Below are positions 1-44,624 of a stretch of 44,624 nucleotides of DNA, one piece after another; positions within the stretch are counted from its first letter, which is position 1; every line of letters begins with the position of its first letter. The position numbers and the translations under genes were made by a program. Source of the DNA: Ureibacillus sp. GTDB lineage: Bacteria > Bacillota > Bacilli > Bacillales_A > Planococcaceae. The stretch spans positions 1 through 44,624 of the forward strand of contig JAPSJC010000015.1 in the NCBI GenBank assembly GCA_031178355.1, read 5' to 3'. The notes beneath the pieces were generated by a model that saw nothing but the letters and a program-made list of their open reading frames with translations, did not search any database and was not told the origin of the DNA.

Positions 1-543
1 AAAACAATTCAAAGTATGGTCATTCACCATTCCAACAGCTTGCATAAACGAATAACAGATTGTGCTCCCTACAAATTTAAAACCATCTTTTTTCAAACGT
101 TTACTCATGACATCACTTATTTCTGTTGTTGACGGTACATCTTTTATGGTTTCCCAATGATTAATCATTGGTTTATGGTCGACAAACCCCCAAATATAAT
201 TTGAAAAGGATCCGTATTCTTGTTTTATTTTTAAAAAGGCTTGTGCATTTGTAATAACACTTTGCACTTTTAATCGATTTCGAACAATTCCTACATCATT
301 CAGTAATGACTGGATTCTTTCATCTGTATAGTTAACAATTTTCTCTGCATCGAACTGATCAAAAGCATTTCGATAGTTTTCCCGTTTTTGTAAAATTGTC
401 CACCAACTAAGTCCCGCCTGCGCACCTTCTAGACAGAGCATTTCAAACAATTGGCGATCATCATAAACAGGGACACCCCATTCCTTATCATGATACTCTA
501 TGTATAGTTGTTTTTGTGTTACCCAATCACATCTGAACTTCAT
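1..543 (-). CDS. tag: DNA-3-methyladenine glycosylase I (3' end cut by window edge)
   Basis: Base-excision repair enzyme that removes 3-methyladenine from alkylated DNA. The 181 visible residues align throughout with the Tag family as I remember it: the N-terminal CDWV segment, YHDKEWGVP, the LCLEGAQAGLSW block, and FKFVGSTICYSFMQA near the end. The catalytic glutamate is E39. The four zinc-snap ligands typical of Tag are all visible (C5, H18, H176, C180). The gene starts with ATG at 543, after a GGGTGGTG-like ribosome site. Only the last few codons and the stop lie outside the window. It is 26 nt downstream of the methyltransferase gene on the same strand and may be cotranscribed with it. 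Confidence 0.95.
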   Translation of the reverse strand, partial: MKFRCDWVTQKQLYIEYHDKEWGVPVYDDRQLFEMLCLEGAQAGLSWWTILQKRENYRNAFDQFDAEKIVNYTDERIQSLLNDVGIVRNRLKVQSVITNAQAFLKIKQEYGSFSNYIWGFVDHKPMINHWETIKDVPSTTEISDVMSKRLKKDGFKFVGSTICYSFMQAVGMVNDHTLNCF

Positions 544-569
544 TCATAGCACCACCCTAAATAACTCAT

Positions 570-1199
570 TTACTTAAAACGATAGATTAAAAATCTTTCA
601 TATGTATCCTTTTCATATAAAGATGGGAGTTCTACTTCTTGTAATAAGCAAAAGGCTGTTTGGTTTTCTAAAAAATATCGATAGTCATCCGAAGCATAAT
701 ATAATATTAAATCCGTTTCTCTGTATGAATTTTCAATGGACCGTAAAATATTATTTACTACTTTCATAAATATTTGAATGGAGAATGGATTAAAGAAATA
801 AAAACGGTTGTCTGCAGGTTGAATATCATAATGCTCCGCTTTACAACAGAGGAATTGAATTGATTCTTCATTACGTTTGCTTTTTTTCAAATAGTTTTCT
901 TTATTAATAAGCGCTTCATGATAAAACCCTTCATTCATTTCAATACCAGTAACCGAAGCATGAAATAAATAGTGCATGTAAAAGTTTAATCGACCTTTTC
1001 CACAACCAAAATCTACAATATGATCCTGAGCAATCACTTCATAATGCTTTTTTAATTCTTCTAATGCACTATAAGGAGTAGGTTCATAAGGATGATAGTA
1101 AACGGAATTGTTAACCTCACTCTTCTTTCCACTCGTTTGGATATTTAAAAGCTCTTCATAAAACAACTCATTCACTTTTGGTTCTCCAATCTCATTCAT
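570..1199 (-). CDS. class I SAM-dependent methyltransferase
   Basis: A 209-aa cytoplasmic protein with a Rossmann methyltransferase core. Motif I is VDFGCGKGR at residues 62-70, and an acidic beta-2 end (GIEMNE) follows at 85-90. FFNPFS at 135-140 occupies the place of the (N/D)PP(Y/F) loop, which hints at an N- or C-methyltransferase. The first 60 residues are family-specific, with a YHPYEPTPYSALEEL segment just before the core. No ribosome site is obvious before the ATG at 1199. It lies between a cell-wall amidase gene and tag on the same strand. The substrate cannot be read from the sequence. Confidence 0.75.
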   Translation of the reverse strand: MNEIGEPKVNELFYEELLNIQTSGKKSEVNNSVYYHPYEPTPYSALEELKKHYEVIAQDHIVDFGCGKGRLNFYMHYLFHASVTGIEMNEGFYHEALINKENYLKKSKRNEESIQFLCCKAEHYDIQPADNRFYFFNPFSIQIFMKVVNNILRSIENSYRETDLILYYASDDYRYFLENQTAFCLLQEVELPSLYEKDTYERFLIYRFK

Positions 1200-1308
1200 A
1201 CTAAAATTCGTAATTTATTTAGTTTGCATACTTACGTTACAATGAACATGAATTATCTGTCTAGCTAAAAATTTGGAATTATTTCCAACAACATGTAATC
1301 ATTAATTT

Positions 1309-1782
1309 TCACATGAATGAAATAAGATATTCACTTACTTGTTTTCTTAAGTCTTCCATATTAATTAAAAGTCCTGGACAACTTTTTGTTACACCATCGA
1401 GCTCACGATGACCAAGAACATCTTGTGGTTGTAAATTATATTGCCTTAAAAAATGCCCACATAATGTTAAAAACGAAGTTAGTTGAGCATTTGTTGGAGT
1501 TTCAACATCAAAATCTCCCGTCATACAAATCCCAATCGAAATACGATTATAACCATAAGCATGTGCACCGACATGTAGACCTCTTCCTTCTACAATTGTT
1601 CCATCCTTTTCGATGAAGTAATTGTATCCAATACCACTCCAACCGCGCTTTTTTTGATGAAATTCATGACATTCCTCTGTCGTCATATTCCTTCGCGATG
1701 AATGATGGACAATAATATGTTGAATATCTTCTAATGATTCAAAGGGTTCTATAAAATGTAAATTTTTTTTTACAATCTCCAT
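1309..1782 (-). CDS. N-acetylmuramoyl-L-alanine amidase (Amidase_2/PGRP, T7-lysozyme type)
   Basis: Zinc amidase that cleaves the MurNAc-L-Ala bond of peptidoglycan. From an ATG at 1782 it has 157 residues and is a bare catalytic domain resembling T7 lysozyme. IIVHHSS gives zinc ligand H26, GYNYFI the catalytic Y54, GHRELD ligand H125, and TKSCPG the K133 and ligand C135 positions. HAYGYNRISIGICMTG is the typical core strand. There is no signal peptide or wall-binding domain, so export would need lysis, a holin or a non-classical route. An in-frame GTG at 1791 would be only one base from the AAAAGG ribosome site, so the ATG is preferred. It resembles a domesticated endolysin, but no phage genes flank it. 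Confidence 0.85.
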   Translation of the reverse strand: MEIVKKNLHFIEPFESLEDIQHIIVHHSSRRNMTTEECHEFHQKKRGWSGIGYNYFIEKDGTIVEGRGLHVGAHAYGYNRISIGICMTGDFDVETPTNAQLTSFLTLCGHFLRQYNLQPQDVLGHRELDGVTKSCPGLLINMEDLRKQVSEYLISFM

Positions 1783-1850
1783 TGCCTTCACACCTTTTCA
1801 CGAAATTAACTTCTATATACATTGTGAAGGAAAAAAATCATGAATATACT

Positions 1851-1895
1851 GATAAAATAAAAAACACAACTTCTTTAGAAAATTGAAGTTGTGTT
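1851..1895 (-). terminator. intrinsic terminator of the C92-type peptidase gene
   Basis: An 11-bp perfect stem (AACACAACTTC at 1863-1873 with its complement at 1885-1895) is followed on the minus strand by a T-rich run (1862 down to 1852). It starts 11 nt past the stop codon of the gene at 1906. Confidence 0.8.
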
Positions 1896-1905
1896 CAAAG
1901 GTACT

Positions 1906-2478
1906 CTAGGCTGAAATTAATTTTTTTGATACTTTAAATAGCGTCGCTTCATTTTCATTTAGATAATCATGTAATTTACCTTCATAAACAATTTGGCAAT
2001 TCATTAGATGCTGCAGATCATGTGGTGCAATTAGTGAAGGAGATTTTTCAAAGACAAAAATGTTACTTTCACTTAGTACAGTTGCCACAAACTGTGAACA
2101 AAAATAAGCATTTTTTCTATTAATAGGTTTTTTTATGATAAAGCCAAATAAACCAACTAAATTATAACTATATTGATCTTTTTGTTCTTCAAAGGATTGT
2201 ATACGTCGTTTCATTTCTAGTAATTGCTCTTCAGTCACATCAAATGAATAAATTGCACAATTTGAACGGGTAAATAATTTCGATTGTACGTTTTCTTTTA
2301 CAAAACCTGCACGAAAAGGATTTCGAATCGATTTTCTTCCAAAACTATATACTTCATCTAGATTAGAATCATAGCAAATAGATGCGTGATTATATGGTTT
2401 TTTAGTAAACAACTTTATGAATCTAGTAAATACAGTTCCAGTATCAGTTAAAAGAATGTATCCAGTTTTATTAGTCAT
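1906..2478 (-). CDS. permuted papain-fold (YaeF/YiiX, C92-like) cysteine peptidase or amidase
   Basis: A 190-aa protein with the catalytic order of the circularly permuted NlpC/P60 class: the histidine comes first (H31 in KPYNHASICYD) and the cysteine much later (C127 in YFCSQFVATVL). The start GYILLTDTGTVFTRFIK also resembles YiiX-like proteins. Family members hydrolyse amide bonds in cell-wall or lipid-linked substrates; the substrate here is unknown. There is no clear signal peptide. The ATG at 2478 follows an AGAGGTGA ribosome site. It is transcribed towards the amidase gene, but a good terminator lies between them, so they are separate units. Confidence 0.7.
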   Translation of the reverse strand: MTNKTGYILLTDTGTVFTRFIKLFTKKPYNHASICYDSNLDEVYSFGRKSIRNPFRAGFVKENVQSKLFTRSNCAIYSFDVTEEQLLEMKRRIQSFEEQKDQYSYNLVGLFGFIIKKPINRKNAYFCSQFVATVLSESNIFVFEKSPSLIAPHDLQHLMNCQIVYEGKLHDYLNENEATLFKVSKKLISA

Positions 2479-2924
2479 ATATATTCACCTCTAATTACAA
2501 TGGTTCATCTAAAGATAAAGACTAACTCTTAAGAAAAACGTATTTAATTTCTTAAGGATACCTTAAGATTTTAAAAAATGGAATCAATTCTACTATATTA
2601 AGTACGAGTAGAATCTCATAATTGTCACAAATTTTAATTCGTAGTCATCAGGAAAACGTTAAAAGTTGAGAGAAAAAAAGCAAGAGAGTAGACCGTCATC
2701 TACTTTCTCTTGCAAATAAACAGATTATCGTCGTAACCTTTCCATAATGGAATCGTTAACGTATTTTACTTTAACAGCAATTTGAAATGAAAACTAGTAT
2801 ATATTACTTCCTAGTATGGTAGAGTGTTCTATTTTTAACTATAACATGTTTATTTTATAATATTGATTTCTAATGTGTTCTATCCTACTACTACTTTAAG
2901 ACTGAAAAAAAGGGAGCAATTATT
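2479..2924. other. non-coding stretch between the C92-type gene and a small ORF
   Basis: About 445 AT-rich bases. I see a minus-strand terminator-like hairpin (2673-2713, listed separately) and, on the plus strand, a TATAAT box near 2855 that could serve the small ORF at 2925. There is no convincing -35 and no other gene. Confidence 0.4.
2673..2713 (-). terminator. probable intrinsic terminator, end of the gerA-type operon
   Basis: A stem formed by 2680-2692 (GCAAGAGAGTAGA) and 2699-2713, with a 2-nt bulge, is followed on the minus strand by seven T. It lies about 340 nt past the germination lipoprotein stop. It is the first terminator in that direction, so the operon mRNA probably has a long 3' tail. 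Confidence 0.55.
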
Positions 2925-3047
2925 ATGGCTAATGCTAAAATGCAAACTGCTATGGATCCAGGTTTATTTCTTTGTCTCCATAGTTCGATAGAAAAACCGA
3001 TTGTATATAGAAACATTCCAATCGTTATTAACCACACAATCATATAA
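2925..3047 (+). CDS. possible small protein, 40 aa
   Basis: An open frame of 40 codons starts with ATG 4-9 nt after AGGGAGC, a good ribosome site. It ends in TAA two bases before the stop codon of the convergent germination gene. The protein begins MANAKMQTAMDPG, has one cysteine, and ends in a hydrophobic stretch (IPIVINHTII). I do not recognise it. Its support is the ribosome site, the exact fit into the gap and a TATAAT box about 70 nt upstream. Against it are its length and the lack of any known family. It could be a spore-associated microprotein or a chance ORF. Confidence 0.35.
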   Translation: MANAKMQTAMDPGLFLCLHSSIEKPIVYRNIPIVINHTII

Positions 3048-3049
3048 AT

Positions 3050-4288
3050 CTAATCCCTCACTTCACTTAGGTCAGGTAGTTTACTTTGTTCCCCAAATGT
3101 ACCTATGGTCACCATAACCTTTACATTGACTTTCATATTTGGGTAGGTATTCATCCAGTCAAACTTTTCAAAATCATGTCTTGTCCAAAATTTCTTTCTA
3201 GCAATTAGCGCCCATCCAAAAGGTTCACCCTTAAATTCTTCTTGTGTTCTTTTAATCAAATTATTCAACTTTTTATTGATTTCATCTTCAATATGAAGTT
3301 TTAACTGTTCAATCTTTCCATTGTCGAAAGTTTCCATACTGTGGGTTGATAAGATGTCCGTATATACTGGGACTGTCACATCAATAACTGGTATGTAACC
3401 AGTAAAGTCCATTTTCACTTCATTCTTATCACGTTTCATCATTCTCGTTGAAATTCTATATTGTTGGTTAAACGGGTCGGAATACGTTGTATAAATTTCT
3501 CCCATTTCTAATGTTTCATTGAGCAGTATAGTAAGACGTGTTTCCTCACCGTTTAAAGTACCAATCATCTTACCCTCTTTAAAGACGGCTGAACCTAAAA
3601 ATTGTGTATTTGAATCTCCTTCTATATTTAGCTCTCCTGCTAGTAGCTCGTCTTCCCCTACTGTATACTTTCCACCAGGAACTTGTTCAGTTGTTGCATA
3701 CGGCGATAAAAAAAGACCTGCATCTGATTCTGTAATTGAAAAATAGCTATGTAGTTTGAAATCGGGAATGAGCCCTGCATTTTTTGCATTTTCTATTATA
3801 AATTCAAAATACTTATGAACTCTGGTTTCTAGTTTCGGTTTATTTTCTGTTAAAAACGTCTTCACATCTTCTTTCGTGATAATCATTGTTTTATTCCGTT
3901 TAATCTCTCGGTCCTTTGTCACGTCATACATATATCTTATAAACTCAGGTTCTTTTGCTAATTCTTCTGATACTATTATTACACCTAACATGTTATAGGT
4001 TATTTCTTTAGCGATTACAGAATTTGCGGTGTTTTTTGCAGAGATAAGATCATTGGTTGGAAATGTAATAATTTCATATGCTGGTTCACTTGAAGCCCCT
4101 TCTTGTTTTGATAATTCTGGGTTTGTAATTAAGTAAGAAATGTTAATTTTATTATCTTCTCCTTTATCTATACCAATAGCAACAACGTAAGCCCTTTTAT
4201 CGATATTGGTTTGATCCCAACAGCCACTTAACATTAGTAACATGGAAATTAAAAAGAGAAATTGGCGTAAGCAAAGTTGGTTTTTCAC
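3050..4288 (-). CDS. spore germination receptor lipoprotein, Ger(x)C family
   Basis: C subunit of a GerA-type nutrient germinant receptor, normally a lipoprotein on the outer face of the spore inner membrane. The mature N-terminus CWDQTNIDKRAYVVAIGID is characteristic of GerAC-type proteins, and the lipobox LSGC ends a signal of about 24 residues. I place the start at GTG 4288, not the ATG at 4324. GTG is preceded by AAAGGGG, and it forms a GTGA overlap with the stop of the B-subunit gene, typical translational coupling. The ATG would add 12 residues ahead of an already complete signal. The product is 412 aa, full length for the family. Confidence 0.9.
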   Translation of the reverse strand: MKNQLCLRQFLFLISMLLMLSGCWDQTNIDKRAYVVAIGIDKGEDNKINISYLITNPELSKQEGASSEPAYEIITFPTNDLISAKNTANSVIAKEITYNMLGVIIVSEELAKEPEFIRYMYDVTKDREIKRNKTMIITKEDVKTFLTENKPKLETRVHKYFEFIIENAKNAGLIPDFKLHSYFSITESDAGLFLSPYATTEQVPGGKYTVGEDELLAGELNIEGDSNTQFLGSAVFKEGKMIGTLNGEETRLTILLNETLEMGEIYTTYSDPFNQQYRISTRMMKRDKNEVKMDFTGYIPVIDVTVPVYTDILSTHSMETFDNGKIEQLKLHIEDEINKKLNNLIKRTQEEFKGEPFGWALIARKKFWTRHDFEKFDWMNTYPNMKVNVKVMVTIGTFGEQSKLPDLSEVRD

Positions 4289-5373
4289 TTTTTGAATACC
4301 CCTTTTCGTTTTGCCATAAGCCATAGTAATAGTGGTAGAAAGTAAAAAATAGGTGTAGAAATATAGACTAATTTTTCTCGGAAATTAATTAGAGAAAATA
4401 CCGGTGCTTCTGGAATCAGACCTAAAAAGATAATTAATATTGCAATTGAGGGCACAAGGTATTTAAATTGGTTAATTTTAAATAGTGCACCAAATAGTAA
4501 TGCACTAATATATAAATAAAAGGAAAAGCGTATAAAAGATGCTACTAACCAAAACGGTAAAAACAACGATTCTACATTAGTTAAAAACCCTAATTGAATG
4601 TAACGAATCGATTCATGGAAAGGATAATTCAAATGGACAATTGACACATAATCAAACAAAATAATATACGCAATTAGAGATAGTATAAATATAAACGACA
4701 CATACAAGAATCCCGTCCAAATCCCTTTTCTATATACATTGTTACTACGTAATGATGTAACAATAAAACCTAAATAAAGAAATTCTCCAAATATAGATGC
4801 ATTCGATGCACCTTCTTTGATAATCTCACCAATTCCATTTCCCAAAATAGGAAATAAATAACTCAATCTTCCTAAATAAAACGTCAAAACTAGAACAACA
4901 AATAGAGCTAAGTTTAACCCAACGAGGGTAATCCAGGCAGTTGAACCAATAAACTCCAATCCCTTTTTAGCACCATAGGCAGCTACCCCAATTAATATAA
5001 TATATATATATAAAGTAGGTGTTCTCACAAAGTACATCGTTTCTATAATATCGGTATACATAGATGAACTTAGTACAATTGAATAAGTTTCCGTCAACCA
5101 TAAAACAAAAATCACAAAAAACCCAACATATTTTCCTAGTAAATGGTAAATGATATCTACTAAATTTTGATCCTGATATGCCGTTATAACTTTCGTTAAA
5201 AGGTAGATGGGAATGATAGCAAGTAAGCACATTAAGATTATTGTAATCCAAGCAGCACTCCCAACTTTATTAAATAATCCAGTAGGTGTGTTATCAGTCA
5301 ATTTTGTACCGAATGTAATGATTATTATTGCTAAAAATTCCCTAAAACCGAGCTTTCCTTTTGTATGATCCAT
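4285..5373 (-). CDS. spore germination receptor permease-like subunit, GerAB/Spore_permease family
   Basis: B subunit of the germinant receptor: a 362-aa integral membrane protein of the APC (amino acid permease) superfamily with about ten hydrophobic helices. It begins KLGFREFLAIIIITFGTKL, and the family's binding pocket for small-molecule germinants lies in the membrane core. The ATG at 5373 follows AGGGG and lies 2 nt after the A-subunit stop. The 3' end overlaps the C-subunit GTG by 4 nt. The ligand specificity cannot be read from the sequence. Confidence 0.92.
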   Translation of the reverse strand: MDHTKGKLGFREFLAIIIITFGTKLTDNTPTGLFNKVGSAAWITIILMCLLAIIPIYLLTKVITAYQDQNLVDIIYHLLGKYVGFFVIFVLWLTETYSIVLSSSMYTDIIETMYFVRTPTLYIYIILIGVAAYGAKKGLEFIGSTAWITLVGLNLALFVVLVLTFYLGRLSYLFPILGNGIGEIIKEGASNASIFGEFLYLGFIVTSLRSNNVYRKGIWTGFLYVSFIFILSLIAYIILFDYVSIVHLNYPFHESIRYIQLGFLTNVESLFLPFWLVASFIRFSFYLYISALLFGALFKINQFKYLVPSIAILIIFLGLIPEAPVFSLINFREKLVYISTPIFYFLPLLLWLMAKRKGVFKK

Positions 5374-5375
5374 TT

Positions 5376-6917
5376 CTATTCCCCTGCTTTTTTCTCAATA
5401 TCCTTTGGTTTTAAGTACCCAGGTCTATATAATTCATTTTTTAGTAGTCTTCTAAAAATAGTATCTTTAGCTGTGGAATCATTCGGTGTCATTGGAGCCA
5501 AATATGGTACTCCAAAGGATTTAATGGATGTCATATAAAATAACCCAATTGTAAATAAAGCTGTTAATCCATATAATCCAAACACACCTGCTGAGATAAG
5601 AAATGGAAATCGCATTAAACGAATTGTATAGTTCAAATTTGTATCACCTATGGCAAACGAGCTTAATCCTCCAAGAGCTACAATAATGACAACAAGTGGG
5701 CTAACAAGATTAGCTTGGACAGCAGCTTGTCCTAATATTAAGGCACCAACAATCCCAATAGTCGGACCAATTGGCTTTGGCACACGTAATCCACCTTCTC
5801 GAATTAGTTCAAATGCAATTTCCAACATCAGTATTTCAACTAAAGGTGGAAATGGTACAATTTCTCTTGTTGAAGAAATTGCTAATAATAAATCCGGAGG
5901 GATCATTTCTACGTGATAATTCGTAATTGCAATATAAATTGCTGAAATAAATAATGTTATAAAAAGCGCAAGCAATCTTAAAATCCTTATGAAATTTCCA
6001 AATAGAAATCGTAAATAATGATCTTCTGCGTTATGGAAGAAAGACCAAAAAGTTGCTGGTAATATTAGTGCATCGGGTGAATTATCCATAATTAAAACGA
6101 TAAAACCATCTTCAAGGAATTCCCCTGCTCGGTCTGGTCGTTCCGTGTATAAAATCGTTGGAAATAATGAATAAATATTGTCTTCAATATATTGCTCTAA
6201 TACTGAAAGATTTTGAATTGAATCGACATCTAGTGAATTGATTTTATTTCTTATAGTTGTTAAAAGTTCTTCATTTGCAATATCTTTTATATAGAGTAAG
6301 TACAATTCATTTTTTGCTCTTTTTGATATCGTTGTCGATTCAACAATAAGATTTTCATCACGAATTTTCTTTCTAATTAAAGAAATATTTGTAATAGCTT
6401 GTTCATTAAAAGACTCTTTCGGCCCTTTGACGACTACTTCATTTTCTGCTTTTTCAACGCTTCTCCCTTGAAAATTACTCGTATTAATAATGTAAGCATT
6501 TGGCTCACCATCGACGAAAAGTGCAGTATTTCCATTATTAATTTCTTTCAAAATATCTTCAATTACTTGAGCTTTACGTACTTGCTGCGATAATAACTTT
6601 TCAATAACTTTAGATTCATTATCATTACTAAGCAATGGCCGAATAATAAGCTCTTCGATTATCTTAATATTTGAAATGGAACTAATACTTAATACTGCAG
6701 CCATTTTTTTAGTCCCACCAATTTCAATATCGCGAATGTTAACATCACAATTATTTGGAACATAGTAAATTTCTTTGAATATTTCCATATTTTTTGCTAA
6801 ACTCGAATCAATCTGTTTTTTCTTTAACAAATCATCCTCTTTAGCAGCTTTTTCAAATGGTGGATGCTCCTCTTTGATCAATTTATTAAAAAATTGCTTT
6901 ACTCTCATTTTTTCCAA
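5376..6917 (-). CDS. spore germination receptor subunit, GerAA family
   Basis: A subunit of the germinant receptor, 513 aa. A long hydrophilic N-terminal region (about 1-290) precedes a membrane region with the most conserved GerAA segments: ELIREGGLRVPKPIGP, GIVGALILGQAAVQA and SPLVVIIVALGGLS. It is first in an A-B-C operon with 2-nt and overlapping junctions. The longest frame starts at TTG (6917); an ATG three codons on (6908) is equally possible, since neither has a strong ribosome site. Such operons are normally transcribed in the forespore by sigma-G. I could not place a convincing sigma-G promoter in 6918-7159. Confidence 0.93.
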   Translation of the reverse strand: MEKMRVKQFFNKLIKEEHPPFEKAAKEDDLLKKKQIDSSLAKNMEIFKEIYYVPNNCDVNIRDIEIGGTKKMAAVLSISSISNIKIIEELIIRPLLSNDNESKVIEKLLSQQVRKAQVIEDILKEINNGNTALFVDGEPNAYIINTSNFQGRSVEKAENEVVVKGPKESFNEQAITNISLIRKKIRDENLIVESTTISKRAKNELYLLYIKDIANEELLTTIRNKINSLDVDSIQNLSVLEQYIEDNIYSLFPTILYTERPDRAGEFLEDGFIVLIMDNSPDALILPATFWSFFHNAEDHYLRFLFGNFIRILRLLALFITLFISAIYIAITNYHVEMIPPDLLLAISSTREIVPFPPLVEILMLEIAFELIREGGLRVPKPIGPTIGIVGALILGQAAVQANLVSPLVVIIVALGGLSSFAIGDTNLNYTIRLMRFPFLISAGVFGLYGLTALFTIGLFYMTSIKSFGVPYLAPMTPNDSTAKDTIFRRLLKNELYRPGYLKPKDIEKKAGE

Positions 6918-7159
6918 GTATAATTACAACTCCATATTTTTTCTTATTGTTCCACTGATATACAGAGTTATGTATAAAAATCATAAATTGGAATGTATTT
7001 TTTAATGACATTTTGTTAACTTGATATATATAAAACCCTATATCCCCTACTTAAACATCAATAAAACAGAAGTCAGTAGCGCGAATCCTTAATTACTGCT
7101 AAAATCATATAGTTATCATAGTAAGTGCATACGTGTATACAAAGGAGAACTATTAAGTA

Positions 7160-8911
7160 ATGAATATTGTTTTAACTACGCTAAATGCGAAATATATCCA
7201 TACCAATATCGCCATTCGTTATTTAAAAGTGGCGGCACAACCTGAATTTAATCCAACAATAATTGAATATACAATAAAAGATCCAACATTTAATATTGTC
7301 ACGGACTTATACCAACACAAACCAGACATCGTTGGTTTCAGTTGCTATATTTGGAATATTGAAGAGACAATTAAGGTTATTAAGATGCTAAAAACAGTAT
7401 CTCCAGAAACAAAAATCGTGTTAGGTGGACCTGAAGTATCTTACGATGCTAACTATTGGGTTCGACGCTTAGAAAATGAAGTTGATTTCATTATTATGGG
7501 TGAAGGGGAAATCTCTTTTAAGGCATTGTTGAGACATTTAAATGGAGAAATCCCGTTAGAAGAAGTGCCAGGCGTATGTTATCTAGAAGAAGGCAAATTT
7601 AAAATCCATGCTCAACCAAAAAAAGTTGAACTACGTGAACTACCAAGCCCCTACCGTCTTGAAGAAGACCGTTTGGATCTTGGAAAACGAATTCAATATA
7701 TTGAAACAAGCCGCGGTTGTCCATTTAGCTGTCAATTTTGTCTTTCTTCTATTGAAGTAGGGGTTCGTTATTTTAACCGAGATAAAATTAAAGAAGACAT
7801 TCGTTATTTAATGGCGAATGGAGCAAAAACGATTAAATTTGTCGATCGTACTTTCAATATAAGCCGCAGCTATGCCATGGAGATGTTCCAGTTCTTGATT
7901 GATGAACATGTACCAGGCGTTGTATTCCAATTTGAGATTACAGCAGATATTATGAGACCAGAAGTCATTCAGTTTTTAAATGATAACGCTCCAAGGGGTC
8001 TTTTCCGCTTTGAAATAGGCGTTCAATCAACAAACGATGAAACAAATGAACTCGTTAAACGAAGACAAAATTTTGAAAAGTTAAAACGTACTGTAACGAT
8101 GGTAAAAGATGGTGGGAAGATAGACCAACATCTTGATTTAATTGCAGGATTACCTGAAGAAGATTACGATAGCTTCCGTAAAACGTTTAACGATGTATTT
8201 GCCATGCGTCCAGAGGAATTACAACTTGGATTCTTGAAATTATTACGAGGGACAGGACTTCGAGTTGAAGCTGAAAAATATGGTTACACTTATGTTGACA
8301 TTGCACCTTACGAAATCTTCTCAAACAACGTGTTGACATTTGATGAAATTATACGAATTAAACAAGCAGAAGATGTACTTGAAAAATATTGGAACGACCA
8401 TCGTATGGATAATACAATTGAGTACCTCGTTACGAAGGGATTCGAAACACCATTTGACTTCTTCCAAAACTTTGGTACATTCTGGGAAGAAAGAGGCTGG
8501 TCCCGAATTGGGCATCAATTAGAAGACCTTTTCATACGTTTAGAAGAATTTTTAATGACACAAAATCATGTAGATCTTTCCATTGTTCGTAGTTTAATGA
8601 AGTTAGATTACTTATCAAAACAACAATTCCAACCGCGTAAACTTTGGTGGGATGAACGTATACCACAAGATGAACATAAACATATCTACAGATTACTTAA
8701 GGAAAACCCTGAGCTTGCAGGGAATGAGTTTGCACAAATGCAACTTACAGAGAAAGACTTCTTTAAACACTCGTTATTAATACCATTTGGCCTAGATTAT
8801 GAAGCCTATGTTAAAGGCGATATTGTTCCAATTGATGGGATACTACTGATATTATTTAGACCGGGTCAAACGCCTTATTTCGCAACATTAAAGGAAATTA
8901 AAACTTTTTAA
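7160..8911 (+). CDS. B12-binding-like domain radical SAM protein with DUF4080-type C-terminus
   Basis: A 583-aa protein in three parts: an N-terminal cobalamin-binding-like Rossmann domain (about 1-130, ending in GGPEVSYD and MGEGE), a radical SAM barrel with the cluster motif C187-x3-C191-x2-C194 (SRGCPFSCQFC), and a C-terminal domain (about 380-570) like DUF4080. The N-domain has no DxHxxG, so it probably does not bind B12 in the base-off/His-on mode. The FRFEIGVQS segment is typical of MiaB/BchE-like radical SAM proteins. It is monocistronic with an AAAGGAG ribosome site and its own terminator. The substrate is unknown. Confidence 0.88.
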   Translation: MNIVLTTLNAKYIHTNIAIRYLKVAAQPEFNPTIIEYTIKDPTFNIVTDLYQHKPDIVGFSCYIWNIEETIKVIKMLKTVSPETKIVLGGPEVSYDANYWVRRLENEVDFIIMGEGEISFKALLRHLNGEIPLEEVPGVCYLEEGKFKIHAQPKKVELRELPSPYRLEEDRLDLGKRIQYIETSRGCPFSCQFCLSSIEVGVRYFNRDKIKEDIRYLMANGAKTIKFVDRTFNISRSYAMEMFQFLIDEHVPGVVFQFEITADIMRPEVIQFLNDNAPRGLFRFEIGVQSTNDETNELVKRRQNFEKLKRTVTMVKDGGKIDQHLDLIAGLPEEDYDSFRKTFNDVFAMRPEELQLGFLKLLRGTGLRVEAEKYGYTYVDIAPYEIFSNNVLTFDEIIRIKQAEDVLEKYWNDHRMDNTIEYLVTKGFETPFDFFQNFGTFWEERGWSRIGHQLEDLFIRLEEFLMTQNHVDLSIVRSLMKLDYLSKQQFQPRKLWWDERIPQDEHKHIYRLLKENPELAGNEFAQMQLTEKDFFKHSLLIPFGLDYEAYVKGDIVPIDGILLILFRPGQTPYFATLKEIKTF

Positions 8912-8919
8912 AACTATGG

Positions 8920-8957
8920 AAAGAAGGACTTATTTAATTGAGTTCCTTCTTTTTTAT
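8920..8957 (+). terminator. intrinsic terminator of the radical SAM gene
   Basis: AAGAAGGA (8921-8928) pairs with TCCTTCTT (from 8944) and is followed by a T run to 8955. It starts about 10 nt after the stop codon. Confidence 0.75.
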
Positions 8958-9037
8958 TCTGTGAAGTGTATTTTCTTGGCGTTGGCACAAAATATTATAG
9001 AAGAATAAAAAAAGTCTGAAATATTTTTCGGAACATC

Positions 9038-9066
9038 TTGAATTGTTTACCCGTCATAGCTATTAT
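9038..9066 (+). promoter_or_regulatory. sigma-A-like promoter of alaR-alaT
   Basis: TTGAAT (9038-9043), a 17-nt spacer and TATTAT (9061-9066), 59 nt upstream of the alaR start. The spacing is ideal and both boxes are one or two changes from consensus. AlaR autoregulation is known in Bacillus subtilis; I cannot define its operator here. Confidence 0.6.
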
Positions 9067-9124
9067 GGATTCTATGGTTTGGAATTTATTTTAAAATAAT
9101 CATGATACATATGGAGGTTTATCC

Positions 9125-9628
9125 ATGAGATTAACGGCTAAAGAAATGGAAATTGTTGAAATATTGGAAAAAGATGCTCGCCTAGCTACAGATGTCATCG
9201 CAAAAATGGTTGGACTAAGTGTTGAAGAAACAAAACAAGCAATTAAGAAATTAGAAGATAGTAAAGTTCTAGTTAGATATATTTCAATTGTGGATTGGAC
9301 AAAGGTTGAGAATCATCCTGGTGTTCGAGCAATGATTGATGTAAAAGTAACCCCTAAACGTGGTGTTGGGTTTGATGAGATTGCTGAGCGTATTTATCGA
9401 TTTGACGAAGTAAGTGACGTTTACTTAATGTCAGGAACATATGATCTATCGATTATTGTTGAAGGTAAATCTTTAAACGAAGTTGCAAATTTCGTTTCTC
9501 AAAAGCTTTCAACGTTGGATTCAGTCATTTCTACTACTACTCACTTCATCTTAAAGAAATATAAACACGACGGAATCATTTTTGAAAATGATACCAATAA
9601 AGACAAAAGAATTGTGGTGTCACCTTAA
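9125..9628 (+). CDS. alaR: Lrp/AsnC-family regulator, AlaR-like
   Basis: Transcription factor of 167 aa: a winged-helix Lrp/AsnC DNA-binding domain (about 1-60) and a RAM/AsnC effector domain (about 65-150, with DEIAERIYRFDEV and YLMSGTYDLSIIVEG). The ATG follows TGGAGG. The next gene is an AlaT-like aminotransferase whose ATG follows this stop codon directly (TAAATG). This arrangement matches the alaR-alaT (yugG-yugH) operon of B. subtilis, where AlaR activates alanine synthesis. The symbol rests on family plus synteny. Confidence 0.85.
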   Translation: MRLTAKEMEIVEILEKDARLATDVIAKMVGLSVEETKQAIKKLEDSKVLVRYISIVDWTKVENHPGVRAMIDVKVTPKRGVGFDEIAERIYRFDEVSDVYLMSGTYDLSIIVEGKSLNEVANFVSQKLSTLDSVISTTTHFILKKYKHDGIIFENDTNKDKRIVVSP

Positions 9629-10810
9629 ATGAAAACAACAAGAACTACGTATATTTCTAAATTAGCAACAGATTTAAAACCTTCAGGAATCCGTCGATTT
9701 TTCGACTTGGCTGCAGGAATGGAAGGTGTCATCTCTTTAGGCGTAGGTGAACCTGACTTTGTCACTCCATGGAATATTCGTGAAGCAGCGATTAATTCCC
9801 TCGAACGCGGGATAACATCTTACACACCAAATGCTGGCTTACTTGAACTGCGTGAAGAAATTGCATTTTATATGAATGATCAGTTTCAAGTTGATTATTC
9901 CCCAAAAGATGAAATTATCGTTACAGTTGGAGCAAGTTCCGCCATTGACCTTGCATTAAGAACGATTTTAGATCCAGGCGAAGAAGTTATTGTAGTGGAA
10001 CCATGTTTCGTTTCGTATGTACCAATGGTAGAATTAGCCGGCGGTGTTGCCGTTCAAGTACAAGCGACAAAAGAAAATGATTTTAAAATCCAACCAAGTC
10101 AGTTAGAAGAAGTGATAACTTCAAAAACGAAAGCCATTTTGTTATGTTCGCCAAATAACCCTACTGGTACAATGTTAAATAAAGAAGAACTTGAAGCGAT
10201 TGCATCGCTTGCTATCGAGCATGATTTATTAATCATCGCGGATGAAATTTACGCCGAACTCTCATACGATGAAGAGTACACAAGTATGGCAGCGATAACT
10301 GGAATGAGAGAAAGAACCATCTTAATTTCCGGTTTCTCTAAAAGCTTCGCTATGACTGGTTGGCGGCTTGGATTTGTTTGCTCCCCTATTGAAATTTCAA
10401 ACGCTATGTTAAAAGTACACCAATATGCTTTAATGTGTGCGTCAACAATGTCACAATACGCTGCAATCGAAGCGTTAAGAAATGGTCGACCTGAAGTTGA
10501 TGAGATGGTTAAAAGTTATCGCCGTCGACGCAATTATATTGTTCAATCATTTAATGAAATTGGTCTAGAATGCCATGAACCAGGTGGTGCCTTCTACGCA
10601 TTCCCTTCAATTCAATCAACAGGTTTAAGTTCGCAAGCATTTGCAGAACAGTTATTAATGAAAGAAGGCGTAGCAGTTGTACCGGGTGACGTGTTCGGAG
10701 AAAGTGGTGAAGGACATATTCGCTGCTCCTACGCTTCCTCCCTCGACCAATTACAAGAAGCAGTTAGAAGAATTAAAAGGTTCGTTGATACTTTACAAGA
10801 GACACGATAA
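9629..10810 (+). CDS. alaT: PLP-dependent alanine aminotransferase, AlaT-like
   Basis: Class I aminotransferase of 393 aa, likely making L-alanine from pyruvate and glutamate. N-terminal SGIRRFFDLAAGMEGVISLG and the central blocks agree with B. subtilis YugH/AlaT as I remember it. Family residues are in place: SYTPNAG, PNNPTG at 175-180, D205 and Y208 (ADEIYAEL), the PLP Schiff-base lysine K238 in SGFSKSFAMTGWRLG, and the carboxylate-binding arginine in GHIRCSYA. It starts immediately after alaR, so the two are translationally coupled, and a strong terminator ends the operon. Confidence 0.92.
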   Translation: MKTTRTTYISKLATDLKPSGIRRFFDLAAGMEGVISLGVGEPDFVTPWNIREAAINSLERGITSYTPNAGLLELREEIAFYMNDQFQVDYSPKDEIIVTVGASSAIDLALRTILDPGEEVIVVEPCFVSYVPMVELAGGVAVQVQATKENDFKIQPSQLEEVITSKTKAILLCSPNNPTGTMLNKEELEAIASLAIEHDLLIIADEIYAELSYDEEYTSMAAITGMRERTILISGFSKSFAMTGWRLGFVCSPIEISNAMLKVHQYALMCASTMSQYAAIEALRNGRPEVDEMVKSYRRRRNYIVQSFNEIGLECHEPGGAFYAFPSIQSTGLSSQAFAEQLLMKEGVAVVPGDVFGESGEGHIRCSYASSLDQLQEAVRRIKRFVDTLQETR

Positions 10811-10820
10811 AAAATAAATA

Positions 10821-10855
10821 AAAAAGCTGTTGAGAAGTTTCTCAACAGCTTTTTT
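10821..10855 (+). terminator. intrinsic terminator of alaR-alaT
   Basis: AGCTGTTGAGAA (10825-10836) pairs with TTCTCAACAGCT (10839-10850), followed by six T. A-rich sequence precedes it, so it could act in both directions. Confidence 0.9.
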
Positions 10856-10982
10856 GCACATCCATACCCTCTTCTGGTCTATTCATAAAATTTATTGCTA
10901 AAGCCACTTACCTTAACTGGCCTCCTTCCTCACACTACCACACAGCCCACATACTATAGTAAAAAGGTATGGAGGTATTAAG

Positions 10983-12050
10983 ATGCATCATTCACGTAAA
11001 GCTTGGAGCGCTATTGAAATAGTTGGATTGGTTATTGTTGTGAGTTCGCTTTTTGCGTTGTTATTTGTTCCTAACTCACTTTCACAGTTATTTGATTTGA
11101 CGATAAACGAAGTATTTAATGTTGTCGTTCCCATCTTTTTAACTGGTACAGTTGGTATTGCTATTATCGTTAGTGTAATTTTAGGTAGAATACTAGAGAG
11201 ACTTGGATTTACGGACGGACTAATTCGACTATTTGTACCTATTATGAAATGGATGCGAATTAATCCAACTGTCATCATTCCAAGTATTTATAATATCCTC
11301 GGTGATATAAATGCTGCGGGTAAAATTGCTGCACCCGTATTGAGTAAAGCGAAAGCAACAAAAGACGAACAGAAAATTGCTGTTGTAACGATGATTCAGT
11401 CGCCACAATCGTTCGCAACATTTGTCCTTGGTTTAATTGCTTTATCAGCTGCTGGTATAAGTTTATTCCCTATTATAATTCTTTCAATTTTCCTGCCACT
11501 AATTCTTGTTCCTTTTATACTTTCTAGAACCATCTACCGTAATACAAAAAAAGTAGAAATCCATGAACTACCACGTTTCACTACAAAAACAAAGCCACTC
11601 GAAACCTTATTTCAATCAGCCAAAGAAGGAACCGAACTCTTGCTATTAGTCATCATTCCGGCAGTAGCAGCAGTATTCTTTGTTATTGGTGTTTTGAAGT
11701 TTATTGGTGTGTGGGATCTTATTAACTCCGTTCTTTCAGTCACTCTAACTTATTTAAGTATTGACCCAGCAACAGGAATTCTTTCAATCCTTGCTGCACC
11801 GACACTTGCTGTTGCACAACTTGCAGATTATGCAAATTCTATTCCTACTGGTCTCGTAGTTGGATCCTTTGTAATCGCGAACTCTGGCCTTCCACTATCA
11901 GTGATTTTCGGGCAAATGCCTGCAACATGGAGAGAATGTTCAAGTCTAAAAGAAAAAGATGTAATTGAAGCTGCCTTAGTTGGTCTTGCTATTCGCTTCG
12001 CAACTGCCTGGTTCCTTGGTTTTGTCATAACTCCATTTTTGGTGGTGTAA
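10983..12050 (+). CDS. Gate-domain (nucleoside-recognition) membrane protein, probable transporter
   Basis: A 355-aa polytopic membrane protein with about 8-9 hydrophobic helices. The two conserved loops, GDINAAGKIAAPVLSKAK (after helix 3) and the equivalent late segment SGLPLSVIFGQMPATW, are typical of the nucleoside recognition (Gate) family, some of which transport nucleosides or other small solutes. The ATG follows GGAGG. Only 3 nt separate it from the amidohydrolase gene, which suggests uptake and hydrolysis of one substrate. The substrate is not apparent. Confidence 0.7.
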   Translation: MHHSRKAWSAIEIVGLVIVVSSLFALLFVPNSLSQLFDLTINEVFNVVVPIFLTGTVGIAIIVSVILGRILERLGFTDGLIRLFVPIMKWMRINPTVIIPSIYNILGDINAAGKIAAPVLSKAKATKDEQKIAVVTMIQSPQSFATFVLGLIALSAAGISLFPIIILSIFLPLILVPFILSRTIYRNTKKVEIHELPRFTTKTKPLETLFQSAKEGTELLLLVIIPAVAAVFFVIGVLKFIGVWDLINSVLSVTLTYLSIDPATGILSILAAPTLAVAQLADYANSIPTGLVVGSFVIANSGLPLSVIFGQMPATWRECSSLKEKDVIEAALVGLAIRFATAWFLGFVITPFLVV

Positions 12051-12053
12051 ACG

Positions 12054-13277
12054 TTGTCAAGGTACATTGTGAAAGCTAGTAAATTAGTGACAGTATCCGA
12101 ACTGGGTACAATTCTAGATGGTGCTTTAATCATTCAAGATGGAATCATCTTAAATGTTGGAACTTGGGGAGATATCAAGCAAAACGTCGTTGAAACAGAG
12201 GATACTCTTATTGATTACGGGGGGCTTGTTATAGCACCAGGACTAATCGATTGCCATACACATTTACTAGAATTTGCTCCTACATCACTCTATCCAGTAA
12301 CCAAGCAAACACAACTTCTAGCAGCTAAAGCAATTTTATTAAAAGCCCTTGCTTCGGGTATTACTGCGCTTGGGGAACAAATTTGTGGTAGTCCAATGTT
12401 ATATACAGATGTTGATGAGTTAAAAAAATCAGTAGAAGACTTTCCGATAGACATATCATTTGCCTCAACAAGTATTTCAATTGGTTTAGAAACACTGCTT
12501 CATTTCACTTCTATAACGGGTTCGCTTTGTGTAGAAAAAAATGTATTAGTTCAACCTGAAATTGTGAGATCGATTGCCAAACAAAATGAATTTGCTGGTG
12601 AAAACGTTTTTATCAATGCAACGCCTGCTAACTTTGCAAAAGAGCTTGTTCCTAACGCAGGGAAAATTATTTATTCTCAAGAAGAATTAAATACAATCGT
12701 CTCCATTTTCCACTCACTAAATAAGAAGATTGGGACTCATGTTGCGGGTAGCGAAGGAATTGAAATGGCGCTTCAAGCAAATTTTGATGTCCTACATCAC
12801 GCACATGGTATTTCAAGTGAACAAATCGAACGCGCCTCAAAACAAAATATTCATATTGTTGCTACTCCATTAGGAGGGACCCATCTACCACCGAATACGA
12901 TTGAAGAAGTAAAGAAAATGATACAAGCAAATATTACAGTTGCAATTTCAAGTGATGGTTACTTACCTCCTCACGAAAATACAGTCACTTTCCCTAAAAT
13001 CTTGCAAGGCTTAATCGGTCCTGATTCATTAATGGCAATTGCGCATCCCTATATGAAAGCAATCACACAATTAGGATATGATGAAAACAAAGCACTATCC
13101 TTAATTACATTAAACCCGGCAAAAATTCTAGAAAAAGAATCGCTTTTTGGCAGTTTATCAGTTGGCAAAGAGGCTAATTTTATAGTTTCAGAAGGAGTGC
13201 CAGGTCTCGAAGTTGTTGACACTGATAGGATAAAAGCTGTCTATTTCCGTGGGGAAAAAATGATTGAAAGAAGTTAA
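12054..13277 (+). CDS. amidohydrolase-superfamily metal-dependent hydrolase
   Basis: A 407-aa TIM-barrel hydrolase flanked by the small beta-sandwich halves typical of imidazolonepropionase-like or cytosine-deaminase-like enzymes. Metal-site residues are visible: DCHTH (H68, H70), GTHVAGSEG (H229), LHHAHG (H248-H251) and SSDG (D301). The C-terminus LNPAKILEKESLFGSLSVGKEANF is the usual composite-domain return. The start is TTG at 12054, 5 nt after GGTGGTG and 3 nt after the stop of the transporter. This couples the two genes. Deamination or hydrolysis of a cyclic amide is likely; the exact substrate is unknown. Confidence 0.8.
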   Translation: MSRYIVKASKLVTVSELGTILDGALIIQDGIILNVGTWGDIKQNVVETEDTLIDYGGLVIAPGLIDCHTHLLEFAPTSLYPVTKQTQLLAAKAILLKALASGITALGEQICGSPMLYTDVDELKKSVEDFPIDISFASTSISIGLETLLHFTSITGSLCVEKNVLVQPEIVRSIAKQNEFAGENVFINATPANFAKELVPNAGKIIYSQEELNTIVSIFHSLNKKIGTHVAGSEGIEMALQANFDVLHHAHGISSEQIERASKQNIHIVATPLGGTHLPPNTIEEVKKMIQANITVAISSDGYLPPHENTVTFPKILQGLIGPDSLMAIAHPYMKAITQLGYDENKALSLITLNPAKILEKESLFGSLSVGKEANFIVSEGVPGLEVVDTDRIKAVYFRGEKMIERS

Positions 13278-13289
13278 ATAGCAATTGAA

Positions 13290-13339
13290 AATAAAAAACC
13301 GTATCTTTTGTTAAGGTTACTCCCCTTACAGATACGGTT
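13290..13339 (-). terminator. intrinsic terminator of the MscS-type gene, possibly shared
   Basis: AACCGTATCT (13297-13306) pairs with AGATACGGTT (13330-13339), with an inner GTTAAGG/CCTTAC stem. A T run follows only on the minus strand, so it mainly ends the gene at 13353. The convergent amidohydrolase mRNA may stop here with less efficiency. Confidence 0.75.
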
Positions 13340-13352
13340 CATTTATGTCAAT

Positions 13353-14618
13353 TTAGGTACTTATATCATTATTATTTCCACTTAAAAATTGATTAAAAGC
13401 AGATTTGACATCATTCCCTGATGGATTTTGGTAAATACGGAGCCCAAACTCAGGTGCTACTGCAAAAAGATGGTCAAAGATATCCGCTTGTGTCGTTTCA
13501 TATACTGCCCATTGAACTGTGTTTGCAAATGCGTATATCTCTAAAGGTAATCCTTTTTCTGTTGGCTCTAATTGTCGAACCATTAATGTTGATTCTTTAT
13601 GAATACCTGGGTGGTTTTGTAAATAGGACGCAACGTAAGCACGAAAAACACCAATATTTGTGAGTGATCTTCCGTTCACAATATTACTTCTATCAATGTT
13701 ATTCTTCAAGTTGAACTCCGCAATTTCTTTTTCACGTTCAACGATATATCCCTTCAAGTAATGAATCTTCTTACACTTTTCAATCATTTCATTTGAACAA
13801 AAAGAAATACTTGTCGTATCAATTAGCAAAGATCGTTTCAATTGACGACCTCCTGATGCTTGCATTCCCCTCCAATTAATAAACGAATCGGAAATGAGTG
13901 CATAGCTCGGAATCATCGTAATCGTGCGGTCAAAGTTTTGTACTTTAACTGTATTCAATGAGATATCGATGACATCACCATTCGCGCCGTACTTTGGCAT
14001 CTCAATCCAATCGCCCACTCGGACCATATCATTACTACTCAATTGGACGCCTGCAACCAGACCTAATATGGAATCTCTAAAGATTAACATTAAAACTGCA
14101 GAAAGTGCGCCAATACCACTTAAAATAATTAATGGACTTTCACCAATTAAATTAGCAATGATTACAATTAATCCAATGATGAAAAGTATTATTTTACTTA
14201 CTTGGATATACCCTTTAATCGGTCTTACCTTTGAAATTTCATACTCTTGGTAAATATCATTCACAGCACTTAGTAAGCTGTTCAGTACATTCATTGCTAC
14301 TATAATTATGTAAAGAACGGCAACCTTTTCAATCAATAGTGCATAAGGTGGAAAAGCCGATGCAAAATAATAAATGATAATTGCAGGTACAACGTGTGAT
14401 AGTTTGTGAAAAACTTTTCTCTCAAGTAGAATATCATCCCATTTATATTTGTTACTGTTAACAATATGGGTAATAATGCGGATGACTACTTTTCTTGTTA
14501 TAAAATTCGCGATTATGCAAAGAAGCCCAATTAACACAATCATAATCCCCACAGCTAAATAGTCTGCCCAAACTTCCTCTACCCCATATTCTAAGAGATA
14601 ACCATGAATAAACCCCAA
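13353..14618 (-). CDS. mechanosensitive ion channel, MscS family (YbdG-like)
   Basis: Membrane channel that opens on increased membrane tension, 421 aa. About five hydrophobic helices lie in residues 15-190, ending with the pore-lining helix and the beta-domain entry FRDSILGLVAGVQLSSNDMVRVGDWIEMP, whose second half is the MscS signature. A long cytoplasmic C-terminal part follows, as in the larger YbdG/YnaI-type channels. The start is TTG at 14618, 8 nt after GGAGGAA. It is monocistronic, with a terminator directly downstream. Confidence 0.88.
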   Translation of the reverse strand: MGFIHGYLLEYGVEEVWADYLAVGIMIVLIGLLCIIANFITRKVVIRIITHIVNSNKYKWDDILLERKVFHKLSHVVPAIIIYYFASAFPPYALLIEKVAVLYIIIVAMNVLNSLLSAVNDIYQEYEISKVRPIKGYIQVSKIILFIIGLIVIIANLIGESPLIILSGIGALSAVLMLIFRDSILGLVAGVQLSSNDMVRVGDWIEMPKYGANGDVIDISLNTVKVQNFDRTITMIPSYALISDSFINWRGMQASGGRQLKRSLLIDTTSISFCSNEMIEKCKKIHYLKGYIVEREKEIAEFNLKNNIDRSNIVNGRSLTNIGVFRAYVASYLQNHPGIHKESTLMVRQLEPTEKGLPLEIYAFANTVQWAVYETTQADIFDHLFAVAPEFGLRIYQNPSGNDVKSAFNQFLSGNNNDIST

Positions 14619-14697
14619 TGTAATTCCTCCAATCTATGTATTAAAAAAGGACTCATGTAAGTATGTGTAAGAAATGCCAATTTCAATTAACATCAAA

Positions 14698-14755
14698 ATA
14701 AAAAAACCGTTTCCTCCTGTTAGGTGCTACCAACACATAACGGAAACGGTTTTCT
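14698..14755 (-). terminator. bidirectional-looking terminator below the SDR gene
   Basis: AAAACCGTTTCC (14703-14714) pairs with GGAAACGGTTTT (14742-14753). A T run follows on either strand. In context it ends the minus-strand SDR gene, whose stop is about 90 nt upstream in the direction of transcription. Confidence 0.75.
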
Positions 14756-14845
14756 ATTTTGAATCACTTGTATTCTATTTATATTATAAAGCGATTGATT
14801 GTATAAAAACAACCGGTAAAATATTGAATCATATTTTATTACTAA

Positions 14846-15610
14846 TTAGAACGCAGCTGTCCAACCACCGTCGACTGTTAAAACTGTTCCATTTACAAAG
14901 CTAGATTCATCAGATGCTAAGAAAAGTGCAGCTGCTGCAATTTCTTCCGGTTGACCAACACGGGGTATTACCCCTTGAACTATTTTTGTACGACCTGCAC
15001 CAAATTCACTAACATTCGTCATTGAATTGACTATATTTGTAGCAACCGCACCAGGTGCAATTCCGTTAATACGAATTCCCTTTTGTGCATACATGAATCC
15101 TGAGTTTTTAGTAAGAGCTACTACCGCATGTTTTGAGGCACCATATGCTACCCCTGCATGTGCACCATTTAATCCACCTGTAGATATTGTATTGACCACA
15201 ACACCTGTTTTTTTATTTTCTAACCAGTAATTCACTGCTTTACGCATTGCGCGCATTACACCTTTTGTGTTTACTTCGAAAATGCGGTCCCATTTTTCGT
15301 CTGTAATTTCTCCTACTGGTTCAAAACCATCCATAATACCAGCATTATTTACAAGTATATTTAATTCACCATATTCATTGATTGCTGTATCAATCATATT
15401 TTCTATATCGGATAATTCTGCTACGTTTACTTTCACAGCTTTTGCAGAGCCGCCATTTGCAACAATAGCATCTGTTACTGTTTGTGCACCTTCTAAATTG
15501 TAATCTGCTAGAATGACCTTTGCTCCTTCTTTTGCATACAATTCCGCAATTGCTTTCCCCATACCAGATGCTGCCCCAGTTACTACCGCAACTTTATTTT
15601 GCAGTTTCAT
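14846..15610 (-). CDS. SDR-family NAD(P)-dependent oxidoreductase
   Basis: Classical short-chain dehydrogenase of 254 aa. The cofactor motif is TGAASGMG at 11-18, NNAG at 88-91, and the catalytic set is N114, S143, Y156 and K160 (YGASK). D36 at the end of beta-2 (ILADYN) favours NAD(H) over NADP(H). The C-terminal RVGQPEEIAAAALFLASDESSFVNG and VDGG are standard. The ATG at 15610 has a GGAGGGG ribosome site. A TetR-family gene is divergent 196 bp away and is the likely local regulator. The substrate is unknown. Confidence 0.9.
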   Translation of the reverse strand: MKLQNKVAVVTGAASGMGKAIAELYAKEGAKVILADYNLEGAQTVTDAIVANGGSAKAVKVNVAELSDIENMIDTAINEYGELNILVNNAGIMDGFEPVGEITDEKWDRIFEVNTKGVMRAMRKAVNYWLENKKTGVVVNTISTGGLNGAHAGVAYGASKHAVVALTKNSGFMYAQKGIRINGIAPGAVATNIVNSMTNVSEFGAGRTKIVQGVIPRVGQPEEIAAAALFLASDESSFVNGTVLTVDGGWTAAF

Positions 15611-15806
15611 GAAATCCCCTCCAACTTCATTTTTGAATGCGTTTAAATATATAGATCGGATAATTTTCCAATTCTCCTATCTTCACCTATAATATATCTA
15701 TGAAAATAGCGGTTCAATCAGCAAATATAGCTCCATTTGTCTATTAGTCTACAAACATTCTTTGAATTGATTATTATTAAAAAATAATGAACAAAGGAAG
15801 GTTACA

Positions 15807-16406
15807 ATGTATATGAAAAATTTTCCTGTAGATCGAAGAGTGATTAAGTCAAAGCAAGCATTGAAAGACGCCCTTTTAAATTTAATGAATAAGACGGAAT
15901 TCAAAGATATTACCATAACCGATATTGTCCAAACGGCCAACTTAAATCGAGGAACTTTTTATAAACACTATGAAATGAAAGAACATATTTTCGATGAAAT
16001 CATTGATGATGTACTCTCAGATTTAATAGAATCGTATCGGGATCCTTACAAAGGTGTAGAAATATTTGAGTTGAATAAACTCCTTCCCTCGGGAATTAAA
16101 CTTTTTGATCATGTAGAGAAACATAAAGAATTTTACATTCTCATCTTGCAATCTAATAAACTAGCTGGTTTTCAACATAAAATATGTGCTGTATTAAAAG
16201 AACTTGCTTTGAAAGATCTATTTGACTCCCAGATGGAAAGTTCTATAAACCCCGAAATTAATGCTAGTTATCAAGCATATGCCATCTTTGGTATGATTGT
16301 TGAGTGGGTGAGTAGTGAGTTTAAATATAGTTCGAACTATATGGCTAATCAACTATTTGAATTGATCATGTTGAGACACTCAGATAATATATATAAAATT
16401 CAATAA
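15807..16406 (+). CDS. TetR/AcrR-family transcriptional regulator
   Basis: A 199-aa protein with an N-terminal TetR helix-turn-helix (about residues 10-58; ITDIVQTANLNRGTFYKHYEMKE) and a helical ligand-binding C-domain of the TetR_C_7 kind. The ATG at 15807 follows AAAGGAAGG. It is divergent from the SDR gene, so repression of that gene and of itself, relieved by a small molecule, is the simplest reading. The shared 196-bp spacer has a TATAAT at 15688 that could be its own -10. I could not identify a clean operator. Confidence 0.85.
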   Translation: MYMKNFPVDRRVIKSKQALKDALLNLMNKTEFKDITITDIVQTANLNRGTFYKHYEMKEHIFDEIIDDVLSDLIESYRDPYKGVEIFELNKLLPSGIKLFDHVEKHKEFYILILQSNKLAGFQHKICAVLKELALKDLFDSQMESSINPEINASYQAYAIFGMIVEWVSSEFKYSSNYMANQLFELIMLRHSDNIYKIQ

Positions 16407-16434
16407 GGCGTTGTCTCATACTAAAACAACGCCT
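16406..16434 (+). terminator. terminator-like hairpin after the TetR gene
   Basis: A 9-bp perfect stem, AGGCGTTGT (16406-16414) with ACAACGCCT (16426-16434), begins at the last base of the TetR stop codon. No T run follows, so termination would be weak or factor-assisted. Confidence 0.4.
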
Positions 16435-16762
16435 ACAACCCCAATACAAATTTCCTAGCTAATCTTTATTTCCCTTCCATTTTAATTTCCCTGCAAAACA
16501 TTAATATCAGAGTTTCTTCTTATATTAAATATTTTGATTTTTTAATATATCCTTCCTATCCTACTAGGATTTCTTCATAAATTCTTCCACTGCAACTCAC
16601 TCTATTTACCGCGAGCTTTATAAAAGCTTCAATGATTTTATACCACCCAAATATTAATAATAAGTGAATATTATGTAAGTACTTATCACAATTGGAAGCC
16701 CTTTCACAAAAAACTACATCTAATTCAGGGTCCAATTAAAAAAGCAAGTAAATCGCTCAACT
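16435..16762. other. long non-coding leader region upstream of qoxA
   Basis: The gap before qoxA is about 510 bp, most of it AT-rich. I see no ORF with a ribosome site in this part. TTTCACAAA at 16702-16710 is an extra copy of the ResD-like element described in the next entry. A CACTAT/ATAGTG inverted repeat lies at 16820-16835, closer to the gene. Confidence 0.4.
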
Positions 16763-16815
16763 TTCACAAATTAATTATGTCTTTTTTTAAACTACCACGT
16801 GACTAATTTGTGAAT
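16763..16815 (+). promoter_or_regulatory. ResD-like inverted repeat upstream of qoxABCD
   Basis: TTCACAAATTA (16763-16773) and its perfect complement TAATTTGTGAA (16804-16814) are separated by 30 nt, about four helical turns centre to centre. The right arm includes TTTGTGAAT, which is the consensus reported for the response regulator ResD in B. subtilis. ResDE controls respiratory genes there. The match is seen in the sequence; regulation of qox by ResD here is inferred. Confidence 0.5.
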
Positions 16816-16942
16816 TAAACACTATATACATAGTGAAAATGTGTCCTATTCGAATCGAAGCTCTTACAATAAGGGTAATGATTTAAACAACTATATCATT
16901 GAACATTTCTTACTATGTATTAGGAAAGAAAGGGGTTTCTGT

Positions 16943-17872
16943 ATGAAATTTAAATCGGGATTATTAATATCTCTTATGGCACTTGTTACAATATTAGCAG
17001 GCTGTGAACCGCTTTTAGTATTAGACCCAAAAGGTCCTCAAGCTGAACGACAAGCAAGTGACATTATGTTATCGATTGGCATTATGGCAGTAATTGTTAT
17101 CGTCGTTCTGGTTATTTTAGCCGTTATATTATTTAAATACCGCGCTTCGAAACAACCAGATGATTATGAACCACCTCACATCGAGGGGAATATTTGGGTG
17201 GAAGTTATTTGTATCGGAATTCCTGTATTAATAGTAGCTTACTTATCTTTTGTTTCAGTTCAAAGTAACTATATTGTAGAATCTGCACCGACTGGTTATG
17301 AAAATGAAGAACCGTTAGTTATCTATGCTTCTTCTTCTGACTGGAAATGGCACTTCAGTTACCCTGAACAAGGTATTGAAACAGTTAACTACTTATATAT
17401 ACCAACGGACAGACCACTTGAATTCAAACTATATTCACATGGTCCAATTACAAGTTTCTGGATTCCACAACTTGGTGGACAAAAATATGCAATGGCCGAT
17501 ATGGTGACAACTTTACACTTAGGAGCAGATGTTCCAGGAGAATATATGGGACGTAATGCAAACTTCAGCGGTAAAGGATTCGCAGAAAACATATTCAATG
17601 TTACAGCAATGTCTCAAAAAGAATTTGATGAATGGGTTGAAGAGGTTCATGAAAGAGCAGAACCTTTAACTGAAGATGTATTTAATAAATTATTAGAACC
17701 AGGTCATTTAGGACAAATGACGTTTACTGGTACACATTTAGAATTTAGTCCAGCTCCTGAACATAACCACGGTTCGGACACTGACGATCTAGAATCAAAT
17801 CATGATGATCATACTTCTCATGATACTCAAACAGATTCAACAAACGTAGAAACTGACCACAGCGGTCATTAA
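16943..17872 (+). CDS. qoxA: quinol oxidase (aa3/bo3 type) subunit II
   Basis: Subunit II of the terminal menaquinol oxidase: a membrane-anchored lipoprotein of 309 aa. The lipobox LAGC puts the lipidated cysteine at residue 21. Two transmembrane helices follow (about 40-65 and 85-108), then the cupredoxin-like domain with DWKWHFSYPEQGIETVNYL and FWIPQLGGQKYAM. CuA ligands are missing, as expected for a quinol rather than cytochrome c oxidase. The ATG at 16943 has AAAGGGG 7 nt upstream; a longer frame back to 16841 lacks a ribosome site and a sensible signal. The last 40 residues form an unusual His/Asp-rich tail (seven His). Confidence 0.93.
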   Translation: MKFKSGLLISLMALVTILAGCEPLLVLDPKGPQAERQASDIMLSIGIMAVIVIVVLVILAVILFKYRASKQPDDYEPPHIEGNIWVEVICIGIPVLIVAYLSFVSVQSNYIVESAPTGYENEEPLVIYASSSDWKWHFSYPEQGIETVNYLYIPTDRPLEFKLYSHGPITSFWIPQLGGQKYAMADMVTTLHLGADVPGEYMGRNANFSGKGFAENIFNVTAMSQKEFDEWVEEVHERAEPLTEDVFNKLLEPGHLGQMTFTGTHLEFSPAPEHNHGSDTDDLESNHDDHTSHDTQTDSTNVETDHSGH

Positions 17873-17930
17873 TTTTAAATAAAAAACTAGATTCATAGAC
17901 TAATCTTTGCTCTTGAAAGGAGATATTAAG

Positions 17931-19913
17931 ATGGAATTCTTTGAACGATTTGCCATTCCTCACCCTAGCCCTATGATTTACGCTTCAATGGTAGCAATAG
18001 CGTTAGTTTCAATTGGGATTTTAGTTGGGATCACATATTTCAAAAAATGGGGTTATTTATGGCATGAATGGTTTACAACTGTTGACCATAAAAAAATTGG
18101 GATTATGTATTTAATCTCTGCCCTCGTTATGCTTTTCCGTGGTGGTGCAGATGCAATTTTAATGCGTGCACAACTATCAGGACCAGATATGAAATTATTA
18201 GACGGTCAACATTATAATGAAATCTTTACAACACACGGTGTTGTGATGATTATGTTTATGGCGATGCCATTTATCTTCGCCTTCATGAACTTAGTTATTC
18301 CACTACAAATTGGGGCACGTGACGTAGCGTTCCCTCGTTTAAATGCACTTAGCTTCTGGTTATTCTTTGCAGGTGCGATGTTATTTAATATTTCATTCGT
18401 TATCGGTGGTTCTCCAGATGCAGGTTGGACATCATACTTCCCTCTTGCGGGAAATGACTTTAGTACATCAGTAGGAACAAACTATTACATGTTAGCTCTA
18501 CAAATTTCGGGGATTGGTTCCTTAATGACTGGTATTAACATGATGACAACCATTTTAAAAATGAGAGCACCTGGCATGACACTTATGAAAATGCCAATGT
18601 TCACTTGGTCAACTTTAATCGCCAATGTCATTATTGTATTTGCATTCCCAGTATTAACAGTTGCTCTATTGATGGGTACTACTGATCGATTATTCGGCAC
18701 GCATTTCTTTACTACAACAAATGGCGGTATGGATATGCTTTGGGCAAACTTCTTCTGGGTATGGGGCCATCCAGAGGTATACATTTTAATTTTGCCTGCG
18801 TTTGGTCTTTACAGTGAAATTATTTCAACGTTTTCAAGTCGAAACCTTTATGGTTATAAGTCGATGGTTGGTTCCATGGTATTAATTTCCCTACTATCAT
18901 TCTTAGTATGGACTCACCACTTCTTTACAATGGGTCAGGGTGCTCTTACAAACAGTATCTTCTCCATTACAACAATGGCGATTGCTGTTCCAACCGGGGT
19001 TAAGATCTTTAACTGGTTATTTACCCTGTGGAAAGGGAAAATTCGTTTCACTGTTCCTATGCTCTACTCGATTGGATTTATTCCCTTATTTACAATCGGT
19101 GGGGTTACCGGGGTTATGCTCGCGATGTCAGCAGCAGACTATCAATACCATAATACAATGTTTTTGGTAGCACATTTCCACAACACAATTATTCCTGGTG
19201 TCGTATTCGCGATGCTAGCTGGTTTAACTTATTATTGGCCAAAATTCTTTGGTTTCATGTTAAATGAAAAAATCGGTAAATCTACTTTCTGGTTACTTAC
19301 AGTAGGTTTTGTACTTGCCTTCTTCCCAATGTATATCACTGGTTTAGACGGTCAAGCACGCCGTATGTACACTTACTCTGAAGCAACTGGCTTCGGACCA
19401 TTAAACATGTTATCATTCGTTGGTGCTGCGTTAATGGCAATTGGTTTCGCTACAATTGTATACAACGTTTACTACAGCTACAAAAACTCACCGAGAAATA
19501 TCGGTAGTGACCCATGGGATGCACGTTCATTAGAATGGGCTACTCATACGCCAGTTCCAGAATACAACTTTGCAAGAGTTCCACAAGTTTTTTCAAGTGA
19601 AGCTTTCTGGGATGCAAAGAAAAAAGGTCATCAATTATTTAAAGGTGAACTAAAAGATATCCATATGCCAAATAATAGTGGTGTTCCATTCATTATGGGT
19701 ATTATCTTCTTTATCGCAGGATTCTCTTTCATCTTTGCAATATGGATACCTGCAGTGATTGCATTAATTGGTATATTCGTATGTATGGCTTTACGTTCAT
19801 TTGAACTAGATCATGGTCGCCATATTCATGTAAAAGAGATTAAAGAGATAGAAGCACAGTATGAGGAGGTGCAAGGTAATGAAGCTAGATCACACACAAC
19901 CACTCGAGTATAG
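17931..19913 (+). CDS. qoxB: quinol oxidase subunit I
   Basis: Catalytic haem-copper subunit, 660 aa, with about 14-15 membrane helices. It has the low-spin haem ligands H102 and H417, the CuB ligands H280, H329 and H330 with the cross-linked Y284 (WGHPEVY, WTHHFF), the high-spin haem ligand H415, the proton-channel E282, and the K-channel lysine in TGVKIFNW. The haem segment reads HFHNTIIPG, like E. coli CyoB (HFHN), rather than the HFHYV I remember for B. subtilis QoxB. The ATG at 17931 follows GAAAGGAGA; a TTG start at 17907 would lie ahead of that site. Its 3' end overlaps qoxC by 35 nt. Confidence 0.96.
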   Translation: MEFFERFAIPHPSPMIYASMVAIALVSIGILVGITYFKKWGYLWHEWFTTVDHKKIGIMYLISALVMLFRGGADAILMRAQLSGPDMKLLDGQHYNEIFTTHGVVMIMFMAMPFIFAFMNLVIPLQIGARDVAFPRLNALSFWLFFAGAMLFNISFVIGGSPDAGWTSYFPLAGNDFSTSVGTNYYMLALQISGIGSLMTGINMMTTILKMRAPGMTLMKMPMFTWSTLIANVIIVFAFPVLTVALLMGTTDRLFGTHFFTTTNGGMDMLWANFFWVWGHPEVYILILPAFGLYSEIISTFSSRNLYGYKSMVGSMVLISLLSFLVWTHHFFTMGQGALTNSIFSITTMAIAVPTGVKIFNWLFTLWKGKIRFTVPMLYSIGFIPLFTIGGVTGVMLAMSAADYQYHNTMFLVAHFHNTIIPGVVFAMLAGLTYYWPKFFGFMLNEKIGKSTFWLLTVGFVLAFFPMYITGLDGQARRMYTYSEATGFGPLNMLSFVGAALMAIGFATIVYNVYYSYKNSPRNIGSDPWDARSLEWATHTPVPEYNFARVPQVFSSEAFWDAKKKGHQLFKGELKDIHMPNNSGVPFIMGIIFFIAGFSFIFAIWIPAVIALIGIFVCMALRSFELDHGRHIHVKEIKEIEAQYEEVQGNEARSHTTTRV

Positions 19914-20478
19914 TACTGATCAAAATCAGTTAAATATTTTAGGTTTCTGGATATTCCTTGGCGCTGAAATTATGTTGTTCGCTACCCTTTTCACGGCCTA
20001 CTTCACATTAGAAGGTCGTACAGGTAGCGGCCCTACTCCAGCAGATATTTTTGAAATTACACCCGTGCTGATTGAAACGTTTGTATTATTAACAAGTAGT
20101 TTTACGATTGGGCTTGGCGTTCATGCAATGAGACTTGGTCGAAAAAATGCGATGTTAACGTTCTTTGGTATTACGCTACTTCTTGGATTAGGTTTCCTCG
20201 GTGTAGAGATCTATGAATTCACGCATTATTACCATGTTGGGGCAACTTATCAAACCAGTGCATTTACCGCTGCATTGTTAACAACATTAGGGACACATGG
20301 TGCCCACGTTACATTAGGTTTATTCTGGGGATTATTCATCATCCTACAAGTGAAAAAGCGTGGTTTAACACCTGAAAATGCAAATAAATCATTTATCTTC
20401 TCTCTTTACTGGCATTTCTTAGATGTTGTTTGGATCTTTATCTTCAGCTTCATCTATCTGAAAGGAATGATGATGTAA
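19879..20478 (+). CDS. qoxC: quinol oxidase subunit III
   Basis: Subunit III, 199 aa, five hydrophobic helices, with the family segments LNILGFWIFLGAEIMLFATLF, THGAHVTLG and YWHFLDVVWIFIF. The start is ATG 19879, 10 nt after AGGAGG. An in-frame ATG at 19861 comes before that site, so it is rejected. The gene begins inside qoxB, which indicates translational coupling. Confidence 0.94.
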   Translation: MKLDHTQPLEYSTDQNQLNILGFWIFLGAEIMLFATLFTAYFTLEGRTGSGPTPADIFEITPVLIETFVLLTSSFTIGLGVHAMRLGRKNAMLTFFGITLLLGLGFLGVEIYEFTHYYHVGATYQTSAFTAALLTTLGTHGAHVTLGLFWGLFIILQVKKRGLTPENANKSFIFSLYWHFLDVVWIFIFSFIYLKGMMM

Positions 20479-20479
20479 T

Positions 20480-20761
20480 ATGAAAGAATTATTTCCTGCC
20501 AAACAGGTGATGGGCTTTGTCTTTTCATTGATTCTAACTGCAGTTGCATTACTCGTTTACTTTACTGATTTGTCATTCGGTGTAGGCATGACAATCCTTT
20601 TAGTAACTGCTTTTATTCAAGCATTCCTACAGCTTGTCGTATTCATGCACGCTGGCGAATCAAAAGATGGTAAGTCTATTTACACAACCATATTTTATGG
20701 TGTAATTATTGCACTGATTACTGTTTTCGGTACATTATTAATCCTACTTTGGGATATGTAA
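20480..20761 (+). CDS. qoxD: quinol oxidase subunit IV
   Basis: A 93-aa protein with three transmembrane helices, matching the COX4-like quinol oxidase subunit IV (VMGFVFSLILTAVALLVYF; AFIQAFLQLVVFMH). It starts one base after the qoxC stop with only a distant AAAGGA, so it probably relies on coupling. It is the last gene of qoxABCD. Confidence 0.92.
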   Translation: MKELFPAKQVMGFVFSLILTAVALLVYFTDLSFGVGMTILLVTAFIQAFLQLVVFMHAGESKDGKSIYTTIFYGVIIALITVFGTLLILLWDM

Positions 20762-20810
20762 TTCCTGTAGTATTTCTAACGAGTTTTGAAATATACTCAA
20801 AAGTTATTAG

Positions 20811-20845
20811 GTGGCTTCGGTATTCTACTGAAGTCACTTTTTTTA
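20811..20845 (+). terminator. intrinsic terminator of qoxABCD
   Basis: GTGGCTTCGGT (20811-20821) pairs with ACTGAAGTCAC (20827-20837), including two G-T pairs, followed by seven T. Confidence 0.85.
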
Positions 20846-20945
20846 TTAGTAAGAACTCCAAATAATTGAAACTAAAATTTGGGAGAATAAAAAAATATCG
20901 AAAAGCCAACATAACGAAGAAATAAATTTGATAAGGAGAGAATCG

Positions 20946-22001
20946 ATGAGGAATTTTTCACGAGTTTTCATTGTCTTTATGTTAGTCTTTGGTATTAGTA
21001 TAAGTGGAACGATAAATGCTAATGCACAAATAGAGTATGTTCCAAATGCGGGTGTTTTCATAAATGGAAAAATCGTTACTGGTATCAATCCAATTATAGA
21101 AAATGGCGAATACTATGTACCGTTTGTAGAACTTGCAAAAATTCTAAATTATAACAATATAAAATTTGAAGAAAACACAAGAACTTATGAGGTCACAGAT
21201 GGTTCCACTGTAATCCGTATAACAAGTGGTGGTACAAGAGCAAAAAAAGGGAATGAGTATATTAATATCGAACCTCCTAGATGGATTAATGATACTCTCT
21301 ACATCTCACTTCATGCAGGTGGGGCTATATTTAACTCATATATTACGTACAAGAAGGAAAACGGTTCCATACAAATCCAAAACCCTGCAACAAAATATGA
21401 AGTAACTAAGGGCGATACACTATACAATATTGCCAGAATACATCATACAACTGTTGATGTGTTAAAGAGAATAAACAATTTAACGTCAAATTTGATTTAT
21501 GATGGTCAAGTACTAAAGTTGCCAAGTGCAGATTCTTTAAAAGGTGAAATGGAACCTGTAAAGGAACAAGAGCCAGTTAAAAACAATAGCACGGATACTG
21601 TAACACAACAAATAAATAAAATTCTAGAAGATGCAAAGAAATATATTGGAGCAAAATATAAATGGGGAGCTACTTTAGCTGAGGCACCTAACTTATTTGA
21701 CTGTTCTTCTTATACGCAATATGTCTTTGGAAATGTTGGCATCCAACTTCCACGAGTTTCTAGAGATCAAGCAAGTAAAGGTACAGCGGTTGCTACTTCT
21801 AACTTAAAAGCGGGAGATTTAATGTTCTTTACTATGAATGACACTTACACGGATGGAAGAGTAGCCCACGTTGGTATCTATATGGGGGATGGAAATATGA
21901 TTCATGCCTCAACATCTAGAGGTGTAATGATTACAACAAAAGTGTTACAAAATCCATATTGGTCAAAGAACTACTTATTCTCTAAACGTGTAATCAAATA
22001 A
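20946..22001 (+). CDS. secreted LysM-NlpC/P60 peptidoglycan endopeptidase
   Basis: Exported wall hydrolase of 351 aa. The signal peptide is residues 1-27, with an AxA site (ANA). A copper-amine-oxidase-N-like repeat domain spans about 36-145, a LysM domain 150-193 (YEVTKGDTLYNIARIHHTTV), then a short E/K-rich linker. The NlpC/P60 domain from about 222 carries C253 (FDCSSYTQYVFG), H308 (VAHVGIYMGDG) and H320. Family members cut gamma-D-Glu-meso-DAP bonds in stem peptides. The start is ATG 20946 after AAGGAGAG; the upstream TTG at 20928 precedes that site. It is separated from qoxD by a terminator and is its own unit. Confidence 0.92.
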   Translation: MRNFSRVFIVFMLVFGISISGTINANAQIEYVPNAGVFINGKIVTGINPIIENGEYYVPFVELAKILNYNNIKFEENTRTYEVTDGSTVIRITSGGTRAKKGNEYINIEPPRWINDTLYISLHAGGAIFNSYITYKKENGSIQIQNPATKYEVTKGDTLYNIARIHHTTVDVLKRINNLTSNLIYDGQVLKLPSADSLKGEMEPVKEQEPVKNNSTDTVTQQINKILEDAKKYIGAKYKWGATLAEAPNLFDCSSYTQYVFGNVGIQLPRVSRDQASKGTAVATSNLKAGDLMFFTMNDTYTDGRVAHVGIYMGDGNMIHASTSRGVMITTKVLQNPYWSKNYLFSKRVIK

Positions 22002-22045
22002 ACTTTTTACATTCCTTTATCAAGCACTACTCCCCTCCTAAAAAT

Positions 22046-22086
22046 AAAACCCGAATAAAGACTAAAAGTCTCTATTCGGGTTTTAT
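22046..22086 (+). terminator. strong intrinsic terminator of the NlpC/P60 gene
   Basis: AAAACCCGAATA (22046-22057) pairs with TATTCGGGTTTT (22073-22084), and an inner AGACT/AGTCT extends the stem. T-rich sequence follows on the plus strand and A-rich sequence precedes it. Confidence 0.9.
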
Positions 22087-22193
22087 CTTGTAATGAATGG
22101 TGGGCTGATTATTTTTCCCTACTTGTCGTTGGTTTTGATAAAAAGAACGATATACTCTTTCCCTGAAATATCTTCTGCAGTATATTTAGCCAT

Positions 22194-22245
22194 AGAAAAA
22201 CTGCACCTTTAATTGTTAGATGCTTCTACCAATTGGAGTGCAGTT
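22194..22245 (-). terminator. intrinsic terminator of the DUF5667-like gene
   Basis: AACTGCAC (22199-22206) pairs with GTGCAGTT (22238-22245), and the inner arms also pair with one bulge. Five T follow on the minus strand. It is about 30 nt past the stop at 22275. Confidence 0.75.
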
Positions 22246-22274
22246 CATAAAATGGGTTTTTCTTATCTAATGAT

Positions 22275-23663
22275 CTACTCGTCTTCCTCTTCTTCAGACT
22301 CCTCCTCATTTTGTTCTTTGGGCACTTCTTTTTTAGGGGATTCTCGTTTTACTTCTTGACGTTTGGTTTCCTGACGATTTTCCTCATCATCGTCGTCTTC
22401 ATCATCTTTAAATTCTGCACTCTTATGCTCTTCTTTTTTACGTTCTTCTTTCTTCTCTGCCTTCTTATGGGCAGCTGGTGCTACTACACCTCGATCTTCT
22501 TCATCGTTATCTTTTTCTTTATCTCTGTCCGTACCTTTTGCTAGTACTCCTTTACTCTTATCTTCTACTTCTTCCGCTTCTTCTTCAAATGCCTCTTGGA
22601 CTTCCTCAATTTCTTCTTCTAACTCTTTAAGTTCGTCCTCAAGATCCTCAACATCATCCAGATTACCTTTAGCAATCTTCTCTTGGATTTTTTCCTTAAT
22701 ATCACCGATTTTTTCAAGTTTCTTGGACATCCGTTCAAAGGATTTTTCTACGTTCTTAGCAAGGGCTTCTTTTGCCTTTGGATTATCGACTTTCTCCATA
22801 GCCAGTAAAAGAGCCATCGTGTTTGCAGTGAATTGTTCTTCCAAGGCTTTTCGTACCTCACTGACAGCATCCATTGTGCCATCACCTTCTGCTGTTCCCG
22901 TTTCTTCGGCTACCTTTTCACTATAATCCAATGCCAATTCTTGATTTTCGAGCGCCTTTTGTAATGTTGCCGCGGCTCCTTCAGTATCTCCCCGCTCAAG
23001 TAAGGCATTCGCTTCAGCAATTCGTTCTGCTGCAAAATTGGCTAGTTTTTGGGCTTTTTCTGTATCATCAAAAGTAAGGGCTAAAGAAATTTTCTCTGAC
23101 AGGGTTTTTACAAAGTAAAAGAAATCTCCTGGTAAGAGAGTTGGTTCATCTGCCGTTGGTTCTTCAGCTACATCACCATCTGTGACCGGTTCTTCAGGTG
23201 TAGGCTCTGTTGCGGGTTCATTCTCAGTTGGTGTTGTAGTGGCTCCACCATCCGATGGAGAAGGTTCCCCTGCTGGTTCCTCAGGTGTAGTCGTTCCTGC
23301 TTCGGTTTCCATATTTAGATCAGTTTCTGCTGTATTTTCACCTGTCGTTGTTGTTTCTGTTGTAGTTTCGGCTTGAACTTCTCCTTCATGTTCGTTCGCA
23401 AAGGCTTGAGTCATACTTCCACTAAACATCACCGTCGTAACCAACGCCCCACCCATCATCACTTTAATGCTTCTGACCTTAATATTTGAAAATTTCATTT
23501 TGACGTAACTTATCGCCATTCGGCTAATATCCTTTTCTGTCTCACGAGTAAGGTTTCCAAATTCCTCAGCAAACTCTTCTAAGGCACCGTTTGCTCGTAT
23601 ATAAAGAATGACATCATATAATTCTCCGGCCTTCTTTTCTAACTTAAAATCCTGTATGACCAT
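22275..23663 (-). CDS. secretory/membrane protein with DUF5667-like domain and acidic coiled-coil tail
   Basis: A 462-aa protein. Residues 1-64 are hydrophilic and basic near 50-64. A single hydrophobic segment (about 67-89) ends in TQAFANE, like a signal peptide or anchor. A Thr/Glu/Pro-rich linker follows (about 90-178). [21 protein letters not shown] opens a DUF5667-like helical domain (about 179-300). The rest is a predicted coiled coil and a very acidic, low-complexity end rich in Glu, Asp and Lys. The ATG at 23663 follows AAAGGA. The unusually long N-terminal part before the hydrophobic stretch would leave a cytosolic peptide if the segment is an anchor, an arrangement seen in anti-sigma factors. 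Function unknown. Confidence 0.65.
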
Positions 23664-23722
23664 ACGTACAGTCCTTTCACCTTTTTCTCGTAGTTTGTAC
23701 CAAAAACTTCATTACAACACAA

Positions 23723-23751
23723 AAAGGGAAAGTAATAGTCACTTTCCCTTT
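23723..23751. terminator. hairpin upstream of the DUF5667-like gene
   Basis: AAAGGGAAAGT (23723-23733) pairs perfectly with ACTTTCCCTTT (23741-23751). It has short T runs on both sides, so it could stop transcription from either direction between 23663 and 23924. Confidence 0.5.
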
Positions 23752-23834
23752 CTGCATGATTCGTTATAAAAAATCATGAATATTAAGATCAAATTAAGTC
23801 TCTGGTATATCCAAGAAGTCAGTTAGGACATCTC

Positions 23835-23903
23835 AATGATAAAACCTTGGCTTTATCATTTTCATTTTTAAAAAAAAGCTTTAGATGTGTTTTTAAGCTT
23901 TTT
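23835..23903 (-). terminator. tandem hairpins after the 71-aa membrane protein gene
   Basis: AAAAAGCTT (23873-23881) pairs with AAGCTTTTT (23895-23903) and is followed on the minus strand by T-rich sequence. A second stem, AATGATAAA with TTTATCATT (23835-23860), lies just beyond. Together they would end the gene at 23924. Confidence 0.5.
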
Positions 23904-23923
23904 GAATTTATTAACCTTTAACA

Positions 23924-24139
23924 TTAACTAAATGATGATTTTCTAACTTTTTCATTTTTACATTTACTCGATGTATGTTCCATTAAATTAAAGAACATAC
24001 CAATAATGAGAATATAAAAGCCACTTTTCATAATTTCAATTCCATACCAAATGGAAACGCTAACAAAAAAGCTCAAACCGATTAAAAGGAACCCAACGAC
24101 AAAAAGAATTGCCGAAAAATACTTGAAAAATTTATACAT
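23924..24139 (-). CDS. small two-helix membrane protein, 71 aa
   Basis: Two hydrophobic helices (about 9-32 and 38-54) and a short basic, cysteine-containing C-terminus. The ATG at 24139 follows a good GGGAGGCG ribosome site, which argues for a real gene. I do not recognise the family. It is isolated, with hairpins downstream and a divergent gene of unknown function upstream. Confidence 0.55.
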   Translation of the reverse strand: MYKFFKYFSAILFVVGFLLIGLSFFVSVSIWYGIEIMKSGFYILIIGMFFNLMEHTSSKCKNEKVRKSSFS

Positions 24140-24381
24140 GATTACGCCTCCCTCTCCCCATACATATGCTAAAAATCAAATAATGTTCACAATTCCGACA
24201 CTCTTTATTAACAGAATTGTAACATATATGTGTACGAAATAAAACACTTCGTTAGATTAGCTTGACATTTAGTTTTGTAATGGTGAAAATTCTTATTTAG
24301 ATTGAAAAATATGAGGCTATATGGTTTTATATTCAGACGTTGTAGAAATTATTCGGTAATTTATTAGGAGGACAATTTAAC

Positions 24382-24834
24382 GTGGATTTGAATTTAACTG
24401 AAGTGACAATCGAAAGATGCGATAAAGAAACAGAAGATGTTATTTCGAAAGAAACACCTTCTTTTCTAAGCACACCTTTAAAACATGTAAAAAATCATCA
24501 AAATGAATTTATTTATTTGGAATCACCTGCATTTGAACAGATAAAAGTTGACGCTATTTCAATCGAATTAGATGATGTTTTTAAAACGTACACAGCACTA
24601 CTTGGGCTTAGTATCCAAAAGAAACATACAGCTACTATAAAAAAATTCTTAGATGCACAGTTAATTGGTGAAAATAAATATTATAGCGCTAGTTTTTCTG
24701 GCGATGAGGGAATATGGGATCTCAATATCCCATTAGACTATATTGAAGGATTCTCAGAAGAAATGTCTATTGCAGATGCTCTTTCGCTGACTTATCAACT
24801 AATTCAAACATTACTAAATGAAATTAAACAATAA
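24382..24834 (+). CDS. conserved-looking hypothetical protein, 150 aa
   Basis: A soluble, acidic 150-aa protein starting with GTG, 9 nt after AGGAGGAC. It has no signal, membrane segment or cysteine pair. The C-terminal half (EGIWDLNIPLDYIEGFSEEM, then a Leu-rich helix) looks like a compact alpha/beta fold. I do not recognise it. The strong ribosome site and a dedicated terminator support it as a real single gene. Confidence 0.7.
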   Translation: MDLNLTEVTIERCDKETEDVISKETPSFLSTPLKHVKNHQNEFIYLESPAFEQIKVDAISIELDDVFKTYTALLGLSIQKKHTATIKKFLDAQLIGENKYYSASFSGDEGIWDLNIPLDYIEGFSEEMSIADALSLTYQLIQTLLNEIKQ

Positions 24835-24852
24835 CCGATAGTTGCAAAAAAT

Positions 24853-24914
24853 AATTAGCCTTTTAATAAAACACCGTTCGGGAGTTCTTATTAAAGAGGC
24901 TAATTTAATTTTTT
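24853..24914. terminator. bidirectional terminator between convergent genes
   Basis: A long stem, 24853-24869 with 24888-24905 (AATTAGCC and GGCTAATT at the base, TTTAATAA/TTATTAAA above), is flanked by T runs on both strands. It serves the plus-strand gene ending at 24834 and the small minus-strand gene ending at 24938. Confidence 0.85.
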
Positions 24915-24937
24915 GATTACTATTTGTTATATAAACT

Positions 24938-25102
24938 TTATTTTGTTTTTAATTTTTGAAGGTAAAATACATCAAATAGAACCCCGATCATACCGAGTGT
25001 TAATATGATAAAACTAGCAAGTGAAATATTCCCAGAAAAAAGGTAATAACATCCTACTCCTATGGTAAGGTAACTAATGGAAGTAAATAATACTCGCATC
25101 AT
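24938..25102 (-). CDS. small two-helix membrane protein, 54 aa
   Basis: A 54-codon frame with ATG at 25102 (a second ATG follows at once), preceded by AAAGAGGTG. It encodes two hydrophobic helices separated by a short turn (LFSGNIS), then FDVFYLQKLKTK. It ends just before the shared bidirectional terminator. The ribosome site, membrane-protein pattern and terminator placement make it a likely gene. It resembles the tiny two-helix membrane proteins common in bacilli, but I cannot name a family. Confidence 0.6.
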   Translation of the reverse strand: MMRVLFTSISYLTIGVGCYYLFSGNISLASFIILTLGMIGVLFDVFYLQKLKTK

Positions 25103-25326
25103 ACACCACACCTCTTTAAATATTTAATATTTGTATTCTAATGCTACCATATTCATATCACTTATTCTTGTTGTTTACGAATCACATCATCCTTCACATA
25201 ATCTTTGGAATTCTTTTTACTCTAAAGACAATAACTTCCCATTCCTTTAATAGTTTCCGTATCAAGTTTTATTTTTCTAGATTCGTCATTACCTTACACT
25301 CGCTTATTATTGACTACGAAGCCAAT

Positions 25327-26310
25327 TTACTTGATTACTTGGAAAACCCATTGACCGTTGTCCATTCTTTTCGATAAATTCCCTCTTGTTACAGCAAACT
25401 CTAAATAACCGATTACTTCCGATAACACAAGGGATGTGAGCGTATCCACTTTTTTGCCATAAAGGTTGTATGCAATGGACACTGTATCTTGCAGCCCGTT
25501 CGCAACAGCGTCTATAACTCGTCTTTCTTTTTTCTCCATACGACTTAATTTTCTCTCTATTTCTAGCTCATGTTGTAGAAATGGATTTTGATGCCCCGGA
25601 AACATCCATTCTGTCTCAATTTCCCTACATGTAAATAAGGATTGTTGATACTGGGATACAGTTGGAAGTAAATTTAGGTCATCATTAAAATCAATAATTG
25701 CATTGGTCGATGCTTTTTTGAGTACCAAATCACCGGAAAACTGCCATTTAACAGTAGGGTCATAAAATAATATGGAATCAGGTGAATGACCTGGTGCTTC
25801 TATTACGTGCAACCCTTCAACCTCATCTCTGTCTTTTAAAGCACACACTTCCGATTGAATTCGAAGCCGATCCCGATTTAAAAACGTTTGCTCCATTGTC
25901 TTAAATCGTTGAGTTACAAGGTCGAGACAACCATATTCTTTATAGGTTTTAAGAAAGAAATTGTATTTATTCGTTAAAAAGCTTTCGTCAAAATGAACAC
26001 GAGGGATTGCCAAATAGTGTGCATATACAGGAATTTGTTTAACTTTTAGCACTTCATTAACAAGCCCTACATGATCCTCATGGTGGTGGGTTAGTAAAAT
26101 TTGATCGATATCCTGTATAGAAATATTGTAATTCTTAAGTGAATTGTAAAAAAATTCCTTAAAACGCGGCGTATTAAGCCCTGCATCGATTAAAGATAAA
26201 CTACCACCATTATCATAGAGGTAACAATTAACTGATGACAAACTGCCATACTGTTGTGAATAGATTATAGGATAAACTCGTTTACTGTCCTTCTGATATT
26301 GCGTAAGCAT
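25327..26310 (-). CDS. MBL-fold metallo-hydrolase
   Basis: Metallo-beta-lactamase-fold hydrolase, 327 aa. The metal motif is THHHEDH (H75, H77, D79, H80), followed by APGHSPDS, FSGDLVL and MFPGHQNP, which supply the remaining ligands. The C-terminal third (about 245-327) looks like the winged-helix extension seen in LACTB2-like enzymes. ATG with AAAGGAAG upstream. It is 23 nt downstream of the zinc-finger-like gene on the same strand, probably one operon. The substrate is unknown; thioesterase- or nuclease-like activity is possible. Confidence 0.85.
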   Translation of the reverse strand: MLTQYQKDSKRVYPIIYSQQYGSLSSVNCYLYDNGGSLSLIDAGLNTPRFKEFFYNSLKNYNISIQDIDQILLTHHHEDHVGLVNEVLKVKQIPVYAHYLAIPRVHFDESFLTNKYNFFLKTYKEYGCLDLVTQRFKTMEQTFLNRDRLRIQSEVCALKDRDEVEGLHVIEAPGHSPDSILFYDPTVKWQFSGDLVLKKASTNAIIDFNDDLNLLPTVSQYQQSLFTCREIETEWMFPGHQNPFLQHELEIERKLSRMEKKERRVIDAVANGLQDTVSIAYNLYGKKVDTLTSLVLSEVIGYLEFAVTRGNLSKRMDNGQWVFQVIK

Positions 26311-26333
26311 TTATTCGCTTCCTTTATTGATTT

Positions 26334-27197
26334 TTATCTACTTACCCCTGCTACCATCATTGACCTTGCAATGTTATAAAGGTCCTCACCATTAAATCGT
26401 ATATCAGACCCTAAAGAAACGGATAATTCGTATCTTCCCATTCTATCTTCTCTAATTTCTCCTACACCGTTAAAGACAACTACTTTTTTAATAGAAAGAT
26501 ATTTTTTAATTGACCAAAATTTATCTAAGTAACTCTTATTTAGCGGTTCTTTTTTAAAACGTTCTTCAAAGACGATTTTAATATCTTCACTTTGGTAACC
26601 AACAATGATTTCCGCTACTGAATCCATTAGTTCTATATCTTTCACATAGCCTTTAATAAGGCGTACCTGACCGATATCTGTTGGCCCAATGATATCAACG
26701 AATTTGGAAAGGAGCTTCTTCCCTTTAATGTCAATCTCCGCTTCCTCTACTTCCCCACCAAATAACTTTAATTGAATATTTTTTGCTTTTTCTTTTCCAT
26801 CTTTTTTAGGACTGATATTTTTCTTTTCATTGTTATTCTTTTGACCTTCTTCTGAAGTAACCGTTTCCGATTGTGTCATTGATTGAAAAGCTCTCACTAA
26901 TGCATCTTGTTTTCGTTTATTACTGATATTTACCTTTATCGAATTTTCAAAACCAAATACAGTTCTAGTTCCTGTACGATCTAAATGATACATACAATCC
27001 GATGAATGATTACTTAAACGCCATGTTTTAAAATGAGCTTTACGGCCGCTGGAAAATGATACTCTCGCAGAACAATTATCTGTCGGACAATAGAGCTTCC
27101 CTTTATATGTTGCATCATACTTTTTCTTCGTAATTACTTTAAGTGTGACCATCTTGATGTCATTTTCAGTTATATATCTAGCTGTTGGAATTCGCAT
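26334..27197 (-). CDS. hypothetical protein with an N-terminal putative zinc-binding module
   Basis: A 287-aa protein. Residues 37-71 hold C37-x4-C42, H55, H64, C68 and H71 in the pattern CPTDNC...HFKTW...HSSDCMYH, which looks like a zinc-binding module resembling the start of CoiA-type proteins. A charged, disordered linker (about 110-145, rich in Lys, Asn and Glu) leads to an alpha/beta C-domain. The ATG has a GGGGG-type ribosome site. It precedes the MBL hydrolase gene by 23 nt. The pair could be a nucleic-acid-processing unit, but this is only a guess from the finger and the MBL partner. Confidence 0.6.
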   Translation of the reverse strand: MRIPTARYITENDIKMVTLKVITKKKYDATYKGKLYCPTDNCSARVSFSSGRKAHFKTWRLSNHSSDCMYHLDRTGTRTVFGFENSIKVNISNKRKQDALVRAFQSMTQSETVTSEEGQKNNNEKKNISPKKDGKEKAKNIQLKLFGGEVEEAEIDIKGKKLLSKFVDIIGPTDIGQVRLIKGYVKDIELMDSVAEIIVGYQSEDIKIVFEERFKKEPLNKSYLDKFWSIKKYLSIKKVVVFNGVGEIREDRMGRYELSVSLGSDIRFNGEDLYNIARSMMVAGVSR

Positions 27198-27340
27198 AAA
27201 TATACCCCCAATAACTCAAGCATCTTGTTTTTAAATTACTTTCTGATACTACATTATCTCGATTTTAACTTCTTTCTTAATAATTATAGAGTTAAGTAGT
27301 AATAATATAAAGAAAATTCAATTATTTCAAAAATATATTA

Positions 27341-27370
27341 CAAATAAAAAGAACAGGTTTCACCCTGTCC
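27341..27370 (-). terminator. intrinsic terminator of the GRAM-like gene
   Basis: GAACAGG (27351-27357) pairs with CCTGTCC (27364-27370), with one weak pair, followed by five T then ATTTG on the minus strand. Confidence 0.75.
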
Positions 27371-27376
27371 AATAAA

Positions 27377-27706
27377 TTAACAATTTTCGTTAAGATAATC
27401 TGTAATTAGTTGCCATAACTTGTCTCTTTTATAAACTACAAATTTATGTTTTTTGCCATCTTTCATTTGAACGATTAAGCGGTTTGGTATGATTTTAAAA
27501 GTGCTCGCCTTTGAGACGGATTCAATATCAGTGAAACGAATTTCAGTCGTTCCGCCTTGAATATTTAGCTTGTGAGATTTAAAAACGAGCCTTTGATCAG
27601 TAATCATTAAATGGCCTCCAACGGCTTCCATCCCTTTAAATAAATTCGCAGGTGTTTTTTCAACTAATACCTTCTCATCTGCTTGTAGATTCACTGTCAT
27701 TCTCAA
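27377..27706 (-). CDS. GRAM/PH-like domain protein
   Basis: About 110 aa with a single PH-like beta-sandwich: EKVLVEKTPANLF, GGHLMITDQRLVFKSH, TEIRFTDIESVSKAS, and a final helix (KLWQLITDYLNE). The GGxLxxTDxRLVF segment is typical of bacterial GRAM-domain proteins. The open frame extends to 27739, but an AAGGAGA ribosome site lies inside that extension. I prefer the TTG at 27706 (7 nt after it), with the ATG at 27700 as alternative. Function unknown; membrane-surface binding is common for the fold. Confidence 0.7.
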   Translation of the reverse strand: MRMTVNLQADEKVLVEKTPANLFKGMEAVGGHLMITDQRLVFKSHKLNIQGGTTEIRFTDIESVSKASTFKIIPNRLIVQMKDGKKHKFVVYKRDKLWQLITDYLNENC

Positions 27707-28009
27707 TATCTCTCTCCTTCTGAAATCATAATAGGGCAAAATGAATTCTCCCTATTGCATAAACTGGAAGAAAACTTAAACCTAAACCCTTCTTTTATTA
27801 TCTTTTAATTTTCATAGGATAGAAATAGGGATATCTATGTGAAATTTGCAGGAATTAAAAGTGAACTTGGAACTAATGTAAATTGAAAAGCGATTTAGAA
27901 TATATACAGTTAGTTAATGGAGAAAACAATAATAACTGAGAATTTCTTAAAAATCCTTTCAATCCCCATATATACCCTTTAATTAATAATATTCCAAAAA
28001 CCCACACGC
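27707..28009. other. non-coding spacer
   Basis: About 300 AT-rich bases upstream of the GRAM-like gene and downstream of the RNA methyltransferase terminator. I see no ORF with a ribosome site and no strong structure. Confidence 0.4.
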
Positions 28010-28044
28010 AAAATAAAAAGCCTTACTCATAAACAAGTAAGACT
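28010..28044 (-). terminator. intrinsic terminator of the RNA methyltransferase gene
   Basis: AGCCTTACT (28019-28027) pairs with AGTAAGACT (28036-28044), one G-T pair, followed on the minus strand by a T-rich run. Confidence 0.8.
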
Positions 28045-28069
28045 CTCTTATACACTATATGCTTCCTCA

Positions 28070-29083
28070 CTATATACAAACTAATATTTGACGTTCAAAT
28101 TGCTGTTTTTTCGCAATGCCACGATCGACAATTGTAAAATTAGCTTTTTCTAACAAATGGTCTATTGTATCAACTGTGATAAATATTACTCGATCAGCGA
28201 TACGTCTTGCTTGTTTAATAATGTCAAATTCCTCCTCAGGAGTAACATGCGAATAGATATTATATGGCATGTCGATAATCGCAACATCGTAATGGTCTGT
28301 TACTTCTGAAATAGGACCATTTGTTATTTGTCCATCAAGCCCAAAGTATGCCAGATTTTCTCTGGCTCCAATGCAAACAAGAGGGCTAATATCTCGTCCG
28401 ACAATGTTCACACCCATCGAAAGGCCTTCGACTACAACGGTTCCAATACCACAGCATGGATCAATTACTTTTGCATTTTCAATAAATGGTGCTGCAATAT
28501 TTACAATGGACCTTGCAACTCTTGTGTTCAGAGCTGTTGAATAACTATTTGGTTTATGTACATGTTTTCGCCAAATAGACTCACTAATGACATGTTCTCC
28601 AAAATACCAGCGATTTTCTAATAGAAGCAAACCATAAACTATCTCTGGATGATCTAATTCTGGCTCCCCATCAATACAAAGGCCAATTTCTCGTTCGATA
28701 TGGCGACGCTCCGGGTGATGAATTTTACTCGTGCTTCCTAAATCAATTTTATTTAGACTAACAACTTTATACGAACTAGCTGTCACGTTTAGTTCCTTAA
28801 CTAACTCTTTCAATTCTTCAATACTATTACTTTCATAGAACACTTCAAGTCTATCTTGTATGAATGGGCTACGACTCGGGTCAACATTGATTTCGCTTAT
28901 CAAATAATTTAATTCCGTATCGATATCAAAAAATGCTCTCATCTCCATACGACATAAATCATATTCATCAACGTGATGTACAAATGTATATATATATTTT
29001 GAATTCAATTTACTTAATTGCAATCTTATAACCATCCTTAATTTATAATAAAAAAAATAGACAGTCGGAAATTGACTGCCCAT
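28070..29083 (-). CDS. TRM11-like/UPF0020 RNA methyltransferase
   Basis: A SAM-dependent nucleic-acid methyltransferase of up to 337 aa. The C-terminal half has motif I VIDPCCGIGTVVVEGLSMG, an acidic turn (GRDISP) and the catalytic-loop motif DMPYN, an NPPY variant. The N-terminal half, with SLNKIDLGSTSKIHHPERRHIEREIGLCIDG-type features, corresponds to the RNA-binding part of Trm11/TrmG10-like proteins. Guanine N2-methylation of tRNA is the family's usual role. The start is uncertain. ATG 29083 has only a distant AGGG, and ATG 29035 lies directly against AAGG. Family members typically begin close to YIYTFVHHVDE, so the true protein may be about 315-320 aa. Confidence 0.8.
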   Translation of the reverse strand: MGSQFPTVYFFYYKLRMVIRLQLSKLNSKYIYTFVHHVDEYDLCRMEMRAFFDIDTELNYLISEINVDPSRSPFIQDRLEVFYESNSIEELKELVKELNVTASSYKVVSLNKIDLGSTSKIHHPERRHIEREIGLCIDGEPELDHPEIVYGLLLLENRWYFGEHVISESIWRKHVHKPNSYSTALNTRVARSIVNIAAPFIENAKVIDPCCGIGTVVVEGLSMGVNIVGRDISPLVCIGARENLAYFGLDGQITNGPISEVTDHYDVAIIDMPYNIYSHVTPEEEFDIIKQARRIADRVIFITVDTIDHLLEKANFTIVDRGIAKKQQFERQILVCI

Positions 29084-29189
29084 ATAAATAAATATTTTTC
29101 CCTAAGGTCACACTAGTTTATAGTATACACCTTCCATAAAAGCATTACTATTTAAACTGTGATTACAGTAATTCAATGTGTCAATAATT

Positions 29190-29229
29190 CGAAATAAAAA
29201 AACTGAACCACAAATACTGGCCCAGTTCA
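29190..29229 (-). terminator. intrinsic terminator of purU
   Basis: AACTGAACCA (29201-29210) pairs with TGGCCCAGTT (29218-29227) with two G-T pairs. Seven T follow on the minus strand. It lies about 125 nt after the purU stop. Confidence 0.8.
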
Positions 29230-29353
29230 TTACATTATTATTAGTAGTTCTCTTAAAATTCAAAAAATGAAATAGACAATTCAAGCTGATTTGAAATGAA
29301 ACTAATTAAATTTTTGAAGTTATGACAAGAGTCCATTTTTTACTCCTGCAAAC

Positions 29354-30235
29354 TTAATGAAAGACAATTGTTTTATTGCCTTCGACAATAATACGATTTT
29401 CTAAATGCCATTTCACTGCCTTTGTCAAAACTCGTCGTTCGATTTGGCGTCCGATTTTCTTTAACGTCACAACATCATTTCGATGATCCACACGTTCTAC
29501 ATCTTGTTCAATTATAGGTCCTTCATCTAATTCATTTGTAACATAATGTGATGTAGCACCTATTAGTTTTACCCCTCTTCGATGTGCTCGCTCATAAGGA
29601 TTTGCTCCGATAAATGCAGGTAGGAACGAATGATGAATATTAATAATTCGGTTTTCAAAATGATCCACAAAATCAGGAGTCAAAATTTGCATATATCTCG
29701 CTAGAATTAGTAAATCCACTTGATATTCTTCCAATAGCTTAATCTGCTCTGCTTCTACCTCCTTACGAATTTCTTTATTCGCTGGTAGATAGTAAAATGG
29801 AATACCATAAGATTCTACGATAGTCCGCGCGTTTTCATGATTACTAATTACGAGTGCAATCTCTGTCTCCAAATCACCATTTTGCCATTCCCAAAGAAGT
29901 TCTAATAAGCAATGCAATTCCTTAGAGCAAAAAATCGCTGAACGTTGGCGACTATTTAAATAGAAAAATTTATAGTCCATGTCAAAATCACGTGCAATTT
30001 GTTCGAAATCATTTTCCATCATTGTTTGCTTGTCTTTTAAGTTATCACAGTGAAATTCAATTCTGATAAAGAATGTGCCGTTCTCTGGATCACTGGAGTA
30101 TTGGTTTGATTCAATTATATTTGCGTTATGTTTAAATAAAAAAGTTGAAACGATTGATACAATCCCTGGTTTATCAGGACATTTCACTAATAATCTAGCA
30201 TGATTTTCTAATTCATTTTTATGTTCAATTTGCAC
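29354..30235 (-). CDS. purU: formyltetrahydrofolate deformylase
   Basis: Hydrolyses 10-formyl-THF to formate and THF, balancing one-carbon pools for purine synthesis. 293 aa: an N-terminal ACT domain (about 12-90, ARLLVKCPDKPGIVSIVSTFLF) and a formyltransferase fold (about 97-285). The catalytic set is seen as NIHHSFLPAFIGANPY (N199, H201/H202) and D237 (NELDEGPII). RYMQILTPDFV is typical of PurU. The start is GTG 30235 behind AGGAGAGG. It is divergent from the CBS-ACT gene. Confidence 0.94.
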   Translation of the reverse strand: MQIEHKNELENHARLLVKCPDKPGIVSIVSTFLFKHNANIIESNQYSSDPENGTFFIRIEFHCDNLKDKQTMMENDFEQIARDFDMDYKFFYLNSRQRSAIFCSKELHCLLELLWEWQNGDLETEIALVISNHENARTIVESYGIPFYYLPANKEIRKEVEAEQIKLLEEYQVDLLILARYMQILTPDFVDHFENRIINIHHSFLPAFIGANPYERAHRRGVKLIGATSHYVTNELDEGPIIEQDVERVDHRNDVVTLKKIGRQIERRVLTKAVKWHLENRIIVEGNKTIVFH

Positions 30236-30389
30236 TTTGAAACCTCTCCTAATCTATAAACTAATACATCTATTCATTATCCATAATTTTAACTTATTAA
30301 GCAATTATCTACGATTTTTCTTTTTATAAAAATGGAAATTTTATGCATAATTAGTAGTATCCCATCATATAGTTGGATAGCCTACTTAA

Positions 30390-30428
30390 AATCTGCCCAA
30401 CTTTTGAAGCGACGCAGATTCTTTTTTT
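30390..30428 (+). terminator. intrinsic terminator inside the leader of the CBS-ACT gene
   Basis: AATCTGC (30390-30396) pairs with GCAGATT (30414-30420), followed by C and seven T (30422-30428). It ends one base before the AAAGGAAG ribosome site of the gene at 30447. The only transcript that can meet it is the gene's own leader, because purU is divergent. AGTTGG (30371-30376) can pair with CCAACT in the terminator loop (30397-30402). That pairing would form a pseudoknot or an alternative structure, so this is a candidate attenuator. Confidence 0.6.
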
Positions 30429-30446
30429 GAAAGGAAGAAGAATAAC

Positions 30447-31085
30447 ATGATCGTTAAACAAAGATATTTATTAAAAGAAGATGTTGTTTTTTGTAAAGAA
30501 TCAGATCCTGCTTCAGAAGTATTAGAAAAACTGTATAATTCAGGATATCGATGCATTCCAGTATTAGATGACCGTGGAGAAAAGTTTGTTGGAAATGCTT
30601 ATAAAGTTCACATTCTAGAACATCAACTGGAACATCGAGAAGATGTACCAATTTCTCAACTTCTAGTAGACCAAGACGGCGTGATTAGTGAAGAAAGCTC
30701 GTTTTATCAAGTATTTTTCTCGATTAAAAGACTGCCATTTTTAGCAGTACATTCTGAAACAGGGGTATTCAAAGGAATTCTTACTCACTCAAAAATATTT
30801 GAAATTCTAGAAGAAGCTTGGGGCTATAAAACAGGAAGCTGTGCACTTACACTTGCTTTTCCTGAAACGGATGGGATTTTAGCTAAAGCACTAACTGAAA
30901 TCAAGAAAAAACATCCTATCCATTGCGTCTTCTCTCTAGATGATAATGATTGGTATTTAAGAAGAGTCATTATTACTTTGAGTAAGGGTGCCACAAGTAA
31001 AACTGTTAAAGAAATCGAGACACTACTTCATAGAATTGGAGCCCGTATTATTGACGTAGAAGTGTTTGATAAAGAAAATTTCTAA
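30447..31085 (+). CDS. CBS-ACT protein, CbpA-like (putative c-di-AMP-binding)
   Basis: A 212-aa cytoplasmic protein with two CBS motifs (about 1-130: RYLLKEDVVFCKESDPASEVLEKL, RCIPVLDDRGEKFVGN, then LPFLAVHSETGVFKGILTHSKIFE) and an ACT-like C-domain (about 138-212, CALTLAFPETDGILAKAL). This order and length match CbpA of Listeria, reported as a cyclic-di-AMP-binding protein. B. subtilis DarB has only the CBS part. ATG after AAAGGAAGAAG. Ligand binding is inferred from the family. The leader carries a terminator, so expression may be attenuated. Confidence 0.75.
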   Translation: MIVKQRYLLKEDVVFCKESDPASEVLEKLYNSGYRCIPVLDDRGEKFVGNAYKVHILEHQLEHREDVPISQLLVDQDGVISEESSFYQVFFSIKRLPFLAVHSETGVFKGILTHSKIFEILEEAWGYKTGSCALTLAFPETDGILAKALTEIKKKHPIHCVFSLDDNDWYLRRVIITLSKGATSKTVKEIETLLHRIGARIIDVEVFDKENF

Positions 31086-31094
31086 AATATAATT

Positions 31095-31129
31095 GCCGGC
31101 TCAACTGAAATTGAGTCGGCTTTCCTTTC
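31095..31129 (+). terminator. intrinsic terminator of the CBS-ACT gene
   Basis: GCCGGCTCAA (31095-31104) pairs with TTGAGTCGGC (31111-31120), followed by TTTCCTTTC. AT-rich sequence on the other side may let it serve the convergent carbonic anhydrase gene too. Confidence 0.8.
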
Positions 31130-31140
31130 AAATAACCATA

Positions 31141-31965
31141 TTATTCCAAATGATATTTATAGATTTTACGATTATTCATGTCTTGAATAGGTCGATTATT
31201 TTGTCGGTATATTTCAGCAAACACTTCAATTTGTTGTGAAGACATTTCTATTGGTTCCTCTAATACAAACCAAAGAACGCCTTCTGAACAAGGTGGTGTC
31301 GTTAATGATCCTTTATAGATAAAAACCTCCGACTCGATAGGTAAAACTTCTAATAAATCAATTGAGTGATTTACTTCAATTCTATCTCCGATTTTTTCTG
31401 TTGGTAATACTGCCCACATGTCAGCTAAATCTGTATTTACTTTACCTTCTTTAATAAAAAATGCAACTACAGCTAACCCACCATCTTTGTTTTCATGTAC
31501 TAGATGTCCCTCCATATTAAATGATTCGCCATCTAATTGATGCTCACTAGGTAAATGAAAATGCATCTGAAGAAGCTTATATTGTTCGCCATCAATTAAT
31601 AACTTATTTTTGCCCGTTGGATCATGTACCACTAAGGAGTTCTCGTCATTGGAAAGCCAAAATTTTGTCGGCTTATAATTGTATTTGATACTGTCAAAAA
31701 TTTGTTCTTCAATTGACCCGTTGCTCTCTATATGAATGGGGGATTGTTCATAACCTCCGCCACAAGCATAATAGGATGGGTCAATACTTACCCATTCTTT
31801 CGAACCAGTAACTGCATCATAGCTCCATGAAACTTCCTGAGCTGTATTACTTTTCATTGTATTTTGTACATTTTCGGTTGGTACATTACTTAAGGAAATA
31901 TAAACTATAATAGCAACTACAGTTTGTACCGTTAATAAAAGCATATAAAATTTAACCCTACTCAA
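31141..31965 (-). CDS. alpha-type carbonic anhydrase, membrane-anchored
   Basis: Zinc enzyme for CO2/bicarbonate interconversion, acting outside the membrane. Starting from TTG 31965, 9 nt after AGGAGG, it has 274 aa. The longer frame from ATG 31995 would place that ribosome site inside the coding region. A hydrophobic segment at about 5-25 is an anchor or signal. The alpha-CA core shows EQSPIHI, the zinc ligands H135, H137 (QMHFHLPSEH) and H154 (EGHLVH), and the Thr of SLTTPPCSEGV. Two cysteines (YYACGG, PPCSEG) are placed for the family's disulfide, fitting an extracytoplasmic location. Confidence 0.92.
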   Translation of the reverse strand: MSRVKFYMLLLTVQTVVAIIVYISLSNVPTENVQNTMKSNTAQEVSWSYDAVTGSKEWVSIDPSYYACGGGYEQSPIHIESNGSIEEQIFDSIKYNYKPTKFWLSNDENSLVVHDPTGKNKLLIDGEQYKLLQMHFHLPSEHQLDGESFNMEGHLVHENKDGGLAVVAFFIKEGKVNTDLADMWAVLPTEKIGDRIEVNHSIDLLEVLPIESEVFIYKGSLTTPPCSEGVLWFVLEEPIEMSSQQIEVFAEIYRQNNRPIQDMNNRKIYKYHLE

Positions 31966-32057
31966 AAAAACACTCCTCCTTTGTTGAAAATTCATGCTGT
32001 TATTACTAAATTAACCAAAACTATATTATCTTAACGAATCATGCGATTAAATTCACA

Positions 32058-32087
32058 TAAAAAACCCTTCCTCACTTTGAGGAAAGG
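32058..32087 (-). terminator. intrinsic terminator of yqhH-yqhG
   Basis: CCTTCCTCA (32066-32074) pairs with TGAGGAAAGG (32078-32087), with one bulged base. Six T follow on the minus strand. Confidence 0.75.
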
Positions 32088-32145
32088 CAAAGATAAAGAA
32101 TTATAGAAGATTTATTCCATTTCTTGGTGTACAACTCTTTAATTT

Positions 32146-32928
32146 TTATTGTAAAAAAAATAATCCACCATTTATAATTTCTATGTTAATTCTTGGATTA
32201 AATCGTTCATGTAGTGCTTTTCTTTCAATTTCATAGCATTCAGGTTTTTCTTCTACACCTTCGTAAAAATAATCTAAAATCTCTTGTTCCTTTTCCCACC
32301 GATCTCTTGCTTCTTCTGCCCAAGAGTGATCATCTTGTTGAACGACTGATTGTATCATTTCATCTAATCTTTCTAATCCACGATGCGGTTTAATTATATA
32401 CGGTAAACAGTAAACGTCATCTGGCAATTGATTGTCTAAATTTAGATTGCTAATAGATTCGTGGAAATTATCTTTTATAACGCCGTTTATTAGGTTAATA
32501 CCTAAAGAATACATACTCTCTTTAGTTTGATCACAATAATAGGAAACCTTATAATTCACACAAAAGTATGGAGTTAGGACAGGTCGATTCCCTGTTTGAC
32601 TAGAGATTTTTTCGAACATTTGAACGAAAGAACCAAGCTCTTTCGTTGCTTTAAAAATTTGATTTAGTCTCCTTGATCCAAAGTGGATGATCTCCCCCAT
32701 ATAAGGATTTTCCATTTTAGATCTATCGGTAATTAATGTTAACCTTGCAGGGTTTGGTTCAGTACCTGTTGTTTCAATATATTGCCAATAAAATGGACGA
32801 TTCATTATTTTCTTATCAATATCAATAGTAAGTTGAACGGTTAACCCAAAATCTTCGTCCTCTAGTAGATCACAATTCGTTTCTCGAAAAAAAGTACGTA
32901 AATAGTCATGAACTTCCAAAGCAAACAT
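32146..32928 (-). CDS. yqhG: YqhG-family protein
   Basis: A 260-aa soluble protein of the YqhG family: GLTVQLTIDIDKKIMNRPFYW, IETTGTEPNPARLTLITD and the C-terminal RINIEIINGGLFFLQ agree with what I recall. The function is unknown. It follows the SNF2 helicase gene by 45 nt, the same yqhH-yqhG order found in B. subtilis, so a joint role is likely. ATG with AAGGGAG upstream. A terminator ends the operon. Confidence 0.85.
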   Translation of the reverse strand: MFALEVHDYLRTFFRETNCDLLEDEDFGLTVQLTIDIDKKIMNRPFYWQYIETTGTEPNPARLTLITDRSKMENPYMGEIIHFGSRRLNQIFKATKELGSFVQMFEKISSQTGNRPVLTPYFCVNYKVSYYCDQTKESMYSLGINLINGVIKDNFHESISNLNLDNQLPDDVYCLPYIIKPHRGLERLDEMIQSVVQQDDHSWAEEARDRWEKEQEILDYFYEGVEEKPECYEIERKALHERFNPRINIEIINGGLFFLQ

Positions 32929-32973
32929 CGATTCTATTCTCCCTTCTTTTACGACGAGACAGTATAAACTCCA

Positions 32974-34497
32974 CTAAGCCTTTTTAGTCAAAATGTCGTC
33001 TAAGTCACCTACAACCTTTTCAAAGACGTCGATTTTATCGCCTAAAAGTTCTAATATTTTCTCTTCAATTGTGTTATTAATTGCTAAGTTATATATATGA
33101 ACATCCTCTTCCTGACCTAGACGATGTACACGACCAATTCTCTGTTCCAGTTTCATAGGATTCCACGGTAGATCATAATTAATCACATGATGACAGAATT
33201 GAAGGTTAATCCCTTCCCCACCTGATTCTGTTGCAATCAGTACTTGATCTCTTTGTCTGAATAATTGTTTTACCCAATCTCGCTTACTTTTACTGAATTT
33301 TCCGTTAAATAGGACACTCGAAATGCCTTTTGTATTTAAGAACCATTGCAAATATGCTTGAGTTGCACGATATTCTGTAAAGATAATGACTTTATCGTTT
33401 GCATTTTCAACGATCTCCAATACTTTTTCAGCCTTCGAATTTACTTCAAGTTGCATCATCTTCTCAATAATTGACTCTATATAATCTATTTCTTCTTTCG
33501 TAATACATTTCTGAAGCATCTTATTCAATGTTAAAAATGTTGCTTCTTTACTACTACACATCTCTTTTAACAAAGTAACCATTGTGAATGAACTTGAAAA
33601 TACGGATGAAATATTTTTTAATTCATAAATCATGTCATAAATTACACGTTCTTCTTCTGTAAATTCCACTTGGATCGTTTGAACTTTACGAGTAGTCCAT
33701 TCAATGCCTGTATCGTGTCTTCTATTACGCACCATTACCTGATTTACAAGCTCTTTTAAATACTTTTCTTCTTGTAAACTGTGTTTCGTTGCCGAAAATG
33801 ACGATTGGAACGTTTCAAAATTCCCTAAATGGCCAGGCTTTAATAACGAAACAAGATAAAAAATTTCAAATACATCATTTTGAATTGGGGTTGCTGTTAA
33901 TAATAAACAAAACTTCTTCTTTAATCCTTGAACAAACTCATAAATTTGCGTTTTATGGTTTTTTAGTTTATGAGCTTCATCAATAATAATCATGTCATAA
34001 TCTTGTTCATATATTTTTTCTCGATGAGGACTTTTTTTAGCAGTATCCATACTCATAATGACCACATCATATTGATCTAATGGGGTATTCTTTCTATATG
34101 GAATTGCCGGGATAAAGAAACGATAGTTTAATTCCGTCACCCACTGATTTTGCAATGAAGCTGGGACTAGTATCAATGTTTTTTTAACAAGACCACGAAT
34201 CATATATTCTTTCATAATTAACCCTGCCTCAATGGTCTTCCCCAAACCAACTTCATCAGCTAAAATTGCTTTCCCATTCATTTTTTCAATTACAGTTTGA
34301 GCTGCTTCTATTTGATGTGGTAACAATTGAAGATTTGTTAAAAACTTTGGCGCTTGTAATCCTGAAAATTCAGGAATTAGATTCATTTTTTCAATTTCGT
34401 AACTCATCTTATATAAGGTCCAACTATCCCATGGACCATCTTCTTCAAAGCGTTTATTAAAATCTTCTCTCCAATTGGACGTTCTCTCAATAATCAC
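32974..34497 (-). CDS. yqhH: SNF2-family DEAD/DEAH-box ATP-dependent helicase
   Basis: SWI2/SNF2-type DNA translocase, 507 aa. Motif I is DEVGLGKTIEAG (81-92), motif II DEAH (173-176), motif III LLTATPIQND, and motif VI EQRIGRVHRLGQ in the C-terminal RecA-like domain. There is no accessory zinc finger or nuclease domain, so this is a minimal helicase. The start is GTG 34497, 8 nt after GAGG. The open frame continues to an ATG at 34557, but the ribosome site lies inside that extension. It is the first gene of yqhH-yqhG. Confidence 0.9.
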   Translation of the reverse strand: MIIERTSNWREDFNKRFEEDGPWDSWTLYKMSYEIEKMNLIPEFSGLQAPKFLTNLQLLPHQIEAAQTVIEKMNGKAILADEVGLGKTIEAGLIMKEYMIRGLVKKTLILVPASLQNQWVTELNYRFFIPAIPYRKNTPLDQYDVVIMSMDTAKKSPHREKIYEQDYDMIIIDEAHKLKNHKTQIYEFVQGLKKKFCLLLTATPIQNDVFEIFYLVSLLKPGHLGNFETFQSSFSATKHSLQEEKYLKELVNQVMVRNRRHDTGIEWTTRKVQTIQVEFTEEERVIYDMIYELKNISSVFSSSFTMVTLLKEMCSSKEATFLTLNKMLQKCITKEEIDYIESIIEKMMQLEVNSKAEKVLEIVENANDKVIIFTEYRATQAYLQWFLNTKGISSVLFNGKFSKSKRDWVKQLFRQRDQVLIATESGGEGINLQFCHHVINYDLPWNPMKLEQRIGRVHRLGQEEDVHIYNLAINNTIEEKILELLGDKIDVFEKVVGDLDDILTKKA

Positions 34498-34836
34498 TGA
34501 AGTCACCTCACTATTTCTCTTACTTATATTGTCCAAAATAGAGAAACATATGTTCACAAAATGTGAAATTAGGCTAAAAGTTTTATAACTAACATTGAGT
34601 AATATTCATTTAAGAACAATCAAATCAGATTATGATTAAACAATTCTTCTATTAACTATAAAATTGACAAAATAGATAATAGAATTAGAAAATATTTAAT
34701 TTTCCGTAAATTATTTTCGAATCTAGTAAATTTTTAAAGTGTAATTGAATAAACTATATAGAATGGACTTATTATGGTAGAATTTGACTAACAAATACTA
34801 GTGTTATTAATGGAAAAAATAAAGGGGGTAACGTAA
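34498..34836. other. non-coding spacer between yqhH and the coiled-coil gene
   Basis: About 340 AT-rich bases. TTCACA/TGTGAA flank three A at 34553-34567. TTGACA occurs near 34666 and TTGAAT near 34746, each with imperfect -10 boxes, so a promoter for the plus-strand gene is probably here but cannot be pinned down. I see no small gene. Confidence 0.35.
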
Positions 34837-36018
34837 ATGCCAACAAAAAGAGAATTATTAGAAGAAATATTATGGAAAATGGAAAGTATTGAACACTCAC
34901 AACATGAAATGAATACTACTGTTCGCGAATTACAATCATCTCAACTTAATATGAAGCAATCCATTCAAATGCTAGAATCTATGCAAAACCATGTGAACAC
35001 TCCAATGATTACCAATGAGGATCCAACTGATTTAGAATCATCTACACTAGAATCGCAACATAATCTTATGATGAAAACCCTTATCCAATTTCAATCAACT
35101 CAAAATGTGATTATTTCGTCAATAACGGAATTACATTCTGACATCAATGTAATGAAATCAACTCTTTCAAAAATTGAAAATAAGGAAAGTCTCAATACAT
35201 CTAGTTTTTCTTTATACAAAACTTTACCTAAGATTGAAGAATCTCAAAAGTCTATTAATGTAATTCACGATACAATTAAACAAATGAACCAAGCAATCGC
35301 TGAACTTCAATCATCACATAATAATTTTTATGATTCTATTGAAGAAGTGAAAAGTTCCCAATTCGAACTTAAATCTGCGATTACAGAATTACCAACAATC
35401 ACTTTAGAACAAAACACTACGGATACAGATATACAAGCACTTGATGATGTACAAAGCTCAATAAGTCTACTAGACTCTTCAATCCAAGATATAAAGAATT
35501 CATTATTCGAATTACAAGCTGGCCAAAGTATTTCAAATGTGACAGTACAAGAAATACAATCATCTCAAAACAATTTACAAAATGCTGTTGCAGAATTACA
35601 AGTTTCAAATATTGATTTAAACAATTCGATTTATGCAATCTCATCTTCACAAAATGGTTTAAGAGAATCCATTTCAGAAATCCAAGGTATACTTCATGCC
35701 CTAAAAGACTCAATAAAATTAATTCAATTTGATTTTAACCCTATTACTACCGAAGTTGAAAAATATGGCGATCGTATTAATCTACTCAAAAATTACATTG
35801 ATCGGATTCATGAAGATATCGAAAATCTCTTTAATGAAATTGATACAATTAAAGGTCATACAATTAAAAACTCTACATTACTAACACCCTTAAATCATAT
35901 TGTTCCAAAGATTTTACAAATCGAAACAGATATTAATATAGTAAAAAAACAGTTAGAAACGAAATCATTTCAAGCTACACAGGATTTAATAAAGAAATTT
36001 GACTCTGTAAATCCATAA
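34837..36018 (+). CDS. coiled-coil protein built from 14-residue repeats
   Basis: A 393-aa soluble protein without signal or membrane segment. Most of it is made of 14-residue units of the form [IV]xxLQSSQxxLxxS (two heptads). About fifteen units can be traced, starting at residues 15, 29, 43, 82, 96, 140, 154, 168, 182, 209, 223, 237, 251, 265 and 279. Isoleucine/valine at position 1, leucine at 4 and leucine-like at 11 give the hydrophobic seam. Ser, Gln and Asn dominate the surface. Residues 293-393 form a separate coiled coil without the repeat. ATG after GGGGGTAACG. I do not recognise the protein; the pattern suggests a rod-like trimer or scaffold. Confidence 0.75.
   Translation: MPTKRELLEEILWKMESIEHSQHEMNTTVRELQSSQLNMKQSIQMLESMQNHVNTPMITNEDPTDLESSTLESQHNLMMKTLIQFQSTQNVIISSITELHSDINVMKSTLSKIENKESLNTSSFSLYKTLPKIEESQKSINVIHDTIKQMNQAIAELQSSHNNFYDSIEEVKSSQFELKSAITELPTITLEQNTTDTDIQALDDVQSSISLLDSSIQDIKNSLFELQAGQSISNVTVQEIQSSQNNLQNAVAELQVSNIDLNNSIYAISSSQNGLRESISEIQGILHALKDSIKLIQFDFNPITTEVEKYGDRINLLKNYIDRIHEDIENLFNEIDTIKGHTIKNSTLLTPLNHIVPKILQIETDINIVKKQLETKSFQATQDLIKKFDSVNP
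35461..35712 (+). repeat. six in-register 42-bp coding repeats
   Basis: Codons 209-292 of the coiled-coil gene hold six consecutive 14-codon units with no slip. The DNA copies have diverged, but fragments such as CAATCATCTCAA recur here and elsewhere in the gene. That points to old internal duplication rather than recent slippage. Confidence 0.65.
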
Positions 36019-36019
36019 C

Positions 36020-36068
36020 AAATAGAAAAAGGCAGGAACCATACTTGAACTGGTTTCTGCCTTTTTAC
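36020..36068. terminator. bidirectional terminator between convergent genes
   Basis: AAAAAGGCAGGAACC (36026-36040) pairs with GGTTTCTGCCTTTTT (36052-36066). It gives a T run on both strands and serves the coiled-coil gene and the SRPBCC gene. Confidence 0.9.
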
Positions 36069-36520
36069 TAATTACTATTCGATTCGGCAACTTTTTTCAC
36101 ACGTTCAACAAACTGAACCACTACTTTATCTGATGCAAAGTTAAGCATAAATTTAATAAACCATTTTAATGGATTATTTGTAGTTGTATATTTAAAATAC
36201 GTTTTATTCTCTTCTAATTTTTCCAACTCATATGTAGCTGTAATATCAAACATTTTTGCAAGATTAAATGTAATTTTCACTCGCTTAACTTCTGGCGTAT
36301 TTTCATATTCAAGCGTTCTTACATCATACTCCCTTACACTTTTACCTTCACGATAACTTTGACGGTAAACACTACCAACTTTGTCTTCCGTTATATGAAT
36401 TGGTTCATTACTTACCACTTGGGGCATAATTTTTTGCATATCTTCTAAGCTACCTTCAAACAACTTCCATACTTCTTCTATTGGAGCATTAATTTCAATA
36501 TCTTTTGTCCAGGATTTCAT
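36068..36520 (-). CDS. SRPBCC/START-like family protein
   Basis: A 150-aa single-domain protein with the helix-grip fold pattern: KDIEINAPIEEVWKLFEGS at the start, a central series of beta strands, and a long C-terminal helix (FASDKVVVQFVERVKKVAE). Members bind hydrophobic ligands or act as cyclases; nothing here tells which. ATG behind GGGGGATAAC. Single gene with its own terminator. Confidence 0.8.
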   Translation of the reverse strand: MKSWTKDIEINAPIEEVWKLFEGSLEDMQKIMPQVVSNEPIHITEDKVGSVYRQSYREGKSVREYDVRTLEYENTPEVKRVKITFNLAKMFDITATYELEKLEENKTYFKYTTTNNPLKWFIKFMLNFASDKVVVQFVERVKKVAESNSN

Positions 36521-36762
36521 CGTTATCCCCCATCGAGTTGTTTATATCTTTCATCATAGTATTAGCTGAGAATAATTTCCATAACTTTTAAACTATTTTA
36601 ATTCTTTTTTAATATTAGTTCTACCTAGCTCTAATTTTGAAGGGCATTCTCCTAAAACTGTTGTTTCCCTTTTAATTTAGACTAGAATTTGTGCGTTTGC
36701 CATAGTCGTGACAAATAGGAAACATAAACTAGGAAGGAAATAAGAAAGGGCTGTGATTTATT

Positions 36763-36993
36763 ATGTCAAATAAAGAGCATACCGATCATCAAGGAACAGG
36801 CGCGAAGTTTCTAGTTGCTGGGGGATTTATTTCCTCATTGGGTGAATTCATCCAAGCAATTGGTGGATCACTTCTAGCTATTGAGAAAATGAAAAACCAT
36901 AAAAAAATTGAGAAGCAATATGGCCATAAAATTAATGAATTAGAAAAACAAGTTCATTACTTAACAAAAGAGATTAAAAAAATGAAAAAATAA
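36763..36993 (+). CDS. small protein with hydrophobic N-half and basic coiled-coil C-half, 76 aa
   Basis: Residues 14-40 are Gly/Ile/Leu-rich (FLVAGGFISSLGEFIQAIGG) and could be a membrane or amphipathic helix. Residues 40-76 are a Lys-rich coiled coil (KINELEKQVHYLTKEIKKMKK). The ATG lies about 12 nt after AAAGGG. I do not recognise the family. It could be a small membrane-associated protein of phage or sporulation type; the evidence for expression is modest. Confidence 0.5.
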   Translation: MSNKEHTDHQGTGAKFLVAGGFISSLGEFIQAIGGSLLAIEKMKNHKKIEKQYGHKINELEKQVHYLTKEIKKMKK

Positions 36994-37042
36994 GATGCAA
37001 TTTTACAATGGTGTCTTTTATGAGGTTAGAAATGTTCCGTAC

Positions 37043-37429
37043 TTATATTAAGTTAAAATAAGTAGTCATTTCTTTTATCTTAGCGGTTTTACTATTGTTT
37101 GAAAAAATATATATGCTGCAATAAGCATATCGTTTTTGATCATTTAATGTTACGAATCCATTCACAGCACCAGTTGGCCCGTGAGAAATGATCGTTTGCA
37201 GATCTAATTCCACAACAACTAATTTATCTTTTTTACTTTCCATAAAATTGATAACACTGTCTTTTCCATTTAGTTGTTGGAGCCCTAAAATACTCCACTT
37301 AATATTTTCAGTAATATGATCAAAAAAGAATTGAAATTCATTTTTAGCCATCATAATATTTAATTCTTTAATAAAAATCATCTTGGGAGAATTGCCACAA
37401 TTCTTTGGGGCGATTACTTTTAATTCCAT
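37043..37429 (-). CDS. SnoaL/NTF2-like fold protein
   Basis: A 128-aa soluble protein with the NTF2-like pattern: an N-terminal helix pair (FQFFFDHITENIKWSI), GKDSVINFM, then strands VVVELDLQTIISHGPTGAVNGFVTL and a final IKEMTTYFNLI. Members are small ligand-binding or enzymatic domains. The ATG at 37429 has AAGGATCA just upstream. No operon partner; function unknown. Confidence 0.65.
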   Translation of the reverse strand: MELKVIAPKNCGNSPKMIFIKELNIMMAKNEFQFFFDHITENIKWSILGLQQLNGKDSVINFMESKKDKLVVVELDLQTIISHGPTGAVNGFVTLNDQKRYAYCSIYIFSNNSKTAKIKEMTTYFNLI

Positions 37430-37599
37430 TGATCCTTTTTCCTCTCTAATAGGATTGAATTGTTAAAAATATACTAATGTTTTATTATCATATTATTTTC
37501 CTTTCCACATTGAAAGAGATTTTCCTTATTCCCATACATATACTTCATAACCCTCTTTAAAGTATTCATATCTTTGTCATAATAATCAGAAACGATTAT

Positions 37600-37721
37600 G
37601 AACAATATGTGAATTGTTTCACTTGCTATTTTCAATTACTGATTTTGGGTGTACAATTGTCTCAAGTTGATATATAACACAATATGAAATTACCATAAAT
37701 ATCTTTTTGTGTTGTATAACA
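37600..37721 (+). promoter_or_regulatory. conserved upstream module, copy A (Fnr/Rex-like palindrome, -10, 5' hairpin)
   Basis: GTGAATTGTTTCAC (37609-37622) is a GTGAA-N4-TTCAC palindrome, one base off the Fnr consensus TGTGA-N6-TCACA and similar to Rex sites. TACAAT follows at 37652-37657. The block GTTGATATATAACACAAT (from 37666) lies where transcription should start. TGTTGTATAACA (37710-37721) with the preceding TTGTG can pair with that block over 11 bp. Copy B at 39329 shares every element and its spacing. The activator or repressor identity is inferred. Confidence 0.6.
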
Positions 37722-37789
37722 AAATGTTAATTCTAGTATTGATAAAATCTAAAATATAGATTTAAAATGAACTTGAGGAGGTTCCCAAT

Positions 37790-37930
37790 ATGAAATGGGT
37801 ACTAACAGTATTTAAACAGGACACTTATCACATATTTGAATTCGAAACTAAGATTGAAGCACAACAAGCACAAGAACATTCAGAATACCCTTCCGTAATA
37901 ACTTATACAAACCTATCATTAGTAGCCTGA
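37790..37930 (+). CDS. microprotein A of a three-member family, 46 aa
   Basis: A 46-codon gene with an excellent ribosome site (GAGGAGG, 9 nt before ATG), its own regulatory module and a terminator. The protein starts MKWVLTVFKQDTYHIFEFET, then EAQQAQEH, and ends in SVITYTNLSLVA. The pattern W[VI]xTVF-x7-[FY]EF-x4-EA-x(8-9)-[SA][VI][IL][ST][YF]T is shared with the two 40-aa proteins at 39479 and 39687. Predicted structure is strand-strand-helix-strand. I do not recognise the family. Conservation of three copies makes chance ORFs very unlikely. Confidence 0.8.
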   Translation: MKWVLTVFKQDTYHIFEFETKIEAQQAQEHSEYPSVITYTNLSLVA

Positions 37931-37935
37931 AAATA

Positions 37936-37970
37936 AATAAGAGACGCCTCGTATCGGCGTCTCTTCTTAT
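37936..37970. terminator. bidirectional terminator after microprotein A
   Basis: AGAGACGCC (37940-37948) pairs with GGCGTCTCT (37956-37964). T-rich sequence follows on both strands, so it also serves the minus-strand TetR gene ending at 37984. Confidence 0.8.
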
Positions 37971-37983
37971 AATCCATATATTT

Positions 37984-38616
37984 TTAATCAACACGCGTAG
38001 ATAAGTCAAAGATTAAGTTTAATTCTTTTATATACTCACTTACATCGACGTCTGGATTTCTTATTATTTCAAGACTAAACCCATCAATTGTATTTCGTAT
38101 TGTTTGGGCAAGAATTCTTCTTGAAAGTTTCGTAAATCTTCTAAAAGAACCATCCTTCATTCCTAATAGTAAAATGTATTCGATTGGTTCTAATATCCTC
38201 TCATCAAACTTACCAGCAAACTTGAATTTCCCTTCTTTTGTTCTAGTGTTCGATACAATTTCAATATTTGCATAAACAAGATTTCGATTTTGTTCGATAA
38301 AATGTAAATGTGACTTAATGTATTTTTGCATCATTTTTTTAGGTGGAATTTGCATATCAAACTGTGGTAAAAATGTAGATTTACTTAGTTCGTCATATTT
38401 ATATACAATTTGTTCAAATAACTCATCCTTGCTCGAAAAGTGGTAAGAAATAACTCCTTTACTTACATTTGCCCTTTTTGCAATTTCTCCTAATGATGCT
38501 TGTGTATATCCAATCTCGACAATTGTGTCGATTGCACACTCAATTATCTGACTTCGTCTAGCTTGCTCAATAAAAGTAACCTTTTTTAGTTTCGTTATTT
38601 CATTATCTGTATTCAT
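37984..38616 (-). CDS. TetR/AcrR-family transcriptional regulator
   Basis: A 210-aa regulator with an N-terminal HTH (about 18-68; ASLGEIAKRANVSKGVISYHFSSKDELFEQI) and a helical effector domain. No Shine-Dalgarno sequence precedes the ATG at 38616, so translation may be weak or the start may be internal. It lies 96 nt downstream of the DoxX-like gene with a terminator between them. The DoxX-like gene is the nearest candidate target. Confidence 0.85.
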   Translation of the reverse strand: MNTDNEITKLKKVTFIEQARRSQIIECAIDTIVEIGYTQASLGEIAKRANVSKGVISYHFSSKDELFEQIVYKYDELSKSTFLPQFDMQIPPKKMMQKYIKSHLHFIEQNRNLVYANIEIVSNTRTKEGKFKFAGKFDERILEPIEYILLLGMKDGSFRRFTKLSRRILAQTIRNTIDGFSLEIIRNPDVDVSEYIKELNLIFDLSTRVD

Positions 38617-38663
38617 AGTTAAATTTTAGTACAAACATACAATTATTACAAATAATTCATTTA

Positions 38664-38695
38664 TATAAAAAAACGCATGGATTATTCCCATGCGT
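38664..38695 (-). terminator. intrinsic terminator of the DoxX-like gene
   Basis: ACGCATGG (38673-38680) pairs with CCATGCGT (38688-38695), followed by seven T on the minus strand. Confidence 0.85.
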
Positions 38696-38712
38696 ATATT
38701 AGGTTAAATTAC

Positions 38713-39072
38713 CTAAAAATATAATCGACCAACTGTAACGAATAAGGCTACCAAAAATAAAGCAAACACAATCGGTACACTTTGAAAATCATTACGTTTA
38801 TATTGGAAAACGGTTGCAAACAGCATAAGAATCGATAACACTAATGAAGCTACCGGTATTATAAATGACACATTACTAATTGCTAACGGTAAAACTAATC
38901 CTAATGCGCAAAGAACCTCAACGTATCCAATGAAAATAACTAAACCCTTCGGAACATCGTTTACCCATGGAATATTGGCCTTGGCAATATCATATTGAAA
39001 TGCTTTCAACACGCCATCCATGATAAACATTAACATTAATGAAATTTGAAAAATCCACAGTATAGCATTCAT
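38713..39072 (-). CDS. DoxX-like four-helix membrane protein
   Basis: A 119-aa protein with four hydrophobic helices and the DoxX-type features MDGVLKAF near the end of helix 1 and GYVEVLCALGLVLP in helix 2. DoxX-like proteins sit in the cytoplasmic membrane and are often linked to redox or thiol stress; the role here is unknown. ATG behind AAGGGGGA. CGACA/TGTCG at 39111-39142, upstream of the start, might be part of an operator, but this is weak. Confidence 0.8.
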   Translation of the reverse strand: MNAILWIFQISLMLMFIMDGVLKAFQYDIAKANIPWVNDVPKGLVIFIGYVEVLCALGLVLPLAISNVSFIIPVASLVLSILMLFATVFQYKRNDFQSVPIVFALFLVALFVTVGRLYF

Positions 39073-39328
39073 TTAACTTCCCCCTTGTCTTTGAATGCTC
39101 TTTAATAGTTCGACACGTTTTCCAATACGTTTAAATATGTCGATTTTTAGTTATATATATAGAGTATTCATGGACATTTATTTTGGGAGTCGACAATGAA
39201 TAAAAGTCTTTTACAGGATCTTATAAACATGTAATCCATTAGTTTTTATCATTACCCAGTCATAATCTGTCGTGAAACATAATTGTGCATGCTTTTTATA
39301 CAAAATTTTGTGAAATCGTTAACACTTT

Positions 39329-39448
39329 GAACAATATGTGAAATATTTCACTTTCTATTTTATTTTTCCTGTTTTGGATGTACAATGGATACAGTTGATA
39401 TATAACACAATTAGAAATTATTAAATTTTATAAAGATGTTATATAACA
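39329..39448 (+). promoter_or_regulatory. conserved upstream module, copy B (Fnr/Rex-like palindrome, -10, 5' hairpin)
   Basis: GTGAAATATTTCAC (39338-39351) is a perfect 14-bp palindrome inside GAACAATATGTGAA, a stretch shared with copy A. TACAAT is at 39381-39386, exactly 29 nt after the palindrome as in copy A. GTTGATATATAACACAAT (from 39394) is identical in 18 of 18 bases. TGTTATATAACA (39437-39448) is a perfect palindrome at the matching distance. No -35 box is visible in either copy, which fits an activator-dependent promoter. Confidence 0.6.
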
Positions 39449-39478
39449 ATATTAATCTGTATGAAAGGAGATCCTTCG

Positions 39479-39601
39479 ATGTGGGTTATTACTGTTTTCG
39501 AACAAAATTCTATTCGTATGTATGAATTCGTTGAAAAAAGTGAAGCTACTTTAGTTATGGAACGCTTTAAAGGTTCTGCCATTTTATCGTATACTAAATA
39601 A
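39479..39601 (+). CDS. microprotein B of the family, 40 aa
   Basis: A 40-codon gene with AAAGGAGA upstream. It begins MWVITVFEQNSIRMYEF, continues with an EA-containing helix and ends in FKGSAILSYTK. It is closest to microprotein C (same length, same C-terminal AILS[YF]TK) and more distant from A, which has an extra Lys at position 2 and a longer tail. B and C are probably cotranscribed from module B: 85 nt separate them, with no terminator between. No membrane segment; probably cytoplasmic. Confidence 0.8.
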   Translation: MWVITVFEQNSIRMYEFVEKSEATLVMERFKGSAILSYTK

Positions 39602-39686
39602 TTTATTTAGTCGGAAACATTGTAATTTGACACCTTTATAGTTCAATCAATTGTTATGAATAGAAAATAACTTGGAGGGATCTTAA

Positions 39687-39809
39687 ATGTGGATTGTAAC
39701 TGTATTTGAGAACAATACTTATCGTATGTTTGAATTTAGTGGTCAACAAGAAGCAAAAAAACTAGCAGCAAAATTTAAAGATAATGCTATTTTGTCTTTT
39801 ACTAAATAA
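39687..39809 (+). CDS. microprotein C of the family, 40 aa
   Basis: A 40-codon gene with TTGGAGGG upstream. It begins MWIVTVFENNTYRMFEF, followed by a Lys/Ala-rich helix with QQEAKKLAAKF, and ends in DNAILSFTK. Its N-terminal half is close to both A (TYRMFEF versus TYHIFEF) and B, so it links the family. It has no conserved promoter module of its own and is followed directly by a strong terminator. It is therefore read as the second gene of a B-C operon. Confidence 0.8.
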   Translation: MWIVTVFENNTYRMFEFSGQQEAKKLAAKFKDNAILSFTK

Positions 39810-39811
39810 AA

Positions 39812-39852
39812 AAAGGAGCATCGATTTCATTTATCGATGCTCTTTTATATTT
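39812..39852 (+). terminator. intrinsic terminator of the microprotein B-C operon
   Basis: GAGCATCGAT (39816-39825) pairs with ATCGATGCTC (39833-39842), followed by TTTTATATTT. Confidence 0.9.
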
Positions 39853-39993
39853 GTTACGGTCCTAAAGCTACTATTTAAAACGTGTTAAATTATTAAGTTA
39901 AACTGATTTTTTCTACATTTCAGCATTATTCCTTTAATATTCTAAATATTCTAAATTAATTTATTCTTAAATTAAACATTAAATTGTGACAAA

Positions 39994-40050
39994 TTTGTGA
40001 ATTTCTTTATTTCTAACACAATCCGACAAATTTTTTATTCTATCTATTAT
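39994..40050 (+). promoter_or_regulatory. ResD-like box and sigma-A-like promoter of the Spo0E-like gene
   Basis: TTTGTGAAT (39994-40002) is followed 20 nt later by CCGACA (40023-40028), a 16-nt spacer and TATTAT (40045-40050). The box lies about 53 nt upstream of the -10 centre. It is the same nonamer as in the qox inverted repeat. Confidence 0.45.
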
Positions 40051-40069
40051 ACAATGGGGGAGCTTTGAT

Positions 40070-40093
40070 AAATTTGATAGAAAATTTGATAGA
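40070..40093 (+). repeat. tandem 12-bp direct repeat in the Spo0E-like leader
   Basis: AAATTTGATAGA occurs twice head to tail at 40070-40081 and 40082-40093, between the promoter and the ribosome site. A partial match (CTTTGATA) precedes it. Confidence 0.6.
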
Positions 40094-40133
40094 AAATCTA
40101 TTACAGAAGTTATTATAATTTACGGAGGAAATT

Positions 40134-40301
40134 ATGATGAAAGACTTTTTATTTAAAAAATTTTTAAAGGTAGCTATTGAAATGAAACGAAAAGATATGT
40201 ATAGAAAAGCACAAGACTTAGGATTCACTCATCCAGAAACTGTCACATGTAGTCAAGAATTAGATGCTTTATTAAATGTGTATACTCATAATGTTGCTTA
40301 A
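40134..40301 (+). CDS. Spo0E-like aspartyl-phosphate phosphatase, 55 aa
   Basis: A short two-helix protein with the family signature SQELDALLNVY (residues 40-50), preceded by IEMKRKDMYRKAQDLGFTHPE. Spo0E-type phosphatases remove the phosphate from Spo0A~P or other response regulators and so hold back sporulation. Length and helix-turn-helix layout fit the short members of the family. ATG 40134 (a second ATG follows at once) after GGAGG. It has its own promoter, a tandem repeat in the leader and a terminator. The phosphatase target is not known. Confidence 0.85.
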   Translation: MMKDFLFKKFLKVAIEMKRKDMYRKAQDLGFTHPETVTCSQELDALLNVYTHNVA

Positions 40302-40367
40302 TAAAATAAAATATATCAATATGGAGTGAATTATATAAATTCTTTACATATAAATTTTATAACTTTG

Positions 40368-40412
40368 CCCAGATATGATAGAAAGCTTCTATCTTTCTGG
40401 GATTTTATTTTT
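40368..40412 (+). terminator. intrinsic terminator of the Spo0E-like gene
   Basis: CCCAG (40368-40372) with CTGGG (40397-40401) and an inner GATAGAA/TTCTATC stem, followed by ATTTTATTTTTT. Confidence 0.75.
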
Positions 40413-40971
40413 TACTCTGTACAAGAATTAAATGGGGCAATTCCCATAACTAGGGAAATCCTAATGGCCCGGTTAGTACATCCAGATTTCTGGTTGGAAT
40501 TTATTAATTTCCCCCAATGATGTTAAGTTACTTCGGTTGGCAAGGTAATCTTATCATACTAGGTCTCATATACTTTTTTCTTACTGTTACTTCTATTACC
40601 TAATTACCCACATTGAAAATTATTAAACATAAAAAATCTTTTTTTTTACATTTTTACAAAATTGTAATGCAAATAAGACCTGTATTTGCGTTTTCAACTA
40701 CTATTACTACCTTCGCTAATTATTATATATACAATACTAGATGTATTTTTTATCTGCACCGTTTCATTTCTAACAACTTATTTTATTTGTTCGTACATTG
40801 GTTTGATTAGAATTCAAACATTTACCGCTAGTCCTAACACAAAGTAAATTGGCATAGATCAAATTTTATAAATTAGCTCATGTACCTATCATTTCACAGT
40901 AAATTAGACTTATATTGGAAAAATAAGTTACAGTTTTTTTCTAAAAGTTCAACCATTTTTATTTCTTCAAG
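40413..40971. other. non-coding AT-rich stretch
   Basis: About 560 bases. Several open frames of 60-66 codons cross it, but none has a ribosome site. One also overlaps the terminator of the Spo0E-like gene. I see no repeat or RNA gene here. Confidence 0.45.
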
Positions 40972-41001
40972 TAAAAAAGACGTTCCTAAATCTAGGAACG
41001 T
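40972..41001 (-). terminator. intrinsic terminator of the phosphoesterase gene
   Basis: ACGTTCCTA (40980-40988) pairs with TAGGAACGT (40993-41001), with T-rich sequence after it on the minus strand. Confidence 0.8.
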
Positions 41002-41034
41002 AATATATAAAAATTGCAGACCATCAACCATTTA

Positions 41035-41823
41035 TCATTGGATGTGTATTGGATTATTTTTCCCTTCTCTACCCGAATAGTTTTTCTTTGCATTAACAAA
41101 AATGAATTCTTGCTCTGGATATCGATACGTCGTTAATTTGCCACCGAAGACTAATCCTTGGTCAATATTAATAGTATTATTAATGAACATTGGTTCACGC
41201 TTTGGATCGTGACCCCAAATAATTACTAATTCGCCTTGATGATTTTCGAACCAATCTCTCCTTATAGGTTTTCCACTTTCGTCTGTGCCTGCAACGTCAC
41301 CATAGCGACAAAAGTCTTTAATGCGATTGTTTTCCTTCCCTATATATTCATCTTTTATACCCGCATGTGTACAAACCAGTTTTTCTTTATCATTTTCTTT
41401 TAATATATAATGGGATGGGGCATTCATTAGCAAATGTTTTAATTGTTGTTTGAGTTCTCTAGTCTTATTTTTACCATTTTGTTTTTCATACTCCAAAAAT
41501 TCTTGCTCTACCAGTTCATCTCCATGCTTTAATTGAACTTTTCGTCCGTCTAGCCATCTTGCAATTTTCCATCCATGATTGCTATCGGTCATATATGCAA
41601 TGCCGGCTCTTATATGTTTTAAAAAGAATTCCATACACTTAATGGATTGTGGGCCCCTGCTCATCACATCACCTAATGATACAATCAATCTTCCTTCTGG
41701 ATGTCGAAATATGCCATCTTTCCCTTGTTGATATCCAAGCTTGCCTAACATCTCAAGAAATTCATCGTAACAAGCATGAATATCACCAATGATATCTACC
41801 CCGTTTCCTATATCAATTTTCAT
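41035..41823 (-). CDS. PrpE-like metallophosphoesterase
   Basis: Calcineurin-like phosphoesterase of 262 aa, similar along its length to B. subtilis PrpE, a symmetrical Ap4A hydrolase/phosphatase. Metal motifs: GDIHACYDE, SLGDVMSRGPQS, a divergent SNHGWK for GNH(D/E), CTHAGI and IWGHDP. RRDWF and INIDQGLVFGGKLT match PrpE. Two motifs deviate: the second Asp of GDxxDRG is Ser (MSRG), and the Gly of GNH is Ser. The start is ATG 41823, 6 nt after GAGGT; the ATG two codons earlier would abut it. PrpE has been linked to spore germination, but such a role here is inference. Confidence 0.82.
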   Translation of the reverse strand: MKIDIGNGVDIIGDIHACYDEFLEMLGKLGYQQGKDGIFRHPEGRLIVSLGDVMSRGPQSIKCMEFFLKHIRAGIAYMTDSNHGWKIARWLDGRKVQLKHGDELVEQEFLEYEKQNGKNKTRELKQQLKHLLMNAPSHYILKENDKEKLVCTHAGIKDEYIGKENNRIKDFCRYGDVAGTDESGKPIRRDWFENHQGELVIIWGHDPKREPMFINNTINIDQGLVFGGKLTTYRYPEQEFIFVNAKKNYSGREGKNNPIHIQ

Positions 41824-41855
41824 CTTCATACCTCATTTCACACATTTATACTAGA

Positions 41856-41886
41856 AATAAAAAAGCACACTCCAATTAGTGTGCTT
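41856..41886 (-). terminator. intrinsic terminator at the end of tatC
   Basis: AAGCACACT (41863-41871) pairs with AGTGTGCTT (41878-41886), six T follow on the minus strand. The stem overlaps the last codons of tatC. Confidence 0.85.
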
Positions 41887-42754
41887 CGGTTATCGGTGAG
41901 CTAGTCGCTCTTTTGCCCTCTGCTTTTCGGACGATGAATATACTAATTTCATATAAACCAATCATGGGGATTAGGATTAATAATTGGCTGATAAAATCTG
42001 GTGGAGATATAAGAGCTGAAACAACTGCCATGCAAAGATACGACCACTTTCTTACGTTCTTCATCTTAGTTGCAGTTAAAATACCCATCGACGATAGAAA
42101 CAATGCTACTATCGGTAGTTCGAAAAGTAAGCCAATTGGTACAGTAGTCATAATAAGGAAATTAATATAGTCTGTAGCGGTGACCATAATATCAAAGTTC
42201 ATTTCACCGAGGTTAATTAAAAATTGATAACTCATTGGATTGACGACAAAGTATCCAAATAACAGCCCTATAACAAAAAGAATAAGCATAATAGGAGAAT
42301 AAAGGCCGATAAACTTCTGTTCTTTTTCATAAAGACCTGGCTTTGCAAACTGCCATAGAAAGTTACAGATAAAAGGTAAAGAAAGCCCTAATGATAATGT
42401 AACTGAAATGGAAGTATAAGATTTAATTACCTCTAGGGGACCTAAAATAATTAGGTTGTGCCCCCTAGAGATCAAAGGAAACCAAAAATTGATTGTGGAA
42501 AATACAATAATAAACAAAGTAACAAAGACAATTGCACCCTTTATTATTTGCTTTCTTAAATCAATAATATGATCAAACCAGGATTCATTATTTTTATCTC
42601 TGTCGGATTTATTTTCAAGTTGGCCACTTATTTCAACTTGCGTAATGGTTTCATCTTGTTTGATGGTTTCCGTTGCATCTTCAAATTTCACAACAGATTC
42701 TTGCTTCTTATTCTTATCCAAAGGACTTAAATTGTTATACTCATAAGGATCCAT
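41876..42754 (-). CDS. tatC: Sec-independent protein translocase TatC
   Basis: Receptor subunit of the twin-arginine translocase: 292 aa with six hydrophobic helices. The core begins at about residue 58 (SWFDHIIDLRKQIIKG, the usual HLxELRxR region) and includes FQFAKPGLYEKEQKF-type sequence and SALISPPDFISQLLILIPM. The first 57 residues are a hydrophilic, charged extension not usual for TatC. ATG after TAGGTGAT, 12 nt behind tatA. With tatA and the GMC oxidoreductase it forms an operon, like the dedicated Tat-substrate modules of B. subtilis (TatAdCd, TatAyCy). Confidence 0.93.
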   Translation of the reverse strand: MDPYEYNNLSPLDKNKKQESVVKFEDATETIKQDETITQVEISGQLENKSDRDKNNESWFDHIIDLRKQIIKGAIVFVTLFIIVFSTINFWFPLISRGHNLIILGPLEVIKSYTSISVTLSLGLSLPFICNFLWQFAKPGLYEKEQKFIGLYSPIMLILFVIGLLFGYFVVNPMSYQFLINLGEMNFDIMVTATDYINFLIMTTVPIGLLFELPIVALFLSSMGILTATKMKNVRKWSYLCMAVVSALISPPDFISQLLILIPMIGLYEISIFIVRKAEGKRATSSPITEAH

Positions 42755-42765
42755 CTAATCACCTA

Positions 42766-42981
42766 CTATGCATCTTCGACCTTCTTCGTTTCCTTTATTG
42801 CCATTTTCTTTTCATCCTCACCATCATCATCAATTGCATCACGTGCTGATTTCTTAAATTCGGATAAAGTTTTACCTACAGCCCCGCCTATTTCAGGTAG
42901 CTTTTTAGGTCCAAAAATAATTAACACAATGACCAAAATAATGATTAACCCTGGAACACCAATAGAACCAAAACCACCCAT
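42766..42981 (-). CDS. tatA: Sec-independent translocase subunit TatA
   Basis: Pore subunit of 71 aa: one N-terminal helix ([20 protein letters not shown]), the [11 protein letters not shown] hinge, an amphipathic helix ([13 protein letters not shown]) and an acidic then basic tail. ATG after AGGAGGAA. It lies 18 nt after the GMC oxidoreductase stop and 11 nt before tatC. Confidence 0.94.
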
Positions 42982-42999
42982 ACAAATTCCTCCTATTTA

Positions 43000-44624
43000 T
43001 TAAACAAGACTGCCACCCGTTTTACTGTAATTGATAATTCCTTCTGCACAACGGTAAGCAAGAGCACCAACCGTTCCTGTTGGGTTGTACCCACCATTAT
43101 GAGCAAAGTTTCCAGCTCCGACTACAAAGAGGTTCTCTGCATCCCAGTGCTGCAACCAAGTATTAACAACACTAGTTGCAGGATCTGCACCCATTACAGT
43201 ACCTCCAGTATTATGTGTCGTTTGGTATGGCACTATATCATAATCAGTTAATGGATTTCTCCCAGCCACTGTTTTAGCGCCCATCTCTTTCATAATTTCA
43301 ACAGATTTCTCTGAAAGGTACTGGTGTAAAGCTCGATCTTGGTCAGTAAAGTTGTATGTTAATTGTAATAATGGTACGCCGTAAGCATCCTTATAAGTTG
43401 GATCAAGTGACATAAAGTTCTCTTTATGCGGCATAGAAGCACCTTGTCCACCGATGTTTAATGTTCTTGTGTAGTAATGAATAGAAGCCTTTTTAAAATC
43501 TGCACCCCATGCTGGTGTATCTGGTGGAACAGGATTGAATTGTATTGGTCGTTGTCCTGTTTGAGTTATCGACAGACTTGCACCGTGAATAAAATCAAGG
43601 TCAGAATGGTCAAAGGCATCTCCATTGTAATCGTCGATTGTCATTCCTAATGCCCCTGCGCCCATAAATGTATTAAATTGTTCATCAAAGAATCCAGTAG
43701 CTCCTGGGAGGATTTGGTAACAGTAATTTCTTCCAAGTGTCCCTCTTCCAGTTTGTGGATCATATTGTTCACCGATGTTTGAAACCATAAGTAGTTTTGC
43801 ATTATTTAATACGTAGGTAGTCAATACAACGACATCAGCTGGTTGAATAAACTCTTCGCCAGTTACAGTATCAATAAATCGTACACCTGTAACTCTATTA
43901 TCTTGTTTGAGTACTTCCACTACATTGGAGTGGAAACGGATGTCAAAATTACCAGTTTCTAAGGCAGTTGGGACAACTGTTACTTCTGCAGATGATTTTG
44001 CACCATATTCACATCCAAAACGTTCACAGAAACCACAATATTGACAAGCAGCAATAGTTGATCCATCTGGATTTGTGTAGGATTCAGAAAGGTTCGCAGA
44101 TGGCATCATAAATGGGTGATAACCCAAATTTGTTGCTGCTGATTCAAATTTTTGTAGCACTGGTGTTTTTTTCATTGGAGGTGTCGGGAATGGTTCCGAT
44201 CTTTTTCCCCAAAATGGATTGTTGTCTTCACCGGAAATTCCAGCTGTATATTCAAATTTGTTGAAATACGGTTCTAACTCGTCATAAGTGATGCCCCAGT
44301 CTTGAAGTAGGTAGTCGCCCCCAAGTTTATTTGCACCATATTTTTGATCTGTCATTGTTTTAATTTGAAAATCGTAAGGTAGAAAACGCCAATTTTGTCC
44401 ATTCCAGTGTGTACCAGAACCACCCAACCCTTCTCCTAATAAGAACGAACCCATCATACGCATTGGAAGAGCCTGCATTTGTCTATTATTTCGGAATGTA
44501 ATTGTTTCTCTAGATAAATTTTGGAACAATTCATAACGAATTGCATAACGAAATTCATCATGAGCCATGAAGAAGTCTTCTGTACCTCGTCTTGCTCCAC
44601 GTTCTAACCCTCTTACCTTTAAAC
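43000..44624 (-). CDS. GMC-family oxidoreductase, gluconate/glucose dehydrogenase flavoprotein type (5' end outside window)
   Basis: About 541 codons are visible; the frame runs off the right edge. ATG 44568 is internal, because the upstream codons still encode LERGARRGTEDFF, the end of the FAD-binding motif. Features: GEGLGGSGTHWNGQNWRF (FAD contact), a cysteine cluster C-x2-C-x2-C-x4-C (CQYCGFCERFGC, about 44,005-44,045), TTHNTGGTVMG with the catalytic His, and AHNGGYNPTGTVGALAYR at the end. The cysteine cluster recalls the Fe-S site reported for bacterial FAD-dependent glucose dehydrogenase. It is followed closely by tatA and tatC, suggesting folded export, probably with a Tat-signal small subunit encoded upstream. 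Confidence 0.88.
   Translation of the reverse strand, partial: LKVRGLERGARRGTEDFFMAHDEFRYAIRYELFQNLSRETITFRNNRQMQALPMRMMGSFLLGEGLGGSGTHWNGQNWRFLPYDFQIKTMTDQKYGANKLGGDYLLQDWGITYDELEPYFNKFEYTAGISGEDNNPFWGKRSEPFPTPPMKKTPVLQKFESAATNLGYHPFMMPSANLSESYTNPDGSTIAACQYCGFCERFGCEYGAKSSAEVTVVPTALETGNFDIRFHSNVVEVLKQDNRVTGVRFIDTVTGEEFIQPADVVVLTTYVLNNAKLLMVSNIGEQYDPQTGRGTLGRNYCYQILPGATGFFDEQFNTFMGAGALGMTIDDYNGDAFDHSDLDFIHGASLSITQTGQRPIQFNPVPPDTPAWGADFKKASIHYYTRTLNIGGQGASMPHKENFMSLDPTYKDAYGVPLLQLTYNFTDQDRALHQYLSEKSVEIMKEMGAKTVAGRNPLTDYDIVPYQTTHNTGGTVMGADPATSVVNTWLQHWDAENLFVVGAGNFAHNGGYNPTGTVGALAYRCAEGIINYSKTGGSLV

Follow-up and report, generated by a model that had tools for sequence, protein, structure and literature searches.

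Three overlooked microprotein genes of a conserved family

The window analysed here, a stretch of 44,624 nucleotides of Ureibacillus DNA, raises the question of whether three very short open reading frames encode a real protein family and, if so, when it would be expressed and what it might do. The original prediction placed frames of 40-46 aa at 37790, 39479 and 39687, each with a strong ribosome site. We found all three at these positions with good ribosome sites, and their products, described as related, align with 10 invariant columns. The genes and the hairpins beside them are:

37790..37930, + strand: microprotein gene 1, 46 aa, long C-terminal type (...SVITYTNLSLVA); by homology and AlphaFold2
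37939..37965, - strand: hairpin separating gene 1 from the TetR gene that converges on it; terminator score on the - strand only
39479..39601, + strand: microprotein gene 2, 40 aa; by homology and AlphaFold2 (pLDDT 93.1)
39687..39809, + strand: microprotein gene 3, 40 aa, second in the pair with gene 2; by homology
39812..39846, + strand: intrinsic terminator 3' of the gene 2-gene 3 pair, 14-bp stem with a T tail

The claim that good terminators bound all of the genes thus holds for 39687, which is followed by one on its own strand, and fails for 37790, whose hairpin scores only on the opposite strand. No promoter element belonging to 39687 itself was found in the 210 nt upstream, and this gene looks co-transcribed with 39479.

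A profile built from the three sequences matched 84 of 151 genomes from the bacterial family to which the window belongs (its own genome included), in 13 of the 19 genera sampled, among them Lysinibacillus, Ureibacillus and Sporosarcina. Positive genomes hold 1 to 6 matches, and the copies often lie in tandem, as pairs or in arrays with a maximum of five. When 398 genomes of the class were searched with a 21-sequence profile, 21 had matches, and 4 of these genomes do not belong to the bacterial family; the outside match in genome G435 was set aside. The median dN/dS was 0.26, and 94.7% of values lay below 0.5, for 2024 non-independent pairs of equal-length family copies with pS 0.05-0.7. Two of the checks that had been proposed, the profile search and dN/dS, speak for a real, maintained family under purifying selection.

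The statement that the family could not be named also stands. In comparisons with Pfam, NCBIfam (the three window proteins and 8 distant ones), PHROGs and PDB sequences, no match reached the curated cut-off or had E < 0.001. The best PHROG match of the family had an E of 0.0049 (the same phrog was matched by 6/56 members), the best Pfam match 0.018 (3/56 members) and the best Pfam match of distant members 0.0019 (2/8). A scan of viral contigs confirmed no relative; searches with one distant form only gave no match in phage records and six in plasmid records. Phage origin was rejected, there being no confirmed viral-contig relative and no convincing PHROG. The genes at 37790, 39479 and 39687 are homologous members of an unnamed, conserved family of proteins of 40 to 50 residues. 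No paper naming them, or a Lysinibacillus/Ureibacillus Rex regulon, was among the best-ranked matches of a literature search.

The predicted strand-strand-helix-strand fold was reproduced by AlphaFold2 for the 39479 and 37790 proteins (pLDDT 93.1 and 92.0, respectively), and neither model has a hydrophobic membrane helix. Type I toxins that act on the membrane consist of a single hydrophobic membrane helix; with a beta-beta-alpha-beta prediction and a short, partly charged helix, this identity was rejected. Foldseek found no fold relative in the PDB below E 1.3, and for this reason nothing is claimed from fold relatives. Strands 1 and 2 are hydrophobic on both sides in the alignment, which makes it probable that the microproteins form dimers or attach to a partner.

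Both promoters carry a Rex-type operator

The DNA upstream of gene 1 and of the gene 2-gene 3 pair contains the same arrangement of elements:

37608..37623, + strand: Rex-type operator, first promoter, TGTGAATTGTTTCACT, exact match to TGTGAANNNNTTCACW
37652..37657, + strand: -10-like TACAAT, first promoter, 28 nt past the operator; read from sequence
39337..39352, + strand: Rex-type operator, second promoter, TGTGAAATATTTCACT, exact match to TGTGAANNNNTTCACW
39381..39386, + strand: -10-like TACAAT, second promoter, 28 nt past the operator; read from sequence

The 28-nt distance recurs in relatives counted by eye. We then counted TGTGAA-N4-TTCAC boxes with at most one mismatch to TGTGAANNNNTTCACW. 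Among first-in-cluster genes, leaving out those with less than 200 nt upstream, 67 of 77 had such a box, 91-182 nt upstream and perfect in 46 cases, and 10 had none. The box was found at none of the 41 second genes of clusters. Among 694 control ORFs, 16 had it, in no case perfect; these controls were frames of at least 100 aa, taken without further selection from the window and from L033-L069, and some may not be genes. Neither the 77 first genes nor the 694 controls are independent of descent. Among ten further loci, three (L224, L225 and L226) lacked the box and three (L220, L221 and L227) had the perfect 18-bp Rex consensus.

This rare motif recurs at other genes in the genus. The exact TGTGAANNNNTTCACW pattern occurs at 3 places in the window's own genome, 2 of them at the window microgenes, and at 15 places in five complete genomes of the genus: 5 microgene promoters, 5 sites beside a type-II-NADH-dehydrogenase-like (NDH-2-like) gene, 2 upstream of atpI-atpB and 3 others. 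It lies beside the NDH-2-like gene in all six of these genomes, the own genome included, and upstream of the ATP synthase operon (atpI-atpB) in two. The true pattern gave 11 forward and 11 reverse hits, versus 2 and 3 for the reversed-pattern control. Rex itself (PF06971 over cut-off) is encoded in 9/9 genomes checked, again including the own genome, and an operator close to TTGTGAA-N4-TTCACAA, as expected of Rex regulon members, lies upstream of the microgenes. The S. aureus Rex consensus is given as TTGTGAAW4TTCACAA (PMC2883068).

Instead of Rex, a regulator of the CRP/FNR type (Fnr, or one like ArcR) could read the same box, making these Fnr-activated proteins of an oxygen-limitation response. 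The CRP/FNR consensus is TGTGA-N6-TCACA, and 67 of 122 gene copies have such an operator with at most one mismatch to TGTGANNNNNNTCACW, a motif that does not separate Fnr from Rex. Several Lysinibacillus sites (e.g. TGTGAAAACACTCACA) fit this consensus better than the Rex form, and six of the nine genomes checked (G046, G010, G131, G145, G106 and G125) contain the gene for an Fnr-like protein that has a Cys cluster at its C-terminus and whose site looks no different. The ArcR and Rex motifs are described as alike (PMC2883068). If TACAAT is the -10, the box centre lies near -48.5, further upstream than a simple repressor site; this position and the poor -35 suit an activator. However, activators of the CRP/FNR type sit at -41.5, not -48.5, and the boxes of L220, L221 and L227 match the Rex consensus perfectly. 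Moreover, the complete genome G039 has 5 microgenes, a perfect TTGTGAAAACATTCACAA and boxes at 4487 and 5169 of L220, yet no CRP/FNR protein was found in it (no PF00027 match at E <= 1e-4), so that such a regulator is not present in every box-carrying genome. We consider CRP/FNR control unlikely and Rex control of the microgenes likely; regulation of the microgenes is, as a prediction from sequence, well supported. Because both promoters carry Rex-type operators, they are predicted to be derepressed as the NADH/NAD+ ratio rises.

Neighbouring genes and a possible role in NADH and carbon flux

The original prediction saw no direct clue in the surroundings. This remains true of the protein-coding neighbours, no conserved operon partner having been found across the 38 loci compared, but not of the non-coding DNA, which contains the conserved Rex-type operator and the twin palindrome described below. 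Genes resembling proBA lie downstream in 10/38 loci, and an eleventh locus has them in another orientation. In 9/38 loci, the context is one that is fixed in the L. sphaericus group. Both were rejected as operon partners, being likely synteny by descent. The labels proBA, 61-aa ORF, MFS of L194 and ahpC/ahpF-like were assigned by eye.

Some distant homologues adjoin pruA/proline dehydrogenase/permease genes, a Glu/Leu/Phe/Val dehydrogenase gene or glucarate-type genes (the last, in L116, labelled by eye, as were the neighbours called PrpF-like and LysE-like in L113-L115). Of about six independent contexts, four fit the NADH idea and two, in genomes of genus g58, have no obvious fit; no convincing Rex box was found in any of them.

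Since the control DNA suggests expression when the NADH balance shifts, the microproteins may adjust carbon and energy metabolism. Our best explanation, held tentatively, is that they are small soluble cytosolic beta-beta-alpha-beta proteins in the control of NADH and carbon flux. A role in redox or carbon flux as such is, on balance, favoured. The microproteins would act by binding a partner in NADH-generating catabolism: in the presence of excess NADH they would modulate an NADH-producing enzyme or pathway, with copy number tuning the dose. Modulation of this kind appears the likeliest role because some distant relatives adjoin proline, glutamate and glucarate catabolic genes, although the specific step, action on NADH-generating enzymes, is doubtful.

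Under the same control, the microproteins could instead belong to a respiratory or ATP-synthase complex, as small subunits that serve its structure or assembly; the motif at the NDH-2-like gene and atpI-atpB might suggest this. A membrane helix is missing from the models, no respiratory or ATP-synthase operon is among the 45 commonest neighbour clusters listed, and the variable number of copies per positive genome (1 to 6) would be unusual for a fixed subunit; we regard this reading as distinctly unlikely.

A twin palindrome downstream of the -10

Between the -10-like element and the gene, each promoter contains two AT-rich palindromes:

37668..37679, + strand: twin palindrome, first half, first promoter, TGATATATAACA
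37710..37721, + strand: twin palindrome, second half, first promoter, TGTTGTATAACA, spacer 30
39396..39407, + strand: twin palindrome, first half, second promoter, TGATATATAACA
39437..39448, + strand: twin palindrome, second half, second promoter, TGTTATATAACA, spacer 29

Of 66 promoters that have a TGTGA site, 48 contain the twin element. The other 18 lack its first half; 12 of them come from genus g3, and L004 and L066 carry a variant that the search expression missed. The spacers are 18-20 or 29-31 only, so that some 3 or 4 helical turns separate the halves. The same palindrome lies upstream of some carboxylate-transporter genes: CstA-like (labelled by eye except for L182, which scores far below the NCBIfam cut-off), TAXI-TRAP and dctA, with the symporter of L176, outside the NCBIfam check, likewise labelled by eye, and second palindrome copies at these promoters assigned by eye. 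The single palindrome outnumbers its reversed control by a modest margin only (28 vs 19). One candidate target, ctaB, was rejected, the site lying 3' of the heme O synthase gene in L178 and L188. In Lysinibacillus and Ureibacillus, a second DNA-binding regulator probably binds the two palindromes on one helix face just downstream of the -10. No such regulator was found, and in the literature searched the exact palindrome string appeared in one paper, on an unrelated virus.

Alternatively, a hairpin in the 5' leader RNA could control translation or decay, or the transcript could be mainly a regulatory RNA. TATAACA can pair with TGTTATA, and the adjoining base is complementary in 28 of 48 leaders versus 19.3 expected (permutation, p 0.003, kinship ignored), but the next three positions have no significant excess of complementarity. 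The two spacer classes differ by about one helical turn and therefore favour a DNA-bound protein over an RNA loop. No Rfam family rises above chance over the region (between 36500 and 41000 a single match turned up, well short of its gathering score), and selection at the codon level implies that the protein matters. On the spacer and pairing evidence, the hairpin was rejected as the main reading of the twin element, and we judge an RNA function of this kind improbable.

That the frames resemble each other by chance, as their shortness and the presence of only two of the six plasmid matches under an annotated gene might suggest, is refuted by the spread across genomes, the dN/dS values and the promoter box statistics and has a negligible probability: homologues with ribosome sites are spread over at least 13 genera and are under purifying selection, their promoters are conserved, and the fold is predicted with confidence.

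Significance and comparison with known systems

Three overlooked ORFs have thus become a testable family, represented in 13 of the 19 genera sampled within one bacterial family. There is a strong prediction of when it is expressed (at high NADH/NAD+), and the candidate pathways are few; the twin palindrome points to a further regulator of carboxylate uptake in these bacteria. To our knowledge, few microproteins connect redox state to carbon catabolism.

The Rex-controlled small RNA RoxS/RsaE has been proposed to lower NADH-producing enzymes at high NADH (PMC8216469). It is a small regulator under Rex, as the microproteins would be; unlike them, it is an RNA. RoxS/RsaE (RF01820) has matches in 151/151 genomes of the bacterial family, 104 of them over the gathering score, and therefore the microproteins are not its replacement. 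In a fuller and rather unlikely scheme, they would be its protein counterpart: released from Rex at high NADH, sheet dimers would dock on NADH-generating catabolic dehydrogenases or their regulators and so brake them, a carboxylate-responsive second regulator would set the level through helically phased twin operators, and tandem amplification would tune the response in each lineage.

Gyan and coworkers are said to have placed ndh in the Rex regulon in 2006; the microgenes have the same type of operator, which here the NDH-2-like gene carries in 6/6 genomes. The Rex regulon members that we know of are enzymes, transporters and RoxS, whereas the window genes encode microproteins.

A close protein parallel, by description only, is SR1P of Bacillus subtilis. 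SR1P has 39 aa, is expressed under gluconeogenic conditions, is repressed by CcpN and CcpA, is reported only from Bacillales and binds the metabolic enzyme GapA (PMC8152036). Both are proteins of about 40 residues from Bacillales, and the microproteins would share with SR1P the carbon-state control and the binding to a metabolic enzyme. SR1P is encoded by a dual-function RNA that CcpN and CcpA control, whereas the family described here has Rex-type boxes and many tandem copies.

A family of short genes

Three microprotein genes lie in the window, each an open reading frame with a ribosome site:

37790-37930, + strand, microprotein gene (46 aa)
39479-39601, + strand, microprotein gene (40 aa)
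39687-39809, + strand, microprotein gene (40 aa)

Alignment of the three products reveals ten invariant columns. A profile built from these three proteins alone matched 84 of the 151 Planococcaceae genomes, a count that includes the window's own; the matches come from 13 of 19 genera. The named loci (n=37) belong to Lysinibacillus, Ureibacillus, Sporosarcina, Psychrobacillus and Metalysinibacillus, and neighbor genes of the window recur at the U. manganicus and U. acetophenoni loci. Across the Bacilli, a profile of 21 members matched 21 of 398 genomes, four of them outside the family. Among copies of equal length the median dN/dS was 0.26, and 94.7% of values were below 0.5 (2024 pairs, which are non-independent). 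Pfam, NCBIfam, PHROG and PDB sequences contained no convincing match to the microproteins, and no relative was confirmed in the viral contigs scanned. Judged by their sequences, the microgenes are genuine genes.

A Rex-type box upstream of the first genes

Two Rex-type boxes (TGTGAA-N4-TTCAC) occur in the window:

37608-37623, box TGTGAATTGTTTCACT upstream of 37790, TACAAT 28 nt after it
39337-39352, box TGTGAAATATTTCACT upstream of 39479, TACAAT 28 nt after it

When 210 nt upstream were examined, 67 of 122 gene copies had TGTGA-N6-TCACW with at most one mismatch. We then split the family copies by position within the cluster and scored them against TGTGAANNNNTTCACW: 67 of 77 first genes had at most one mismatch (46 were perfect, and ten had no Rex box), as opposed to none of 41 second genes. 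Control ORFs reached this score in 16 of 694 cases, never perfectly, and the four copies outside the family had no box. Since most first genes have the box and no second gene does, the promoter of the first gene most likely serves the downstream gene of a pair as well, here 39687. Ten further loci, five of which overlap loci already covered, were inspected together with their flanking DNA; allowing two mismatches to the 18-bp form, seven had a box upstream of the microgenes and L224, L225 and L226 had none. In genus g13 (L224, L226), where no Rex-type box was found, the microgene pairs lie within ~0.5-3 kb of genes that by eye are ahpC/ahpF-like or glutathione-peroxidase-like.

In the window's own genome, which is 76% complete, the exact pattern occurs at three places, two of them at the window's microgenes (four strand hits vs two for the reversed control). 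Five complete genomes of the genus contain it at 15 places, with eleven forward and eleven reverse hits vs two and three for the reversed control. Five sites are at microgene promoters; a G106 microgene site has one mismatch and is therefore absent from this count. Five more are intergenic and adjoin a type-II-NADH-dehydrogenase-like flavoprotein gene, an association seen in six of six genomes once the window's own is added. Two lie upstream of atpI-atpB, and three (L122, L125, L127) have no evident target. ATP synthase subunit A exceeded its cut-off; the flavoprotein fell short of the cut-offs of the pyridine nucleotide-disulphide oxidoreductase models that it matched and was assigned as NDH-2-like by eye. 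The sequence comparisons show operator sequences upstream of the microgenes.

The binding site of Rex in Staphylococcus aureus is TTGTGAAW4TTCACAA, and binding is reduced by NADH (PMC2883068). A Rex gene was present in all nine genomes tested. The box might instead be read by Fnr (CRP/FNR group, PF00027), which is encoded with its cysteine cluster in six other genomes, although none was seen in the window's own, incomplete genome. The complete genome G039 (genus g3) encodes Rex and gave no match to PF00027 at E 1e-4, yet it carries five microgenes and two boxes, one a perfect TTGTGAAAACATTCACAA. Rex is therefore favored as the predicted regulator; Fnr may act additionally in Ureibacillus.

Pairs, arrays and turnover

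Microgene copies are arranged in pairs and arrays. Some are of a 40-aa type; others, of a 45-aa type, carry an additional ...NLTLVA-like tail. Up to five near-identical microgenes stand in tandem, and tandem amplification is evident at the sequence level. At L223:4068-4935 one Rex-type box is followed by five near-identical tandem copies 186-187 bp apart, pointing to recent amplification. A decayed extra copy with one in-frame stop, alongside intact ones (G094:C9:1246-1356; L080 near 695), is a sign of turnover. In the window (37608-37790) and in U. acetophenoni (L034:7042-7212), the first promoter and a long leader precede the 46-aa type only; U. manganicus (L033) retains a 40-aa gene there. 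The first gene of the pair has probably been lost from the former two.

A twin palindrome after the -10 element

Of the 66 promoters examined, 48 have a pair of AT-rich palindromes, approximately TGATATATAACA and TGTTATATAACA, downstream of the -10; 12 of the other 18 come from genus g3. The spacer is 18-20 in nine promoters and 29-31 in 39, with none between, which places the palindrome centers ~31 or 42 bp apart, or three or four helical turns. Such spacing would be expected for protein-bound DNA sites on one helix face. Both the Ureibacillus-group and the Lysinibacillus loci contain both classes, suggesting, by eye and without a tree, that the spacer switched repeatedly. RNA pairing between the elements has a weak sign in its favor, which counts against the protein-site reading: the adjacent base is complementary in 28 of 48 leaders vs 19.3 expected (p 0.003, kinship ignored), but the next three positions gave p 0.10, 0.12 and 0.46.

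Eight genomes together contain the exact palindrome 28 times and its reversed control 19 times. The palindrome is not strongly enriched by itself; the evidence lies in where the sites fall.

Locations of the exact palindrome
Nine: microgene promoters
Seven: upstream of CstA-like genes (L171, L172, L181, L182, L184, L189, L192)
Three: upstream of TAXI-type TRAP receptors (L173, L179, L185)
Two: upstream of dctA (L190, L191)
One: upstream of a DUF485/SSS-type symporter
One: upstream of an MFS transporter
Two: upstream of a 61-aa ORF
Two: beyond the 3' end of heme O synthase genes
One: beyond the 3' end of a lactate-type MFS gene and ~220 nt before a hemolysin-III-like frame

The presence of TGTTATATAACA upstream of carboxylate-transporter genes could reflect an unrecognized carboxylate regulon. 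Several CstA-like and dctA genes have, by eye, a second near-copy of TGTTATATAACA ~three helical turns off. In two genomes (L180 and L193, near 1458-1560) the 61-aa ORF lies directly behind the TGTTATATAACA palindrome; it may encode a further small protein belonging to this putative regulon.

Distant relatives and neighboring genes

Forms of 48-54 aa were found outside the family, and a profile of eight of these distant forms recovered Planococcaceae copies, including the three of the window's own genome. Their contexts are:

Priestia plasmids L111, L112: ~35 bp behind an amino-acid permease, itself after proline dehydrogenase and pruA
Priestia plasmid L107: the same permease context, but the permease lacks annotation
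Priestia plasmids L109, L110: ~70 bp behind a Glu/Leu/Phe/Val dehydrogenase
Cytobacillus plasmid: in one region with pruA and proline dehydrogenase
Genome G376: flanked by glucarate-type dehydratase-like and semialdehyde dehydrogenase-like genes
Genus g58, three genomes: other contexts, adjoining a PrpF-like or LysE-like gene

From the neighbors of some of these distant forms, the microproteins may act in the NADH-producing catabolism of amino acids and organic acids. No convincing Rex box was found in their surroundings.

Comparison of 38 loci from the same family as the window revealed no protein gene that is a conserved partner of the microgenes. A 76/77-aa protein is encoded near the microgenes in two genomes (window 36763-36993; L177:1023-1256), with the segment SSxGEFIQAI..SL.AIEKM in common by eye; the window copy matched no family at cut-off. 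Relatives of a 128-aa protein without a Pfam match (window 37043-37429) lie near microgenes in five of 38 loci, the window included. A Spo0E-like phosphatase gene (40134-40301; Pfam E 1.7e-15) lies beyond the terminator that follows the microgene pair and has an AT-rich near-palindrome (by eye) upstream at ~39990-40010.

Predicted fold and proposed action

AlphaFold2 predicted for the 39479 protein strands at 2-8 and 11-17, a helix at 20-27 and a strand at 34-38 (pLDDT 93.1), and the same fold, with a less certain tail, for the 37790 protein (pLDDT 92.0). Foldseek returned no PDB match with E < 1.3. In an alignment of 56 members, strands 1 and 2 have hydrophobic residues on both sides, suggesting that they form a dimer or docking surface.

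We propose that high NADH would release Rex from the promoter, that the microprotein would then be made, and that it would act by binding a partner. Two precedents come nearest: the 39-aa protein SR1P, which binds GapA (PMC8152036), and the Rex-controlled RNA RoxS, for which a role in lowering NADH-producing enzymes has been proposed (PMC8216469). RF01820 (RoxS/RsaE) has matches in all 151 family genomes, 104 of them above the gathering score, so the microproteins would act beside RoxS.
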